From: Nitrospira sp.
GTDB taxonomy: Bacteria > Nitrospirota > Nitrospiria > Nitrospirales > Nitrospiraceae
DNA: 64,000 nucleotides
Assembly: GCA_005116965.1 (NCBI GenBank)
Contig: SWDG01000025.1
Location: 423,883 to 487,882, forward strand
Direction: 5' to 3'
The notes beneath the pieces were generated by a model. It had not been told where the DNA came from and made no database searches. It saw nothing but the letters and a program-made list of their open reading frames with translations. Below, in pieces: positions 1-64,000 of the stretch. Position 1 is the first letter of the stretch. Every line of letters starts with the position of its first letter. Position numbers and translations under genes: made by a program.

Positions 1-1
1 G

Positions 2-3000
2 CTGTCGAAGACCGGGCCCCCTACCGAGTTGAACATCGAATCATCACACAGGATGTGGGTCGCGTGCCGTGGGCGTGCTACGTTCAGCGACAGCGAACCG
101 GTGACGGGCATGGCCGGCACGATTGAGGATATTACCGCGCGTAAAGAGCTGGAACTGGCCCAGCAAGACTTTCGAGAAACACTCGAGAGACAAGTCCGCG
201 AACGCACTGCGACGCTGGAACAAGCCATTAGCGACCTCGAGAAAGAAGCTGAGCGGAGGCGAGGGGCCGAATCTGCGCTCAAGGCGAGCGAGCAGCGCTA
301 CCAGTCGTTGTATGAACAGAACCCCTTCATGTACTTCACCCTTACCGCTACGGGGACGGTGTTGTCCGTCAATCAATTTGGGGCTGATCAACTTGGGTAT
401 CAGAAGGAAGACCTCGTTGGTCGTTCGATCCTAAACGTGTTTGACACGAAGGATCACCAGACCGTGCTGACACAGCTCAAGGCCTCTGTAGCCAGTCCAT
501 ACACGCTGTTTCAGTGGGAGATTCAAAAAACCAGAAAAGACGGGACGAGACTATGGGTCAGGGAACGAGCACGGGCCATTTACGATTGCGCCAAGCAACC
601 CCTTGTTCTCATCTCCTGTGAAGACATCACGGAACGCCGCGACGCGGAAGACCAGCTTCAGGACAGTGAGACACGCTGGAAAGCGCTCTATGAACATGCC
701 GGCGTGGGAATCGCGCAACTCAACCTCAATGGGCGATTTCTGCGGGTCAATCCACGGCTCTGCGAAATACTGGGGTATTCACCGGAAACGATGCTCCGAT
801 GCACGTTTCAAGATCTCACTCATCCCGATGACCTGACAACGAATCTTCACGCTCTAGAAGAATTACTCGCCGCCAAACGTCCCTCATTTTCTGTGGAAAA
901 ACGGTACCGCCGAAGCGATACCACTTGGATGTGGGTCGATTTGACCCTCTCGCTGGTCCGTACCGGCTCTGGCGAACCGGCCTATTGCATCGCCGTCATT
1001 CAACATATCGACGATCGAAAGCAGGCTGAACAGCTGTTGCGCGAGAGCGAAGAGCGGTTTGAAAAGGCGTTCCGGTCGAGCCCCTATCCCATCGTCATCT
1101 CCGAGCTGGAGTCAGGCCTCTGCCTGGACGCCAACGACACAGCAATTCATCTCTTCGGTTGCCGCCCGGAAGAAGTCACCGGACACACAGTGGATCAGAT
1201 CGGACTGTGGCCGACTCCCGACCACCGGCGCCAGTTTATTGCGCAGTTGACACAAACAGGATCGGTCCGGAACGTGGAGACCGCACTCCGCATGAAATCT
1301 GGAGGGTACCGTACGTGCTTGCTCTCCGCAGAGCAAATTGAGCTGAACGGCAAAAGCTGCATGGTGACGATCGGACTCGATGTCACGGAACAACGACGCG
1401 CCGAACAGGCGCTGCGGCTGACGCAAACCGCCGTCGAGAAAGCTGCTGACATGGCGTTTTGGATCGACCGAGACGCCAATATTCTCTACGCGAACGATGC
1501 AAGCTGCCAACGGCTGGGCTATCCACAAACTGAATTACTGACGATGACGGTCGCAGACTTCGACCCAAACTACCAGCCCCAATCATGGCCGCAGCATTGG
1601 GAAACCCTTCGCCAGGCAGGTCAACTCCGGTTTGAAAGCCTGCATCGGGCGAAAGGAGGCGAAGAGTACCCAGTTGAAATCGTTGCGAACTTCGTCGTGG
1701 TCGACGGCCACGAATATAATTTCGCCTTTGCCCGCGACATCTCGGATCGTAAACGTTCCTATTCACTGCTCCAAGCCGCCATCAACTCAGTCGCAGACGG
1801 ACTGCTCGTCGTCGACCGAGAGGGAAACGTGACCAGTGTGAACCAGCGGTTCCTGCACCTCTGGAACATCCCCCACGCGTTGGCCGACAGGCGAGACGAC
1901 GAGAAGCTACTGGCCTTCGTGACTAACCAGCTTCGAGAGCCTGAGGCTTTTCTGCATAAGGTTCGAGAGCTGTATGCACATCCAGAGCAGGAAAGCTTTG
2001 ATACCCTCGACTTCAAGGACGGACGGATCTTTGAGCGCTATTCGCGGCCTCAGGTCCTCGATGATGAAATTGTCGGTCGCGTCTGGACCTTCAGGGACAT
2101 CACCGAGCACAAGCGTGCCGAAGCGGCCTTACAATCGAGCGAGCTTAGGCTCCAGCGCTTTGTCGCTGAAGCGCCGGTCGGGCTGTGTATTCTGGATGAG
2201 CATTGGCGCGCGATCAGCGCGAACAAAGCCATGAGCGAGATCACAGGGTATGCAGAACATGAAATCGTGGGCAGCACCTATGCCCTCTACACACACCCGG
2301 AAGATCTTGCGGCCAATATCATGTTGACGGATGAGTTTTTCCGCGGGGTTCGATCGGAATACACCTACGAAAAACGGTACATTCGTAAGTCCGGTGAGAT
2401 TATTTGGGTCTCCGTCAAAGCCACCCGAATCGAGTTATCGGGCCATGCTGGGCCACTTCTCCTGGCGGCGGTTCAGGATATTACCGAGCGCAAACTCGCG
2501 ATGGAAGAACGTGAGCAGTTGAGCCGGGACCTGCACGACAATATTTTGCAAGCCCTCTACGCAGTCGGCATGCAACTGGAAGCCGGCAAGTTGTCGATGG
2601 GGAAATCGCCTCGGAAGTCGAAACTCCATATGGCGCAAGCCGTAAACCAGCTCAACGCACTGATGCTTGATATCCGGCGATTCATTACCTCGTTGACCCG
2701 GCGTACGACGACGCAATTGGATTTTGGACCAGCCCTGCGACAGCTCGTCATATTGATGTCCGGGGCAAATCAGGCCCCGCCTGAACTGGAGATCGTAAAC
2801 CCGGTGCTGTCCTTCATCACACCTACGCTGGGAGAACAGTTGCTTAACATTGTACGAGAAGCCCTCAGCAATAGTACCCGCCATGCGCAGGCATCCCATC
2901 GCTGGATTCGACTCAGCCTGGTGGAAAATGTCGTCCGGTTGATCGTCGGTGATAATGGGGTCGGATTTTCGACTGTGCGCAAACGTCGAGCCGGTCATGG

Positions 3001-3124
3001 ATTGCGCAACATGGCAGCCCGAGCCAAGCAGATCTCCGCCATCTTTACGCTCAAGAGCGCACCGGGGGAAGGAACCCGCGTGATGGTCGACATTCCACTG
3101 AAGAAGGAACACCTCTATGAATAA
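2..3124 (+). CDS. Cytosolic multi-PAS sensor histidine kinase, 5' partial and frameshifted near base 55
   Basis: This is a sensor kinase whose start lies left of the window. From the TTG at 29 the protein has the tail of one PAS/PAC unit, a short coiled coil, about six complete PAS domains (roughly residues 88-210, 213-335, 338-455, 465-580, 580-700 and 705-825), then a HisKA_3 dimerisation domain with the phospho-accepting His in [10 protein letters not shown] and a C-terminal HATPase (DNGVGF, GHGLRNM). No membrane segment is visible, so it should sense in the cytoplasm. HisKA_3 kinases pair with NarL/LuxR regulators, and one overlaps its stop codon. PAS-like sequence before base 54 lies in another frame ([18 protein letters not shown]), so the N-terminal part is separated by a frameshift. 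The signal sensed is unknown. Confidence 0.85.
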
Positions 3125-3800
3125 GTCTAAACCAATTCGGCTGGTCATTGTGGACGATCATGAAGTCGTACGTATCGGGCTCTGTGCGGTCCTCAATTTG
3201 ACGCCTGGCATGAAGGTGGTAGGTCAAGGTGGGCAGATGGAGGAGGCGAAGACACTCTGTGCTCGTCTAAAACCGGAGGTCGTCTTACTCGATATTCGAC
3301 TGCCGGACGGCAGTGGGGTCGATGCCGCTCGTGAGATTCTTGCCAAATGCCCCAAGACACGCGTGTTGTTTTTGACGAGCTTCGCCGACGACCATACGGT
3401 CCTAGAGGCTATTCTGTCCGGTGCTCAAGGGTACATTCTTAAAGATATCGCATCCGAGGCGTTGGTTCGTGCCATTCGAACCGTCTACGCTGGCCAGCCC
3501 GTCATTGATCCCCGCTTGACCAAACACACCATGGAGTGGCTCAAGCACGTCTACACAGAGCCAGGCCAATCCAAACGACCACTCCTGTCACCGCAAGAAC
3601 AACGTCTCCTTCCCTTGGTGGCAAAAGGCCTCACCAACAAAGAAATCGCCATCGACCTCAGCTTGAGTGAAAAAACCGTCAAGAACTATCTCGCGAATAT
3701 CTATTCAAAGCTGAACATCGGGCGCCGATCCCAGATTGCCGCCTTCTATGCCGGGAGCTTTAAGGGCTCGGAGGTGCGTTTACCCATGGCGACTCGCTGA
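3117..3800 (+). CDS. NarL/LuxR-type response regulator
   Basis: A two-domain transcription regulator of 227 residues. The N-terminal receiver (about 7-125) has the acidic pair in VIVDDHE, the phospho-acceptor Asp in [13 protein letters not shown] and the conserved Lys in YILKD. A LuxR-type helix-turn-helix follows (about 155-215; [20 protein letters not shown]). The ATG lies inside the last codons of the upstream histidine kinase, so the two are translationally coupled and form a DevS/DevR-like pair. Its targets are unknown; the gene just downstream, a YqhA-type membrane protein, is one candidate by position only. Confidence 0.92.
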
Positions 3801-4063
3801 GCCAGTCATGGCTGACACGAGAAAAATGACTCCTCATCGCAACGCGTGTGGATGCTCGCCTGTTGTTGCCACTGCGGAAAGAGCCTCGCCGCCTGGGAGT
3901 CCCCATCTGCCCAACGTATCGATCTCTCCCTGGATCACTCACACGACCCACCCGCATGGCGATGGATGGAATTGACAGCTTGGAATGCACTGACTAGGAT
4001 ACAGCTCCGCTGTCCATTCGTCACTGAAGCACCTGTATCGTTGTCCTGTTTAGGAGGAATTTG

Positions 4064-4639
4064 ATGTCCGATTCTGACTCACCAGAATCTCGAGAGATGC
4101 ACAAATCACTGAAGACGTCGCACTCGGCCAGCAATCACGTCGAGGCAACGTTCGAATCCATCATCTTTGCCAGTCGGTGGATTCAAGCCCCGCTCTATGG
4201 CGGACTCATCGTGGCGGAATTACTCTATGCCTACAAGTTTCTTCTCGAGCTCTGGGAAATGGTGCTCCACATCAACAAGATGGATGAAACGGTCTTCATG
4301 CTGGGAGTTCTGGGGTTGATCGATGTGACGATGGTCGCGAATTTGCTGACCATGGTGATCATCGGCGGGTATGCGACGTTCGTCAGCAAGCTTGATTTGG
4401 AGCAGCATCCAGACCGACCCGAGTGGCTGACCCATGTCGATCCCGGGACCATTAAGATCAAGCTGGCGGCTTCGTTAATCGGAATATCAAGCATTCATCT
4501 TTTGAAGGGGTTTGTGGATGTCGCCAATGAAAACCCGGAACATCTGAAGTGGAAGATCTTCATTCACATGACTTTCTTAGCGTCTGCCATTTTGCTGGCA
4601 TGGACCGACAAGATCATGCAGAAGGACAAGAAGCATTGA
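4064..4639 (+). CDS. YqhA/UPF0114 family inner-membrane protein
   Basis: A protein of 191 residues with an N-terminal polar stretch of about 35 residues and four hydrophobic segments (about 40-65, 75-108, 130-150, 160-180). The pattern ESIIFASRWIQAPLYGGL and the later GYATF segment match the UPF0114/YqhA (TIGR00645) family of uncharacterised membrane proteins. The ATG at 4064 is preferred over the TTG at 4061 because a perfect AGGAGG lies six bases before it. The family has no established biochemical function. It stands alone between the kinase/regulator pair and the opposite-strand kinase operon. Confidence 0.85.
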   Translation: MSDSDSPESREMHKSLKTSHSASNHVEATFESIIFASRWIQAPLYGGLIVAELLYAYKFLLELWEMVLHINKMDETVFMLGVLGLIDVTMVANLLTMVIIGGYATFVSKLDLEQHPDRPEWLTHVDPGTIKIKLAASLIGISSIHLLKGFVDVANENPEHLKWKIFIHMTFLASAILLAWTDKIMQKDKKH

Positions 4640-4707
4640 AGAATGACGAGGCCCTGCCGTGAATCACTCAAAACGATAGCCGGTCATAGGGGTACCGCAG
4701 CGTCCGT

Positions 4708-6282
4708 CTAGGCAGCAAGTTTGGAGGACCCGTTTGCTTCAACAGCCGACTTGATGGCGTCAACAGTCAACGGTTTTCCGAGATGTCCATCGATGTGGAA
4801 CGGAAGATGCGCTGGAATTTCGCTACTGAGCGACTCGTGCACCAGCCCTAGAATTCGCAACCGGTAGAAGCGCTCCTTCAACCTTTGGACATGCATGCGC
4901 ACAGATTCCTGAACCAGTACATTGCACTCCACAACGAACAAGATGGGAGCAACCTCCGGACCTATCCTGCCCAGATCTTCGACGTCCGCTAGGGTATGGA
5001 CATGATATCCGAGCTTTTCCAAAGTTCTTCTAATCACGGCTTGACTGACGACTTCTTTCACATAGACAAGCGCCTCACGAGGTGTGACTGACTCCGGCAT
5101 ACGCTCACTGGCACCCGCAAGCGGGAGGTCAAACCAGAATCGGCTCCCCTTCCCTGGCATACTCTCAAACTCCATCGTTCCCCCCATCAGCTCAACCAGC
5201 TGCTTGGCGAGAGCCAAGCCGAGGCCCGTGCCTCCATACTTGCGCCGATGAGACCCATCCACCTGCACAAAGGGCTGGAACAATCGGAGAGCGTCTGACT
5301 CACTGATGCCGATCCCCGTGTCGGTCACTGAAAAGCGAATCCGACCTATATCGGTTGGGACCCCAGCCATCGAGTCTCCGGATGGCTGAGGATCCGGTTG
5401 CACCTGCAAACAGACTTCTCCTCGCTCCGTAAATTTTACGGCGTTACTGAGCAATAGGGAGAGGAGCCGACCGAGGTGAGTCGGATCCCCCCAGAGCGTC
5501 CTCGGTACCGACGATGTGATGTCATGGCGAAGGTGGAGTCCTTTCTCTTGTGCCCGCTCTCGGAATACCGCCACGCTGTCATCGACCACTCGACTCAGCA
5601 CAAACTCCTCGCGATTCATCGTGGCGCGACCGGCATCGAGTTTAGAAAAGTCCAAAATGTCGTTGACGATTACCAGCAAGGATTGAGCGGATTCCTTGAT
5701 GGTTTCAGCGCAGTCTCGCTGCTCAGGGGAGAGCTCCGTATCAAGCAACAATTCATCCATCCCGATGATACCGTTCATCGGTGTACGAATCTCATGGCTG
5801 ATGGTCGCGAGAAACTCTGACTTCAAGCGAGTGCCTTCAAGCGCGGCGTCACGAGCCTGCGTCAACTTATCCTGGCTGTCTCGTAGGTCTCGCATGGCCT
5901 GACCGGCCCGCAACATATAGCGCACCCGATGTCCGAGCAAGAGACCATTGACCGGCTTGACAATGAAGTCAGTGGCCCCAGCATCATAGGCTTGGGTAAT
6001 GGACTGATAGTCCTCGAGCCCGGTCATCATGAGCACAGGAGTGTGAATGCCTTCCGGTAATTTGCGCAGCTCAGCACAGACCGCAAACCCATCCATTTCC
6101 GGCATCATAATATCGAGAAGGATGAGATCCGGACATCGCTTGATGAAGACCTCGAGTCCAAGTCGACCATTCTCAGCTTCTTCCACCGACCAGCCGGACT
6201 GCTCAAGCGCCTCACGAGCCAGCAAGCGTGCGACGGGATCATCATCGACGATGAGAACCGTGGGACGACCGCTGTCCATCAT
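4708..6282 (-). CDS. Receiver-histidine kinase hybrid with degenerate C-terminal receiver
   Basis: A protein of 524 residues that starts with a receiver domain (about 8-122; phospho-acceptor in LILLDIMMPEMDG, Lys in FIVKP), followed by a linker, HisKA (His in [10 protein letters not shown], about residue 165) and HATPase_c (N-box [20 protein letters not shown], about 280-395). The last 120 residues resemble a second receiver but lack an obvious phospho-acceptor Asp; only a GKPLT-like end is kept. No transmembrane segment is present. Its ATG overlaps the stop of the larger hybrid kinase (ATGA), so it is the third gene of a FIST / hybrid kinase / receiver-kinase operon. It probably takes phosphate from, or feeds, the HPt of that partner. 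Confidence 0.88.
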   Translation of the reverse strand: MMDSGRPTVLIVDDDPVARLLAREALEQSGWSVEEAENGRLGLEVFIKRCPDLILLDIMMPEMDGFAVCAELRKLPEGIHTPVLMMTGLEDYQSITQAYDAGATDFIVKPVNGLLLGHRVRYMLRAGQAMRDLRDSQDKLTQARDAALEGTRLKSEFLATISHEIRTPMNGIIGMDELLLDTELSPEQRDCAETIKESAQSLLVIVNDILDFSKLDAGRATMNREEFVLSRVVDDSVAVFRERAQEKGLHLRHDITSSVPRTLWGDPTHLGRLLSLLLSNAVKFTERGEVCLQVQPDPQPSGDSMAGVPTDIGRIRFSVTDTGIGISESDALRLFQPFVQVDGSHRRKYGGTGLGLALAKQLVELMGGTMEFESMPGKGSRFWFDLPLAGASERMPESVTPREALVYVKEVVSQAVIRRTLEKLGYHVHTLADVEDLGRIGPEVAPILFVVECNVLVQESVRMHVQRLKERFYRLRILGLVHESLSSEIPAHLPFHIDGHLGKPLTVDAIKSAVEANGSSKLAA

Positions 6283-9200
6283 GCCGCCGCCCTCCCCTTG
6301 CTGATTTCGTCTTGAAAGGCGGCACAGGCGTCGGCGTAGTGTCGCTCTAGTTTCTTGAAGGTCTCATCCGCTCGCTCTGATTCTTCCCTCGCACCCATCA
6401 TTTCCAGCTCACGGCAGTCGGAAGCCAATGCAGTCGCTCCTAACTGTGCGCTACTCGATTTCAGGCGATGCGCAGCGGCACGCAGCTCAACCGCATCCTT
6501 TGACAACACGGCACGGCGTATCCGATCGATGAGCTCCGGCGACGAGTCCATATACTGAGTCACGATGCGGGCGACGATATCGGGTTGACCTGGTCGTTGC
6601 AGCGCACGGATGGCGGCTAACGCCGCCTGATCGATCGTCGTTGGTTCAACGATTGTGTCCTGGCATGGCTTTACTATCTGAAGAGCAGGAACCTCCTGCG
6701 GATGAGCAGGGTTCTGCTGCAGTGGTGGGTTCGTGACATCACCGCACACCTCGACCCGAACAGGTCTTCTGTTGAACACCCAACGAGCCAGCACCTGCTC
6801 AAGTTGAGAGAGCGTAAACGGCTTTGTCAGGTAATCATCCATGCCGGCGGCAAGGCACACCTCTCGATCTCCCTGCATCGCGTGTGCCGTCAGCGCAACG
6901 ATTGGCACATGACGAACAGATCGGTGAACGTTGATACGGGATGGCGGCGGCGTGCTGGCCTCACGTTCCCTGATCAACTGTGTCGCGGTGAAACCATCCA
7001 TCTCGGGCATTTGGCAATCCATGAAGATAAGCGCGTACTCTGCCCTTTCCACCGCAGCGACTGCTTCTCGCCCGTTCTCAGCCGTATCAATTCGAAGGTT
7101 GAGCATTTCCAGCATGCCGCAGGCGACTTCTCGGTTCACCGGGTTGTCTTCAACCAGCAGAATGCGAACCGGCTCAGATCCTTCCGCGTGATGGGCAAAT
7201 GGTTCAGCGTCGATTCTGCTTCCCTCGGCGGAAGACGGCTGCAACCTCTGAACAGAGTCGCATTCTTTGAAATAGGCGCTAAACGTGAATGTGGATCCTT
7301 CTCCCGGAGCACTGTGGAGCTTGATATGTCCACCCATGAGAGTCACGAGTTGCTTGACGATGGCCAGCCCCAAGCCGGTCCCACCATATTTCCTGGTCGT
7401 CGAGCCATCAGCTTGGGAAAACGCAGCAAAGAGATGAGCTTGAGCCTCAGGGGAGATGCCAATACCGGTGTCTCGCACTGTGACCGACAATCCATACAGT
7501 TCCCCTCGATGACTCTCTACGGACACAGCGACCTCGATGACGCCCTGTTCTGTAAACTTGACTGCGTTGCCGACCAGATTGACGATGATTTGTCTCAGCC
7601 GCGTCGGGTCGCCAAGCAGGAAAACAGGAATATCATTGGCGATATGCCACGAGAGCTTCAGGTGCTTTTTCTGCACTTCAGGCGTCGCCAGCTCAACCGC
7701 TTCCTGAATGGTCCGACGAACATCGAACGGGATGGCCTCCAGTTCTAACTTCCCGGCCTCGATTTTCGAGAAGTCCAAGATATCGTTGATGATGGCGAGC
7801 AGGACGGAACCGGATCGATGGATGGATTCCGTCAAATGACGCTCTTTGTCGCTGAGGGCACATCGGAGCATGAGTTCTGCCATGCCGAGCACGCCGTTCA
7901 TCGGTGTCCGAATTTCATGGCTCATGTTCGCAAAAAACTGACTCTTGGCTCGACTGGCGGCTTCTGCCGCTTCCTTGGCCTGACGCAGCACCTCTTCCGC
8001 CATCTTTCGGTCGGTCACATCAAGATGGATGCCGACCATGCGGGAAGACAGCTCCGCCTCATTCTTAATCATCGTGCCTCGGGCAAGGATCCATCGATAC
8101 GATCCATCCTTATGGCGAAGGCGGTGCTCGATCTCGAGCTGAGATTCCCTTCCACTCAAGTACGCCTCGATGACTCCCAGGGCTCGGTCATGATCTTCCG
8201 GATGAATTCGACTTTCCCATTCCTGAAACGTATTGCCGAGCTCGTGATCCTCATGACCCAACTGCCGCTTCCACTCAGGCGACAGATAGACATCATTGGA
8301 ATTCAGATCCCAGTCCCAAATGCCGATGTTCGTATTCTGAACCGTTGTGGTCAGGCGGCCTTCGCTGGTGCGCAAGGCCTGCTCGACTTTCCGTCTGTCG
8401 GCAGACTCGATCGCTAGCGCAACCGTATTCGCGACAGATGTGGCGAAATGCTGTTCTTCGAGCGTCCAATGTCGGGTTAGGCCGATGTGTTCGTGGCAAA
8501 TGACGCCGACCATCCGGCCTTCCGACCGAATGGGCACATCCAGCATGGAGGTAATCCCGAGTGGAGCCAGATACGTCGCTGTAAATTCGCTAGTCCTCGG
8601 ATCCGCCTGCGCATCATCGGCAGCGACGATTCGTTCGAAATCCAGTTCTTGGAAGTATTTCGGATAGTCGGTCGCCATCAACTCAATTCCCTGTGAATGT
8701 TCTTGGATGGCCAATTGATAGAGGTCCGCACAGTGAATGGCGGAACGATCCTGCGTAAAAAACCAGATACTGACCCGTTCAACATGAAGACACTCTGTAG
8801 CCAAACGTGTGATCGTGTGAAACGCGTCTTGAACATTTCCCCCATAGATCTGGGGATTTTTTGCCAGCTCGGATAATCCCGTTTGGATTCGCCTCAGCAG
8901 CCCTTCAGTGCGTTGCTGTTCCCGCTCAAGTTGTTTCTGTTGACTGATATCTCTGAAGACCAGAACGGCCCCGGTCACTGCACCGTCCAGCGACATGGGT
9001 GTGACCACCAAAGAGATGGAGACCAGCTGCCCGTCTGATGACACCAGCAGTCCGTCGTCGGTGCGATAGGGCTCTCCCGATGCGAGAGGTGGAAACGTGG
9101 CATCGGTAATCAAACACTCGTCTCGGTACTCCTCCGGACCCGGAGAAATCATCTGATACACAGGACGACCGCAGAGGGCTTCAGCCGTTCCACTGAATAG

Positions 9201-9527
9201 CTTTTCCGCTTGCTGGTTGGTCATCCTGATCTTCCAGTCTGAATCCACAACACAGAGCCCATCCCCGAGAGAGTGTACGACCGCCTGGAGTTTGTTCCGC
9301 TCCTGGGCCAGTTGTGTGTCGCTGCTCTGTTTAAGCTGCGCGTAGAGATCCTGCATCTCCTTCGAGGAGAGCGCCAACGACCGTTCTAAGAGTGCATGGC
9401 CTTGATCGGCTTCCACATAGCTCCGATCAATCCGCTCAAGCAACTCACTCCAAGCTGCAAGTGACGACGGCGGATGCTGTGCATCAAGGTCTAAACGTTT
9501 CAGTTGTCGAGCCAGCATTGGGTGCAT
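6279..9527 (-). CDS. Hybrid sensor histidine kinase PAS-GAF-PAS-HisKA-HATPase-REC-HPt
   Basis: A large cytosolic phosphorelay kinase of about 1082 residues. Visible in order: a short helical N-terminus; PAS (about 75-190); GAF (about 225-380); a second PAS of PAS_3 type (about 390-515); HisKA with His in [14 protein letters not shown]; HATPase_c ([22 protein letters not shown]); a receiver with Asp in LIFMDCQMPEMDG and Lys in YLTKPF; and a C-terminal HPt with His in AAHRLKSSSAQLGA. All four phosphorelay residues are present. The ATG at 9527 is chosen over the TTG at 9533. It directly follows the FIST gene and overlaps the next kinase by ATGA. The GAF and PAS ligands are not predictable. Confidence 0.9.
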   Translation of the reverse strand: MHPMLARQLKRLDLDAQHPPSSLAAWSELLERIDRSYVEADQGHALLERSLALSSKEMQDLYAQLKQSSDTQLAQERNKLQAVVHSLGDGLCVVDSDWKIRMTNQQAEKLFSGTAEALCGRPVYQMISPGPEEYRDECLITDATFPPLASGEPYRTDDGLLVSSDGQLVSISLVVTPMSLDGAVTGAVLVFRDISQQKQLEREQQRTEGLLRRIQTGLSELAKNPQIYGGNVQDAFHTITRLATECLHVERVSIWFFTQDRSAIHCADLYQLAIQEHSQGIELMATDYPKYFQELDFERIVAADDAQADPRTSEFTATYLAPLGITSMLDVPIRSEGRMVGVICHEHIGLTRHWTLEEQHFATSVANTVALAIESADRRKVEQALRTSEGRLTTTVQNTNIGIWDWDLNSNDVYLSPEWKRQLGHEDHELGNTFQEWESRIHPEDHDRALGVIEAYLSGRESQLEIEHRLRHKDGSYRWILARGTMIKNEAELSSRMVGIHLDVTDRKMAEEVLRQAKEAAEAASRAKSQFFANMSHEIRTPMNGVLGMAELMLRCALSDKERHLTESIHRSGSVLLAIINDILDFSKIEAGKLELEAIPFDVRRTIQEAVELATPEVQKKHLKLSWHIANDIPVFLLGDPTRLRQIIVNLVGNAVKFTEQGVIEVAVSVESHRGELYGLSVTVRDTGIGISPEAQAHLFAAFSQADGSTTRKYGGTGLGLAIVKQLVTLMGGHIKLHSAPGEGSTFTFSAYFKECDSVQRLQPSSAEGSRIDAEPFAHHAEGSEPVRILLVEDNPVNREVACGMLEMLNLRIDTAENGREAVAAVERAEYALIFMDCQMPEMDGFTATQLIREREASTPPPSRINVHRSVRHVPIVALTAHAMQGDREVCLAAGMDDYLTKPFTLSQLEQVLARWVFNRRPVRVEVCGDVTNPPLQQNPAHPQEVPALQIVKPCQDTIVEPTTIDQAALAAIRALQRPGQPDIVARIVTQYMDSSPELIDRIRRAVLSKDAVELRAAAHRLKSSSAQLGATALASDCRELEMMGAREESERADETFKKLERHYADACAAFQDEISKGRAAA

Positions 9528-9533
9528 GAACAA

Positions 9534-10676
9534 TCACGCCGCTTCGCGTAACGTCGTTAGAGTCATCGTCTGATTGTGAAGGTCACAGGTCCCAGTCGCA
9601 TACGGCGACAACTCCCCGTAGGAATAGAATCCGATCTGTCTGGTCCCTTTGGGAAGCACATCCAGAGTCGCCTCGATTTCCTCTTCCGTTCGTTCCCCCA
9701 GCACAAGACGCCGCCCCACACAACTAATTGCAATGGCAAGGGTGCAGGGACCGCCATCCGTCGAGAGCTTCGTGGAAGATGCCGCTTCTGACGCACCCTG
9801 GACTAACCGATCGAAATTCGCTTTCATCAGCTGCGCGAGCGCCCCTTCCGGAATATCGCCGGCGAAGGTCAGCGATTGTTCCCGCTCATCCACGGCCAAA
9901 ATGGTTCGGACGAGACTCTTCGAATCTGATTCGTGAGAGCGCACCGCGAGCGGAAACAAGAGCCCCGTCGCCGGCAACCCGGTCGCTCGGTCGCCAAGAT
10001 ATTCCTTGTAGAGCTGGAGCGCGGGGCGACCATCGAGCTCAAAAAGAATATTTCCTTTCGACCTCGTCACACGGCGTTCCGGGCCGAACAGATCCCACCC
10101 CCCCTTCGATCCATGTCCGATCTCAATGCGATCGCCATAAAAGCCAACAGCCGTCACAAAACCTGCTTGTGGTCGTCTGTCTTGTAGGACCCAGGTTTGT
10201 CGGAATCGGTCACCATCGCCGGCCAGTCCACCGGTCACCACAACAGACGGAGACACCTTGGAATTTAACCCCCGAACCAGTTCACTCCCATTCACATGAA
10301 GCCCGTCCGAAAGGACAAAGATGCCTTTCAATCGCGAATCGTTCAGCTGTTGGGCAATCTCCTGCCCGGCGGAGAACGAGTGGTCCGCCGACTGGACAGG
10401 CGCACTAGCCAGCCGAAGATCCGTATGATCAAATCGCACAATCGCTGCACTCACGCTCTCATCAAAGATCTGTGTTCCCAAAATCTCCCCGGCAGTCGAA
10501 CATCCGATGACGATCGCTTCGCGATAGTCATCGGCCAGCTCGCTGAGAGGATCCGCTGAATCGAGAAAGCTGGAGGACCCGAATAACAAGACCAGTGTTC
10601 GCCGAGAGTCAATACGGGGCCGGTTCTTGACGGACCAGTATTTCTTGCGATCATAACCAAAGGTATGAACTTCCAT
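9534..10676 (-). CDS. FIST domain sensory protein
   Basis: A protein of 380 residues covering the whole FIST_N plus FIST_C architecture: an N-terminal half with VIGCSTAGEI and VVTGGLAGDGDRF, and a C-terminal half with GFYSYGELSP near residue 355. FIST proteins are proposed intracellular sensors of small ligands, perhaps amino acids, and usually sit next to or are fused with signalling modules. There is no signal peptide or membrane helix. It is the first gene of a three-gene operon; the hybrid kinase begins within a few bases of its stop. A reasonable inference is that FIST presents a ligand signal to that kinase. A Shine-Dalgarno-like AGGAGG precedes the ATG. Confidence 0.88.
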   Translation of the reverse strand: MEVHTFGYDRKKYWSVKNRPRIDSRRTLVLLFGSSSFLDSADPLSELADDYREAIVIGCSTAGEILGTQIFDESVSAAIVRFDHTDLRLASAPVQSADHSFSAGQEIAQQLNDSRLKGIFVLSDGLHVNGSELVRGLNSKVSPSVVVTGGLAGDGDRFRQTWVLQDRRPQAGFVTAVGFYGDRIEIGHGSKGGWDLFGPERRVTRSKGNILFELDGRPALQLYKEYLGDRATGLPATGLLFPLAVRSHESDSKSLVRTILAVDEREQSLTFAGDIPEGALAQLMKANFDRLVQGASEAASSTKLSTDGGPCTLAIAISCVGRRLVLGERTEEEIEATLDVLPKGTRQIGFYSYGELSPYATGTCDLHNQTMTLTTLREAA

Positions 10677-10702
10677 TTTCGATCCTCCTGTTCGTTCTAG
10701 GA

Positions 10703-12076
10703 CTAGGCCGCAATAGGATCTGCCGACTTCGCGCCCCTACTAGAGGCCGTTCCATCCGCCGCTTGTTCACTGAACCGAACGGTAAACCAAAACCGTGCGC
10801 CGCTTCCAAGTACTCCGTCTGCACCGATCGATCCTTGCATCATCTCGACTAACCGTTTGGAAATGGCCAATCCCAGCCCGGTTCCTCCGTACTTCCTTGT
10901 GGTGGAACCATCAGCCTGCGAAAATTCTTTGAAGAGTGCCGCTTGAGCCGATTCAGAGATTCCAATTCCAGTGTCTTGTACTGCAATCGTGAATCCTCCA
11001 GGCATACCGGGAATTCCCTGTACCGTCACAGCGACACGACCCAACTCGGTAAACTTGACAGCATTGCCGATGAGGTTCGTCAGCACCTGCCGTAAGCGGT
11101 GCGCGTCTCCGACGACCTTGGTTTGGAGACCCTCTTCAAGCGTGCACGAGAGGGTGAGCCCCTTCGTACGAGCCCCCTCTGCAAAGAAGGCCACGGTCTC
11201 CGCGATCACTACGGAAAGATCGAACGGGTTGTGTTCCAGTACAATCTTGCCCGCTTCGATCTTCGAATAATCCAAGACGTCATTGATCACATGCAGTAAC
11301 TGCGTGCCCGACCCACGAATCTGTTCCACGTAGCGGCGCTGTTTATCCGTAAGATTCGTCAGTGAGAGCAGTTCCGCCATGCCCAACACGCCGTTCATCG
11401 GCGTGCGAATCTCATGGCTCATGTTGGCTAAAAATTGAGATTTCGCCTGACTGGCAGCCTCAGCCCGTTCCTTTTCTCTGGACAGATCAACCTGGACCGT
11501 TTCATTGACTCTCCAGTAGACGAGGAGCGCGGCGCACTCGGCCACAATGAACCCACCGTGTATGAGTGCCCAGTGCCACGGATGATGTTGGGCTCCGGCG
11601 TGGTTGTACACCATCGTCGGAGCCAAGGTGCCGATGAGTCCATGGTCCACGACGACCGAAATGAGCGCCAACAGAAACGGCATCCAATCCTGATACAAAA
11701 CAATCACGGCCATCATCACAAAGAAATGAAAGTGCGATTCAATGAAACCGCCGGAAAGATGCACTAACAACGCCGAGGCGAATATCAATCCAACGGTCGC
11801 TAAGGCAGCTCGTAGCCGAGTGGCCAACCTCCCACTCATGGCCAGCATGGCCAGCCCCGCAAGAATCACCCCTCCAATCACGCCAAGCTGCACGTACTGA
11901 TTCGTGAAAACCCCAAATACCGGCACCGCCACCGCATGCAGCCACAGCAACCACACAATTCCCCGATGGCGCCGCATCCATTCCTCTCCTTCCAAAGACC
12001 GACCTTTAGGAAGGGCTTCCCAGAACTGTTGGAAGTAGGATGAAGGAGAGGATGGTTCGGGCATGGAATCTGCCAT
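10703..12076 (-). CDS. Membrane-bound sensor histidine kinase
   Basis: About 457 residues from the ATG at 12076, which has an AGGGAG motif upstream. A longer reading from 12244 would overlap the neighbouring gene and adds a non-conserved tail. The N-terminal third has five to six hydrophobic helices with a histidine-rich loop ([10 protein letters not shown] and [16 protein letters not shown]). HisKA ([14 protein letters not shown]) and HATPase_c ([22 protein letters not shown]) follow. There is no receiver or HPt, so phosphate must pass to a separate regulator. The His-rich membrane domain resembles sensor domains seen in many environmental kinases. It lies just upstream of the FIST operon on the same strand and may share its transcript. 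Confidence 0.88.
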
Positions 12077-12201
12077 GGAACTCCCTGATACTTCAGCGCT
12101 TTCGGCAAACCAATACGGTATTGTTTCGGTCGGTTGATCGAAAAACTTGATAGGAGTTGGGTAACGAAGGTTGGAAGAAAATGGGGAAAACTGCCGATGG
12201 C

Positions 12202-14715
12202 TTAAACCCAGGCTTGCGTAAGAACGCCCTTCGAATCCCGCCAATAGGGTGTCCAGGTCAGCGCCACCACCTTCACGGCAATGTTGGCTTTGGTGGGTTT
12301 GATGGAGACGATGTCGAGCTTCTCGTTCAGTGGATCGGTCGCTGCAGCCAAGGCGTCGCTTTCTGATTTAAATTGCGTTTCCAGGTCCGCCAGTTGCTGC
12401 TGAAGCGTTGCCACATTTTCTTCCGCGGCCCCGACATCTTGCGATTCCTTCATGACTCGACCGGCGCTCCGGACTGCGGTCGTCGCCCGCCCGATGTTCG
12501 TGGCACTGATCGTTTTTCGTCCCATAAAGGCCCCAAGGATGGAGGCTCCGACCGAAATTGCCGCCTGCACTTGACTGGAACGGGATTCGGCCTGCTGCTT
12601 TTCCTTCGCCAACTCAGCCCGCCTGATCCGGTCTTGAAGCGTGGTCATCTTCGATCCATATTTTTGGCGAAGCGTCTCGACACCCTTATCGCGTTGTTCT
12701 CGTCCGTCTTGCTGCAACCGCACGCGAAAATCCCGCTCGGATTCGCCGGGTTTCGACACACCCTTGGTGGTAGGACTCTTGAACAACTCGACCTTTTGCG
12801 TTCGAAACAGCCAGCCGCCAAAATCCTTACTCCAATCGCTATAGCTCTTTGCTTTGCCTGCACTCGCCGGCAGCGTGAGAAACTGCGCGCCCTCTTCTGG
12901 ATCCCGCTCAAGATCGGCCACGGCCAATTCCGCCGTTGTGGCCTTGTCCCAATCCACCGCGACAGCTCCATCTGCGATGGGAGCCAATATCGTCACATCC
13001 TGCGTACTATCGATCCCGCTCTTTGAATCGGAGAAGCGGATCTGTGATGAACCCAGCAGCATCGGGGCATAGACTAATTCACTCCCTTCTGGCTTCGAGC
13101 CCCGTAGCGGCACAAAATGCTGCGGAACATCCGGAGGCAGCATGGGACGCGAGGCGTGAAGCGTGAAGCGTGAAGCGTTTGAAGCTGAAGACTTCGTCCC
13201 AGACGTTTCACGTCTTACTGGATCCATCAGCTGCTTGATCTGCGTCCTGGTCAGCGGCCCTCGGAGATACGAAAGGCACCAGCGCGTCTCAAACACGACC
13301 GGCTCGTCCTCATGCACGTTGTTCATCAGGAAGATCCGATTGCCAAGGCCAGCCAGCGTTTGCTCCATACGGCCCCGATCGAACTTCTTCCCGGCACTGC
13401 TCGACGCGCCTTCCAATCCCTCCAGCACACGAGCCTTGTCTCGTTCTGTCTGCAATCGTCCGATAAACCAGGTACCGGTGTTGGCCAGCCCCTTGTAGTC
13501 GAGGTCCACGGGATTCTGCGTCGCCAGGACGACGCCTAAACCGAACGCGCGCGCCTGTTTCAGCAAGGTCATCAACGGCAACTTCGAAGGTGGATTGGAG
13601 ACCGGCGGGAAGTACCCGAAGATCTCATCCATATACAGAAGTGCGCGGAGGCTCGTCGTGCCCGATTGTGCCCTCATCCATCCGACCATCTGACTGAGCA
13701 ACAGCGTCACGAAGAACATACGCTCGGCATCATTCAAATGCGCAATGGAAAAGATCGCATGGCGCGGTTTGCCAGCCGGCGTATACATCAGCGACTGCAT
13801 GTCGAGCGCTTCACCTTCCAGCCAGGCCTGGAAGCCTGGTGCGGCAAGCAGATTGTTCAGCTTCATGGCCAGCGCAAACCGATCTTTTGAGGGAAAGAAC
13901 GAATCGACATCCATGACACCGATCTTCGACACCGGCGGCGATTGAATGGCTTGAATCAATGACGCCAGATCAAGATCTTCTTCCTTCTTCCAGGTCTGAT
14001 CGAGAATCGTGGAGAGGAGAATATGCTCGCGGCTCTGAATCGGATCGGCCTCGATCCCGAGCAAGCCGAGCAGGCTCGTGACCGTCGTGCTGATGCGTTC
14101 GCGCAGCAACTCTGTATCTTCCCGCACATCGGCAGCCGGCGCAGCGAATGATTTCAAGATGGAAACCGGCAACCCGGCATTACTCCCAGGCGTATAGATG
14201 GCCACGTCCACTGCATCTCGCAGTCGTTGAATGCGCGCGCCTGCCTGTTGCCAGCCCGCCAAGCCCTTCGTCCAGAGTTCTGCTTGTGCCTGAGCGTAGT
14301 CTGCTGGCGACAAGCCTTTCTTACGCGCATCGTCTTCATTGACCCACGGCTGGAAATCCTCGCCTTTGAGACTTGGGAACGTCAGCATCAAATTGCCAAG
14401 GTCCCCTTTGGGGTCGATGATAATGGCTGGAATGTTATCGATCGCCGCTTCTTCTAACAGAGCCAGACAGAGACCGGTCTTCCCACTGCCCGTCATGCCG
14501 ACGCAGACCGCATGGGTTACGAGGTCTTTCGAGTCATAGAGGAGCCATCCCGGCTTGGCTTGCTTGGTCTCGAGATCGTACGGCCGTCCCATATAGAACA
14601 CGCCGAGCTTTTCGAAATCTTCGGCGGTAGATGGAGCAGGTGATGGTGACGGCGTAGATTTCTTTGCGGTGCTCTCGGCCTTCGCACTGGCTTCGGTCTT
14701 CTTCGCCTTCGGCAT
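12202..14715 (-). CDS. HerA/DUF87-like ATP-binding protein
   Basis: A large ATPase of 837 residues. Walker A is GMTGSGKTG near residue 75, followed by [11 protein letters not shown]; a Walker B-like [13 protein letters not shown] lies near residue 360, and an arginine-containing [13 protein letters not shown] segment follows. The layout matches the HerA/FtsK-like DUF87 superfamily of DNA-translocating or conjugation-type ATPases. The C-terminal third is a long charged coiled coil (about 640-800). It stands alone, with no NurA nuclease beside it. A Ser/Ala-rich linker near residues 505-525 is encoded by a tandem repeat (13154-13215), suggesting an in-frame repeat insertion. The function in the cell is not established. 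Confidence 0.8.
13154..13215. repeat. Heptamer tandem repeat plus short palindrome inside a coding region
   Basis: GCGTGAA occurs three times in a row (13154-13174), followed at 13201-13215 by the palindrome AGACGT-TTC-ACGTCT. It lies inside the HerA-like gene and encodes a low-complexity linker without breaking the frame. It looks like a small dispersed repeat element that landed in a tolerant loop; that origin is an inference. Confidence 0.6.
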
Positions 14716-14881
14716 ACCAATGTCTCCCTTTGCTCGACGGTTGGGATCAGCTTCGCGGTATTGTAGTGTTCTAGGGAATATGCTGCAAGCGGAAGTGGAA
14801 GGATCAGACCAATCAGGAGTTAATCGACCTTAAGTGGATTTCGTGCAGTTTGAACGATGCGCAGGCAGAACACGTATCCGG

Positions 14882-15214
14882 TCATGACCAATCTTTAAAG
14901 ATGATGAATACCGCCACCACGATCAGCGCAAACCCCACCACATAGTTCCACTTCAGCGCTTCCTTCAGGTACACAACCGAGAAGATCGAGAAGACGACCA
15001 GCGTGATCACCTCTTGGATTGTCTTGAGCTGCGCCGCCGTGAATTGCCCATGCCCAATCCGGTTAGCCGGCACTTGGAAGCAATATTCGACAAAGGCGAT
15101 CCCCCAACTCACCAGAATCACCATGAACAAGGGATATTCCTTGAACTTCAGATGGCCGTACCAGGCAAACGTCATGAACACATTCGAAATCGTCAGCAAC
15201 GCGACCGTCTGCAT
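14882..15214 (-). CDS. DMT-family small membrane protein (DUF486)
   Basis: A protein of 110 residues with four hydrophobic helices. FAWYGHLKF, SWGIAFVEYCFQVPANRIG and LKEALKWNY match the DUF486 family, which belongs to the drug/metabolite transporter group and resembles half of an EamA transporter. It presumably acts in the inner membrane as a dimer; the substrate is unknown. The ATG has an AGGAGG eight bases upstream. The gene is monocistronic, between the HerA-like ATPase and the disturbed uvrA 3' region. Confidence 0.85.
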   Translation of the reverse strand: MQTVALLTISNVFMTFAWYGHLKFKEYPLFMVILVSWGIAFVEYCFQVPANRIGHGQFTAAQLKTIQEVITLVVFSIFSVVYLKEALKWNYVVGFALIVVAVFIIFKDWS

Positions 15215-15444
15215 GGGACACGCCTCCTCGTTCTATACGAAGGACATATTGTCCCGTGAATTTGGACGGCAGGAAAGCAAATGAGAAATTATCGGATGAA
15301 TCTATAGGGTTGACCGGAAAGATATCGATGCCCCTAGCGGACAGATGGTCTTCTCAAAACAAAAAGCATATGAATATTACAGATTGACAGGAAGAGGATG
15401 GCGCACTCGAACTTCCTTCTCGCAAGACCGCCTAATACCAGTTC

Positions 15445-15801
15445 TCACAATTCCCATGGCCACTTTGCTTTCTCCAAACACTCAAGGCGCATGTTTGTCA
15501 GAATGTTTTCAGTCGTTTCAACCAAAACAGCACGAGTGATTGCATGGTTATCTTCATAGCGGGTACCGCCATCACCAACCTGATGAACTTTAGTAACAAA
15601 GGGGAAACGGACATCATGGACTGCACGACAACGCAAATAGCGATAGAGCATTTCGCAAAGCGAGAATCGTGGTAGGTGTTCCCGAAGATTATCTCTGTCA
15701 AAGCTTTGAAATGGGTTCAGTTCCACACATGCCAGAAAGTTCTGCTGTGAAATGTACCGTGTGCCATTCTTGATTTGAACTTCGTCACCATAGGATGACA
15801 T
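15445..15801 (-). CDS. Hypothetical fragment fused to the broken uvrA end, possible HEPN-like remnant
   Basis: A protein of 118 residues that I cannot assign. Its first codons lie within the last bases of the truncated uvrA in another frame, so the reading frame probably begins by accident at the junction and the real N-terminus has been lost. It contains [10 protein letters not shown], which fits the Arg-four residues-His spacing of HEPN ribonuclease-type domains, but that is weak evidence alone. The region is visibly AT-richer than its surroundings, consistent with acquired DNA. It may be the C-terminal piece of a larger foreign gene and may not be translated. Confidence 0.4.
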
Positions 15802-18160
15802 CCAGGTTATGTTCGATCACTAGCACCGTGTTGCCGGCTTCGACCAGTCGATCCAGCACATCGAGCAATCGCTGCACATCGGCGAAATGAAGGCCGGTCG
15901 TCGGTTCATCAAGAATGTACATCGTACGGCCGGTCGCTCGCTTGGAAAGCTCGCGTGAGAGCTTCACCCGCTGCGCTTCGCCGCCGGAGAGCGTCGTTGC
16001 TGATTGGCCAAGCTTCACATAGTGCAGGCCGACATCGTGCAGGGTTTGGAGTTTTGTTTTGATTAACGGAATGTGCTCAAAAAACCCCAGTGCATCGTCC
16101 ACGGTCATATTCAGCACGTCGGCGATACTCTTACCTTTATGAAGAATCTCCATCGTCTCTCGATTGTACCGTTGGCCCTTGCACACCTCGCAGGTTACAT
16201 ACACATCGGGCAAGAAGTGCATCTCGATCTTGATGAGCCCATCGCCCTGACAAGCTTCACAGCGCCCACCCTTCACGTTGAAACTGTATCGCCCCGGCTT
16301 ATACCCACGGACGCGCGATTCAGGAAGATTGGAATAGAGATCGCGGATGTACCCGAACAGGCCTGTATAGGTGGCAGGATTCGACCTCGGTGTCCGCCCG
16401 ATGGGCGATTGATCGATGTCGATCACCTTGTCGAGCGCATCGACGCCTCTCAGGTCCTTGCAGCCATCGATCTTGGGCTTCTTGTGGTAGAGCAATTGTG
16501 AGAGCGAATGAAAGAGCACCTCCAGCACAAGAGTACTCTTGCCCGATCCGGAGACCCCCGTGACACAGGTGAAAAGCCCCAGCGGGATTTTAGCCGTGAC
16601 GTTTTTCAGATTATGTTTTTGCGCCCCGACCACCCAGAGCATGCCTCGTGGCTTCCGCTGCCGCTGCGGCACGGACACCGTCTGGATTCCACGCAAGTAT
16701 TGACCGGTCAACGAATTGGGGTCACCCATGATCTGCTGCGGCGTCCCCTGCGCGATGACATGCCCACCCTGCGAACCGGCGCCAGGCCCCATGTCGAGAA
16801 CATGATCGGCTGCCTGCATCGTCTCAGCATCATGTTCGACCACGACGACCGTATTGCCCAAGTCCCGCAATCTGAGTAACGTCTGCAACAACCGCCGATT
16901 GTCGCGCTGATGGAGGCCGATGGAGGGTTCGTCCAGGATGTACAACACCCCCACCAGGCCGGAACCGATCTGGGTCGCCAAACGAATGCGCTGCCCTTCA
17001 CCGCCAGACAGCGTCGCCGCTGCCCGATCGAGAGTCAGATAGTCCAACCCCACATTGACGAGAAACCCTAACCGTTCGCGAATCTCTTTCAGAATCCGAT
17101 GCGCGATGACCAACTCACGGTCGGTAAATTTCAGCGAGAGAAAAAAGTCGGCCGCCGCGCGAACAGACAGGCTGGTCACCTCGGCAATTGACTGTTTCGC
17201 CAGCTTGATGGAGAGACTTTCTGGCCTCAGCCTGGCCCCATGGCAGACTGCGCAGGGCTCCAGTAGCGTGAAGTCCTCTTCCTCCTGGCCACCCGGTATC
17301 ATGGCATAGCCGATGCCATCGCAAGCCGGACAGGCACCGTGCGGGCTATTGAAAGAAAACACCCGAGGCGTCACTTCTGGATAGCTCACGCCACATTTGA
17401 TACAGGCCAGCTTGTCACTGTACAGGCGGGTGTTCCCATCCTCGGGCAGGACTGCGACGAGCCCGCCTGTCAGCTTGGTCACTGTCTCAACTGAATCCGC
17501 CAGCCGGCGCATGAGCGCCTCGCCGGATTTCATCACCAGCCGATCGACAATGATCTCAATCGTGTGCTTTTTCTGTTTGTCGAGCGAGACGTCCTCGCCC
17601 AGGTCGACAATCTTGCCGTCGACGCGGGCACGGACATAGCCCGCCTTTCGCATCTCTAGTAGTTCTTTTCGATACTCACCCTTTCGCCCACGCACGATCG
17701 GGGCGAGGATCTGGAACTTCTTGCCTTCCGGCAGCGAGGCGATCGCATCGACCATTTGCTGAACGGTCTGCGCAGTAATCTCATCCCCACACTGGAAACA
17801 GTAGGGACGCCCGACACGCGCAAAGAGGAGCCGGAGATAGTCATAGATTTCCGTCACCGTGCCGACGGTGGAACGAGGATTATGACTGGTGCTTTTCTGC
17901 TCGATGGAAATGGCTGGAGACAAGCCCTCAATTGAATCGACATCCGGCTTTCCCATCTGCTCCAGAAACTGCCGAGCATAGGCCGACAGGGACTCGACGT
18001 ACCGCCGCTGTCCTTCCGCATAGATCGTATCGAACGCAAGTGACGACTTGCCGGACCCGCTCAAGCCGGTGATCACCACCAGCTTGTCACGTGGAATTTC
18101 CACGTCGATGTTTTTGAGGTTATGCTCCCGCGCGCCCTTGATGATGATGGAATTTCCCAT
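15785..18160 (-). CDS. uvrA: Excinuclease ABC subunit A, C-terminally truncated
   Basis: UvrA recognises DNA damage in nucleotide excision repair, as an ABC ATPase dimer that loads UvrB. Both ATP sites are visible: Walker [10 protein letters not shown] and GVSGSGKST, two LSGGE signatures, and DEP Walker B motifs. Zinc ligands appear as CQACDG-like and CEACQGDG pairs. From the ATG at 18160 it is about 791 residues, against the usual 930-950. Two parts are missing: roughly 90 residues between GIGYAMI and EPCAVCHG, and the last 45-50 residues, because the frame stops just after EHNLDVI, where family members continue with the glycine-rich D-loop tail. The stop coincides with a switch to unrelated sequence. 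It may be inactive or a second copy. Confidence 0.85.
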
Positions 18161-18175
18161 AGGCGGCGGATTATA
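18161..18175 (-). promoter_or_regulatory. Extended -10 promoter for uvrA, nearly leaderless
   Basis: On the minus strand TGGTATAAT (-10 hexamer at 18170-18175) ends nine bases before the preferred uvrA ATG. A normal start seven bases downstream of the hexamer would leave only a few leader bases, and no Shine-Dalgarno motif is seen. This suggests a leaderless message. No good -35 element is present. Confidence 0.4.
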
Positions 18176-18192
18176 CCACTCGCGCTTCATTC

Positions 18193-18234
18193 TTGACACC
18201 GTTCTATCGTACGTCTAGTATACGTACGATAGAA
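18193..18234 (+). promoter_or_regulatory. vapBC promoter with perfect inverted-repeat operator
   Basis: TTGACA (18193-18198) and TAGTAT (18216-18221) are 17 bases apart, forming a sigma-70-type promoter. A perfect 13-bp inverted repeat (TTCTATCGTACGT at 18202-18214 and its complement at 18222-18234) flanks the -10 element with a 7-base spacer. This is the expected layout for autorepression by the antitoxin or the toxin-antitoxin complex. The antitoxin ATG follows at 18246 with an AAGGAG site. Confidence 0.8.
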
Positions 18235-18245
18235 GGAGAGACGAT

Positions 18246-18515
18246 ATGCCCAAGGCCGCACTAAAAAAAGAAAAGTGGACGCTCTCGTTCGATCCAGCAC
18301 TGAAAAGCGTCGTGGTCAAGGCCGCTAAGCGCAGGGGAATGTATCCTGTGACTCTGCTTGAAAGTCTCGTGCGGGAAAAATTCAACCCGTATGGGCATAC
18401 GGACGTAGACGACAGTGCCGCTTATGTCAGCGCGTTGCGGAAGCAGGGCCGCAAACAGTCCGATGATGCGTTTCTGGACGAGATTGAAGCATGGCAAAAA
18501 TCTCGCTCCTCCTAG
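18246..18515 (+). CDS. vapB: Antitoxin of a VapBC-type module
   Basis: A protein of 89 residues: a basic N-terminus with a beta strand (WTLSFDP), a helix pair, and an acidic C-terminus likely to bind the toxin. The size, the helix-rich DNA-binding N-terminal half and the coupling to a PIN-domain toxin point to a ribbon-helix-helix or related antitoxin, although the family is not firmly identifiable by eye. Its stop overlaps the toxin start by about 25 bases. An AAGGAGAG site precedes the ATG, and a perfect inverted repeat overlaps the promoter, indicating autoregulation. Confidence 0.75.
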   Translation: MPKAALKKEKWTLSFDPALKSVVVKAAKRRGMYPVTLLESLVREKFNPYGHTDVDDSAAYVSALRKQGRKQSDDAFLDEIEAWQKSRSS

Positions 18516-18865
18516 ACACCGATATCTTCATCGATTACTTCAATACCGGCCGGTTCCATACATTGTTCGATTCCAGCCGTTTCACAGTCTACTATTCAGC
18601 CATCACGAAAAAGGAACTCTTGACCAAGCCAGGGCTCCGCGAGAACGAACGAGCCTCGATTCTGGCCGAATTGGCCCAATGCCGTCTGATCATGCTCTCC
18701 GATTCCATCACCACACGATACTCCGATCTTCGCCGCCAACACCCGTCACTTGAGAAAGGCGATGCCCTCATTGCCGCCACCGCCCTCGTCAAACACCTCC
18801 CCCTGATGACACGAAACAAACGGCACTTTCAAATAGTACCCGGCTTGACGCTATTCGGGGAATGA
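18491..18865 (+). CDS. vapC: PIN-domain ribonuclease toxin
   Basis: A PIN-domain protein of 124 residues, the size of VapC toxins. The acidic metal-binding residues are visible: LLDTDIFIDYF at the N-terminus, a Glu in the ITKKEL segment, and GDALIAATAL followed by TRNKRHF near the C-terminus. VapC enzymes are Mg-dependent endoribonucleases that often cut initiator tRNA or rRNA and are blocked by the cognate antitoxin. It is translationally coupled to the upstream antitoxin. The module sits beside the broken uvrA, in what appears to be a plastic part of the chromosome. Confidence 0.9.
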   Translation: MAKISLLLDTDIFIDYFNTGRFHTLFDSSRFTVYYSAITKKELLTKPGLRENERASILAELAQCRLIMLSDSITTRYSDLRRQHPSLEKGDALIAATALVKHLPLMTRNKRHFQIVPGLTLFGE

Positions 18866-19049
18866 GCGACTTCCCCCAGTTCGCCAGGCAATACAGCAGA
18901 CCAACTTGTCACTGAATGAACGTCCAAGCCGTTGCGCACGAACCCATTCGGTTTTCGATGAGAAATGGTCACTAGGATAGTGGTAGGTGTCGATCGAATG
19001 GTCGATGCGAAGGATATGGAGAGGCTGATGAACCCGCCAGACGCCAGCT

Positions 19050-20243
19050 TCAGGACTTCATCGCCTGAGCAGCAAGCTCTTGCGGGTGTTCGAGGATACG
19101 CTTGAGTTCCGTCAAAAACTTCGCGCCTATAACACCATCAATGGCCCGGTGATCGCACGACAGCGTCACCTGCATTCTGCGGCCGGCTTTCACGGCGCCT
19201 CCAACGATGACCGGCACGTCACGAACCGCACCGACGGCGAGCGAAGCGGCCTGCGGTGAGATGAGGACGGCGAGAAAACTATCCACCCCGAACATGCCAA
19301 GATTGGAGATTGAGAAGGTGGCGCCGCTGTATTCGTGTGGTTGCAACCGCTTCTGTTTGGCCCGCTCGATGAGCGCCCGCGATTCAGCTGAGATCACTTC
19401 CAACGTCTTGGCGCCGCAATCGCGAATGACGGGCGTGATCAGACCGTCCTCCATCCCGACCGCAACGCCAATATCGACACGCTCGTATTGCCTAATCGCC
19501 TCACCGACATAGGACACGTTCAGTCCCGAATGCTTGCGGAGTGCCAGCGCAACGGCTTTGATCAGCAGATCGGTCAGTGAAGGGTGAGATTGCCGGTCTT
19601 TCTTGAACTGACGGCGAAACTGCTCCGCCGCTTCCATGTCGATCTCTCTCGTCAGATAGAAGTGGGGCACCGGCGCTTTACTCTGCACTGTAGCCCTGGC
19701 GATAGCTTTCCGCATTTGAGACAGAGGCTGATCGGTTCCGGCTGGCATGGCCGACGTTGCAGCCCCTCGCGCATTGGCCACATCCTCCTCGACGATTCGC
19801 CCACCGGGACCGGTGCCGATCACCGTGGAGAGGTCGATCCCCCGCTCAGTAGCCAGGGCCTTGGCCCGTGGGGAGGCGATGACGCGCTGCTCTCCTGTAC
19901 GCAGGGGTGACGTACCAGGCGCGGTTGTCGATGCGGCAGCGGGCTTGGCGCTGGTCGATGCCACAGGCATGACCTTGTCGGACAAGGCTTCCGTGATGTC
20001 TTCATCCGCCTCGCCGATGACGCCCAATAGTTTTCCAGACTCTACCGTTTCCCCGTTCTGCACGAGAATCTTCCGAAGAATACCGGAGGCAAACGCTTCA
20101 AGATCCATGACCGCTTTGTCTGTTTCGATTTCAGCCAGAGCCTCTCCAGCCTGTACTGGATCCCCTTCTCGTTTCTTCCATTCGAGGAGCACGCCCTCTT
20201 CCATCGTATCCGTAAGCTTGGGCATTACAACGCGGCTTGCCAT
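19050..20243 (-). CDS. pdhC: Dihydrolipoamide acetyltransferase (E2) of a pyruvate dehydrogenase-type complex
   Basis: A 397-residue E2 with a single N-terminal lipoyl domain (lipoyl Lys in EIETDKAVMDLEAF, about residue 43), an Ala/Pro/Thr linker, a peripheral subunit-binding domain (ASPRAKALATERGIDL, about 122-158) and the 2-oxoacid acyltransferase core (about 170-390), with the catalytic SCDHRAIDG near the end. It transfers the acetyl group from lipoamide to CoA. The ATG has a GGGAGGAG site. It is the last gene of the E1 alpha-E1 beta-E2 operon. No dihydrolipoamide dehydrogenase is in the window. LipB, which would start lipoylation, is encoded at 54.4 kb. Confidence 0.93.
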   Translation of the reverse strand: MASRVVMPKLTDTMEEGVLLEWKKREGDPVQAGEALAEIETDKAVMDLEAFASGILRKILVQNGETVESGKLLGVIGEADEDITEALSDKVMPVASTSAKPAAASTTAPGTSPLRTGEQRVIASPRAKALATERGIDLSTVIGTGPGGRIVEEDVANARGAATSAMPAGTDQPLSQMRKAIARATVQSKAPVPHFYLTREIDMEAAEQFRRQFKKDRQSHPSLTDLLIKAVALALRKHSGLNVSYVGEAIRQYERVDIGVAVGMEDGLITPVIRDCGAKTLEVISAESRALIERAKQKRLQPHEYSGATFSISNLGMFGVDSFLAVLISPQAASLAVGAVRDVPVIVGGAVKAGRRMQVTLSCDHRAIDGVIGAKFLTELKRILEHPQELAAQAMKS

Positions 20244-20256
20244 GTCTCTCCTCCCC

Positions 20257-21225
20257 TCACAGTAGCGACTTGACGGCCTCGATCACGCGCGGCAGATCCG
20301 GAATCGCCGCATCTTCCAGCGGACGGCAATAGGGCATAGGCACATCTTCGCCGGTGACTCGCCGGATTGGACCGTCCAAATAGTCGAACGTGGCCGAATA
20401 CACGCTCTCGGCAATCTGCGCGCCCAAGCCACAGAAATGCCAGCCTTCCTCGACGATCACCAGACGCCCGGTCTTCTTGACCGACGCCACGATCGTCTGA
20501 AGATCCAGCGGTTTGAGCGTGCGTAGATCGATCACTTCCGCCTCAACTCCTTCGCGGCTCAGCGCGTCGGCGGCTTCCAGTGCGAGCAACAGCATTTTGG
20601 AATAGGCGACGATCGTGACATCCCGGCCCGTCCGTTTCACCTCAGCGACGCCGATAGGAATGGTGAACTCACCTTCTTGAACCTCACCCTTCGTGCTGTA
20701 CAACAGCTGCGCTTCGATGAAGATGACCGGGTCAGGGTTACGGATCGCGCTCTTGAGCAAGCCTTTCGCGTCATGCGGCGTAGCGGGCGCGATGACTTTC
20801 AGCCCCGGCACATGGCAGAACCAGGCCTCCAGACTTTGCGAATGCTGTGCCCCCAACTGGTGGGCGGCGCTCCCGGGGCCACGGATGACGAGCGGCACCG
20901 ACAGTTGTCCCCCGGACATATACCGGATTTTGGCGGCGTTATTGACAATCTGATCAAGGGCTACGATGCCGAAATTCATCGTCATGAGCTCCACGATCGG
21001 ATGCAATCCCGCCATGGCAGCCCCGATGGCCAGACCGGTAAATCCGGCTTCGGTGATGGGTGTATCAATCACGCGCTGCGGCCCGAATTCCTCTATGAAG
21101 CCTTTGCTGACCTTAAAGGCGCCCTGATAGTAGGCGACGTCTTCGCCGATCAAAAAGACGCGCTGGTCTCGGCGCATTTCCTCGCGCATGGCCTGATTCA
21201 GAGCTTCACGATACGACAACTCCAT
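20257..21225 (-). CDS. pdhB: Pyruvate dehydrogenase E1 beta subunit
   Basis: About 322 residues from the ATG at 21225 (protein begins MELSYREALNQ, the usual family start), seven bases after the E1 alpha stop. The transketolase pyrimidine-binding domain (VFLIGEDVAYYQGAF, TPITEAGFTGLAIGAA) is followed by a C-terminal transketolase domain (VEAEVIDLRTLKPLD, EGWHFCGLGAQIAE). It forms the alpha2beta2 E1 heterotetramer with PdhA, which decarboxylates a 2-oxo acid on thiamine diphosphate and acetylates E2 lipoate. Branched-chain or acetoin substrates cannot be excluded from sequence alone. Confidence 0.93.
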   Translation of the reverse strand: MELSYREALNQAMREEMRRDQRVFLIGEDVAYYQGAFKVSKGFIEEFGPQRVIDTPITEAGFTGLAIGAAMAGLHPIVELMTMNFGIVALDQIVNNAAKIRYMSGGQLSVPLVIRGPGSAAHQLGAQHSQSLEAWFCHVPGLKVIAPATPHDAKGLLKSAIRNPDPVIFIEAQLLYSTKGEVQEGEFTIPIGVAEVKRTGRDVTIVAYSKMLLLALEAADALSREGVEAEVIDLRTLKPLDLQTIVASVKKTGRLVIVEEGWHFCGLGAQIAESVYSATFDYLDGPIRRVTGEDVPMPYCRPLEDAAIPDLPRVIEAVKSLL

Positions 21226-21232
21226 GACTCGC

Positions 21233-22207
21233 CTACTCCTGTACGACGTCAGCGTGCAGATCTGAGCGGGCCGGAAACGGACTTTCTTCTGCAAACTTCA
21301 CGGCAGCCCGCATGACCTCGCCGATCTCTCGCTCCAGCTGCTTAAAATCCGCTTCGTCCGCCAGCTTCTGAGCCATCATGGTGTTTTTCAACAAGGTAAG
21401 CGGATCACGTTTGCGGTACTCCTCCACTTCCTCTTTGGTCCGGTAGTGACCGTGCGCCGGGTCCGCCATCGAATGGCCCATGAACCGGTAGGTCGTTGCC
21501 TCGATGAACCAAGGCCCATGCCCCGCACGGACCTGCGCCACCACCCGTTGCATCACCGAGCGAACCGCGAGTACATCCATGCCGTCCACTGATTCAGCCG
21601 CGATGCCGTAGGATCGAGCGGTTTCGGCTACATTCCCATACAACGCGATGGCCCGTTCGGCCGGAGTGCCCATGCCATAACGATTGTTCTCACAGATAAA
21701 GATCACCGGCAGTTTCCACAAGGCAGCCAGGTTGAACGCCTCGTGTGCCTGCCCGCTTGGCAGCGCCCCTTCACCGAAAAAGCAGACCGTGACCAAGTCG
21801 AGCGATTGATACTTATTCGCAAAGGCCAGACCCGTCGCGAGCGGGATGTGGCCTCCGACGATGGCATACCCACCCATAAACCGGTGTGGCAGATCGACCA
21901 GGTGCATCGATCCGCCCTTGCCCTTGCAGAGGCCGGTCGCCTTACCGAACAACTCGGCCATGACTCGGTTCGGATCGGACCCGCGCGCAAGACAATGTCC
22001 GTGGTCGCGATACGCGCTGATGGCGTAATCGTCCGGTCGAAGGGAAGCGATGGCGCCGACCGCGATCGCCTCCTCACCGATATACAAATGAAGAAAGCCG
22101 GCGATCTTGGCAAGAGCGTACATCTCCGCCGATTTCTCTTCGAATCGACGAATCAGTAACATCTGACGATACAGCGAGAGGACATCAGCTAGGTCCATAT
22201 CGACCAT
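21233..22207 (-). CDS. pdhA: Pyruvate dehydrogenase E1 alpha subunit
   Basis: A thiamine-diphosphate-dependent E1 alpha of 324 residues. The binding motif is FFGEGALPSGQAHEAFNLAA ending in ENN, and the phosphorylation-loop region RFMGHSMADPAHGHYR follows. RDHGHCLARG and GKGGSMHL are typical of the PDH E1 alpha and acetoin dehydrogenase families. It is first in the operon with E1 beta and E2. Two in-frame ATGs (22207, 22198) are possible and neither has a strong ribosome-binding site. The 236-base gap to the divergent methyltransferase must hold its promoter, but I see no convincing -35/-10 pair. Confidence 0.92.
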   Translation of the reverse strand: MVDMDLADVLSLYRQMLLIRRFEEKSAEMYALAKIAGFLHLYIGEEAIAVGAIASLRPDDYAISAYRDHGHCLARGSDPNRVMAELFGKATGLCKGKGGSMHLVDLPHRFMGGYAIVGGHIPLATGLAFANKYQSLDLVTVCFFGEGALPSGQAHEAFNLAALWKLPVIFICENNRYGMGTPAERAIALYGNVAETARSYGIAAESVDGMDVLAVRSVMQRVVAQVRAGHGPWFIEATTYRFMGHSMADPAHGHYRTKEEVEEYRKRDPLTLLKNTMMAQKLADEADFKQLEREIGEVMRAAVKFAEESPFPARSDLHADVVQE

Positions 22208-22479
22208 TATGCAAGTCGGCTCAAAGCCAACTCAACCGGAATCATGCGACGACCGAGAAGGGCTGCATGCGGCAAGCTGGATGTAGCCCAACCGGCTATG
22301 AGCATTCAAAAGACCTGCAATGATAGCATCCCAGACCGTTCTGGATTCTCGACTCGGTTCGCCCCGTCAATTTTTCGATTGGATCTCTAACCGCTCTGGA
22401 ACTACTCACAAGAGCCGACCACCTGATCACCAGATGACTCACCTTGACAAAGCTTGAAACCGGGTGCTACCACCGTCAA

Positions 22480-23256
22480 ATGGTGGGAACCGACCGTCGT
22501 CCAGTGGCACAGGATTCCAAGGCCCCGGCAAAGGTGGTGTCCACCTGGTCCGGCCAGGCCCGCGAAGATGCCGTGCAGCGGATGTTCACCTCCATCGCCG
22601 GCGTCTACGACCTGAACAACACGCTGTTGAGTTTCGGCCTGCATTACCATTGGAAGAAGATTACCGCGTCCTTCATTACCCCCGTCGGACGAGGGACCGC
22701 GCTTGATGTCGGATCCGGCACGGCCGACCTTGCCCTCCTGCTCGAGTCTCGCATGGGACCCAAGGGACGTGTGATCGCATCAGACCTGAACTATGCGATG
22801 CTGGCCGAAGGCCTCAAGAAGATCGGTGGCAAAGGACTCACCGACAAAGTCACCTGCTTGCAGGCCAGCGCGGAACACCTGGGGTTCGGGGACAACACCT
22901 TCGATGCAGTCACCACCGGCTTTTGCATGCGCAACGTCGGGGATTTACCAGGTGCCGTGCGAGAAATTCGCCGTGTCATGAAGCCCGGTGGGCGCTTTGT
23001 GTGCTTGGAGTTTTCGCGTCCGGTATTCGGTTGGTTACGAACCTTGTACGATTGGTATTCGTTCAAACTGCTGCCCTGGGTCGGCACCATAGTCGCCCGT
23101 GATCGCACCGGCGTCTACGAGTACCTTCCCGCGTCCATCCGGACATTTCCCGACCAAGAACGGTTATGCCAGGTTCTACGCGATGCCGGGTTTCGTCAGG
23201 TGTCGTACAAAAACCTCAGCGGTGGCATCGTCGCGATACACGTCGCCACGAAATGA
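22480..23256 (+). CDS. ubiE: Demethylmenaquinone/ubiquinone-type C-methyltransferase
   Basis: A class I SAM methyltransferase of about 258 residues of the UbiE/MenG family. Family marks are MFTSIAGVYDLNNTLLSFGLH near the N-terminus, the SAM motif ALDVGSGTADLALLL, DNTFDAVTTGFCMRNV, and the C-terminal YEYLPASIRTFPDQE. It methylates the ring of demethylmenaquinone, the last step of menaquinone synthesis. The start is uncertain: ATG at 22480 or TTG at 22444, neither with a clear Shine-Dalgarno site. It is divergent from the pdh operon and followed 84 bases later by a B12-type radical SAM gene on the same strand. Confidence 0.9.
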   Translation: MVGTDRRPVAQDSKAPAKVVSTWSGQAREDAVQRMFTSIAGVYDLNNTLLSFGLHYHWKKITASFITPVGRGTALDVGSGTADLALLLESRMGPKGRVIASDLNYAMLAEGLKKIGGKGLTDKVTCLQASAEHLGFGDNTFDAVTTGFCMRNVGDLPGAVREIRRVMKPGGRFVCLEFSRPVFGWLRTLYDWYSFKLLPWVGTIVARDRTGVYEYLPASIRTFPDQERLCQVLRDAGFRQVSYKNLSGGIVAIHVATK

Positions 23257-23340
23257 GACTGCTCACGGTAACAAGCTAACAAGTCATCAGGTTCTTGAGG
23301 TTCCAACGCTCTCACCTTTCAACGTGATAACGTCTCGACC

Positions 23341-24963
23341 ATGACTTCGATTCTCTACATCTTCCTCCCCTGCAAGATGGTCTATCCCATCGGGATCACC
23401 TATTTGGCGGATTTTATCCACCGGCGAAAACCAGACGTACGTCAGCGCATTCTCGATCTCTCGTTGTTTCCAGTCGCACAGCGCAGCCAAGCCATCCGCG
23501 ACGCCGCGACGGAGTTCAAGCCGGACCTAGTCTGCTTCTCATGGCGGGACATTCAAATCTTTTCGCCGCATGAGGGCGATTCGTCGTTAGAGCATGCGTT
23601 TAATTTCTATTTTGCCAGTAACCCGTTCAAGCGAATCACCGCCTCCATTGCAGGCGTCAAGCAGCTCTATCGCTATTACAATCACATCTACACGATCCTG
23701 TCGTACCCGGCGCTGATCCGCAAGGAGTTCCCCAAGGCCCAGATCATGATTGGCGGCGGAGCCTTTACAGCGTTTGCCGATCAGTTGATCGAAAAACTCC
23801 CGGAAGGCACAATCGGCATCCTTGGCGAAGGAGAAGACGCCATCCTGAAGGTCATTGAAGGCCGCTCGATTGAAGATGAACGGTACATTGTCAAAGAAGG
23901 TAACCAGATCCGAAAAGGCCGGCAGGGTTCCCCCGCGCTCTTAGATGCGCTCACGGTCGATCTGCCCTATCTCACCTCGATCTTCCCTCAATATGGGGAA
24001 TATATCGGTGAATCGATCGGTGTGCAGTCCAAGCGAGGCTGCCCATATGACTGCGCCTTCTGCCTCTATCCCTACATCGAAGGCAAGCGGGTACGGTACC
24101 GGCCACCGGAGATGGTCGTCAAAGATATCTCGCAGCATTATCATCAGTGGGGTGCCCGTCGGTTCTGGTTCACGGACGCCCAATTCATTACGGGCAAGGA
24201 AGCCTATCCACAATGTACGGAAATCCTTGAGCGAATTGTGGCGGAGAAACTTGAGATCGAGTGGTCCGGCTACATCAGAACCTCATTGATTACCCCTGAG
24301 TTTGCCAGGCTGATGGTCCGTTCTGGTGTCGGCGACTTGGAGGTGGCCATCACCTCCGGTTCACAGGAGGTCCTGAACAATCTCCACATGGGATTCAAGC
24401 TGGAACGCTTGTACGATGGCTGCCGCTATTTGGCAGAGGCCGGCTTCAAGGGCAAGGTCATCCTCAACTATTCCCTCAATAGCCCTAAGGAGACGGAAGA
24501 GAGCCTGCTTCAAAGCGTCGAGTCCTACAAGATGGTGGCCTCGATTCTTGGCGAAGAGCGTGTGTTTCCATTGATGTTTTTCTTAGGCATCCAGCCGAAT
24601 ACCGACCTGGAACAACGCCTACTGGAAGAGGGGTATTTGTCGGCCGGCTATAACCCCTTGATGCTGACACCGACCAGTATCAAGAAGCTTCTTTATAATC
24701 CTGCCCCCCTCAACAAGATTATCGCCAAGGCTTGTCTCCGCGCCTGGGAACGGAAGCAAGGTAGCCGCGATCCCCGTCGATGGACCGGATCCCTGTCCCA
24801 GTCATCGGGTGAACCAGCCTATGCCGACCAAAACCTGAGCAGAGGAATCGAAGGCAATTCCGGGCGGGACGCCTTGCTTTCGATCGAGGAAATCATCCGT
24901 TCCAGCAGGCCAACCCCCTCGCCCTCACAGATGGCTGAACCAAGGACTACCTCTACCAGTTGA
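23341..24963 (+). CDS. B12-binding-type radical SAM protein
   Basis: A protein of 540 residues with an N-terminal cobalamin-binding-like Rossmann region (about 1-190; IMIGGGAFTAFAD, GEGEDAIL) and a radical SAM core (about 225-430) with the 4Fe-4S ligands Cys234, Cys238 and Cys241 in RGCPYDCAFC. The arrangement resembles BchE/HpnJ-like class B methylases or cyclases. The last 80 residues are Ser/Pro-rich and look disordered. The substrate is unknown. It is followed on the same strand by proteins with PCP_red domains, so a tetrapyrrole or related cofactor is a reasonable guess, but only by association. No strong ribosome-binding site precedes the ATG. Confidence 0.85.
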   Translation: MTSILYIFLPCKMVYPIGITYLADFIHRRKPDVRQRILDLSLFPVAQRSQAIRDAATEFKPDLVCFSWRDIQIFSPHEGDSSLEHAFNFYFASNPFKRITASIAGVKQLYRYYNHIYTILSYPALIRKEFPKAQIMIGGGAFTAFADQLIEKLPEGTIGILGEGEDAILKVIEGRSIEDERYIVKEGNQIRKGRQGSPALLDALTVDLPYLTSIFPQYGEYIGESIGVQSKRGCPYDCAFCLYPYIEGKRVRYRPPEMVVKDISQHYHQWGARRFWFTDAQFITGKEAYPQCTEILERIVAEKLEIEWSGYIRTSLITPEFARLMVRSGVGDLEVAITSGSQEVLNNLHMGFKLERLYDGCRYLAEAGFKGKVILNYSLNSPKETEESLLQSVESYKMVASILGEERVFPLMFFLGIQPNTDLEQRLLEEGYLSAGYNPLMLTPTSIKKLLYNPAPLNKIIAKACLRAWERKQGSRDPRRWTGSLSQSSGEPAYADQNLSRGIEGNSGRDALLSIEEIIRSSRPTPSPSQMAEPRTTSTS

Positions 24964-25142
24964 ATGGGCGCCATACGTCCTTCATTGACCACAAACACAC
25001 CTTCTTTACACTTGACGGGCCCTCCTCATACCTTGCATTCCCGTTTGAGCCAGTGCTATCATCCGTCCTCTTTGAGGGCATTTTTAGCACGTTAATCATT
25101 TGAGTTTTCATACAATTACGACTCCTGTCCTCTGACTAACTC

Positions 25143-25159
25143 GCGCCTTAAGGAGGCGC
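25143..25159 (+). promoter_or_regulatory. Hairpin holding the ribosome-binding site of the stress/PCP_red gene
   Basis: GCGCCT (25143-25148) pairs with AGGCGC (25154-25159) around the loop TAAGG. The strong Shine-Dalgarno AAGGAGG (25150-25156) lies in this loop and stem, just before the ATG at 25164. Folding could limit translation, but the stem is only six pairs and no regulator is known. Confidence 0.35.
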
Positions 25160-25163
25160 CTCA

Positions 25164-27230
25164 ATGTATAAGACAATCTATATTCCGGTCGATAACTCCG
25201 ACCATTCGAATACAGCAGTGGATGTCGGCGTTCATTTGGCAAAAACATTCGGTTCCCGGATCGTCGGGAGCCACGTCTACGCCGCGAAGATGCACGATAA
25301 GCGCTTCAAGCAGATGGAAGCGGGCCTCCCGGAGGAATACCATGACGAGAAGGAGCTTGACCGTCAGCGCCAGATCCACGATTCGCTGATTACCCGAGGA
25401 CTCCAAATCATCACTGACTCCTACCTCGACTACGTCGATAAGAAATGTAACGAAGCGAATCTCCCTGTTGAACGGCGATCGCTCGAAGGACGTAACTGGA
25501 AAGTGCTGGCCGAAGACATCAACACCAACGGGTATGACCTCGTCATCATGGGCGCTTTGGGGGTCGGGGCGGTTAAAGACAGCGTCATCGGCAGCAACAC
25601 AGAGCGCGTGGTCCGCCGGGTCCGTAACTCCGACATGCTGATCATCAAGAACGTTCAGCCGATAACTGGCGGAAAGATCGTCGTGGCTGTCGACGGCAGC
25701 CCCTACTCGTTCGGCGGACTGATGACCGGCTTAGCGCTCGGCAAGGCCTTCAACATGCCGGTGGAGGCGATTTCAGCCTTCGATCCCTACTTCCACTACG
25801 CGGCATTCCACAGTATTTCCGGTGTCCTGAACGAAGAAGCCGGCAAAGTCTTTCGTTTCAAGGAACAAGAAAAACTGCACGAAGAAATCATCGACAGCGG
25901 CTTGGCTAAGATCTACCAGTCTCATTTGGACATTTCCCGAGAAATCGCCCAGGCCGAGCAAACGGATGTGAAAACGACGTTGCTGGACGGCAAAGCATTC
26001 GAAAAAATTATTCAGTACGTCCGGAAAGATGTCCCGGCCTTGCTCATCATCGGGCGTATCGGCGTCCATAGCGACGAGGACATGGACGTCGGCAGCAACA
26101 CTGAGAACCTGCTCAGGAGCGCCCCCTGTAATGTGCTGATCTCCAACCGCAAATACGTGCCTCCGATCGATACACAGGCCGAGTACACCATTGCCTGGAC
26201 GGAAGAAGCGCTGCGGCGGATGGAAAAGATCCCGGTCTTCGCGCGCGGCGTGGCAAAGACGGCCATTCATCGGTATGCCATCGAAAAAGGGCATACCATC
26301 ATCAGTAATACCGTCGTTGACACCGCGATCGGACACATTCTTCCAAAAGGTGCCATGGACGCTATGCGTGCGCTTGGCGGCAGCTTGGACGCAGCGGGTA
26401 TCGACCGCGACAAGATGCAAGCCGATGAGGGCGTGACCAAAGATCTCATGGGTCCGACATTGAGTGGAATCATGACCCAGATCGTTGAGGAGAAACCCAA
26501 AGAGATCAGCGCCTCCACACAGGCCTACCTGGACCGCATGGGACAAACCTATTTCGTCTGTGACGGCTGCGGCTACATCGGAAAGGGAGACAGCCCGGTC
26601 AAATGTCCGGTGTGCAGTGCGGATGGGGCGAGATTCAAACAGGTCGATAAGAAGATTTTTGAAGTGGCCGCGACAACTGAAGGTGAATTGGAAACGGACG
26701 TAGCCTACGACGACGTGCCAATGCAATGGACCAAGGATGCAAAAGAAGCGATCCGTGCCGTGCCGGCTGGCTTCCAGCGGAGACGTGCGAAGGCCAGGAT
26801 TGAAAAAAGCGCGCGGAAACTAGGCATGACGACCATCACGCTTGAATATGCGGCGCCAACCATTCAAGAGGCTGCATCTGAAGACTATACGCCGATTTTC
26901 TCCAACAAAGGCACCGGTACCTCGCCGATAGCGGAAGCCACCGTTGCAGCGTCGAATGGGGATGAGGAGAATGGTCATGTCGAAGCCGCCTCACCCTATA
27001 CCTGGACAGACGACGCACAAGCCAGATTGGATCGAGCTCCGGAAGGCTTCATGCGAGATTGCACCAGATCGCTCATTCTCAAGCATGCCGAGAAAATCGG
27101 CGCGACCCTGATCACGATTGAGGTCGCCGATGAAGGGATCGAACAGGCAAAGGGGTATATGGCCGAAGCGATGAAGACTGGCAATCTTAAGGACATGATT
27201 GCCGACCTCACCGGAAAAGGACGCGGATAA
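25164..27230 (+). CDS. Tandem universal stress protein with rubredoxin-like and three PCP_red domains
   Basis: A composite protein of 688 residues. Two UspA domains come first (about 1-165 and 168-330), each with the nucleotide-binding glycine pattern ending in GSNTE. Next is a PCP_red domain (about 342-395; WTEEALRRMEKIPVFARG), then a rubredoxin-like zinc or iron knuckle with four Cys (CDGCGYIG and CPVC, about 463-495), then two more PCP_red copies (about 519-565, MQWTKDAKEAIRAVP; about 610-660, YTWTDDAQARLDRAP) joined by a low-complexity linker. PCP_red is known as the small C-terminal domain of the light-independent protochlorophyllide reductase B subunit. No photosynthesis gene is in the window. 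It has no signal peptide. Function is unknown; a redox or tetrapyrrole-linked stress role is an inference. Confidence 0.85.
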   Translation: MYKTIYIPVDNSDHSNTAVDVGVHLAKTFGSRIVGSHVYAAKMHDKRFKQMEAGLPEEYHDEKELDRQRQIHDSLITRGLQIITDSYLDYVDKKCNEANLPVERRSLEGRNWKVLAEDINTNGYDLVIMGALGVGAVKDSVIGSNTERVVRRVRNSDMLIIKNVQPITGGKIVVAVDGSPYSFGGLMTGLALGKAFNMPVEAISAFDPYFHYAAFHSISGVLNEEAGKVFRFKEQEKLHEEIIDSGLAKIYQSHLDISREIAQAEQTDVKTTLLDGKAFEKIIQYVRKDVPALLIIGRIGVHSDEDMDVGSNTENLLRSAPCNVLISNRKYVPPIDTQAEYTIAWTEEALRRMEKIPVFARGVAKTAIHRYAIEKGHTIISNTVVDTAIGHILPKGAMDAMRALGGSLDAAGIDRDKMQADEGVTKDLMGPTLSGIMTQIVEEKPKEISASTQAYLDRMGQTYFVCDGCGYIGKGDSPVKCPVCSADGARFKQVDKKIFEVAATTEGELETDVAYDDVPMQWTKDAKEAIRAVPAGFQRRRAKARIEKSARKLGMTTITLEYAAPTIQEAASEDYTPIFSNKGTGTSPIAEATVAASNGDEENGHVEAASPYTWTDDAQARLDRAPEGFMRDCTRSLILKHAEKIGATLITIEVADEGIEQAKGYMAEAMKTGNLKDMIADLTGKGRG

Positions 27231-27237
27231 GTTTCGC

Positions 27238-27299
27238 GTGCTGAGTTTTTGGTGCTGGCCCCCAGCGCCTTCCTCTGACGAGTCTTCGTTCTCAGCACC
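27238..27299. repeat. Inverted repeat between the stress/PCP_red and radical SAM genes
   Basis: GTGCTGAG (27238-27245) and CTCAGCAC (27292-27299) form an 8-bp inverted repeat, with further GTGCTGG/CCAGCGCC matches between them. It lies in the 83-base gap between two related genes and could be a processing or attenuation hairpin or a small dispersed repeat. Confidence 0.45.
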
Positions 27300-27313
27300 C
27301 GATACGATACACC

Positions 27314-28711
27314 ATGGGTAAATCTCTTCCCATCTTCAATGGTCCTTCAGGCGTCTTGGGCTCTTTGCAGCAACAAATTGCCCAGTTCTTCACCCCCACT
27401 CCAAAGGGGGAAGGGCCGTTTGATGGTCGGACGGTTGACGACTTCAAGCCCTACCTCGTTGCGCTGAACCTGACCAAGCGTTGCAACCTCAAATGCGATC
27501 ACTGTTATCTCGATGCCACGACCAAAGCAGCTGGTGGGGACGACGAGCTGAGCACCGAAGAGTGCTACCGGCTCATTGGACAGATCGCAGAAGTGAATAA
27601 GGGGTGTCTTCTCGTCATTACTGGTGGCGAACCACTGGTGCGTCCTGACATTCTCGACATTGCTCGTTACGCTGTTAAACTTGGCTTTATGGTGGTTTTC
27701 GGCACAAACGGGATGCTGATCGATGACCAGATGGCCAAAGCGCTTGTAGAAATCGGCGTGATGGGAGTTGGCATCAGTATTGATTCATTGGACGCAGCGA
27801 AACACAATACTTTCCGTGGCGTTCCGGGAGCGTGGGAAGCGGCGATCGCCGGCATTGAAGCCAGCAAGCGGAATGGCCTCCAATTTCAAGTGCACTTCAG
27901 TGCTCAGCCGATGAACTATCGGGAGCTGCCTGAAGTCATCGACTGGGCGCACCGACTCGGCGCCCGCGTCCTGAACGTGTTCTTTATGGTGTGTACGGGA
28001 CGAGGCGAAGAGCTGACGGATATCACTCCCGCTCAGTATGAAGAGGTCCTTGGCTACCTCGTTGAATGCCAGGACAATTACAAAGGCATGTTGGTCCGTG
28101 CCCGTTGCGCTCCGCACTTCAAAAGGTTGGCCTATGAGAAGGACCCTAACTCCCCGATCACGAAGGCGACTGGATATATGGGGGGAGGATGCCTGGCAGG
28201 CACCAACTACGCCCGAGTGACGCCAAACGGTGAACTGACCCCCTGTCCCTATATGCCGCTGTCGGCAGGGAATATCCGTCAACAGAGCTTCGTTGATCTC
28301 TGGGAACGATCGGATATCTTCAACTCCTTTCGCTATCCCCAACTCAAGGGGAAATGTGGTGACTGCGAATATACTGATATCTGTGGGGGGTGCCGCGCCC
28401 GTCCCTATGTCGACCACGGCGACTGGCTGGATGAAGATCAGTGGTGCCTCTACACCCCGAAAGGCGGCGAGAAAATTAAAGTGGCGTTCAATGTCTCGGA
28501 AGAGACCGATGTCGCGTGGGACGACGCGTCTGCTCTCCGATTGAGCCGTATCCCCTACTTCCTACGTGCGATGGTGAAGAAAGGCGTGGAAAAGCACGCC
28601 CGCGAAAACAACGTACCGCTTATCACCGTTGAACTCATGGAAGAGCTGCGCAAGAAGCGATTCGGCAATGACGCACCTGTCTTTAACTTTGACGTAAGGG
28701 GTAAGGGATAA
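27314..28711 (+). CDS. Radical SAM/SPASM protein with C-terminal PCP_red domain
   Basis: A protein of 465 residues. Radical SAM ligands Cys57, Cys61 and Cys64 lie in TKRCNLKCDHCYLD; GGEPLVRPD is the SAM-binding GGE motif. A SPASM region (about 292-385) carries more cysteines for auxiliary Fe-S clusters (CGDCEYTDICGGCRARPY). It resembles NirJ and AhbC/AhbD enzymes of heme d1 and siroheme-dependent heme synthesis. The C-terminus (about 395-445; WDDASALRLSRIPYFLRA) is a PCP_red domain like the three in the upstream protein. The shared domain and co-orientation suggest a common complex or substrate. The reaction is not predictable. No good Shine-Dalgarno site is seen. Confidence 0.88.
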   Translation: MGKSLPIFNGPSGVLGSLQQQIAQFFTPTPKGEGPFDGRTVDDFKPYLVALNLTKRCNLKCDHCYLDATTKAAGGDDELSTEECYRLIGQIAEVNKGCLLVITGGEPLVRPDILDIARYAVKLGFMVVFGTNGMLIDDQMAKALVEIGVMGVGISIDSLDAAKHNTFRGVPGAWEAAIAGIEASKRNGLQFQVHFSAQPMNYRELPEVIDWAHRLGARVLNVFFMVCTGRGEELTDITPAQYEEVLGYLVECQDNYKGMLVRARCAPHFKRLAYEKDPNSPITKATGYMGGGCLAGTNYARVTPNGELTPCPYMPLSAGNIRQQSFVDLWERSDIFNSFRYPQLKGKCGDCEYTDICGGCRARPYVDHGDWLDEDQWCLYTPKGGEKIKVAFNVSEETDVAWDDASALRLSRIPYFLRAMVKKGVEKHARENNVPLITVELMEELRKKRFGNDAPVFNFDVRGKG

Positions 28712-28787
28712 GGCACCAGGGGTGAAGACCTAGAGGCCCATCCTCAAAGCCCCCACTCCTTACGACTCTCTCCTGACTGGTTTCCAA

Positions 28788-29297
28788 ATGGACGCGCTCC
28801 AAAGTATCACCACCGATCTCAACATCCTCATTCCGATCGTCAACCACTGGTTCCATCTGCTGTCAGCGATCATTTGGATCGGAGGCTTGGCATTCCTCGT
28901 CATGGCGGTGACACCAGGGCTTGAGAAAGCTGTTCCAAAGGATCAGATCAAACCCATCACGGATATTTTTTACCGGCATTACAAGAAAGTCGCCGGCATT
29001 CTCGTCGTCGTCCTACTGTTCACCGGCGGCGTGAATCTCCACTACGTCAATCAGGTCATTACGTCACAAACGGGAAGCGGGATCCAGCACCACTCCAAGT
29101 ACCTCATGGTCTTCATGATCAAGCTTCTTCTCGTGCTGGGGCTTCTCACACTGTTCCTCTACACGGTCATTTTCAAGTCAGACGATGAGGCCGAAGAGGG
29201 AGAGTCCTACGAGGTTATTCCCTTCCAGCGCGCCGCCCTGTGGATGGGATTCTTCACTATCCTCTGCGCCGCCGCCATGAAACACCTGCATCAATAA
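28788..29297 (+). CDS. CopD-like four-helix membrane protein
   Basis: A protein of 169 residues with four hydrophobic helices (about 15-42, 68-88, 107-130, 143-162). Histidines lie at or near helices (NHWFHLL, the HYVNQV and HHSKY loop, and KHLHQ at the C-terminus). This resembles small CopD/DUF2269-type membrane proteins, some of which bind heme or copper; that binding is an inference here. It is 76 bases downstream of the SPASM radical SAM gene on the same strand and may be its membrane partner. Family assignment is moderate. Confidence 0.7.
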   Translation: MDALQSITTDLNILIPIVNHWFHLLSAIIWIGGLAFLVMAVTPGLEKAVPKDQIKPITDIFYRHYKKVAGILVVVLLFTGGVNLHYVNQVITSQTGSGIQHHSKYLMVFMIKLLLVLGLLTLFLYTVIFKSDDEAEEGESYEVIPFQRAALWMGFFTILCAAAMKHLHQ

Positions 29298-29545
29298 TCC
29301 TGCATCCTGTCCCTGAATATTCCCGAGACAGTTCCGCCGTCTCACATGAGACAGCTGCTGTATCACCTCAGATACAGTCCCGCATGTCAGACGATCATGG
29401 ATTATTAAGATATACACACATAATCCAGTACTTATACTCGCATCTATTCGTCAGCCATCCTGGAATGGACGTTGCTTAATCTATTGGTAAGAGTCATGGA
29501 GCCTTGTAGGTTATCTCGTAACCACTAGACAAAATGGAGCACGGT

Positions 29546-30193
29546 ATGGAGCTGACAGTCACTCACATGGCAAGGAGGTCTCCCTCTTCCTCACCATCTG
29601 ATGCCCTCTTTGGATCCTGCCCATCCAGAGTAGCACTGCCACCTTCCGCCGTTGCCGCCGGTGCTGTGCCTCCTCGAAGAGGCACAGCCCGGCCTGCCAC
29701 TCATCACATTGCCACGAAACTAAGTGGGCCGGTTCAGACAGCCCCTTTCCCCTCCGTCGATTCTGAGATAAATCTCCCGCAGCCGGCATTAGACCCAGAT
29801 CACAAGCTGAGTCCAGACACGACCGTGAGGATCGAATCGAGCACAGCGCGGTCCATTTTGGTTGTCGAGGATGACCCTGATATCGCGATGGCCTTACAAG
29901 ACTTGCTCGAATTCGAAGGATTCCGTGTTGACTGTGCACAGACCTGTCGACAGGCCTTTTCATCCATGGAACAACATGCCTACCATGCAGTCCTCCTCGA
30001 TCTTGGACTACCTGACGGAGATGGTTGCTCGATCTTGGAGAAGCTCCAAGTTTCAAATCCCTCCCTTCCCGTGATTGTCTTAACGGCTTCAAATAGAAAC
30101 CTGGGGTCCCTACGCGCCTATGCCCATTTGACCAAACCGTGGGAGCGAGAAGAGCTGTGCACGATACTTCGCCATGCCATCGGCATAGCATGA
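29546..30193 (+). CDS. Single-domain response regulator with disordered N-terminus
   Basis: About 215 residues. The first 95 are Pro/Ser/Ala-rich and look disordered; a receiver domain follows (about 100-215) with VVEDDPD, the phospho-acceptor in VLLDLGLPDGDG and the conserved Lys in HLTKPWE. There is no output domain. The ATG at 29546 is preferred because GGAG lies six bases upstream; an ATG at 29534 is also open. No kinase is adjacent, so it is an orphan. It could act through protein contacts like CheY or Spo0F. The region 29298-29545 before it contains short hairpins but no gene. Confidence 0.82.
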   Translation: MELTVTHMARRSPSSSPSDALFGSCPSRVALPPSAVAAGAVPPRRGTARPATHHIATKLSGPVQTAPFPSVDSEINLPQPALDPDHKLSPDTTVRIESSTARSILVVEDDPDIAMALQDLLEFEGFRVDCAQTCRQAFSSMEQHAYHAVLLDLGLPDGDGCSILEKLQVSNPSLPVIVLTASNRNLGSLRAYAHLTKPWEREELCTILRHAIGIA

Positions 30194-30245
30194 TCTTCGA
30201 CGCACTCTGAATCAGGAAGGGCGATCAAATAAGAAGGGAGTTACA

Positions 30246-31013
30246 TCACTTAGACCGGCTGAGGCCTAGCGCGCGCTTGAAGACGGCGGCGAAGCCGAAA
30301 TAGCCGAATGAATCTTTGAGGTTCGAATAGAGCCGCTTGACGGCGCCCATCTCAGGATTGGTGACATACTCCATTGTTAAGGCAATCCGCTCCTCACCCT
30401 CTCCGAGAGGCGTGACCGCATGCCAGAGTTTATCACCGTTGAAAATCACCATATCCCCAGGCTCAGTCACGAGTTCAAGATGGCGGGACTCCTTGGTTGG
30501 ATGGTCCTTGAACAGCTCGCACACTAGCTTGCACTGGGTTGACCGATCGACAAGCCCCATCAGAATCGTGTAGCGAGCGCCCTTGTAGTATGACGTATCG
30601 TAGTGGAACCCTATGTGGTCACCCGGTTCAGTGTAGTAGTAGAGGGCGCAGGAATGGGGATCGTTGTCCGGACAGAACATTAGTTTTGCCTCAACGAGCC
30701 GGTCCAGGAATGCCCGGAATGACTCGGACCGATAGAGGTCGAGAAAGCGAGGGGCTTTCTCCTGCACGGTATAATAACTGACGCTCCCGCCCTTCTTATG
30801 GCCGGGAATGTAGTTTCGATTGAGTTCCGCTTTCACGCCCTGTGCTTGAGGAACGAGTACCTCCTCAACGAAGGCACGGGGCAAGAACTGCTTGATGACG
30901 AGAAACTCGTCCTGATCCCAATACTCTTGGTGAAGCCGGTCGAAATCCAAGGCGGTGACCGCTTGGGTGACCCTGTCCGTCACATTGCTCACAAGACTCT
31001 GCACCTGTCTCAA
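30246..31013 (-). CDS. 2-oxoglutarate/Fe(II)-dependent oxygenase family protein
   Basis: A protein of about 255 residues with the facial-triad pattern of the PhyH/2OG-Fe(II) oxygenase fold: H-x-D in IGFHYDTSYY, a distal His in DKLWHAVTP, and a following Arg in RIALTM for 2-oxoglutarate. It should hydroxylate an unknown substrate using O2. The start is uncertain: TTG at 31013 follows GAGGG; a GTG at 31004 is also possible. It lies downstream of lolA on the same strand with about 100 bases between, and has no obvious functional link to its neighbours. Confidence 0.82.
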   Translation of the reverse strand: MRQVQSLVSNVTDRVTQAVTALDFDRLHQEYWDQDEFLVIKQFLPRAFVEEVLVPQAQGVKAELNRNYIPGHKKGGSVSYYTVQEKAPRFLDLYRSESFRAFLDRLVEAKLMFCPDNDPHSCALYYYTEPGDHIGFHYDTSYYKGARYTILMGLVDRSTQCKLVCELFKDHPTKESRHLELVTEPGDMVIFNGDKLWHAVTPLGEGEERIALTMEYVTNPEMGAVKRLYSNLKDSFGYFGFAAVFKRALGLSRSK

Positions 31014-31116
31014 TCCCTCTCGCCAATACGGTTCTCGGTCAATGGTCGTGAGTCATTCGTCGATGAGACATGCACCAGGTCATAGTCATGACTATTGGCC
31101 ATCGACCAATGACCGC

Positions 31117-31824
31117 TTACGGCCCATTCAATACCGGAGCTCTGACGACTTCCGCATCCGTCGGTGTCTTAAAGTCAAACACCTCATTACCTAATCCCAG
31201 GTTTGGTTTCAAGTTCGAAAACTCAAAAACGGCGACATTGCCGCTGGCCTCATGGAGGGACACCGTGCGGATAAAATAGGTTTTGGGGAAGACCTCGACG
31301 ACGATCTTCTGAAGATTCTGAGTGGATTCCTGCTCCTTGGCTTTGGGAATCAACGTGATGAGCGGCATCCCACCGACTCCGCGAGTGTTTCCCCTGGTGG
31401 GCTCAATCTCAAAGGATTCATCCAATTTGGCCGCTCCCTGCAACAGTTCCAATGGCGCCTTGGAGGCCGCCATCTGTGTGAGCTTCCCGACCAGGACCTG
31501 CTTATGTTCTGGAACGTAGACCTTCACGTCCTCCTGGTTCACATAGATTTGCTCAGTTGCCGGATCCAAGTAGTCCCACCGTAAGCGACCGGGCTTTTTA
31601 ATATAGACCTTGCCGGACGACGTCACAGGCCGCTCAAACCCTTCAATCCTGGTTTTCTGAGAAAAGTCGGCCTGAAGATCCTTCGTTTTCTCGTATCGCG
31701 CTTGCAGCTGTCTGACGACTTCACGAACCTCCTGCAGGGCTTTTTCATCGACCGGTCCGTCTGCCGCCCAGGCCGGCAAGGCCAATAGGACACTCAATGG
31801 AAGGGCAAGCCACCAGCGCATCAT
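31117..31824 (-). CDS. lolA: Outer-membrane lipoprotein carrier protein LolA
   Basis: A protein of 235 residues with a Sec signal peptide (cleavage after LPAWA, about residue 20) and the LolA fold: a helical start, then FSQKTRIEGFERPVTSSG, GRLRWDYLDPATEQIYV and further beta strands. LolA shuttles lipoproteins across the periplasm from LolCDE to the outer membrane. Its ATG overlaps the ftsK stop (ATGA), so the two are co-transcribed, a common pairing in Gram-negatives. Pal at 44.5 kb is a plausible client. Confidence 0.9.
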   Translation of the reverse strand: MMRWWLALPLSVLLALPAWAADGPVDEKALQEVREVVRQLQARYEKTKDLQADFSQKTRIEGFERPVTSSGKVYIKKPGRLRWDYLDPATEQIYVNQEDVKVYVPEHKQVLVGKLTQMAASKAPLELLQGAAKLDESFEIEPTRGNTRGVGGMPLITLIPKAKEQESTQNLQKIVVEVFPKTYFIRTVSLHEASGNVAVFEFSNLKPNLGLGNEVFDFKTPTDAEVVRAPVLNGP

Positions 31825-34250
31825 ACTTCCGCCGCACCAACCGGGCCGCGCCGTCCAAGCACCTCCCGACGCCCATCGCGACCCGCCGCCCCCACAATGC
31901 CTTCCGATTCCATCTGCTCGATCATGCGCGCCGCCCGGGGATAGCCGACCCGCAGTCGGCGCTGGATCAGTGAAGCCGAAGCCTGCCCCGTAGACAGCAC
32001 CAGTTCTTTCGCTTGCTCGTACACCTCGTCTTTCGCCTCTTCCTCAGTCGCCTCCTCCAACTTGAGGGACTGCAGCTCCTGGTTATAGATCGGCAGGGCC
32101 TGTTTCTTCACAAATTCCACCACAGAGCGGACATCGTCATCCGACACAAAGGACCCATGCAGACGCGCGAGACGTCCGGTTCCGGAGGCCAAGTACAGCA
32201 TATCCCCACGACCGAGGAGAGCCTCCGCTCCGTTCGCATCAAGAATGGTTCGCGAGTCGGTCTTCGACGAGACTTGGAACGCAATGCGTGCTGGGAAATT
32301 CGCTTTGATCAAGCCGGTCAGCACATCGACGGATGGACGTTGAGTAGCCAGCACCAGATGAATCCCGGACGCCCGGGCCATCTGTGCAAGTCGGGCGATC
32401 TTGTCTTCCACATCTTTCGGAGCAACCATCATCAGATCCGCCAGTTCGTCGATCATGACGACGATAAACGGCAGCGGTTCCGGCGGCGTCGGTTTCGGCT
32501 GCATGCAACCCCGTTCCCCCTCGGCGATCGAGTTTTCACCGGCGGAGAGACGCTCTTCTTCAGAGAGAAATTTCATCGGAAGCTCAGTCTGCTCGACACT
32601 CGGTGCGTTACTTTCAGCAAACACCTCATGCAAACCAGCAACCTTTCGATTATACGCATCAATGTTCCGCACACCGGCTTCCGCCAGCAGCTTATACCGC
32701 CGCTCCATTTCAGCGACAACCCATCCGAGGCCTCTTGCAGCTGACTTGGGGTCCGTAATTACCGGCCGCAAGAGATGTGGAATGCCCTCATACGATTGGA
32801 ACTCAAGCATCTTCGGATCAATGAGCAACAGTTTTACTTCACTGGGCTTGGCGGAAAAGAGGATACTGAGTAGCATTGTGTTCAAGCTGACACTCTTCCC
32901 AGCCCCCGTCGCTCCTGCCACCAAAAGATGCGGCATCGTCTTCAGATCCGCCGTGCTGGGCGCACCGAAGATATCCTTACCCAGCGCCAGTGTGAGCCTG
33001 GACCGTGCCCGCCGAAAGGCCTCGCTCATGACGACTTCTTTCAGGGACACCGTTTCTCGAGACCGGTTTGGCACCTCGATGCCGACCACGGATTTCCCCG
33101 GTAACGGCGCAACGATGCGTAAACTCGTCGCCTTCAGCGCCAGCGCCAGGTCGTCGGCCAGATTCACAATGCGGGCGACCTTCGTGCCGGGCCCCGGCTC
33201 AAATTCGTACATCGTGACGACGGGGCCTGGTCTCACTTCTGTCACAATGCCCTCGATGCCGAAACTCAGCAATGCGCGTGATAAAATCTCGGACTGTGCT
33301 TTGAGTTCCTCATCTGACATCCGATCCATCGGTCCAGAGGGATCACTTAACAGAATCTCCGGGTCAGGCAGCTGATAGTTTTCGGACTCAGCTGTCGGAA
33401 CAACCACTTCCGACTCAGTCGTTTGCGCATCCCATGTTGGGATTGCGACAGGGAATGGCTGGATGATCGGACCTGGAGGAGTCTGGGTTGGGGTCAGCTC
33501 CAACTCCTCGATCCCGTCAGTGGCTAACTCCTCTGCTCGAGTGACGGTCGCTGGTTTGGACGACCTGGCTCGTAACCGTCGATTGCCGATCTCTTTCTCA
33601 ACCTCAATTGATCGCTCCGGCATCACCGCAAACACCCCTTCGCGGAGAGTGGCCCAATGTTCCGGCATCCGACGCACGGCTTCCGCCAAGGACAGAGGGG
33701 TTGTCAGTAAGAGGGCGACCAGGAATCCTGTGATGACCAGAATATGGGCCCCGGTTCCGGCAAAAACGGCACGGAGTCCCTCGGCGATGGTCTGGCCAAT
33801 GATACCACCGCCCATCCCGCGGGAAATCATCCCGCTGGTCAGGGTTAGAACCCCCGTCGTTTCAAGATGCAGAAAGGCGCTCAAGAAGAAAACGGCGGCT
33901 AAGGAGCTGGCGGCCGTCCGCAGCGTCAGACTCACCGGAACCTGAGAGAAACATCGAACTCCCAACCGCCCCAGCAACACAGGAAAGAGATAGGCCGCTC
34001 CACCGATACCAAAAAAGAACCCACCGGCCAACAACGCGCCGAACGAACCAATGAGATTGCGTGGCGGATCGGCATCCGGCACACCAGCCGCCAGCATCTT
34101 CGCCTCTCCTGGCACAAACGACAGGAAGCTCAAGAGCATCAGCAGACTCAGCGCGATCAAGATTACGCCGATCACTTCTCGCTGAATATGAGAAGGGGGA
34201 GATGGGGCGCGGCGGGCTTCTCCCCGCTTTGCCGAGGTGGTGGCACCCAT
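31821..34250 (-). CDS. ftsK: DNA translocase FtsK
   Basis: A protein of 809 residues: four to five N-terminal membrane helices (about 25-190), a Pro/Thr-rich linker (about 210-310), and the motor domain with Walker A GATGAGKS near residue 445 and Walker B in FIVVMIDELADL, followed by LATQRPSVDVLTG. A C-terminal winged-helix gamma domain (about 740-800; RRLRVGYPRAARMIEQ) should read KOPS-type polar sequences. FtsK pumps the chromosome terminus at the division septum. The linker is short compared with E. coli. It forms an operon with lolA. Confidence 0.95.
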   Translation of the reverse strand: MGATTSAKRGEARRAPSPPSHIQREVIGVILIALSLLMLLSFLSFVPGEAKMLAAGVPDADPPRNLIGSFGALLAGGFFFGIGGAAYLFPVLLGRLGVRCFSQVPVSLTLRTAASSLAAVFFLSAFLHLETTGVLTLTSGMISRGMGGGIIGQTIAEGLRAVFAGTGAHILVITGFLVALLLTTPLSLAEAVRRMPEHWATLREGVFAVMPERSIEVEKEIGNRRLRARSSKPATVTRAEELATDGIEELELTPTQTPPGPIIQPFPVAIPTWDAQTTESEVVVPTAESENYQLPDPEILLSDPSGPMDRMSDEELKAQSEILSRALLSFGIEGIVTEVRPGPVVTMYEFEPGPGTKVARIVNLADDLALALKATSLRIVAPLPGKSVVGIEVPNRSRETVSLKEVVMSEAFRRARSRLTLALGKDIFGAPSTADLKTMPHLLVAGATGAGKSVSLNTMLLSILFSAKPSEVKLLLIDPKMLEFQSYEGIPHLLRPVITDPKSAARGLGWVVAEMERRYKLLAEAGVRNIDAYNRKVAGLHEVFAESNAPSVEQTELPMKFLSEEERLSAGENSIAEGERGCMQPKPTPPEPLPFIVVMIDELADLMMVAPKDVEDKIARLAQMARASGIHLVLATQRPSVDVLTGLIKANFPARIAFQVSSKTDSRTILDANGAEALLGRGDMLYLASGTGRLARLHGSFVSDDDVRSVVEFVKKQALPIYNQELQSLKLEEATEEEAKDEVYEQAKELVLSTGQASASLIQRRLRVGYPRAARMIEQMESEGIVGAAGRDGRREVLGRRGPVGAAEV

Positions 34251-34344
34251 GGAACGAATGCTAACACAGGGGCAGGGTCATTTCAAACGAACGCGCATCT
34301 GAGTCACCAGCAGTCCCAGCGTACCTGTCAGACCAATCGACCCG

Positions 34345-35031
34345 TCATAATGGAATGGATGGCGGAACGGATGGCATCGTATGCCGAATGATCTTGCCTT
34401 CCACCAGATAGACGACCAACTCGGCAATGTTGGTGGCATGATCAGCCACTCGCTCGAGCGACTTGGCGATAAAGCTCAGCCGAATGGCCCGTGAAATCGT
34501 ATGCGGATTTTCCATCATGAATGAGAGCAGTTCGCGAAACAACTGCTCCATCAGATCATCGACGAAGTCATCATCCCCAATGACTTTCCTAGCCAGAATG
34601 GCATCTTCCTTGACGAAGGCATCGATGCTTTCCTTCACCATGACCCGTGCAAGGCTCCCCATCCTCGGGATATCGATGTAGGGCTTGAGTTGAGGCTCTT
34701 CGTTCAGTTCAATCGCTCGCTCACAAATACTCTCTGCCAGGTCACTGATACGTTCGAGCTCAGTGGACAGTTTCATGGCTGTCGTCACCAACCGTAGATC
34801 GCGCGCCGCCGGCTGGTGGAGTGCCAACAACTCAATACAGGCTTCGTCGATCTCCACATCCATCGCATTCACTTTGTGGTCTCGTTCGATCACGCGGCAG
34901 GCCAGGGCCGCGTCTCGCGTCACCAATGCGGTCAAGGCTTTGTCGATTTGGTCTTCTGTGAGGCCGGCCATTCGCGCCAGCTTCGTCTTGAGTTCCGCAA
35001 GTTCTTCGTCGAAATGTCGGTGTTGAGCCAT
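34345..35031 (-). CDS. phoU: Phosphate signalling protein PhoU
   Basis: A protein of 228 residues made of two homologous three-helix PhoU repeats. E/DxxxD metal-type motifs are visible (DVEIDEACIELLALHQPAARD in the first half, DDFVDDLMEQLF in the second). PhoU links the Pst transporter to PhoR/PhoB and represses the Pho regulon when phosphate is plentiful. It is the last gene of the pst operon, four bases after pstB. No phoB or phoR lies in the window. Confidence 0.93.
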   Translation of the reverse strand: MAQHRHFDEELAELKTKLARMAGLTEDQIDKALTALVTRDAALACRVIERDHKVNAMDVEIDEACIELLALHQPAARDLRLVTTAMKLSTELERISDLAESICERAIELNEEPQLKPYIDIPRMGSLARVMVKESIDAFVKEDAILARKVIGDDDFVDDLMEQLFRELLSFMMENPHTISRAIRLSFIAKSLERVADHATNIAELVVYLVEGKIIRHTMPSVPPSIPL

Positions 35032-35035
35032 AGCG

Positions 35036-35914
35036 TCACCCGAATCGTCCAGTGATGTAATCTTCCGTCTGCTTCTTTGAGGGATTCGTGAACAGCTGCT
35101 TCGTGAGACCGTACTCGACCAATTGGCCGAGGTACATGAACGCGGTCCGATCCGACACCCGGGCCGCCTGCTGCATGTTGTGCGTCACAATGACGATCGT
35201 CAACTCTTTCTTCAACGAAAACAGCAACTCCTCGATGATGCCGGTAGCGATCGGATCTAAGGCGGAGCAGGGTTCATCCATTAAGAGCACATCCGGCTTG
35301 ACGGCGAGGGCCCGCGCAATGCAGAGGCGCTGCTGCTGACCACCGGACAAGCCAAGTGCGCTCTTATGGAGTCGGTCCTTTACTTCCTCCCATAAACCGG
35401 CTCCTCGGAGACTTCGCTCGACGATCTCTTCCAACACCATCCGATTCTTCAGGCCTTGCAGGCGCGGACCGTACGCAACATTTTCATGGATCGATTTGGG
35501 GAACGGGTTGGATTTTTGAAACACCATGCCCACTCGTTTTCGAAGATCCGTGATGTCGATCAATGGATTAAAGATATCAACGCCGTCGATGAGGATATTT
35601 CCTTCATGCCGCGCACCTTCGATGAGGTCGTTCAAGCGATTCATGCATCGCAGCAAGGTAGATTTCCCGCATCCTGATGGCCCAATGAAGGCAGTCACTT
35701 GGTTTTCTGGAATATCCAAATCAACCTTGAACAGGGCCTGGACCGGTCCATAGAAAAAGTTGAAGCCCTGCACCCGAAGTTTCGACTTCCCCTGAGCACT
35801 GGGCTGAGGCGTCACGTTGGAATCATGTGGGTCCATGCGCTCCATCTCCAGTGAGGACACAGCGGGTGAGAGGGTAGAAACACCGGACGTCACGTCAAAC
35901 TGCTGACCCAGCAT
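35036..35914 (-). CDS. pstB: Phosphate ABC transporter ATP-binding protein PstB
   Basis: A protein of 292 residues. Walker A is GPSGCGKST, the signature LSGGQQQR, Walker [14 protein letters not shown], and the switch His lies in [13 protein letters not shown]. The core matches PstB (about 255 residues), with an N-terminal extension of about 40 residues. The ATG at 35914 has GAGGAGG just upstream and overlaps the pstA end by 20 bases, which suggests translational coupling. It energises phosphate uptake with PstA and PstC. Confidence 0.95.
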
Positions 35915-37406
35915 ATTTCCTCCTCATTCGATTTCGCAAGAGGATGCCCGTGAGGTTAAGCGTCACCACCACCAGAATCAACACCAATGTGGTCACATAG
36001 ACCATCGGCTTGGCCGCTTCCACATTGGGCGATTGGAACCCCACGTCATAAATATGAAACCCCAAATGCATGAACTTTCTGTCCAGGTGAATAAACGGCC
36101 ACGTCCAGTCGATCGGCATGGCCGGTGCCAGCTTGACGACACCGGTCAACATCAAGGGCGCCACCTCGCCCGCCGCGCGAGCCATGGCCAGGATCAGTCC
36201 GGTCAAAATGCCCGGGAGTGCCGTGGGAAGCACAACTTTCCACATCGTTTCCCATTTGGTCGCGCCCAAACCAATCGACCCTTCTCGATACTCCCTCGGC
36301 ACGGCTGCCAGTCCCTCTTCCGTCGCGACGATGACGACGGGAACGGTCAACAGCGCCAGCGTCAATGAGGCCCACAGAATTCCCCCTGTGCCAAATGTCG
36401 GGGTCGGTAGCCTGTCAGAGAACCACAGCGCATCGATTGTACCGCCAACGCCGTAGACGAAAAACCCTAACCCAAATACGCCGAAGACGATCGAAGGAAC
36501 CCCGGCGAGATTATTGACGGCAATGCGGACAGTCCGCACGATGACGCCTTGACGGGCATACTCTCTGAGATACAGCGCGCCAATGACACCAAAGGGTGTC
36601 ACGACGAAGCTCATGATCAGCACCATCAGAACCGTGCCAAAAATGGCCGGGAAGATCCCACCCTCCGTGTTGGCTTCTCGTGGCTCCGTGGTCAGCACCA
36701 TCCAGAGGTTTCCCGCATAGACCCACACCTTTTCCAGCTTCGACAGGTCGTTCGGGCGCAAGACTCGTATGACTTGGCTGAGAGCAACGGACTTTTCTCT
36801 GCCATTGGCATCGACAACAAGCACCATGTACAGGCTCTCTGCCTCGCTTGATTCCATCTGTCGAAGCAGTGTCGGGAGGGACTGCCACACGACCTCCGAG
36901 CCTTCAGCCACAGTTTGGTCTTCCTTGGCCAGCGTTCGGAGCCGGCCATAGAAGTTCCCCCACTCGCGCCGCTCCACCATGACGAGATCGGCCGGCGTGG
37001 CTCGTTCGACGATCTGATCGGTGTTGATCCAACGATAGTCCAAGCCGTACAGATCGCGGTTGCCGATCTTCATCCTGATTCGCGGAATCCCTTTTGGACT
37101 GACCTCTTCTCCGGCCAACTGACCGATTACATGTTTTCCGTCCTTCAGCGTCAATTCAACGAGATCAGCCGGCCAAAAATACCCGAACCCATTGAGAAGG
37201 ATGAGCACTAGAAGCCCACCGATCATGAGGAGCGACATGGAAAGCCCAGCCCCGCAGCCCCAAATGAAGAGCTCACCGCTTGCCATGAAATGCTTGACCC
37301 ACTGTTTCATTGAATCACTCGTATCCCCAAACTTCGTCAGACTTGCGTTCATCAACTGAACGCTACCCACTGCCAGGAACGTCACCTTGTGCGAATCTTG
37401 TCGCAC
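35895..37406 (-). CDS. pstA: Phosphate ABC transporter permease PstA, enlarged form
   Basis: Up to 503 residues, well above the roughly 280-300 of E. coli PstA. After one N-terminal helix (about 45-75) comes an inserted periplasmic region (about 85-255; charged, includes [16 protein letters not shown]), then the permease core (about 260-495) with the EAA-type loop [21 protein letters not shown]. Long PstA proteins of this kind occur in Pseudomonas. The start is uncertain: GTG at 37406 overlapping the pstC stop, or internal ATGs at 37352 and 37310. The role of the insert is unknown. Confidence 0.9.
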
Positions 37407-39727
37407 TAGAATTGGCTATATTTCTCCCTGAGTCGCTGTCGAACCAGCTCCGCAACAGTATTGAGCAGAAAGGTCGCGATAAAGAGGAGCAACCCTGCCA
37501 AAAACAGTGTGCGATACAAAGTCCCGCCATGCGGCGCTTCAGGAATCTCCACGGCAATATTCGCGGACAGGGTTCGAAACCCGTTGAAGAGGCTCCAATC
37601 CATAATCGGCGTATTGCCGGTCGCCATCAACACGATCATGGTCTCGCCAACCGCCCGACCGAACCCAATCATCAACGCCGAGAAGATGCCCGGGCTGGCC
37701 GAGATCAGGACGAGATGGGTGAGCGTTTGCCACCGCGTGGCTCCGAGGGCCAAGGACCCGGCGATCAGATTTTTTGGCACATTGGAGAGCGCTTCTTCAG
37801 AAATGCTGTAGATGATGGGGATGATGGCAAATCCCATGGCCACCCCGACGACGATGGCATTGCGCTGATCATAATTCAGCCCGAGATGAGTCTGGAGCCA
37901 CGGTTTAAAATGTCCATCGAACAAGAGGGACTCCCACCACGCGTTGCTTTCAAGGCACCCCCAGACCACGGCGATGATGATCGGCATCATGAGCAGAGCC
38001 TCTGCACCAGGCCGTACACGATGCTTGAGAGAAGCAGGGAGCAAAAGAAAGAGTCCGCTGGAAAGGGCAATGACCAAGGGCAGCACCAACACCATCCCAG
38101 TCATGGCGGGAAAGCTCCGCTCCAGGACCGGGGCAAACCAGAGGCCGGCCAGAAATCCAAGCACTACGGTGGGCAGCGCGGCCATGATTTCAATCGTGGG
38201 CTTGATCTTGGCTCGGAGATCCGGATGCATGAACATGGCGGTGTAGATGGCGGCCAATACCGCCAATGGCACCGCCAGGAGTACGGCATAGATGGTGCCC
38301 TTAATCGTTCCAAAGATTAACGGGGTCAAGCTGAACTTGGCCTCAAAGTCGTCCGATCCACTCGATGATTGCCAGACAAGCTCCGGCCGATCATACCCCT
38401 CGTACATCACGGGAGAGAACAAGGTGGCCAAGGTGATTTCTGGGTAGGGATTCGAAATGTCGTAATGCACCAGCCGATCATTTTCGGCGAGACCGACCAG
38501 GCCATCTGCTTTTGGAGAAAAATAGGTACTGCGAATCGCCCCCTGTTGTGGAGCAAATGTCAGCAACGTTTGTTCGGACGTCGAATGGTGCAGACGGATT
38601 TCTCCCTTGGCATCGGTCGTGATGAATCCCTTATCGCGCTGGGAAATCGTGATGTCGGTAACCGCACTCTGGTGCGGGGCAAACCGATGGATACGCGTCA
38701 TATGGGTCGTATTCGTCGCCTGATGTTCCCGCACGGGCATCCACACGGCAATCTGCCCAGACGCACCGCCGACCACAAGACTCCGGTCACTCATCAAATA
38801 GGCCAGCGCGCTAATCGCCTCGCTTCCTTCAGAAGCCTGGGTCGTGTCAACAAGACTGGGCTTCGACGGTTCCCGGAGATCGAAATGGTAGATCTTGCCC
38901 TCTTCCGTACCGACAGCGAGAAGCTCTGCCCGACTTGCAAGTGTGAGCGCGGTCACCCGACCGTGGATACTGGGTGTGAGATCAACCTGTGTGACCGAAG
39001 CCTCAGCGGTTCCATCGGGACGGGAGGCGCTCCGGCTCGTGGTGAGCCAGAGATGCTGATCTTGAAGCAGCGCGGCAACCCGAACATCGGAGTCTGTGCT
39101 CTGATACGCCATCTTGGTGATTGGTTGCGAAGTTGGTGCGGCAACCATGGGAGTCCCAACCGAGACGGATGGGGCAACCGAACGTTCGTTCCCTTGGAAG
39201 TCCTGCGTGAATTCGATTGCCACAGGGATGACGCGGCCGTCTTTCGTGCCCATGGCGAGCTGGTGCCCCTTCCCCAATGCTCGCGCGAGCGCTGTGACCG
39301 AACCATCAGGCAACAAGCCTCGCGAAGGAATCTTTGATACGGCGGATGTTGCTTCCCCTAAGAAGACAAACTCTAATGAGTCACCGCGTAGCACGTAAGC
39401 AAGCTCTTGATGCTCGTCGATGCCGATGAGCGCCGACGTCGAGGGACGCTCAAGCGGAGATAGCGCAACCGGCTCAGTCTGGGTCGCGTGGGGAGGTTGA
39501 AAGAGTGGGATGACTTCTTTCACCAGAAAGATGCACATCCCGAGAATGCAGAGGATAATGCTGATCCCACCGGTCTTGATGATGACGTTGGTCAGCCCAT
39601 CCGTAATCGATCTGATTTGGCGTCGACTGAACAGTCCACCCACCAGGGCCGGGGCTGGAATGGAACCCCGGCCTGGGGAGGACTCTCCTTGAAGGACCGG
39701 TATTGGAGTAAGTGGCGGCACGTTCAT
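37406..39727 (-). CDS. pstC: Phosphate ABC transporter permease PstC with large periplasmic beta-propeller-like insert
   Basis: A protein of 773 residues, against about 320 for E. coli PstC. One transmembrane helix (about 45-75) is followed by some 380 residues with WD40-like repeats (for example LAVGTEEGKIYHFDLREP, VVGGASGQIAVWMPV, FITTDAKGEIRLHHS), then the permease core from about 465, with the EAA loop SLALGATRWQTLTHLVLISASPG. The insert should face the periplasm, where it might bind PstS or sense phosphate; that is an inference. The gene is 110 bases downstream of pstS. Confidence 0.9.
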   Translation of the reverse strand: MNVPPLTPIPVLQGESSPGRGSIPAPALVGGLFSRRQIRSITDGLTNVIIKTGGISIILCILGMCIFLVKEVIPLFQPPHATQTEPVALSPLERPSTSALIGIDEHQELAYVLRGDSLEFVFLGEATSAVSKIPSRGLLPDGSVTALARALGKGHQLAMGTKDGRVIPVAIEFTQDFQGNERSVAPSVSVGTPMVAAPTSQPITKMAYQSTDSDVRVAALLQDQHLWLTTSRSASRPDGTAEASVTQVDLTPSIHGRVTALTLASRAELLAVGTEEGKIYHFDLREPSKPSLVDTTQASEGSEAISALAYLMSDRSLVVGGASGQIAVWMPVREHQATNTTHMTRIHRFAPHQSAVTDITISQRDKGFITTDAKGEIRLHHSTSEQTLLTFAPQQGAIRSTYFSPKADGLVGLAENDRLVHYDISNPYPEITLATLFSPVMYEGYDRPELVWQSSSGSDDFEAKFSLTPLIFGTIKGTIYAVLLAVPLAVLAAIYTAMFMHPDLRAKIKPTIEIMAALPTVVLGFLAGLWFAPVLERSFPAMTGMVLVLPLVIALSSGLFLLLPASLKHRVRPGAEALLMMPIIIAVVWGCLESNAWWESLLFDGHFKPWLQTHLGLNYDQRNAIVVGVAMGFAIIPIIYSISEEALSNVPKNLIAGSLALGATRWQTLTHLVLISASPGIFSALMIGFGRAVGETMIVLMATGNTPIMDWSLFNGFRTLSANIAVEIPEAPHGGTLYRTLFLAGLLLFIATFLLNTVAELVRQRLREKYSQF

Positions 39728-39837
39728 GCTTTGACTTTCGATATCCGTTCCAACGTTTCAGCGTGACACTTCTCACAAGATCGTGAGTCGTCATATGCCT
39801 TTTATGGTCTACCCACTCCGGACAGCCGACCTTAGAT

Positions 39838-40830
39838 TTATTCGATTTTCGCCGATTCCTTTTCAATCACAGACTGCGGAAGCGGAAAGAAACCATCCTT
39901 GATGACGATGGCTTGCCCTTCCTTGCTATAAATAAACTTGATAAATTCCTTCACGAGCGGATCAAGCGGCTTGTTCGGCGCTTTGTTGACGTATACCAAC
40001 AAATGCCGCCAGAGCGGGTAAGTCCCGTTCATGGCATTGGTCTGCGTGGGGGCCACGAAGGGCGCCCCCTCTTTTTCAGCCAATGGAAGGGCTCGCACAC
40101 CGGAGGTCAAATAGCCGATGCCGCTGTAGCCGATACCAGCCTGATCTTCCGTGATACCCTGCACCACGGAGGCAGAACCGGGCTGCTCTTTGACTTCATC
40201 TTTATAGTCACCGTTCTTGAGCGCAAACTCCTTGAAAAATCCGTAGGTGCCGGATGCTGAGTTACGGCCATAGATGCTGATCGGAGAAGTCGCCACCTCA
40301 CCCGTAATCCCCAGCTGACCCCACCGTTCGAGGGTTTGTGACGCACCAAATCGGCGGGTCTTCGAGAAGATCGCGTCGACCTGCGGCATCGTGAGTCCTT
40401 GGACAGAGTTGTCCTTGTTGACATAGACGGCCAGCGCGTCGATGGCGACCGGAAACGCGGTCGGTTTATAGCGGAACTTTCTTTCGAAGGCATCGAGCTC
40501 GGTATTTTTCATCGCGCGGGACATTGGGCCCAGCTGCGCGGTCCCTTCGATCAAGGCCGGCGGTGCGGTGCTCGATCCCTTCCCTTCGATTTGAATTTTG
40601 ACGCTCGGATATTGCTTGCGAAATCCTTCAGCCCACAGCGTCATCAGATTATTGAGCGTGTCCGAGCCAATGCTATTCACATTCCCTGATACCCCGCTGA
40701 CTTTGAGATACCCCTTCAAGGCCGGATCCAGCACGATGGCGTCGTCGGCATGGACCGATGGGATTGCAGAAACAAGAGCCCCAAGAAGAGCGATGCAGGT
40801 GAGACCAGACTTGGCAGCCGATATGTTCAT
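39838..40830 (-). CDS. pstS: Periplasmic phosphate-binding protein PstS
   Basis: About 330 residues from the ATG at 40830, chosen because AAGGA lies six bases upstream; an earlier start at 40854 is less likely. A signal peptide ends near SVHA. The PBP-like fold shows the phosphate-binding loops: [19 protein letters not shown], and [14 protein letters not shown]. It captures phosphate and delivers it to PstCA. It is the first gene of the pst operon and is preceded by a four-repeat Pho-box-like array. Confidence 0.95.
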
Positions 40831-40884
40831 AAACAGTCCTTTCGTAATCACCAACTTATCCCTTTCAGCACAATAAGCCTGTTA

Positions 40885-40924
40885 CATTGCGACCACATTA
40901 CGTGAATGTTACAGGCGTGTTACA
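40885..40924 (-). promoter_or_regulatory. Pho-box-like array upstream of pstS
   Basis: Four 7-base elements sit in exact 11-base phase, read on the plus strand: CATTGCG (40885), CATTACG (40896), TGTTACA (40907) and TGTTACA (40918). PhoB sites are direct repeats with an 11-bp period containing a TGTnA-type core, so this fits a Pho box read on the minus strand as TGTAACA repeats. It lies 55-95 bases before the pstS ATG. Confidence 0.65.
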
Positions 40925-40957
40925 AAGTACGCCCCCTAGCTTGAACGGCCTTGATTA

Positions 40958-40983
40958 TAGGGGCAGGCTGTGGCCTGCCCCTA
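40958..40983 (-). terminator. Hairpin after the porin gene
   Basis: TAGGGGCAGGC (40958-40968) and its perfect complement (40973-40983) form an 11-bp GC-rich stem with a 4-base loop, seven bases past the porin stop. A U-tract is not evident on the minus strand, so it may need a factor or act as an RNA-stability hairpin. Confidence 0.6.
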
Positions 40984-40990
40984 GCCATCA

Positions 40991-42334
40991 TCAGAAGTTA
41001 TACTGCAACTGAGTCCGGACAATATCCCCTTCACGGATGTTATACGGCGCAGTCTGCGTATCGGTGCGCCTGCTCCGCGCATAGGCGATCGTGAACTCTA
41101 AGGCTTTCGCGATTTGCCACTCCATCCCGACTTCCCATTCCCGAACCACATTGAATGGAGAATTGGTCCGATGCTTCTTTCCGCCACTGTATTCTTGGTA
41201 CCGCACATAGGGGATAAGGCTGGTCAACCAGGGCTTGTTCACGTCCCACTTATACATCCCCTGGACGTAGCCGCCCTGGACGTCCCCTTCCCCAATGGAT
41301 GTTCGGGAGGCGTTCAACTGAGGGCCATTGCCCCAGTTCCACTCCGCCTGGAAGCCGATCGGTTGCGGATAGAGCACAAAGTGCACCCCCACTCGTTCGT
41401 CAAGGATGTTCCCGTTGTTTACGAGTGTAGGAGTTCCCGCGAGGCCTGTTCCTGAGGGAGTCCCAACATTGAACGTCCCACGGTACGCATCGACACCGAA
41501 CTGGATAATCTGCCCGTAGGGCAATTCCATAGGATAGGTGGCATGCAAGACGATGTGCTTATTGTCATTGCGTTCATTCACATTAATCGTCTGGCCGTTG
41601 TAGACGCCAACGCCTAGAACTCCGTAGTCTCCAGTTCCTTTGAGACCTGAGTCGACCAGTTTTTTGAACAATTTTCTGGTCTCCTTTGGCGTGTAATAGA
41701 CAAAGAATCCGAGGTCTCGCTCGCCGTTCACCGCACTATTGATCCCGTCGCTTCGGTCAAAGGTCAACCGGTTTTGACTCGATTGAAGATTTTCCCACCC
41801 AAACGGAACCTTCGATTGCCCGACGCGAACCCGCAATTCCTTTTCCTCAAAGAACAGGAACGGCACGGGCATAAAGATATCGGCATAGGCGTCGCGAAGT
41901 TGCACAAAGTGATTACTCTGATCCCCTGTCGTGCCAGGTACGGAGCCGGCAAATTCTGGCTGAATATAGAACGACAGCCAATCCGTCACGTCACCCGAAA
42001 AGACAAGGCGAACACGGCGGAAGGCAAAGCCTGTATTATCCCGAATGGTGCTATCGTATTCACTCCGTATCGATTTATCTCCGGGAAGATAAGTATAGCG
42101 GGCTTGCACGTACCCTCGAATGCTGATCTTATCAAACCATTTCTTGATCGCTGACCTCTCGGCAACGATCGCATCGTCTCGCTCATGCTCGGCCTTGAGC
42201 TTGAGCCATTCTTCCTTCGTAATCTGGCCCTTCTCGTACAGGAGATCCTCAACATTGGCATGAGCCTGACTGGCCTGGAAGATCAACCCGAGACCCAAGG
42301 TACACACAGCGACCGCAAACCACCAATTCTTCAT
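40991..42334 (-). CDS. OprP/OprO-type phosphate-selective porin family protein
   Basis: A protein of 447 residues with a signal peptide (cleavage near ASQAHA), a short coiled region (LYEKGQITKEEWLKLKAEHE) typical of the OprO/P family, then a long alternating beta-strand barrel with aromatic girdles ending in the terminal Phe of QLQYNF. The family forms trimeric outer-membrane anion channels, often phosphate-selective. Placement upstream of pstS on the same strand and a Pho-box-like array before it support a phosphate role. A hairpin separates it from pstS, so it is probably its own transcription unit. Confidence 0.88.
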   Translation of the reverse strand: MKNWWFAVAVCTLGLGLIFQASQAHANVEDLLYEKGQITKEEWLKLKAEHERDDAIVAERSAIKKWFDKISIRGYVQARYTYLPGDKSIRSEYDSTIRDNTGFAFRRVRLVFSGDVTDWLSFYIQPEFAGSVPGTTGDQSNHFVQLRDAYADIFMPVPFLFFEEKELRVRVGQSKVPFGWENLQSSQNRLTFDRSDGINSAVNGERDLGFFVYYTPKETRKLFKKLVDSGLKGTGDYGVLGVGVYNGQTINVNERNDNKHIVLHATYPMELPYGQIIQFGVDAYRGTFNVGTPSGTGLAGTPTLVNNGNILDERVGVHFVLYPQPIGFQAEWNWGNGPQLNASRTSIGEGDVQGGYVQGMYKWDVNKPWLTSLIPYVRYQEYSGGKKHRTNSPFNVVREWEVGMEWQIAKALEFTIAYARSRRTDTQTAPYNIREGDIVRTQLQYNF

Positions 42335-42393
42335 TCGACTCCCTCCCTCTAGTTAGTCATGTTTCGAATACGTGGCGAGGTATAGTTGAACAG

Positions 42394-42433
42394 CATTAAG
42401 ATGGTGCTACGAGGTTGTTACCAATTTGTTAAA
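42394..42433 (-). promoter_or_regulatory. Pho-box-like array upstream of the porin
   Basis: Read on the plus strand, CATTAAG (42394), TGCTACG (42405), TGTTACC (42416) and TGTTAAA (42427) lie in exact 11-base phase, the same period and core as the array before pstS. It is 60-100 bases upstream of the porin ATG and just before the divergent gene at 42452. Confidence 0.6.
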
Positions 42434-42451
42434 TCTACGACAATCTGGTGA

Positions 42452-42949
42452 ATGGCAACGCCGCACGCAAAGGGTGGGCAGCTGCAGCCAGTCCAAAATG
42501 GAAGCCCGCTGCGGATGAACGAATCATTCAAAACACACGACCAGCGCCATACTGAACCGCCTCTCTGGTCGATGGCTGTGGCAATGCTCGTTATTCTCGG
42601 TGCCCAGCTAGTTCTCTACTCTTTCGCTCCGACTGGCCCTATTCGAGAAGGGGACACCGTGTTCTCAGAGGGTGAACAGCAGGTGCAGATCCGTCACGCA
42701 GCGACAGATCAATCGGGTAAGACGGACAACACGTGTTTACTTGATCCGAACAGTCCGTTGATCGTCCTTCACACTTCAACCGACCAAGCCGATGACTCGA
42801 TCATTGCTCATGTTCAAGGCAATCCCGCCGGCGAATGGCCCTTTTGCCACGTACATGCCGAGGTGAGACTGAAAGCTCATCAGGTATTTCAGAAGCCCGC
42901 GGTCTTTAGGGCGGTGCGAGAGATCTTGGCTGGATGGTTCAGTCGATGA
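42452..42949 (+). CDS. Hypothetical protein with one membrane helix
   Basis: A protein of 165 residues that I do not recognise. It has a polar N-terminus of about 40 residues, one hydrophobic helix (about 42-62; MAVAMLVILGAQLVLYSF) and a C-terminal domain with two Cys and several His (CLLDPNSP, FCHVHAEV), probably periplasmic. A start at the internal ATG near 42515 is also possible. It is divergent from the porin, and the Pho-box-like array lies between them, so it could also respond to phosphate. Confidence 0.55.
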   Translation: MATPHAKGGQLQPVQNGSPLRMNESFKTHDQRHTEPPLWSMAVAMLVILGAQLVLYSFAPTGPIREGDTVFSEGEQQVQIRHAATDQSGKTDNTCLLDPNSPLIVLHTSTDQADDSIIAHVQGNPAGEWPFCHVHAEVRLKAHQVFQKPAVFRAVREILAGWFSR

Positions 42950-42960
42950 GAGAAGCGCCG

Positions 42961-43524
42961 CTATTTCTTTAGGCGCTGAGCAAATTGCTTTCGGAACTTG
43001 GCAACTTTTGGACCGACCACAAACTGGCAGTAACCTTGTAAGGGGTTTCGTGCAAAGTATTCCTGATGATAAGGCTCTGCCTCATACCACTGACTCACTG
43101 ATACGACCTGCGTGACGATGGGAGCATCGTAGAGTCTTTCGGTCGTAAGAGATTTAATGAGATTTTCAGCGGTTTGCTGCTGTTCCGGGGACGTGTAGAA
43201 AATCGCTGATCGATACTGTGTGCCTGTATCGTTTCCTTGCCGATTGAGGGTCGTGGGATCGTGAATGAGGAAAAATATTTCGAGGAGTTCTTTGTAGGTG
43301 ATCACGCAGGGATCAAAGGCAATTCGTACCGCTTCGGCATGGCCTGTCTGCCCCCCACACACTGCTTCATAACTGGGGCAATCTAGATTCCCCCCGAGAT
43401 ACCCAGACTCGACCGATTCCACCCCCCTGACCTGGTCAAAGACAGCCTCAAGGCACCAAAAACAGCCGCCTGCAAGAATAGCGACTTCCTGCTGAGGTAA
43501 GATTGATCGTGATTCGATGCCCAT
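42961..43524 (-). CDS. msrA: Peptide methionine sulfoxide reductase A
   Basis: A protein of 187 residues with the catalytic Cys in GGCFWCLEAVFDQ and the family pattern VESGYLGG...YEAVC, GHAEAVRIAFDP, HDPTTLNRQGND and YHQEYF. MsrA reduces the S form of methionine sulfoxide in proteins with thioredoxin. No resolving Cys is obvious near the C-terminus. A small acidic protein is encoded just upstream on the same strand, perhaps in the same transcript. Confidence 0.95.
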   Translation of the reverse strand: MGIESRSILPQQEVAILAGGCFWCLEAVFDQVRGVESVESGYLGGNLDCPSYEAVCGGQTGHAEAVRIAFDPCVITYKELLEIFFLIHDPTTLNRQGNDTGTQYRSAIFYTSPEQQQTAENLIKSLTTERLYDAPIVTQVVSVSQWYEAEPYHQEYFARNPLQGYCQFVVGPKVAKFRKQFAQRLKK

Positions 43525-43575
43525 TGTGTGATCGGTCGAGTGGATGACAAGATTCTTCCTGCAGGCGAAGACCGA

Positions 43576-43734
43576 CTACTCCTCATCTTCCTCAATATCC
43601 TCAATCCCTTCATAACTCATTTCAGGGAAAGCCGCCGACGCCTTTTCACAGGCAGTTTCAATCATCTCTTCCGCATCTTCCGCCGAATCGGCATCGACCA
43701 AGAACTTCACGGTGATTGCATACCTCTGTTCCAC
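43576..43734 (-). CDS. Small acidic protein, 52 residues
   Basis: A GTG-started frame encoding MEQRYAITVKFLVDADSAED and onward, ending in a run of Glu/Asp. AGGAG lies seven bases upstream. The sequence looks like a short beta-alpha-beta domain (a YAITVKF strand, an amphipathic helix, an acidic tail). Codon use resembles its neighbours. I do not recognise a family. It ends 52 bases upstream of msrA on the same strand. Confidence 0.65.
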   Translation of the reverse strand: MEQRYAITVKFLVDADSAEDAEEMIETACEKASAAFPEMSYEGIEDIEEDEE

Positions 43735-43966
43735 CCCCAACTCCTTTCTCTATCCTCATGCTATGAGTGTTCTATTGGGACTTCAGTCTCTCTGTACTTT
43801 CCGACAGTTACGGTAGCCATGTCAACCGTGTTCAGGGTCAGGATAGCGCCTGCGCAACGCATACGGCCACACTGCAGAGTGAGAGAACGACGAGATCTCA
43901 TCGATCAGAGTTTCAGGAATACTTACGAGAGAGGACCTGTGCAGGCTGGAGCGATTGGAAAAGAAG

Positions 43967-44386
43967 TTACTCGTCCTGTTCAAGTTCGGAGAGTATCGTC
44001 TTGAGCTTCGCCAGCTCTTCTGGACTGATACGCGAAAAGGCAATCCCAAAACTATTGCCATCGACCCAACGCACCGTGGCTTCATCGATTCTCAATGGCC
44101 AATCCAGGCCTGGAATGTGGAGTCGGCATTCGAACTTCGCACCTTGCTCCACCTTCATGTCGCTTTCGATCTTACACCCACCGATGGAAATATCCAGAGT
44201 TCGTCCCTGCCCCTCCTGCTTTTGCCCCGAGAAGGTGCTGCGAAATTGGGTGGTGAACCTTGGCTGGACCCGCCGATCCTCTGGCAGAGGTTTGACCGGA
44301 GTCTGATCAGAGGGTTTTGACTTGAAGAGTGAACTGAGCTTCTTCAACGATGCAATCCTTCGCTCAACCTCATCATGTGGGAGCAC
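43967..44386 (-). CDS. PilZ domain protein
   Basis: A protein of 139 residues with a helical N-terminal 30 residues and a PilZ beta-barrel: the RxxxR motif in RRVQPRF and the DxSxxG motif in LDISIGGCKI, both needed for cyclic-di-GMP binding. GTG at 44386 is the likely start, after GGATGG. It is probably a c-di-GMP receptor acting by protein contact. It stands between msrA and pal; a link to motility or polysaccharide is not visible here. Confidence 0.88.
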   Translation of the reverse strand: MLPHDEVERRIASLKKLSSLFKSKPSDQTPVKPLPEDRRVQPRFTTQFRSTFSGQKQEGQGRTLDISIGGCKIESDMKVEQGAKFECRLHIPGLDWPLRIDEATVRWVDGNSFGIAFSRISPEELAKLKTILSELEQDE

Positions 44387-44456
44387 TCCATCCGACCTTT
44401 TCGAACCCTAGCGAAGAACTGGTCCTCTTCGCGAATCAACCTCTTCATGAAACATC

Positions 44457-45092
44457 CTACTTCTTGATGGAAAGAAGCATGTGGCCGCGGCGGTTCTGTT
44501 GATAGCAGGGCTCATCCCGATCAAAGCAGAAGGGACGCTCCTTTCCATATGAGACAATCGCCACCTGCTTGGGATTTGCCCCAACTTCCGCCAAATAGCT
44601 CCGAGCAGCCTTGGCGCGTTTGTCGCCCAACACCATGTTGTAATCGGTCGTGCCTCGCTCGTCACAGTGCCCTTCAATCTTCAGCGTGGCGCCTGGATGG
44701 TCCTTAAGATACGCCGCGTCGTGATTGAGCGCTTCCATACCGGGCTCCGACAAGGTCCACTGGTCATACCCAAAGAACACATCCTGCATCCCCGCCTCCA
44801 CGGCATCCTTTTCTTCTTGTGTCAATTCCGCACGCTGATGCGCGCTGCGCCCAGACGGGTTCATTGAGGTCGAGTATCCGCCTTGCCCAAGTCGCTCCTC
44901 TGACGGATTACGGGAGAACCCACTCAATTCTCCGCTGGGGCCTCCTCTCGACATATTGGGGAGCTTCGCAGCCCCGCTCTCCGCATCACCTGCCCCCTCA
45001 GACTTAAGCCATTTTGTGTTACAGCCTTGGCTTGACAACAAAATTAATCCCATCGCCACCACCGCTCCGGACTTCGCAATTACTCTATTCAT
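44457..45092 (-). CDS. pal: Peptidoglycan-associated lipoprotein Pal
   Basis: About 211 residues from the ATG at 45092, preceded by a GGAGG-like site. The lipoprotein signal ends at the lipobox LSSQGC, so the mature protein is anchored in the outer membrane. A Gly/Ser-rich linker leads to an OmpA-like domain (about 95-205), with FGYDQWTLSE, IEGHCDERGTTDYNMVLGDKRA and the family's peptidoglycan-binding Asp/Arg residues. It binds peptidoglycan and TolB during envelope constriction. The tol genes are not in the window. Confidence 0.93.
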   Translation of the reverse strand: MNRVIAKSGAVVAMGLILLSSQGCNTKWLKSEGAGDAESGAAKLPNMSRGGPSGELSGFSRNPSEERLGQGGYSTSMNPSGRSAHQRAELTQEEKDAVEAGMQDVFFGYDQWTLSEPGMEALNHDAAYLKDHPGATLKIEGHCDERGTTDYNMVLGDKRAKAARSYLAEVGANPKQVAIVSYGKERPFCFDRDEPCYQQNRRGHMLLSIKK

Positions 45093-45430
45093 ACCTCTTC
45101 CCCTCCATATGACATCCCGATCCAGTGGCTCAATCGATTCAGTGGTAATTACCGTTGTACTGATAACCTTGCGTGAGGCTTGCCGGTTGCCTTCTTGCAC
45201 ACAAAATAAATATAGCACCGCTGTTGAAAAGGGACGCTTTAGCAGAAGCCTAGCCGATGAATGACAGGATGCCTAATAAATTCAAATATTTGGCCGGGCG
45301 ACGGGGAAAGATTGTCTGAGTAGACAGAGAACTAAAATTAGGCCAGCAAGAAAACGAGAACCAAGAGGAGAAGAGGAAAGAGACCGATCAAGCACCACTG
45401 GTAGCTTAAACAGACGGACCCCTCTCTTGC

Positions 45431-45571
45431 TCAACGGGATCCATTCCGATCAGACCAACGGATCGGTTGCAATACTGCTCCTAACCCAGCCATCGCACCG
45501 ATCAACAACAGCATGGCTAGTGCAATCACGAGGAAAAATGCTGCTCTCATGTCGTGCAAAATGGGGATCAT
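45431..45571 (-). CDS. Small single-helix membrane protein, 46 residues, with possible readthrough extension
   Basis: The ATG at 45571 follows a perfect GGAGG (six bases apart). The product has one hydrophobic helix (AAFFLVIALAMLLLIGAM) and a short basic tail. It ends at TGA, and the same frame stays open to a TAA at 45338, encoding a second strongly hydrophobic segment (LIGLFPLLLLVLVFLLA). This may be a two-helix protein broken by a stop codon, or a coincidence. Confidence 0.55.
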   Translation of the reverse strand: MIPILHDMRAAFFLVIALAMLLLIGAMAGLGAVLQPIRWSDRNGSR

Positions 45572-45595
45572 AGTACCTCCCTCTGCTTGCTCGAT

Positions 45596-45784
45596 TCATT
45601 GACTGCGCCATCCGCATTCACAAACCCAGGGACTCGCCGGGTCTATCTTCTCAAGTGGTCTTCCACAACAAGGGCATTCTCTGGTCCAAGCACACCGCTT
45701 CTTCTGTTCAGAGTATACCGCTCCAAACGTTGCTCGTGTTCTATATCGGCTAAACCACGGCACGGGATAACCTCTTTTACGCAT
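45596..45784 (-). CDS. Small zinc-ribbon-like protein, 62 residues
   Basis: A basic protein whose C-terminal half has four Cys in two knuckles (CPCCGRPL and CECGW), a typical zinc-ribbon layout. It lies 24 bases upstream of the small membrane protein on the same strand, so they may be co-expressed. No family is recognised, and the ribosome-binding site is weak. Confidence 0.45.
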   Translation of the reverse strand: MRKRGYPVPWFSRYRTRATFGAVYSEQKKRCAWTRECPCCGRPLEKIDPASPWVCECGWRSQ

Positions 45785-46161
45785 AGATTTTATAGTAGAT
45801 TAAAGTCCATCACGGTTCTATCCAGCTTTCGTGGAATGACCAGCAAAACCCGCATAGCCCAACTCATTGGAAATGCATATAAATATGATTCATTATTTGG
45901 TACATCCCAGCAGAAATTGAGGATGCAACCCACTGATTCGAGGGCTTATCTAAGCGATTCAGCCATCAAAATCGCACCTACTAGGAAGGCTACACAGGCA
46001 GATGAATGAAAAGCAAGGTGGGAATGACGCACCCTACGGCTATCGAGAATGAGGGAAAAATTTGCAATCCAGCTTAGATCAAGACGGTACTCTGCCCAAG
46101 AGACATACTCCTCTAAATCCTGAACGATTTACCGCTTTCCTCGTCTTGTCCACGCCACATC
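45785..46161. other. Gene-poor AT-rich stretch
   Basis: I see no supported gene here. The stretch is AT-richer than average (for example near 45870-45900) and may carry promoters for the flanking minus-strand genes. Confidence 0.5.
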
Positions 46162-46851
46162 CTAAAACAGCGGCTTCTTCCCGCCGGCTTTGATGATGGC
46201 GTGGCGAAAGGCTTTCGAAAGACTGTCTAAAGATGCCATATCACAGACGGGAATATAGATTTCTCCCTTCCTTTCCCCCGGTCTGTCTTTGGGGGCATGA
46301 TCCTCATAGACAAGCTCCTCAAGGCTCGTCACAGCCAATTTTCCGGTTTTTAGTTCGTGCATGGGCTTGCCTGATATCGCGAGAGACGCCAGCCACTCGG
46401 TCACACAGCCCCCCCGCGCGCAGCGCAATCGAACTCCATAGAGATTGATGTTCTCACCTTCCTGCTCCGAACTCACGTTTGGAGACAGTGCGTTCAAGTC
46501 GAACTCCTGAATCCTTTCTATGGGTGATTGAAGTCCAAATATCCCGCTCAATTTCCTGTGTTCATTGAGCCGTGTCACAATTCTGAGCGCTGATGGAGGC
46601 ATCACCACCACATCGACCTTCGCCATTCTATCCATATGCCAGAGGGATCCGTCCTTGGCGACCATACGTTGCAAACCACTGTGCATTGTTCCACATGCTT
46701 CCCACGTGTCTTTGATAAATACCACCGTCTCTTCAAGCGAGGGTCCATCTGTGCCGGGTGCGTCATTCGATATCGCCCATGCACTCGGCAGACTCGTCAT
46801 CAGGACGAAGCTGTAGGTGACTAGTCTCCCAACCTGGAACTTTGTCATCAT
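46162..46851 (-). CDS. Hypothetical exported protein
   Basis: A protein of 229 residues with a likely Sec signal (MTKFQVGRLVTYSFVLMTSL, cleavage near SAWA). The mature part is mixed alpha/beta with four Cys, two of them close together (RCARGGC), suggesting a disulfide in the periplasm. The C-terminal helix (LSKAFRHAIIKAGGKKPLF) is basic. It has no recognised family and its nearest same-strand neighbours are unrelated. Confidence 0.6.
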   Translation of the reverse strand: MMTKFQVGRLVTYSFVLMTSLPSAWAISNDAPGTDGPSLEETVVFIKDTWEACGTMHSGLQRMVAKDGSLWHMDRMAKVDVVVMPPSALRIVTRLNEHRKLSGIFGLQSPIERIQEFDLNALSPNVSSEQEGENINLYGVRLRCARGGCVTEWLASLAISGKPMHELKTGKLAVTSLEELVYEDHAPKDRPGERKGEIYIPVCDMASLDSLSKAFRHAIIKAGGKKPLF

Positions 46852-47305
46852 ATTGCCACCTCACAAGCCTGTGACGTGAAATGCGAACTTGAATCTATTC
46901 TTAATCTGACCAATATTCAGATGAGTTCCCAACGCCCGTCTGCAAATGCGGCTTACGCGGGGAATAACTTCCGTCTAGGGCCGATACAGCAGTCGCGCTC
47001 ACAGAGAATAGGCTCTGCTGGAATCGATATTCCACATGACCGAACCTGATCTGCACTCCATTCAGTGCCAGTATGGTCTTACCCATACTGGGCAACAAGA
47101 AATCGATCTCACCCATAACTTAGCTCGTGCGCTACTTAAGTAAAGAGCGAACCAGGTTTCCCTGAAGCAAGAGATAGGGCACAGCTCGATCATGATATTG
47201 GCAGGCTCGACGAAGCAGTCTCCTTACTCTGGGTTAGGATCTTGCAACCCCGCACAATCAACGTGGCAGGGCAACTCGGGAAGATCTGGTAACTTGTTGA
47301 AGTAT
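46852..47305. other. Intergenic region without a convincing gene
   Basis: Apart from a 71-residue minus-strand frame at 46901-47116 with no recognisable features, nothing is supported. It separates the exported hypothetical from the tRNA gene. Confidence 0.5.
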
Positions 47306-47382
<77 letters not shown>

Positions 47383-47446
47383 AGCAGGAGTACATGAATC
47401 ACGTTAGGGCGAGATTTGTCAAGGTTCAGTGAGCCTACCAAGGGAA

Positions 47447-47947
47447 CTAGAGTCGTGCCAGAATCTCATCAGCAACTTGCGTGGCGGATTTTCCATCGGT
47501 CTCAATGATGTAATCAGCAGCAGCTTGATACTTCGGCGTCCGTTCACGAAGCACATCCTGAATCTCGTCGAGAAACGACTTGGTTCCAGTGAGAGATGGT
47601 CTTTGTGTATCCGACCCAATTCGCCTGGCAATGGTCTCAACTGGAGCAGTCAGCCAGAACAGCTTCCCTGTGCGTTTCAGCCCCTTAACATTTTGCGATC
47701 GAAGGATGGCGCCCCCGCCAGTATCAATCACGACCCCATTCCGGCTCGCTAGATCCTGGCAAATCTTTGTTTCGAGATCACGAAAGTACTCCCACCCATG
47801 TTGCTCAACAATCTCGGGGATGTTTTGGCCAACCAGCTTCACAACCTCAGCGTCTGTGGAGACCAGGACGCGGTCAAGACAGGCCGCCACGAGTTTACCG
47901 ACAGTACTCTTTCCTGTGCCACGATAGCCGATGAGCACCACATTCAT
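47447..47947 (-). CDS. aroK: Shikimate kinase
   Basis: A protein of 166 residues with Walker A GYRGTGKST at the N-terminus, the shikimate-binding DxxxE/R patterns (STDAEVVKL, FRDLETKI) and the GGG motif in IDTGGGAILR. It phosphorylates shikimate at the 3-OH. Its ATG overlaps the aroE stop (ATGA), giving an aroE-aroK couple. EPSP synthase, the next step, is at 61-62 kb. Confidence 0.94.
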   Translation of the reverse strand: MNVVLIGYRGTGKSTVGKLVAACLDRVLVSTDAEVVKLVGQNIPEIVEQHGWEYFRDLETKICQDLASRNGVVIDTGGGAILRSQNVKGLKRTGKLFWLTAPVETIARRIGSDTQRPSLTGTKSFLDEIQDVLRERTPKYQAAADYIIETDGKSATQVADEILARL

Positions 47948-48798
47948 CGGAAGTGAGACTCCAAGACCGTCCGCATCACATCAACTGGCGCCGGTTGATT
48001 AGTCCAGAGCTCAAATTGAGCAATTGCCTGATTGAGGAACATGTCCAACCCAGGAATTGTCTTGCAGCCCGCGAGTCCTGCATCTCTGAGCAATCGGGTT
48101 TCGCGTGGATTGTAGACAATGTCCATGACAGCCAGGTCGGGATGGAGGAGCGAGGCAGGAACACAGGTGGCCTCGACTTTCGGAGACATCCCGACCGGAG
48201 TGCAATGAATGAGTATGTGCGCAGCAGGAAGAACCCGACGAAGGGTGGACTCATCCAGATAAGAATCCTCTACCGTCACCACTGTCATGGAACGAATATC
48301 CTGAGCCAAGCGAGTCCGCTCCACATCCTCAATCCCCAGCAAGGTTAATTTCTCTGCACCGGACTCAGCCGCTAGTGCGAAGGCGATTGCTCGGGCGGCA
48401 CCTCCCGAACCGAGAACGACGATGCGTTTGCCCGTTAGCGCAACTCCGCCCATCTTCAAAGCCCTCAGAGCACCTGTCGCGTCCGTGTTATACCCAGTGA
48501 GTTCGCCCTTTTCAGCTACAATGGTGTTGATCGCACCGATCCTCTGGGCCGTTTGCTCCACACGATCAAGAAAAGGTATGGCAGCCACTTTGTGAGGGAT
48601 CGTGACGCTCGCTCCGCGAAAGTTCCCCAGTGCGCGAAGCCCTTTGATGGCCTCACCGATCGCTTCCACTTGCCAGGCAAGATAGACAAAATTGAGCCCC
48701 AGTTTACAGAACGCCGCATTGTGGATAGCTGGCGAGAGTGAATGCCCGACCGGATTGCCAATCACCCCGCAAAACTGTGTGCGAGCATCAATGTCCAT
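47944..48798 (-). CDS. aroE: Shikimate dehydrogenase
   Basis: About 284 residues from the ATG at 48798, which has AGGTGAAG upstream; a start at 48840 is less likely. The substrate motif GNPVGHSLSPAIHNAAF, the catalytic Lys in TIPHK, YNTDATGALRAL and the NADP-binding GSGGAARAIAFAL are all present. It reduces 3-dehydroshikimate to shikimate. It sits between an SDR gene and aroK on one transcript. Confidence 0.94.
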   Translation of the reverse strand: MDIDARTQFCGVIGNPVGHSLSPAIHNAAFCKLGLNFVYLAWQVEAIGEAIKGLRALGNFRGASVTIPHKVAAIPFLDRVEQTAQRIGAINTIVAEKGELTGYNTDATGALRALKMGGVALTGKRIVVLGSGGAARAIAFALAAESGAEKLTLLGIEDVERTRLAQDIRSMTVVTVEDSYLDESTLRRVLPAAHILIHCTPVGMSPKVEATCVPASLLHPDLAVMDIVYNPRETRLLRDAGLAGCKTIPGLDMFLNQAIAQFELWTNQPAPVDVMRTVLESHFR

Positions 48799-48843
48799 TT
48801 CTTCACCTAGCACGGAAGCTGTTATCGCTCGTTGCCGCAACCA

Positions 48844-49605
48844 CTACCCTTTATAAACGGTCATACCCCCATCAATAGGAATGGTCGCCCCAGTCATCCA
48901 GGCTGCTTCATCCGAAGCCAGATACAGAACCAGATTCGCCACTTCTTCTGGTGTCCCAGGACGACGTATTGCGTATTGGGCCAGAATGGGCTGGAGCAGA
49001 TCCGGATTAGCCATCAAGGGGGCCGCCATAGGCGTATCGATGAGACCAGGGTTCACCACATTACAGCGAATTCCTTCCTTCGCATATTCGACGGCCAGTG
49101 CGCGCGTCAAGGCGTCAAGCGCCCCTTTGGATGCCGTATAGGCAGCTAAGCCAGAGAGACCGACTAGACTGGCAATGGACGAGATATTCACGATCGAGCC
49201 TCGTCCTTGTTTCAGCATGTGGGGGATGACGGCTCGTGTCATGCGGAAGACCCCGGTTAAATTGATATCCAGTACGTTTGCCCAAACGGCATCATCAGTT
49301 TCGTGGAGCCGCTTCCCAAACTCACCGATCCCCGCGTTGTTGACCAGAATGTCGATCCGCCCAAAACTATCAAGCGCTCGACGGACGACATCCAGTACAT
49401 GGGTTTCGTCCGTCACTGAACCGGCAACTCCGAGTACTTTTCCCTTGTTGTGTCGGATGACACTGGCCACACGATCCACTTCTTGCTGCCGACGTCCCGT
49501 GATGACAACCGATGCTCCCTCCTCGGCAAAACGTTTTGCGATGGCTTCGCCGATTCCAGCATTGCCTCCCGTCACCACGGTTACCTTGCCTTCTAACCTA
49601 TTCAT
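48844..49605 (-). CDS. Short-chain dehydrogenase/reductase
   Basis: A classical SDR of 253 residues: TGGNAGIGEAIAKRF cofactor motif, NNAGIG, catalytic Ser (NISSIASLVG), YTASK with Tyr and Lys, and the C-terminal IPIDGG. It resembles FabG and glucose 1-dehydrogenase-like enzymes and probably prefers NADP, given the GRR after the second strand. The substrate is unknown. Its ATG overlaps the trmI stop, so it belongs to the trmI-SDR-aroE-aroK operon. Confidence 0.9.
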   Translation of the reverse strand: MNRLEGKVTVVTGGNAGIGEAIAKRFAEEGASVVITGRRQQEVDRVASVIRHNKGKVLGVAGSVTDETHVLDVVRRALDSFGRIDILVNNAGIGEFGKRLHETDDAVWANVLDINLTGVFRMTRAVIPHMLKQGRGSIVNISSIASLVGLSGLAAYTASKGALDALTRALAVEYAKEGIRCNVVNPGLIDTPMAAPLMANPDLLQPILAQYAIRRPGTPEEVANLVLYLASDEAAWMTGATIPIDGGMTVYKG

Positions 49606-50480
49606 GCGTTCAATTCCTCTTCTGCTTCATCGGACAGACCTTCCCGGTCTCCGTCTGGAGGAGCCTCTCTCCCAACCATCGAACGGAGCAGCCCTGGCTC
49701 CACCTTCCTGGCTACGGTGATGAATCCAGAATGAGCGACCATGCGATGATCAGGCCGCACACTCCTGCCTTGCACAGACCAGGTTCGGAGCAACGTTTCA
49801 AACGTTTCGATCATCCCGAACACCGTTGCCCGTTCAAGCGCCTCGACCGTTTGTACGACTTGGGGCACGGTGGGGACAAAGCTCAGATAGATCCCGCCGG
49901 ATCGCAGTGCGGTGGCTGCATGCGAGACCACCTGCCAAGGCTCAGGTAAGTCGAGCACGACACGATCGAATGGAATTCCATCATCAAGCAGGTCAATGCC
50001 TTCATAGGTATTCTTCCGCAATGCCGACAGGTTCGGCACGGGACCCATATAGCGATCAATATTCAGGAGTGCGGTACGGGCAAAATCCTCCCGCATCTCA
50101 TAGGTCACCACCAACCCTCGTGGCCCTACTGCTCGCAAAAGCGCCATGGTCAGCGCGCCTGAGCCGGTTCCGGACTCGAACACCCGCGCACCCGGATAGA
50201 CATCCGCCCACATGGGAATCAGCGCGAGGTCTTTCGGATAGAGCACTTGAGCGCCCCGCGGCATTTTCAGCACGTAGTCTCCGAAGGTTGGCCGGACCGC
50301 CAACATCTTTTTCCCGCCCGACAGAACGACGATGGTCCCATCCGGCCGCCCGATAATCGCGTCGTGAGCGATCTTCTGACCGCTGAATTGATAGGTCTCG
50401 CCTGCCTTCAACGTAAGGGCATACTGGCGCCTTTTGTGATCGACCAAATGGATGCGTTCGCCGCTTGATAATTGAGACAT
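49602..50480 (-). CDS. trmI: tRNA (adenine-58-N1)-methyltransferase
   Basis: About 292 residues from the ATG at 50480. The N-terminal beta domain with YPKDLALIPMWADVYPG and the SAM motif VFESGTGSGALTMALLRAVG identify the TrmI family; VVLDLPEPWQV is the catalytic DLP-like motif. It makes m1A58 in the T-loop of tRNA as a tetramer. The C-terminal 30 residues are acidic and probably flexible. First gene of its operon; a tRNA-Arg gene lies downstream of the operon. Confidence 0.93.
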   Translation of the reverse strand: MSQLSSGERIHLVDHKRRQYALTLKAGETYQFSGQKIAHDAIIGRPDGTIVVLSGGKKMLAVRPTFGDYVLKMPRGAQVLYPKDLALIPMWADVYPGARVFESGTGSGALTMALLRAVGPRGLVVTYEMREDFARTALLNIDRYMGPVPNLSALRKNTYEGIDLLDDGIPFDRVVLDLPEPWQVVSHAATALRSGGIYLSFVPTVPQVVQTVEALERATVFGMIETFETLLRTWSVQGRSVRPDHRMVAHSGFITVARKVEPGLLRSMVGREAPPDGDREGLSDEAEEELNA

Positions 50481-50606
50481 GCCGCGCATTCTAGGGGGTT
50501 CGTTCCGAAGTTTGCAACCAACGGCCATTTCGTGACAGCATAAGAAAGTAGAATTTCTCGATCTACTCGCTGTTCATACCTTCGGCGCTTTTAGCGCCTT
50601 GCGCGC

Positions 50607-51947
50607 ATGGAGTTCACAATGCGTGGCACCGTGCTTCCGTGCAGATCTCTACACAGACAGATTCTCACAGCGGCGATAGGAGGTGCTGTCATCGCCCTGT
50701 GCCTAATCCGCATGAGCAGTCCGACCTATGCCGGTGAAATCATCGTTGCCAGTTATGAAGGAGTGATCAACCCGGTAGCTGCGGAGTACCTGCACGATGC
50801 TCTCGCCTTGGCTCACTCGTCGGGTGCCCAGGCTCTGATCTTCAAGCTCGATACGCCCGGAGGATTGGACACCTCCATGCGCCTGATGATCAAAGACATG
50901 ACCAGTTCACCCCTCCCTGTGATCGTGTTCGTCGCTCCTTCTGGAGGCCGGGCTGCCTCTGCAGGAGTCTTCATTACACTAGCAGCCCATGTGGCCGCCA
51001 TGGCACCAGGAACCAACATTGGAGCCGCACACCCAGTCGCGATGGGCGGCGGTGAAATGGACAACACGATGAAGGAGAAAGTGGAAAACGATGCGGCGGC
51101 TTACATCAAGAGCATCGCGGAGCAGCGTGGACGGAACATATCATGGGCCGAAGATGCGGTTCGAAAGAGTGTATCCGCCACAGAGCAAGAAGCCTTGAAA
51201 CTCAAGATTATCGATATGGTGGCTGAGAATATTCCTACGCTCTTAAAACAGCTGAACGGGAGAAAGATCATCCTTTCTACGGGGTCAATCACGTTCTCAA
51301 GCGAGGCTGTCACGCTTCGTGAATTCCCGATGGGAACGCGTCTGGAATTGCTCAAGGCGTTGAGCGACCCCAACATCGCCTATCTCCTGATGTCTATTGG
51401 AACCATTGGAATCATGGCGGAACTGTACAGCCCTGGGGCGATCCTCCCCGGGATCATCGGTGCCATCAGTTTGATCCTAGCCTTCTATTCGCTCCAATCG
51501 CTCCCCGTGAACTATGCAGGTGCCCTCCTTGTGATACTCGGCATCGTGTTTCTCTTGCTTGAAATTTCAGTGACCAGCTATGGAGTACTCGCACTTGGCG
51601 GATTGGCTGCCATGACTTTAGGTGGTCTCCTCCTCATCAAGAGTGACGCACCGTTCATGCAGGTGTCCTTGTCATTTCTGTTGCCGACCGTCATAACGGT
51701 TGGCGCCCTGGTCGGAACCGTCATCTGGATGGCCGCCAAGGGTGGGCGCCGCGGACCAGTGACAGGAGTGGAAGCCATGATTGGATCGATCGGGATTGCG
51801 AAAACGGATCTCAACCCACATGGCCAGATCTCTTTACATGGGGAGATCTGGGAGGCCATCAGCCAGACCCCGATTCGGCAGGGAGAGGCCGCGGCAGTGA
51901 CGTCGGTCGAAGGGCTGACAGTGAACGTAGCCCCGGTCCACAAATAG
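50607..51947 (+). CDS. NfeD-family membrane-bound ClpP-class serine protease
   Basis: A protein of 446 residues: a signal-type N-terminal helix, a ClpP/SppA-like protease domain (about 45-215) with FKLDTPGGL and the nucleophile Ser in [10 protein letters not shown], then four hydrophobic helices (about 250-380) and a C-terminal OB-fold NfeD domain (about 385-446). Such 1510-N-type proteases cleave near stomatin proteins. A stomatin-like gene follows two dozen bases later, as in many bacteria and archaea. It should act in the inner membrane in protein quality control. Confidence 0.9.
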
Positions 51948-51972
51948 AATGCCTGAAGACGAAGGAGTCGTT

Positions 51973-52719
51973 ATGTCATTGCTCATACCGTTGGTCTTAT
52001 TGGGGTTTGTTCTCTATGCCAGCTTCAAACGTGTCATGGAATACGAACGGCTCGTGGTCTTTGTGCTCGGTAAGTTTCAGACGGTGAAGGGGCCTGGTAT
52101 CAGGTTGGTGGTGCCTGCCCTCCAGCAGATGGTCCGCGTCAACTTGCAGACCGTCACCATGGAAGTCCCCTCGCAAGATGTCATCACGCGGGATAACATT
52201 TCCGTGAAAGTGAACGCCGTCATCTTTCTTAGAGTGGTCGATCCCCAGCGTGCCGTGCTCGCCGTTCAAGATTATCTCTATTCGACGTCGCAAGTGGCCC
52301 AAACCACGCTGCGGAGTGTGCTGGGCCAAAGCCAGTTTGACGACCTGTTATCGAAACGTGACGATATCAATGCCGAATTACAGCGGATTATCGATCAGCA
52401 GACCGAACCATGGGGGGTCAAAGTCGCTGCCGTCGAAGTCAAGAACGTGGACATCCCCCAAGACATGCAACGTGCGATCGCCCGGCAAGCGGAAGCTGAG
52501 CGGGAACGGCGGGCCAAAATCATCCATGCGGAAGGGGAATTTCAAGCCGCACAGAAACTGGCTGAAGCGGCTGACGTCATCAGCCGTAATCCTGCCGCGC
52601 TGCAGCTGCGATATCTCCAGACACTCGTCGAGATCGCGGCTGAGAAGAACTCGACGACGATCTTCCCGATTCCGATCGACACGCTTGCTCCATTTATAAA
52701 GGGACTGTTACAGAAATAG
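51973..52719 (+). CDS. SPFH/stomatin-like protein (slipin)
   Basis: About 248 residues from the ATG at 51973, which has AAGGAG six bases upstream. An N-terminal membrane helix ([16 protein letters not shown]) leads to the SPFH domain ([40 protein letters not shown]) and a coiled region with the [20 protein letters not shown] pattern. It is the partner of the NfeD protease in membrane microdomain organisation. A weak RNA-processing or termination region follows (52720-52980) without a gene. Confidence 0.92.
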
Positions 52720-52979
52720 TGTGGCATTTCAGTCTGATCGTTGGTGCCAATTCTACATAGATGCCGCATAAGTGCGACAGTTCGTTATTCGTTCTCTCAT
52801 TAGCCAACACTAATCTTTCTGATTTTTCGAGCTGATTACACCGACCCACTCTCATCTTCAATCCAGCATCCCTTTTGCTTCGTAGAAGGAATACACCGGG
52901 AATGATTCGGTGAATCTTCTAGACTCAATAAGACTCTAACCATGGTGAGTGATATTCAACTAGAGCAAGGGGTGACACG

Positions 52980-54230
52980 ATGAAAGAAGAACTTCGATCC
53001 TCTGAGGGACTAGATATACGGACAAGGTTCGCCCCCGATGCCGATGACGCCAAGGCAAGTGGCATGCTGGGAATGATTGGTCGTGTAGAGACTGAGGAGT
53101 CCGAGGCGGATGGGAAGCCCCAACCGGTCATGCGTCCAAGCCCGGGGGCCAGCCCATTTTTCTTGGAATCGTTGTACTTCCGGTCCTTCGGCGAACGGGA
53201 ACTCTTGACGCGAGAAGAAGAGGTCACGATTGCCAGGCGCGTAGACCATGGGACACGACGCATTCGAACTACGCTGCGGCAAGCGGTGAAAGTGCTGCTC
53301 AAGTCTAAGCGTACGTCTATTTGTACAGACACCGTGAAAGTGCTCCAAGTCGTCAGACGATTGAGCGGGTTTTCAGCCACCGCATTGGACAATGCGGAGA
53401 AGGCTCTAGGCACCGCCCTGAGTCCGTCAGACCCAGATCTCAAACCTGCCGCAACGGCGACAAAGCAACTGAAGGCATCGCTTGATGAAATCCGATCCGC
53501 CAGGATCGTTCTGGAGCAAGGCAAGGATGAGCTCGTACGGCATAACTTGCGCTTAGTGGTCGATGTGGCCAAGCATTACACCGGACGGGGATTGAGTTTG
53601 CTGGATCTCGTACAGGAGGGCAACATCGGCCTGATGAAGGCGGCCGAGCGATATCAGTATCGGAAAGGATTCAAATTCAGCACCTACGCGACGTGGTGGA
53701 TCCGACAAGGCATCACCCGCGCAATTGCGGATCAATCGAGAACGATTCGGATTCCGGTGCACCAGACCGAAGCATCGCATCGAGTCCTCCGCGTCATGCG
53801 GAAGCTTGGGCAGCAATTCGGTCGGCCCGCTCGGTTAGAAGAGATCGCTCATGTGCTGCGCATGAGGCCAGAAAGGCTCCGCGAGACCATGCAGGCGTTT
53901 CAGGAACCCGTCGCCTTAGAATCTCCAATTGGTGACGGAGAGACACAGTTTGGCGATATGATTCCAGATCAGCAGGCCGTTCCACCCGATGCGCATGTCC
54001 ACCGGGGCGAGTTGACCGATCAACTCGACCGAATTCTAAGTACCTTGACGCCTCGCGAGCAAACCGTCATCAGACTCCGGTTCGGGATCGGCTACGATGA
54101 AGCCAGCACTCTGGAGCAAGTTGGTCAAAGTTTGTCCGTGACCCGCGAGCGTATCCGCCAAATCGAAGCCAAAGCGCTGAAGAAACTGAAGACCCCGGAG
54201 ATTAAGGAACTCTTCGTCGCCATCAAGTAG
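52980..54230 (+). CDS. RNA polymerase sigma-70 family factor (RpoD/RpoS-like)
   Basis: A protein of 416 residues. Region 1.2 is visible (YFRSFGERELLTREEEV), region 2 (NLRLVVDVAKHYTGRGLSLL through TYATWWIRQGITRAI), region 3 (about 270-310) and region 4 (LTPREQTVIRLRFGI, SVTRERIRQIEAKALKKL). It lacks the acidic region 1.1 of the main factor, so an alternative group 2 sigma is likely, but a housekeeping role cannot be excluded. GGGGTG lies before the ATG. A perfect inverted repeat follows the stop. Its regulon is not visible. Confidence 0.9.
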   Translation: MKEELRSSEGLDIRTRFAPDADDAKASGMLGMIGRVETEESEADGKPQPVMRPSPGASPFFLESLYFRSFGERELLTREEEVTIARRVDHGTRRIRTTLRQAVKVLLKSKRTSICTDTVKVLQVVRRLSGFSATALDNAEKALGTALSPSDPDLKPAATATKQLKASLDEIRSARIVLEQGKDELVRHNLRLVVDVAKHYTGRGLSLLDLVQEGNIGLMKAAERYQYRKGFKFSTYATWWIRQGITRAIADQSRTIRIPVHQTEASHRVLRVMRKLGQQFGRPARLEEIAHVLRMRPERLRETMQAFQEPVALESPIGDGETQFGDMIPDQQAVPPDAHVHRGELTDQLDRILSTLTPREQTVIRLRFGIGYDEASTLEQVGQSLSVTRERIRQIEAKALKKLKTPEIKELFVAIK

Positions 54231-54247
54231 CGCCTGCTTACTCTTCT

Positions 54248-54281
54248 CGTGTCGACGGCCAGATTCATGACCGTCGACACG
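54248..54281 (+). terminator. Perfect hairpin after the sigma factor gene
   Basis: CGTGTCGACGG (54248-54258) and its exact complement (54271-54281) form an 11-bp stem with a 12-base loop, 17 bases after the stop. No T-run follows, so it may be a Rho-assisted terminator or a protein-binding site. Confidence 0.5.
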
Positions 54282-54374
54282 CAACTTTCCACTACATGGG
54301 TCGTTATGCGACAATGTGCACTCCATGCACACATGTCTTCTCCCTAGTCCAGCTGCCCCCCTTAGAGACAGACC

Positions 54375-55157
54375 ATGGGACAGGCTTTCGTGTCTCCTCG
54401 GTGGACCAACCTGTCGCTTCCAACAGGTGCCCCAGTGAACCGTCCCACTGCCATCCCCGCTCCAGCTCCAGATGTTCTCTATTCACACGCAGAGGCTGTT
54501 CGAGTCTTTTCAGATCCAGTTCCCTATCTTCATGCATGGGATCTTCAGTCTCGCTTGCACGAGGAGCGGGTCCGCAATCAGGTACCGGACACCGTCTTGA
54601 TCCTTGAACACCGACCTGTTTATACCTTGGGGCGACGCACCACCGTCTCGCACTGGGGCGGCAATGCCTCGCTCTTATGTGAAAACGGAGCGGAACTGCA
54701 TTATGTCAATCGCGGGGGATCAGTGACCTTTCACGGCCCTGGACAGATTGTGGTCTACCCCGTGATCAAGGTTGATCGACATGCCACGGGTCCAAGGCAA
54801 TTGGTCTGGTTACTTGAAGAAATCATCGTGCAATTGCTGAGCCTCTGGAATATCACCGGCCACCGCATCCCCGGCAAGCCCGGCGTTTGGGTCATGACTC
54901 CAGCCCCTGAAAAAATTGCTTTCGTCGGCATCCGTATCGAGCGCGGTGTGACGCTCCATGGGTGTGCACTCAACGTGGATCTGGACGTGACACCGTTCCA
55001 TCGAATCCATCCCTGTGGGTTCTCGGACTGCCGAATCACATCCATGGCAGCGGTGTGCCAAAAGGCGATCTCTCTCGATCCCGTTAAACAGGAACTGGCT
55101 CAGCTCTGTCGCGGGATACTCAAACTCGATGGGCCTGCTGTACTCGATACAGACTGA
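54375..55157 (+). CDS. lipB: Octanoyl-ACP:protein octanoyltransferase
   Basis: A protein of up to 260 residues. The LipB core begins near residue 40 (YLHAWDLQSRLHEERV) and shows LEHRPVYTLGRR, NRGGSVTFHGPGQIVVYP, EKIAFVGIRIERGVTLHG and the catalytic Cys/Lys region HPCGFSDCRITSM. It transfers octanoate from ACP to lipoyl domains such as that of PdhC, which LipA then completes. The first 35 residues are Pro-rich and not conserved, so the true start may be later than 54375. Followed 33 bases later by glutamate dehydrogenase. Confidence 0.92.
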   Translation: MGQAFVSPRWTNLSLPTGAPVNRPTAIPAPAPDVLYSHAEAVRVFSDPVPYLHAWDLQSRLHEERVRNQVPDTVLILEHRPVYTLGRRTTVSHWGGNASLLCENGAELHYVNRGGSVTFHGPGQIVVYPVIKVDRHATGPRQLVWLLEEIIVQLLSLWNITGHRIPGKPGVWVMTPAPEKIAFVGIRIERGVTLHGCALNVDLDVTPFHRIHPCGFSDCRITSMAAVCQKAISLDPVKQELAQLCRGILKLDGPAVLDTD

Positions 55158-55190
55158 TGAACATCTATCCGATAACTAGGAAGGACCACG

Positions 55191-56441
55191 ATGCAAGAAC
55201 TCGACACCCCGACGTTTCGTTTGGCGGTTGCTCAGTTCGATCAAGCGGCGGAGGCGATGGGACTTGACCCAAACCTCCGCGAACGACTGAAACTGCCCCA
55301 ACGCTCCCTCGTGGTCAGCCTGCCAGTTCGGATGGACGATGGACGGGTTGAGGTCTTTACCGGCTATCGCGTTCAACATGATTCATCCCGCGGCCCCTCC
55401 AAAGGCGGCGTGCGTTACCATCCCGATGTGAACCTCGGTGAGGTGGCCGCTCTCGCAATGTGGATGACATGGAAATGTGCGCTGGCCGGACTACCGTACG
55501 GCGGCGCAAAAGGCGGAGTCGCGGTCGCGCCGAAACAACTGTCCCCAGCTGAATTACAGCGGCTGACACGACGATACGCCGCAGAGATTTTCCCACTGAT
55601 TGGCCCGGACAAGGATGTCCCGGCCCCCGATGTCGGGACCGATGCTCAGATCATGGCATGGATGATGGACACGTACAGCCAGCAAGTTGGCTACGCCGTT
55701 CCTGGCGTCGTGACCGGCAAACCGCTGTCGATCGGAGGAAGTCTGGGCCGTGAAGAAGCGACGGGACGCGGAGTCGTCTATGTGACGCACGAGGTGCTGC
55801 GTCACCTCAAGTTGTCAATTGACGGTGCCACCGTGGCAATTCAAGGATTTGGGAATGTCGGCTCACACACGGCCCGCATCATGCACGAGCATGGCGCACG
55901 GATCATTGCTGTCAGTGACGTCAACGGGGGTATCTACAGCAACAAGGGGTTGGATATCGCAGCGCTTCTTCGACGCGACCCCAGCCAGCCGCTGCATGAA
56001 AGCAAACTTGGGGACGCGATCACGAATGAAGAATTACTCCAATTAAACTGCACCGTACTCGTACCCGCCGCCCTATCCGAGCAGATCACGGCTAAAAATG
56101 CGAATTCCCTGAGATGTCGAATCCTGTCCGAAGGTGCCAACGGGCCGACGACTCTGGAAGCCGACAGCATCCTCGCAGACAAGGGTATCTTCGTGATCCC
56201 CGATATCCTCGCAAACTCCGGCGGCGTCATCGTCTCGTACTTCGAATGGGTGCAGGACCTGCAGCGATTTTTCTGGAGCGCAACAGACATCCAGAATCGG
56301 CTGCAAGACATCATCACGTCCGCTTTTCAGCGCACACTTCATTTTTCGAGCGAACGCCGAGTGTCCATGCGCATGGCCGCGCTCATGAGTGGTATTGACC
56401 AGGTCGCCCAAGCACATCTCCAGCGTGGGCTATACCCCTGA
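55191..56441 (+). CDS. gdhA: Glutamate dehydrogenase (Glu/Leu/Phe/Val family)
   Basis: A protein of 416 residues, the usual length for the hexameric family. Substrate residues are in GPSKGGVRYHPDV and PYGGAKGGV (catalytic Lys), followed by DVGTDAQIMAWM and the Rossmann motif IQGFGNVGSHTA. EGANGPTT and NSGGVIVSYFEW are typical of glutamate dehydrogenases. It interconverts glutamate and 2-oxoglutarate with ammonia; cofactor preference is not clear by eye. AGGAAGGA precedes the ATG. Confidence 0.94.
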   Translation: MQELDTPTFRLAVAQFDQAAEAMGLDPNLRERLKLPQRSLVVSLPVRMDDGRVEVFTGYRVQHDSSRGPSKGGVRYHPDVNLGEVAALAMWMTWKCALAGLPYGGAKGGVAVAPKQLSPAELQRLTRRYAAEIFPLIGPDKDVPAPDVGTDAQIMAWMMDTYSQQVGYAVPGVVTGKPLSIGGSLGREEATGRGVVYVTHEVLRHLKLSIDGATVAIQGFGNVGSHTARIMHEHGARIIAVSDVNGGIYSNKGLDIAALLRRDPSQPLHESKLGDAITNEELLQLNCTVLVPAALSEQITAKNANSLRCRILSEGANGPTTLEADSILADKGIFVIPDILANSGGVIVSYFEWVQDLQRFFWSATDIQNRLQDIITSAFQRTLHFSSERRVSMRMAALMSGIDQVAQAHLQRGLYP

Positions 56442-56556
56442 CCCTGCGATTCCTCCACGCTGTTCCATTGCGACCTCGTGTCTGTATACTTGCTCCTCTG
56501 CAAGCGCGTGCGCTAGGCTGCTGGCTTTCGTGGCAAAGAGGGACTAGGAATACCTC

Positions 56557-56850
56557 ATGGATCGAAGCAAGATTGCAACAGCGTGGGAGCAGCATTGCGC
56601 CACCGGTTGGCCTCAGTTTTCAAGCCCACACCAAGGACAGTTGATGACGCTCGACACAGTTATCAGCGGCTGTGTGGTCTTCTACCTCGATAGCGCCGAG
56701 GGCCTTGACGCTCAGCGAGTGGCCATCGTGAAAGACTGCTTGGGAGATCTCGATGAACTGACGGAGACATTGGATAGCGAATCCAAAATCTACTTTTTCC
56801 GGCTTCGTGAACTCGGGGCGATGTTGCTGGGTGATGAGCCACGGTCATGA
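56557..56850 (+). CDS. Hypothetical protein, 97 residues
   Basis: A small soluble protein without recognised family: two beta segments (SGCVVFYLD, KIYFFRL) and helices (AQRVAIVKDCLGDLDELTET). AGGAAT lies upstream of the ATG, and codon use is like its neighbours. It sits 115 bases after glutamate dehydrogenase on the same strand. Similar small proteins are often lineage-specific. Confidence 0.6.
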   Translation: MDRSKIATAWEQHCATGWPQFSSPHQGQLMTLDTVISGCVVFYLDSAEGLDAQRVAIVKDCLGDLDELTETLDSESKIYFFRLRELGAMLLGDEPRS

Positions 56851-57021
56851 GGCACGAATACTGCCTCCGCTCGACGAGTCCCTATCCAGCGGCGGCTCGT
56901 GTGTCCTGTTTCTTGCAGGTCCGAGGGCTCTTGGCTACAATGCGCTAGATGCTTTTCTGGATTCTACCGGTTCATGCATTCTGATCAATCACGACCACAT
57001 AGAGAAGAAACGCCGAACACC

Positions 57022-57552
57022 ATGATGAAAGAGCGTGTCATGCGAAGAGTTATCATCCTACTGGCGAGCGTCCTCGTAGTGCTTGGCTCAGCTCATGCCG
57101 AGCCGTACGAGTTGAGCAAGAACGATGTCATGGAGCCAAAGGCTATTTCGAGCACCGAGATCTCGCTGTTCGGCGTCAAACTCGGCGACTCAGAATCCAA
57201 AGCAGTTGAAACGCTCGTCACTGAAAAGATTTCCGGAGTCAAGGCTGAGCAGGAAGCCACCTTCATTTTCCTGCTCGATCAACGAAAGCCAACCGGTCCA
57301 ATGGCTGGGGTGCGTATTCAGGACGGGCGGGTTGATCTCCTGTTCATCAATAATCGATTCACGTATAAGACCAGAGGCATCTTTCGTAACGTGCTCAATA
57401 GTGAGAGCCCTGAAGAGATCCGAAAGGTGTTAGGCCAAGAGGAGTATGGTGATGAAAACGTCATGGGTGCCGTCATGGCCTACGATAAGCAGGGTTTCCA
57501 AGTGAACTACCTCGGGAAGGATATCAACATAGAGTTTGCTGCCCCACGGTAG
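57022..57552 (+). CDS. Hypothetical exported protein
   Basis: About 176 residues from tandem ATGs at 57022/57025; an ATG at 57040 is also possible. A signal peptide (RVIILLASVLVVLGSAHA) is followed by a mature domain of some 150 residues with ISLFGVKLGDSES, a pattern seen in periplasmic lipoprotein-like domains of unknown function, ending in VNYLGKDINIEFAAPR. No Shine-Dalgarno motif is strong. No partner is evident from its neighbours. Confidence 0.65.
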   Translation: MMKERVMRRVIILLASVLVVLGSAHAEPYELSKNDVMEPKAISSTEISLFGVKLGDSESKAVETLVTEKISGVKAEQEATFIFLLDQRKPTGPMAGVRIQDGRVDLLFINNRFTYKTRGIFRNVLNSESPEEIRKVLGQEEYGDENVMGAVMAYDKQGFQVNYLGKDINIEFAAPR

Positions 57553-57730
57553 TCCAGCCCAGACGTGGAGTCAGACCTGGGGGAATCCATCCGGAATCAT
57601 CGATAAGATTTCTCATCTGCAAACTCTGAAACAGAGCCACCGTCCCAGACCGATAGGCTGAATCGGTTACGCACCGCTATCCTTTGATTATTCGATGAGT
57701 AGGCATGCCAAGCATGAGAGCTGGAGGCTG

Positions 57731-58663
57731 CTATTGGGGGGTATTTGTGAGACGGAACCCGTAATCGATGAGGCTTTTTGCGGTATTCCACCGGCGATTG
57801 GAGTTCAGGATCACGAGGAGCAGATCGCTGCCATTTTGAGAAACCTTCGCGATAAGGCATCGACCTGCCTTGGAAGTGAATCCCGTCTTCACCCCTACCA
57901 CACCGGGAATGCGGCCAAGTAACCGATTCGTATTATGCAGGACGTAGGCGCGATATCCACTAACCGGCATGATGATCTCGCGCTCCTCTTTGACGAGGTT
58001 TCGGAACACCGCATTTCGCATCGCCACCTCGCTGAGTGTCGCGAGATCTTCAGCTGTCGAGTAATGATCGGGACCGTCAAATCCGCACCCATTGCTGAAA
58101 TGCGTGTCCGATAACCCAAGCGCCACAGCTTTGGCATTCATCAATTTCACAAACTGCTCTTCATCGCCGCCGACATGCTCAACAGCCGCCAGGCAGGCGT
58201 CATTGGCGGAGACCATCATCATCGCCTTGAGCAAATCGCCAAGGCGAAAGACTTCTCCAACTTTGAGTCGCAGGTGAGTCTTGGGGGCCCTCGCCGCATT
58301 CCGGCTCACGGTGGCGAGATCATCGAGGCGGCCTTTTTCAAGAATGATCAGCGCCGACATAATCTTGGTAAGACTGGCCGGCGACAGACGTTTCTCCACA
58401 TCGTACTCGAACAGAATACGGCCCGATCGCAATTCCTTCAGGAGAATACTGTGCGCCGGAATTCTCTTCCAGGGAAGGGGTTGAGGAGCATAGCTGACAG
58501 GATGGGCGGTCTGCTTCCTGGCATGATGCTCCATCCCCAAGGCCGAGCATAGTGAGAACGCGAGCAAGGAAAGAGAGACAACCGAACCTAGCGCAAGGCG
58601 AGGAAGGATCCGACCCCAACTCCGTCTATGATCGGCGGGCGAGATAGAGTCGTGCTGGGCCAC
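57731..58663 (-). CDS. D-alanyl-D-alanine carboxypeptidase (penicillin-binding protein 5/6 family)
   Basis: A protein of 310 residues with a GTG start and a signal/anchor helix (about 20-45). The S11 peptidase motifs are all present: SxxK in SPASLTKIM, SxN in VSANDACL and KTG in GVKTGFTSKAG. It trims the terminal D-Ala of peptidoglycan pentapeptides in the periplasm. The C-terminal domain and amphipathic anchor of E. coli PBP5 are missing, so it is the short form. The gene ends near position 57731. Confidence 0.93.
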   Translation of the reverse strand: MAQHDSISPADHRRSWGRILPRLALGSVVSLSLLAFSLCSALGMEHHARKQTAHPVSYAPQPLPWKRIPAHSILLKELRSGRILFEYDVEKRLSPASLTKIMSALIILEKGRLDDLATVSRNAARAPKTHLRLKVGEVFRLGDLLKAMMMVSANDACLAAVEHVGGDEEQFVKLMNAKAVALGLSDTHFSNGCGFDGPDHYSTAEDLATLSEVAMRNAVFRNLVKEEREIIMPVSGYRAYVLHNTNRLLGRIPGVVGVKTGFTSKAGRCLIAKVSQNGSDLLLVILNSNRRWNTAKSLIDYGFRLTNTPQ

Positions 58664-58678
58664 AAAAGACCGCCTCTT

Positions 58679-58867
58679 CTAGAAAATGAAGGATTCACGC
58701 ACTTTATCACCTTTCCGCCCACTATCAATCACTTTATGGAAAAACCGGAGGAGGTCGGCCAGATCAATCCAGAACCCGCAATTGAGACAACGCGCGTATA
58801 TCCGACGATTGACGAGGGTATAATGGCGCTCCACCAGCATAAATCCCTTGCACTTGAGGCACTCCAT
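58679..58867 (-). CDS. Small zinc-ribbon protein, 62 residues
   Basis: From the ATG at 58867 (AGGACA upstream), the product begins MECLKCKGFMLVERHYTLV and carries a second CLNCG knuckle, so four Cys form a zinc ribbon; the C-terminal half is a basic amphipathic helix. It lies directly upstream of the carboxypeptidase on the same strand and is probably co-transcribed with it. The function is unknown; such ribbons often bind RNA or proteins. Confidence 0.6.
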   Translation of the reverse strand: MECLKCKGFMLVERHYTLVNRRIYARCLNCGFWIDLADLLRFFHKVIDSGRKGDKVRESFIF

Positions 58868-58887
58868 ACATGTCCTGTTCTCTCCGA

Positions 58888-59094
58888 TTACCGAATGCGA
58901 TTCATGATGAGCGCGACGCATCCGGCGAGCAAGCCGCCGCCCATGAGCGTCGTGCCAAAGTACACCAAGACATTGGTGCCCCCAGCCGGTTGAGTCCCTT
59001 CCCACAAATCCCGAACCCCACCCTGCACCATCAGGACGGAAAGGGTCAAGAGAGCCCCAATCATGAACCACCATGCAAAGGATCGAAACGCCAT
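58888..59094 (-). CDS. Small two-helix membrane protein
   Basis: About 68 residues from the ATG at 59094. There are two hydrophobic segments (SFAWWFMIGALLTLSVLMV and VLVYFGTTLMGGGLLAGCVAL) and a Gly/Thr-rich loop between. An earlier in-frame start at 59163 is less likely. No family is recognised. It lies between the truncated rpsA region and the small zinc-ribbon gene. Confidence 0.5.
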   Translation of the reverse strand: MAFRSFAWWFMIGALLTLSVLMVQGGVRDLWEGTQPAGGTNVLVYFGTTLMGGGLLAGCVALIMNRIR

Positions 59095-59184
59095 CGTAAT
59101 GCCTGATAATCGCGGGCAGTTTTCCTCACCGGCAACTCTAGCGAAGGCCCTCCTGGCTGTCAAGAATAGTCAGTGATTGTGTAG

Positions 59185-59505
59185 CTAGCACATCATCTGT
59201 CCGGTTTTTGTAGCACGAGAAGTGTCCGGTTTAAGATTGCCGTCTGCATCTTCACATTCTTCGATATAGACTTGGACCCGGTCACTGATCTTGAGATTCT
59301 GAAGCTCCTCGGAAGAAAACTGATCAGTCGGAATCATACCCTCTGATTTGTACCCGATATCGATGACGACCTTATCCTTGGTCAAGGCCACGACCCGGCC
59401 CTCGGTAATCGTGCCTTCTTCAAGGTTCTTGAAAGTTTCTTCGTACAACGCGGCCAATGCATCGCGGTCTAACTGAGCGTCACTGCTGTTGGATACCGTA
59501 CTCAT
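59185..59505 (-). pseudogene. rpsA: Ribosomal protein S1, truncated after the first S1 domain
   Basis: The first 91 residues match the N-terminus of bacterial S1: an acidic helix (LAALYEETFKNLEEG) and the first OB-fold (VVALTKDKVVIDIGYKSEG, VQVYIEECEDADGNL). Intact S1 has four to six such domains (over 380 residues). Here the S1-like sequence stops at 59232 and a 15-residue unrelated tail leads to a stop. The break coincides with IS-end-like repeats. The gene is in the usual cmk-plsC-rpsA position. Since S1 is normally essential in Gram-negatives, an intact copy should exist elsewhere, or the join is an assembly or recombination artefact. Confidence 0.8.
59198..59232. repeat. IS-end-like direct repeats at the rpsA break
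   Basis: TGTCCGGTTT occurs twice in direct orientation (59198-59207 and 59223-59232), separated by TTGTAGCACGAGAAG, and its last base abuts the rpsA homology. Repeats of this kind occur near the ends of IS21- or IS481-type elements, but no transposase is in the window. IS identity is not established. Confidence 0.5.
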
Positions 59506-59561
59506 ATGAACGTCCTACCTCTTCCGACTGTTGTCGGGTGCTGATGGTGAAGTCGCCGGGC

Positions 59562-60254
59562 TCACTCAGCGTTGTGAGCGTCGGTGGTTGGCCTGTTTGG
59601 TGTGTCGGAAGCTAGGTCATCCTTCCCCTTTGGAGCAAGAACTTGACCTAAGGCTGCAATGTGCTCGATCACCGTACGGCTGACCTGTTGATAGAACTGT
59701 TTCGCTTCTGCCCTCTCTTTTTGTTTTCCCGGTTCGAACTGAATCGGTTCCCCAAATCGTACCGTGACCTGACGTAACCGAGGCCAACGAGCCCCGATAG
59801 GTAGCACGTCAAAGGTTCCTTTCAAGTAGGCTGGGACGACCGGGCACCCGGTCTGGGACACAATCACTCCGATACCTGCTTTCGGAGGCCGAAGGTGGCC
59901 ATCATGGCTGCGACCGCCTTCCGGGAAAATGACCACCACATGACCTGCTCGAATCAGGTTGATCGCCTTCCCAAACGCCTCTCGGTCGAGACGTCCCAGT
60001 CTCACCGGTATCCAGCCCAACGCCTGCAACAGACCGTTCAACACCGGGATCGGAAACAAGTCGTTCCGTCCCAAGTACCAGGCCCTCCGACGCATTCCAC
60101 AGCCCAGTAGCGGAATATCGAGGTAGCTGGCATGGTTTGCCGCGATCAGCATCCCTCCGGTCTGAGGAACCTGACCTTCGACACGATACCGAAAGCACAT
60201 CCAGCTGACGGCGCGCGCCAATACCCACAGACATCCGTAGACAACCCCACTCAC
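59562..60254 (-). CDS. plsC: 1-acyl-sn-glycerol-3-phosphate acyltransferase
   Basis: A protein of 230 residues with a short membrane-binding N-terminus, the acyltransferase HX4D motif in ANHASYLDIPLL, FPEGGRSHDGHL (second motif) and VVPAYLKG. It acylates lysophosphatidic acid to phosphatidic acid in the inner membrane. Its ATG overlaps the cmk stop (ATGA); rpsA follows. The cmk-plsC-rpsA order is common in Gram-negatives. Confidence 0.92.
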   Translation of the reverse strand: MSGVVYGCLWVLARAVSWMCFRYRVEGQVPQTGGMLIAANHASYLDIPLLGCGMRRRAWYLGRNDLFPIPVLNGLLQALGWIPVRLGRLDREAFGKAINLIRAGHVVVIFPEGGRSHDGHLRPPKAGIGVIVSQTGCPVVPAYLKGTFDVLPIGARWPRLRQVTVRFGEPIQFEPGKQKERAEAKQFYQQVSRTVIEHIAALGQVLAPKGKDDLASDTPNRPTTDAHNAE

Positions 60255-60910
60255 GACCCGGTCGACATAGCCGCGATCATCTGCTCCACGACTTGATCAG
60301 GGCTCAGGGTAGACGTATCGATGAATCGTGCGTCATCTGCCGGAACCAATGGATCGATCGAACGGGTCCGATCACGCTGGTCTCGGTCCGACAAATCTTG
60401 TGACGTTGTTTCAACCGTCCCCCCACGACCCACGGCGACCAATTCACGGTGCCGTCGCGCAACTCGTACCGTCGCATCTGCCTCTAAGAAAAACTTGAAC
60501 GGTGCAGAGGGAAACACCTTTGTGCCGATGTCCCGCCCCTCCGCAACCACCGACCCACGCTGGCCGATCTGACGCTGGATCGGTAACAGCCATTCGCGGA
60601 CGGCAGGGATAGCAGACACAATAGAAGCTGCCGTCGTGACGTCGGGCGTACGAAGGTCTCCTGTCACGTCCAGACCATCGACTAAGACCTGCACCAGGCC
60701 ATGTTGAAACTGCATGTGAATCGAGGTGGCCGGAAGAAGTGTCGTCACCTGCGCCTGATCAGTCGGACGGATCCTCGACTGCAAGGTTTTCCATGCGAGT
60801 GCTCGGTACAGTGCCCCTGTATCAAGATAGAGGTAGCCAAGACGAGCCGCCAATAATTTGGCTACTGTACTCTTGCCCACCCCTGCTGGTCCATCAATCG
60901 CGATAATCAC
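60251..60910 (-). CDS. cmk: Cytidylate kinase
   Basis: A protein of 219 residues with the P-loop DGPAGVGKST, LDTGALYRA, VVAEGRDIGTKVFPSA and DQRDRTRSIDPLVPADDA typical of CMP/dCMP kinase. It phosphorylates CMP and dCMP using ATP. It lies 44 bases downstream of aroA and overlaps plsC. Confidence 0.95.
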   Translation of the reverse strand: MIIAIDGPAGVGKSTVAKLLAARLGYLYLDTGALYRALAWKTLQSRIRPTDQAQVTTLLPATSIHMQFQHGLVQVLVDGLDVTGDLRTPDVTTAASIVSAIPAVREWLLPIQRQIGQRGSVVAEGRDIGTKVFPSAPFKFFLEADATVRVARRHRELVAVGRGGTVETTSQDLSDRDQRDRTRSIDPLVPADDARFIDTSTLSPDQVVEQMIAAMSTGS

Positions 60911-60954
60911 TCAGTCCCCTCACTGCTCGAACCGTATCATCTGTCCCACCACTC

Positions 60955-62277
60955 TCACCCAAGTTGGGTCAACAGATCGGTGAGTGTCTTTTCAAAATTT
61001 GGAAATGACGTATCCACGCAGCTCGTATCAGCAATCGTCATACTCTGCTCCGCCGTCAGCCCACCGATGGCGAGAGACATGGCCACCCGATGGTCTCCAT
61101 GGCTTTGGGCCTTGTCCGCCGCGTTCAGCCTGCCGTTCTCTCCTCCTTGGCCTAATCCACGGATGATCATCCCGTCAGGCCGTTCTTCGATGAGCGCTCC
61201 CATGGCCTTCAACTCACGGCTCATGGTCGCGATCCGATCGCTTTCTTTGACCCGCAGTTCCTCTGCTCCGGAAATCACCGTGTCCCCCTCCGCCACAGCA
61301 GCAGCTACGCATAGCACGGGAAACTCATCGATCGTGTGTGGGATGAGGTCATGGCCGATCGTCACACCTTTCAGAACGGATGACTTCACGCGGAGATCCG
61401 CGACCGGTTCGCCCGCCGCTTCTCGCAGACCCAGAACCTGAATATCGGCTCCCATCTTTATCATGACATCAATGAGGCCGGTTCTGGTTGGATTCATGCC
61501 GACATTGTAGATAGTGATATCGGATCCTCTTACAATCGTCGCGCCGACGATGAAAAATGCGGCTGCCGAGAAATCACCGGGAATGGCCACATGAACGCCT
61601 CGCCATCCGACCGATGGTCGCCCATGCAAGACCAGCACACCGTCTTCTTTGGCAAGAGGGATTCCAAAGAACTGAAACATCCGCTCAGTATGGTCTCGCG
61701 AGAGACGTGGTTCCCGATACCGAGTCGTCCCTTGAGCGAAGAGGCCTGCGAGCAGGATCGACGACTTAATCTGTGCGCTAGCCACGGGGGAGGTGTACTC
61801 AATGGCGTGGAGGCCTGCCCCTGTAATCGCCAATGGCGCCAGCTCTCCTCCTTTACGGCCTCCAATAGCCGCCCCCATCTCACGCAGCGGCTTGACGACC
61901 CGGCCCATAGGACGCCGTCTGATCGATTCGTCACCCGTGAGGATGGAGAAAAAATCTTGTCCGGCCAGGAGGCCCGTGAGCAGACGGATGCCGGTCCCAG
62001 AATTGCCGCAATCGATCGGGCCAGTTGGTTCAGAGAGCCCCCAAAACCCCTTCCCGCAGACTGTTAACTCAGTCGGAGTCTGGGTAATAGGAATCCCCAG
62101 TCCCTGAAAGGCCCGCATCGTGTTTAGACAATCCTCTCCCTGGCAGTAACCCGTAATCGTGCTCGTCCCTTCTGCCAGTGCGGTGAGGATGATCGCCCGA
62201 TGGGTGAGAGACTTGTCGCCAGGAACGGTGGTCGTTCCTCGGAGTGGCCGGCCAGGGGTGATCGTCAATGATGTCAT
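60955..62277 (-). CDS. aroA: 3-phosphoshikimate 1-carboxyvinyltransferase (EPSP synthase)
   Basis: A protein of 440 residues, normal for the family. It shows PGDKSLTHRAIILTALAEG (S3P and PEP binding), GNSGTGIRLLTGLLAG (class I versus II is unresolved by eye), and the catalytic Asp/Glu/Lys region HTIDEFPVL with AEELRVKESDRI. It condenses shikimate 3-phosphate with PEP. Its ATG overlaps the tyrA stop. The gene is in the aroF-tyrA-aroA-cmk-plsC operon. Confidence 0.96.
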   Translation of the reverse strand: MTSLTITPGRPLRGTTTVPGDKSLTHRAIILTALAEGTSTITGYCQGEDCLNTMRAFQGLGIPITQTPTELTVCGKGFWGLSEPTGPIDCGNSGTGIRLLTGLLAGQDFFSILTGDESIRRRPMGRVVKPLREMGAAIGGRKGGELAPLAITGAGLHAIEYTSPVASAQIKSSILLAGLFAQGTTRYREPRLSRDHTERMFQFFGIPLAKEDGVLVLHGRPSVGWRGVHVAIPGDFSAAAFFIVGATIVRGSDITIYNVGMNPTRTGLIDVMIKMGADIQVLGLREAAGEPVADLRVKSSVLKGVTIGHDLIPHTIDEFPVLCVAAAVAEGDTVISGAEELRVKESDRIATMSRELKAMGALIEERPDGMIIRGLGQGGENGRLNAADKAQSHGDHRVAMSLAIGGLTAEQSMTIADTSCVDTSFPNFEKTLTDLLTQLG

Positions 62278-63167
62278 GCGTGGCTCAGAGAGGAACTCGT
62301 CAACTTGTCACGCTCGCCCTTGGCTCGCTCAAGCAACTTCTCGATCCCGGCAGCATCCCCAGCTTTAATCAGTTGCTTCACTTCTTCCAGCGCCCGTACA
62401 TATCTGTCGATATAGGACACCACATTATCTCGATTCCACAAGAAAATGTCTCGCCACATTTCCGGAGAACTCGCAGCGATCCTGGTCGTATCCCGTAAGC
62501 CTCCTCCGGAGTGGCCGGCAAGATCCAATGAGGGGACCTGCTGATCGCGAAGCTCGGCTAAGGCGTTCATCAGGGCAAAGGCGGCCACATGGGGCAGATG
62601 ACTGACGGCTCCCAGGATTTGGTCGTGCAGATGCGGATCCATCGTTAAGACAATCGAACCGGCTTCTTCCCACAGTTGCCTCACCCGATCAAGTGCCTCC
62701 GAATCTGTTCGCGTTGTCGGCGTCAGAATACAGCGTGCCCCCTTGAACAATTGATCGGACCCGGCCGCGACTCCCGTCTTTTCTTTTCCCGCGATGGGAT
62801 GGGCTCCCACAAAATGCACGCCTGCCGGCATCGCCGTTTCTGATCGTTCGACCAAGGTGCCTTTTACACTACCCACATCACTGACGATCGCACCAGGAGC
62901 AAGACAATGCGCCCATTCATGAAGATGTCGCTCATAGGTATCAACCGGCGTCGCAAGGACCACCAAATCCGCTCCACGCACACCCTCTTGAGGATCGGCC
63001 ACGTATCGATCGATCGCACCCAAAGCAACCGCCGTCTTGAGATTCTCGACACGACGCCCAATGCCGACGACGTGATCAGCCAACGCCTTCCGCCGGAGGA
63101 TCATCCCGAGTGATCCACCGATCAGCCCCACACCGATGATGGCAACCTGCTTGAAATGAACGGCCAT
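62274..63167 (-). CDS. tyrA: Prephenate/arogenate dehydrogenase
   Basis: About 297 residues from the ATG at 63167, seven bases after the aroF stop. It shows an NAD-binding motif (IIGVGLIGGSLGMILR), a His in GAHPIAGKEKTG, DPHLHDQILGAVSHLPHVAA and GGGLRDTTRIAAS, all TyrA family marks. No ACT domain is attached, so feedback by tyrosine is not indicated. It makes 4-hydroxyphenylpyruvate or tyrosine. Confidence 0.94.
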   Translation of the reverse strand: MAVHFKQVAIIGVGLIGGSLGMILRRKALADHVVGIGRRVENLKTAVALGAIDRYVADPQEGVRGADLVVLATPVDTYERHLHEWAHCLAPGAIVSDVGSVKGTLVERSETAMPAGVHFVGAHPIAGKEKTGVAAGSDQLFKGARCILTPTTRTDSEALDRVRQLWEEAGSIVLTMDPHLHDQILGAVSHLPHVAAFALMNALAELRDQQVPSLDLAGHSGGGLRDTTRIAASSPEMWRDIFLWNRDNVVSYIDRYVRALEEVKQLIKAGDAAGIEKLLERAKGERDKLTSSSLSHA

Positions 63168-63174
63168 ACTGGCT

Positions 63175-64000
63175 TTACAGCTCTCTGCCCACAGCTTTGG
63201 CAATATTCCTGAGATCGGCCATCAGAGCCTTGAACTTCGAGGGCTTGATGGACTCTTCACCGTCACAGAGCGCACACTCTGGGTTTGAGTGAACTTCGAT
63301 GAGCAAACCATCGGCACCGGCGGCGACCGCCGCTTTTGACATCGGAGCCACAAGATCCCACTTGCCTGTGGCGTGACTGGGATCAACAATGACGGGGAGA
63401 TGCGAGAGCTCTTTCAATGTTGGAATAGCCGCGAGGTCCAGTGTATTGCGATATTGCGTTTCGAATGTGCGGATGCCCCGCTCGCACAGCATCACGTTCT
63501 GGTTACCGCGGGACATGATGTACTCGGCCGACAGAAGAAACTCCTTGATTGTCGCCGACAGGCCCCGTTTTAAGAGTACCGGCTTGTCGTATGCGCCGAC
63601 CTCCTTGAGGAGCTCGAAGTTCTGCATGTTTCGCGCGCCGATCTGGATGATGTCCGCCTTCTCAAGAAAGAGCTCAATGTCCCTGGTGTCAAGAATCTCA
63701 CTGACGACCGGTAACCCCGTTTGCTTTCTTGCTTCGACCAGGTAGTCCAACCCCTCACGACCCAACCCTTGAAAGGAATAGGGTGACGTTCTGGGCTTAT
63801 AGGCTCCACCACGAAGAATCGCGGCCCCAGAAGCCTTCACTTCATGCGCGATCCCCACCGTAAGCTCCAGTCGCTCGACCGCGCAGGGTCCCGCCATGAT
63901 GACAAGTTTTTTGGCGCCGATTTTGACACCACCGACATCGATGATCGTCGCTTCCTTCTTAAACTCACGGCTGACCAGTTTCCAAGGTGCCAAGATCGGC
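63175..64000 (-). CDS. aroF: 3-deoxy-7-phosphoheptulonate synthase (DAHP synthase), 5' partial
   Basis: The gene runs off the right edge: the frame stays open to base 64000 and reads [14 protein letters not shown], a mid-protein sequence, so the TTG at 63993 is not its start. Visible core: [42 protein letters not shown] and [15 protein letters not shown], the type I-beta (AroF/KDPG-like) DAHP synthase. It performs the first step of the aromatic pathway. An N-terminal ACT-like regulatory domain may lie outside the window. Confidence 0.95.

Follow-up and report, generated by a model that had tools for sequence, protein, structure and literature searches.

The systems closest to the one described here are radical SAM (rSAM) enzymes of haem synthesis, a subunit of a chlorophyll-synthesis enzyme and a type of respiratory oxidase. 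AhbD (haem b synthase, an Fe-coproporphyrin III decarboxylase) turns propionates into vinyls and NirJ, of haem d1 synthesis, turns propionates into carbonyls (PMC7242693, available portions). The full eight-Cys SPASM motif has been reported for AhbD of methanogens and sulfate reducers (PMC10452713, available portions). The PCP_red domain is found at the C-terminus of BchB/ChlB of dark-operative protochlorophyllide reductase (DPOR). Cytochrome bd-like oxidases of the OR-N type (bd-like/TO complexes) have been proposed as terminal oxidases in Nitrospira and Nitrospina, related bd-like clusters occur in anammox and manganese-oxidising bacteria, and experimental proof of the subunit composition and function of the oxidases is lacking (PMC6606698, PMC10839748, PMC9040806, available portions); bd-like oxidases are also described in PMC12342949. 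As to the identity of their haem, the available portions of these papers give nothing beyond predicted haem b and copper sites. The PCP_red domain, this kind of enzyme and the OR-N oxidases are each already known. The literature searched, which lay mostly outside subscription papers and the main OR-N paper, contained no description of a clade with PCP_red, of the fixed partners of such a clade or of a link between it and OR-N oxidases, and the available portions of PMC6606698, PMC9040806, PMC10839748 and PMC12342949 connect OR-N oxidases with neither rSAM-PCP_red nor Usp-PCP_red proteins. In this study, we report the characterisation, by computation, of P0001, an rSAM-PCP_red protein of Nitrospira sp., and of the genes with which its homologues occur.

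The window, which is the whole stretch of DNA analysed (64,000 nucleotides), corresponds to positions 423883-487882 of contig 27 of the Nitrospira genome under study (G000). The features considered are as follows, in window coordinates.

25164..27230, + strand: upstream partner, a Usp-Usp-PCP_red x3 protein with a rubredoxin-like segment, 688 aa (Pfam)
27314..28711, + strand: P0001, rSAM/SPASM protein with C-terminal PCP_red, 465 aa, ATG to stop (ORF and Pfam)
27467..27946, + strand: Radical_SAM domain of P0001, residues 52-211, CX3CX2C being Cys57/Cys61/Cys64 (Pfam, 81.9 bits, cut-off 29.5)
28190..28369, + strand: SPASM match of P0001, residues 293-352 (Pfam, 40.5 bits, cut-off 21.5)
28517..28651, + strand: PCP_red (PF08369) of P0001, residues 402-446 (Pfam, 48.5 bits, cut-off 32.5, E 8.9e-13)
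28788..29297, + strand: next gene downstream, a CopD/DUF4149-like protein, 169 aa, probably in the membrane (Pfam)

All Pfam domains of P0001 exceeded their cut-offs and its best NCBIfam families were NirJ2 and AhbD, in agreement with the original prediction of a NirJ/Ahb-like SPASM radical SAM protein with an added PCP_red domain. The eight-Cys SPASM motif (Cys265, 293, 311, 348, 351, 357, 360 and 378) extends past the Pfam SPASM match; P0001 has the published spacing, and 74/74 rSAM-PCP_red proteins conform to a slightly relaxed pattern. CX3CX2C was present in 73 of these 74 and missing only from L120, whose ORF is short (361 aa). Promoter and terminator scans of the DNA gave results near chance level.

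The PCP_red match in P0001 covers the entire 45-position profile, above the Pfam gathering score, and residues 390-443 align with residues 450-503 of ChlB (phmmer against the DPOR subunit structure 2xdq_B, E 5.2e-5). P0001 shares its C-terminal PCP_red with BchB/ChlB but lacks their nitrogenase-like body, and the 12 PCP_red matches of its own genome, 11 of them above the cut-off, are distributed over five ORFs with other domain architectures. In 74 loci, that of the window included, the rSAM ORF contained PCP_red; given this and the 12 matches in the genome, its presence in P0001 is not due to chance. In the structure model of P0001, in which residues 1-36 at the N-terminus are poorly modelled (pLDDT <50), helices at 404-411, 415-431 and 439-450 make PCP_red a predicted three-helix element; fold searches with the model returned no separate match for this part. 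Across 380 distinct PCP_red domains, Trp was the sole invariant residue and no haem-ligand residue was invariant, so that any binding is probably by surface or shape and not as a ligand of haem iron.

Against NCBIfam, P0001 was under the curated cut-off of each of the 25 families listed (of 83), scoring 322.9 with the putative NirJ2 (TIGR04055, cut-off 500), 315.6 bits with AhbD (TIGR04545, cut-off 500; the SAR324 member L126 reached 320.8), 266.5 with TIGR04053, 176.1 with NirJ1, 172 bits with NirJ (TIGR04051, cut-off 515.45), 171 with AhbC, 127.5 with mycofactocin (cut-off 265) and 108.6 with PqqE (cut-off 381.35). A careful tree was built from 68 catalytic domains, the PCP_red part being excluded. 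In it, all 30 rSAM-PCP_red rows formed one clade (bootstrap 100/SH-aLRT 100), which joins four archaeal and four Bacillota/Omnitrophota rows at 96/86, and 16 AhbC/NirJ rows separate from this side at 100/100. A quick tree of 114 rows agreed, with an rSAM-PCP_red clade of 52 (SH-aLRT 99), and in it the nearest named relatives of P0001 were Nitrospira sp. Group labels in the trees were taken from scores to P0001, and ten rows were later scanned against NCBIfam. L123 and L127, two of the four scanned among the eight joining rows, were above the NirJ2 cut-off; the archaeal joining rows L119 and L135 were under the AhbD and NirJ2 cut-offs, and L119, L135, L144 and L199 were under every cut-off shown. 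One scanned row was above the AhbD cut-off, the sulfate-reducer row L134 (561.9), whose neighbour is above the AhbC cut-off; in the quick tree L134 stands outside the branch that holds the rSAM-PCP_red clade. Because the archaeal joining rows scanned fall under the AhbD cut-off and two joining rows are NirJ2, the lineage is here named AhbD/NirJ2 and not AhbD.

On profile scores and trees, the catalytic part is judged to belong to the AhbD/NirJ2 side and not to NirJ, AhbC or the peptide maturases, and the proposed likeness to haem-modifying radical SAM enzymes is thereby upheld; neither of the two outcomes named as refuting it, a grouping with peptide-modifying SPASM enzymes and a C-terminus lacking PCP_red similarity, was observed. 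An identity as NirJ of haem d1 synthesis, with which P0001 shares the likeness of a radical SAM enzyme for tetrapyrrole propionates (PMC7242693, available portions), was dropped in view of its place on the far side of the 100/100 branch and of the cut-offs; NirJ above the cut-off was an additional gene in 5/40 genomes searched. Cys293, Cys311 and Cys360 are common to the clade and to 24 AhbD-type rows and absent from 31 AhbC/NirJ rows. P0001 resembles AhbD in its radical SAM domain and eight-Cys SPASM motif and in its second-best NCBIfam score, but differs in the added PCP_red, in the score below the cut-off and in residues specific to the clade, which include Gly151 (96%), Asn221 (100%; His in 62% of AhbD-type rows) and Cys227 (88%; Pro in 96% of AhbD-type rows). 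It falls outside AhbD proper, and the clade has Usp-PCP_red, PPO-type and OR-N oxidase genes as neighbours instead of an AhbC-type rSAM gene. NirJ2 is its top-scoring family and shares the 96/86 branch, but here too the cut-off is not reached, and no second rSAM partner gene adjoins the P0001 clade. P0001 is thus placed in the AhbD/NirJ2 lineage, with possible differences around the active site, and with scores below both cut-offs and Cys for Pro at position 227, its reaction may not be that of AhbD.

The 688-aa protein encoded upstream carries two Usp domains, three PCP_red matches totalling 111.7 bits and a rubredoxin-like match slightly below the cut-off (25.4 against 26.5). PCP_red at the C-terminus of P0001 and its sharing with this neighbour had both been predicted, and the pairing proved to be conserved in other loci: in 52 of the 74 rSAM-PCP_red loci, the same strand holds a Usp gene no more than 300 bp away, and 47 of these 52 Usp proteins carry PCP_red (not those of L058-L061 and L114). 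Another 20 of the 74, among them the Nitrospinota and Brocadia loci, showed no Usp gene. A PPO-type gene lies within 300 bp of the rSAM gene in 23 of the 74 loci; one contig appears twice, as L049 and L075, which bears on both the Usp and the PPO-type counts. Two PPO-type FAD neighbours that were scanned scored 249.9 and 290.7 bits for protoporphyrinogen oxidase (TIGR00562, cut-off 97.85), and the best solved relative of one was the protoporphyrinogen oxidase 2ivd (E 7e-63).

The product of the downstream gene gave CopD, DUF4149 and other weak profile matches, and its homologues come after the rSAM gene in Nitrospiria loci, or after the PCP_red x4 gene in L047. This protein may resemble HemJ, the membrane protoporphyrinogen oxidase, although among the profile matches listed for five of its members, down to E 1, there was no HemJ family. 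The rSAM ORF of the f13 loci L048-L050 has 706-730 aa and four PCP_red matches, and may have arisen by fusion to the 4x PCP_red protein, for which Nitrospira has a gene of its own (L013). An N-terminal PCP_red was present on the HemQ-like proteins of 3/3 Nitrospinota genomes searched, and a weak Chlor_dismutase protein of G010 also has the domain. PCP_red thus recurs on enzymes of tetrapyrrole metabolism, namely BchB/ChlB, AhbD/NirJ2-like rSAM proteins and HemQ-like proteins.

P0001 had matches in 111 of 148 Nitrospirota genomes at 1e-40, and the PCP_red form was counted in 55, comprising 53 with an alignment reaching at least residue 449 (one in two pieces) and two at contig ends (G021, G030); the remaining matches stop before residue 400 and were scored as PCP_red-less. 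PCP_red lay within the rSAM ORF in 19 of 20 loci checked, the twentieth (L062) being an incomplete ORF. The scan of the genome collection covered the best 80 of 586 confirmed loci, of which 54 had PCP_red in the rSAM ORF, 23 were PCP_red-less and three (L106, L107, L117) showed no PCP_red, two of these at contig ends. A Paenibacillus plasmid match up to residue 450 spans two annotated genes, one for a short radical SAM protein and one of the AsnC family, and was not counted as PCP_red. Going by record titles and their taxonomy, carriers include Nitrospirota, Nitrospinota, Planctomycetota (Brocadia, Scalindua), Gemmatimonadota and Acidobacteriota, as well as Pseudomonadota, SAR324 and Thermodesulfobacteriota.

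Many rSAM-PCP_red loci also encode c-type cytochromes and EB_dh haem b domains, together with a protein partly similar to subunit I of cytochrome bd. Such proteins are here called bd-like oxidases, and we equate them with the published OR-N type from their domain content and the published cluster description. For the linkage count, 77 rSAM-PCP_red loci, four of them (L062, L106, L107, L117) without PCP_red detected in the rSAM ORF, were compared with the 23 PCP_red-less AhbD/NirJ2-type loci from the best 80 of 586. Bd-like oxidases were found in 17/77 against 0/23, EB_dh/cytochrome-c-type proteins in 21/77 against 0/23, and PPO-type proteins in 24/77 against 0/23. In L091, L092, L095 and L114, the oxidase gene directly borders or overlaps the rSAM gene in the same orientation. 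In the Gemmatimonadota genome G164, the end of the rSAM gene overlaps the start of the oxidase gene, and a Chlor_dismutase-Rieske protein and ferrochelatase are encoded within 14 kb (L227).

Genome-wide, oxidases were searched with a 13-row oxidase profile (A3). Among the 148 Nitrospirota genomes, 53 had both genes, two only rSAM-PCP_red (G002, G008), two only the oxidase (G018, G069) and 91 neither (Fisher 3.7e-35, ignoring relatedness); counted by genus, the corresponding figures were 20/1/1/49 of 71 (Fisher 1.9e-15, which reduces but does not remove the effect of kinship). In the order of Thiolapillus (gammaproteobacteria; 195 genomes), 32 had both, three only the rSAM gene (G256, G324, G341), one only the oxidase (G356) and 159 neither (Fisher 4.3e-32, again ignoring relatedness); PCP_red was confirmed by domain search in 8 of the 35 rSAM genomes of this order, and the other 27 were assigned by score (460-571 bits, against 218 for the next group). 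The rSAM gene of the oxidase-only G356 runs off a contig end, and the oxidase match of G183 (151 bits) also lies at a contig end. The carriers G256, G341, G008 and G167 gave no oxidase match and G002 only a fragment; G324 keeps Usp-PCP_red, rSAM-PCP_red (matched on a 4.1-Mb contig) and PPO-type genes and has no oxidase match.

One such cluster is that of G131, of the same class as the genome under study, where 17 kb (L223) hold genes for Usp-PCP_red x3, rSAM-PCP_red, CopD-like, FG-GAP, PCP_red x4 and Haem_oxygenas_2 proteins, and also for PCP_red x2, an Mrp-like NTPase, DUF420 and a thioredoxin-like protein. The oxidase gene lies in this stretch too, with those for a dihaem cytochrome of the EB_dh type and two more cytochromes c. 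In the genome under study, the kindred parts are spread over three places: the window; a region of contig 27 about 42-46 kb downstream (L013) with an FG-GAP/Mrp fusion, PCP_red x4 and PCP_red x2; and contig 6 (L224) with DUF420, PCP_red x2, two oxidases, a cytochrome c and an EB_dh-type protein, PCP_red x2 lying within 7 kb of both oxidases. The oxidase genes of this genome are unclustered with that of P0001: contig 6 carries two, and the other two, on the window's contig, are about 390 kb distant. We regard the association of rSAM-PCP_red with bd-like oxidases across several phyla as secure, and that the gene travels with the oxidase suggests that its product helps to make or fit the oxidase haem.

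With the domain make-up, the clade, the conserved partners and the oxidase linkage and co-occurrence as observed above, the reading we prefer, at about even chances, is that P0001 is a haem-side-chain enzyme of the AhbD/NirJ2 lineage that, with PCP_red hand-over domains, serves the assembly of OR-N oxidases. Its lineage and the PPO-type and HemQ-type associations make radical SAM chemistry on a tetrapyrrole side chain the best inference. The substrate would be a propionate-bearing iron porphyrin, that is, coproheme, haem or a close derivative. To judge from the motif, a [4Fe-4S]/SAM centre would generate a 5'-deoxyadenosyl radical, which, as the kinship with AhbD and NirJ suggests, may take a hydrogen from a propionate side chain and lead to decarboxylation or another modification, and the eight cysteines point to two SPASM clusters as likely acceptors of the electron. 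PCP_red, repeatedly fused to tetrapyrrole enzymes, may hold the tetrapyrrole or dock partners, and would so pass the product to the next protein. Usp-PCP_red, rSAM-PCP_red and often a PPO-type protein, joined in Nitrospiria by the CopD-like and further multi-PCP_red proteins, would form an accessory module that makes or delivers haem for the OR-N type cytochrome bd-like oxidase complexes, delivery being suggested by the linkage. The earlier label of stress protein for the 688-aa neighbour is probably misleading, as PCP_red is part of a chlorophyll-synthesis enzyme and occurs on HemQ-like proteins, and the module tracks the bd-like oxidases.

The main rival, which we consider unlikely, is that P0001 is a housekeeping AhbD-type haem synthase that converts coproheme to haem b for the whole cell, with PCP_red as a passenger or regulatory part. 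It accords with the position in the AhbD/NirJ2 half of the tree, the retained AhbD-type eight-Cys SPASM motif and the fusion of PCP_red to HemQ-like proteins in Nitrospinota. The genome under study has ferrochelatase and matches Chlor_dismutase in four places, of which two are near each other on contig 12, and in it no HemN or NirJ above the cut-off, no HemF and no second P0001 match at 1e-40 were found. G002, G006, G007 and G012 gave no HemN above the cut-off and no match for HemF, HemH or Chlor_dismutase, so that a housekeeping role would suit these four carriers; G002 holds a further PCP_red-less rSAM match. However, other candidates for the step are frequent among carriers: a Chlor_dismutase family protein was present in 11/11 f1 carriers tested, and HemN was above the cut-off in 12/23 non-Nitrospirota carriers, and also in G008 and G131. 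HemF occurs in the carriers G119 and G131. All eight Chlor_dismutase proteins scanned were below the HemQ cut-offs, and these copies are therefore not assignable to HemQ as against chlorite dismutase. A separate PCP_red-less AhbD-like match was found in f21/f22 carriers; such matches occur in G062, G083, G099 and G111, and in G062 and G111 this gene is close to ferrochelatase. Further against the housekeeping role are the position of L134, the row above the AhbD cut-off, outside the branch of the clade, and a second, AhbC/NirJ-type rSAM in 20/23 PCP_red-less control loci against 0/57 PCP_red or partial rSAM loci (best 80 of 586). Moreover, the PCP_red form is absent from 91 of 93 oxidase-less Nitrospirota, many of which have a PCP_red-less match or HemN. 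On the whole, the occurrence of rSAM-PCP_red tracks the oxidase and no single core haem route; core routes vary among carriers, and P0001 as a substitute for HemN, HemF or HemQ is here treated only as a rival.

Quite unlikely, in our estimate, is a role as maturation factor for other haem proteins of the respiratory chain, such as EB_dh/NxrC-type haem b subunits or multihaem cytochromes, in place of the oxidase. The EB_dh/cytochrome-c-type neighbours counted above are compatible with this role, as are a molybdopterin-oxidoreductase-like gene in L060 (TIGR03479, 314.7 bits, cut-off 984.75), large genes of L112 and L114 that fall into the same cluster as that of L060, and TorD/NarJ-like chaperone genes in L112 and L114 (below NCBIfam, above Pfam cut-offs), but molybdoenzyme neighbours occur in few loci. 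Since the EB_dh cytochromes and the oxidase mostly form one gene cluster, the linkage data do not separate this role from service to the oxidase. Co-inheritance alone, with both genes carried on one island of aerobic lithotrophs and no direct biochemical link, is decidedly unlikely: the exceptions G324, G256 and G341 and the unclustered genes of the genome under study speak for it, but the association holds in several phyla, also where the genes lie apart, and in Gemmatimonadota loci the two genes overlap. A peptide- or protein-modifying SPASM maturase is very improbable and was dropped on the NCBIfam scores (NirJ2 and AhbD far exceeding mycofactocin and PqqE), for although the fold-search matches were radical SAM enzymes (PqqE, SkfB, SuiB, anSME, MoaA, viperin and others), with PqqE, SkfB and SuiB the best solved structures and no AhbD or NirJ structure among the matches listed, a PPO-type gene is a frequent neighbour and inspection, rather than a dedicated search, noticed no peptide-precursor gene.

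Returning to a haem-side-chain enzyme that serves the OR-N oxidases, a bolder extension, which we hold to be doubtful, is a dedicated haem-tailoring line that would make a distinct, hitherto undescribed haem for these oxidases, or build such a haem within them. PCP_red would then be a hand-over domain for tetrapyrroles in general, common to chlorophyll synthesis and fused to HemQ-like enzymes as well. A conserved enzyme of the haem-synthase kind that tracks the OR-N oxidases offers a handle on whether these oxidases carry a modified haem, and PCP_red, known as a piece of DPOR, gains a testable wider role in haem metabolism.

Two genes at locus L126 (1255-2868 and 6228-7916) were found to encode proteins in which an EB_dh (haem b) domain is fused with c-type cytochrome domains, and both genes sit beside the cytochrome bd-like oxidase. 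A genome search of G324 matched no such oxidase, although the PCP_red module was present (L218, 9340-11913); at this locus the protoporphyrinogen-oxidase-type gene appeared to be in two parts, one a fragment of 113 aa and the other a distinct ORF of 492 aa.

The Chlor_dismutase family was found in the f2 genomes G081, G065, G137 and G125, which are order-level relatives, and a PF00762 search for ferrochelatase matched none of these four. HemQ/chlorite-dismutase-family proteins carrying an N-terminal PCP_red domain were observed in Nitrospinota and in genome G010:

HemQ/chlorite-dismutase-family proteins with N-terminal PCP_red (coordinates within each locus)
L171, 1048-2118, Nitrospinota
L165, 1462-2412, Nitrospinota
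L167, 1150-2115, Nitrospinota
L175, 937-2064, G010

Separately, a gene from a Gemmatimonadota genome (L227, 16785-17897) encodes a Rieske domain fused to a chlorite-dismutase/HemQ-type domain, with the module and a ferrochelatase gene close by.

In the genome of the window, a single 627-aa ORF (L013, 7104-8987) combines FG-GAP repeats with an Mrp/NUBPL-type NTPase, and the topology of this fusion is puzzling. At locus L046 the two are encoded, unfused, by distinct genes.

Three further genes of the window were assigned by similarity:

22444-23256: methyltransferase, scoring 401 bits for MpqE of methyl-plastoquinone biosynthesis (above the NCBIfam cut-off of 335)
23341-24963: B12-binding radical SAM protein, slr0320-family-like, at 445 bits (below the NCBIfam cut-off of 775)
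30246-31013: 2-oxoglutarate oxygenase-like protein, matching HalD at 33.7 bits (above the cut-off of 26) and WelO5 more weakly

The protein cluster of the MpqE-type methyltransferase was present again in 11 loci, chiefly of Nitrospira, and a cluster sized like that of the B12-binding radical SAM protein recurred in 11 Nitrospira-type loci.
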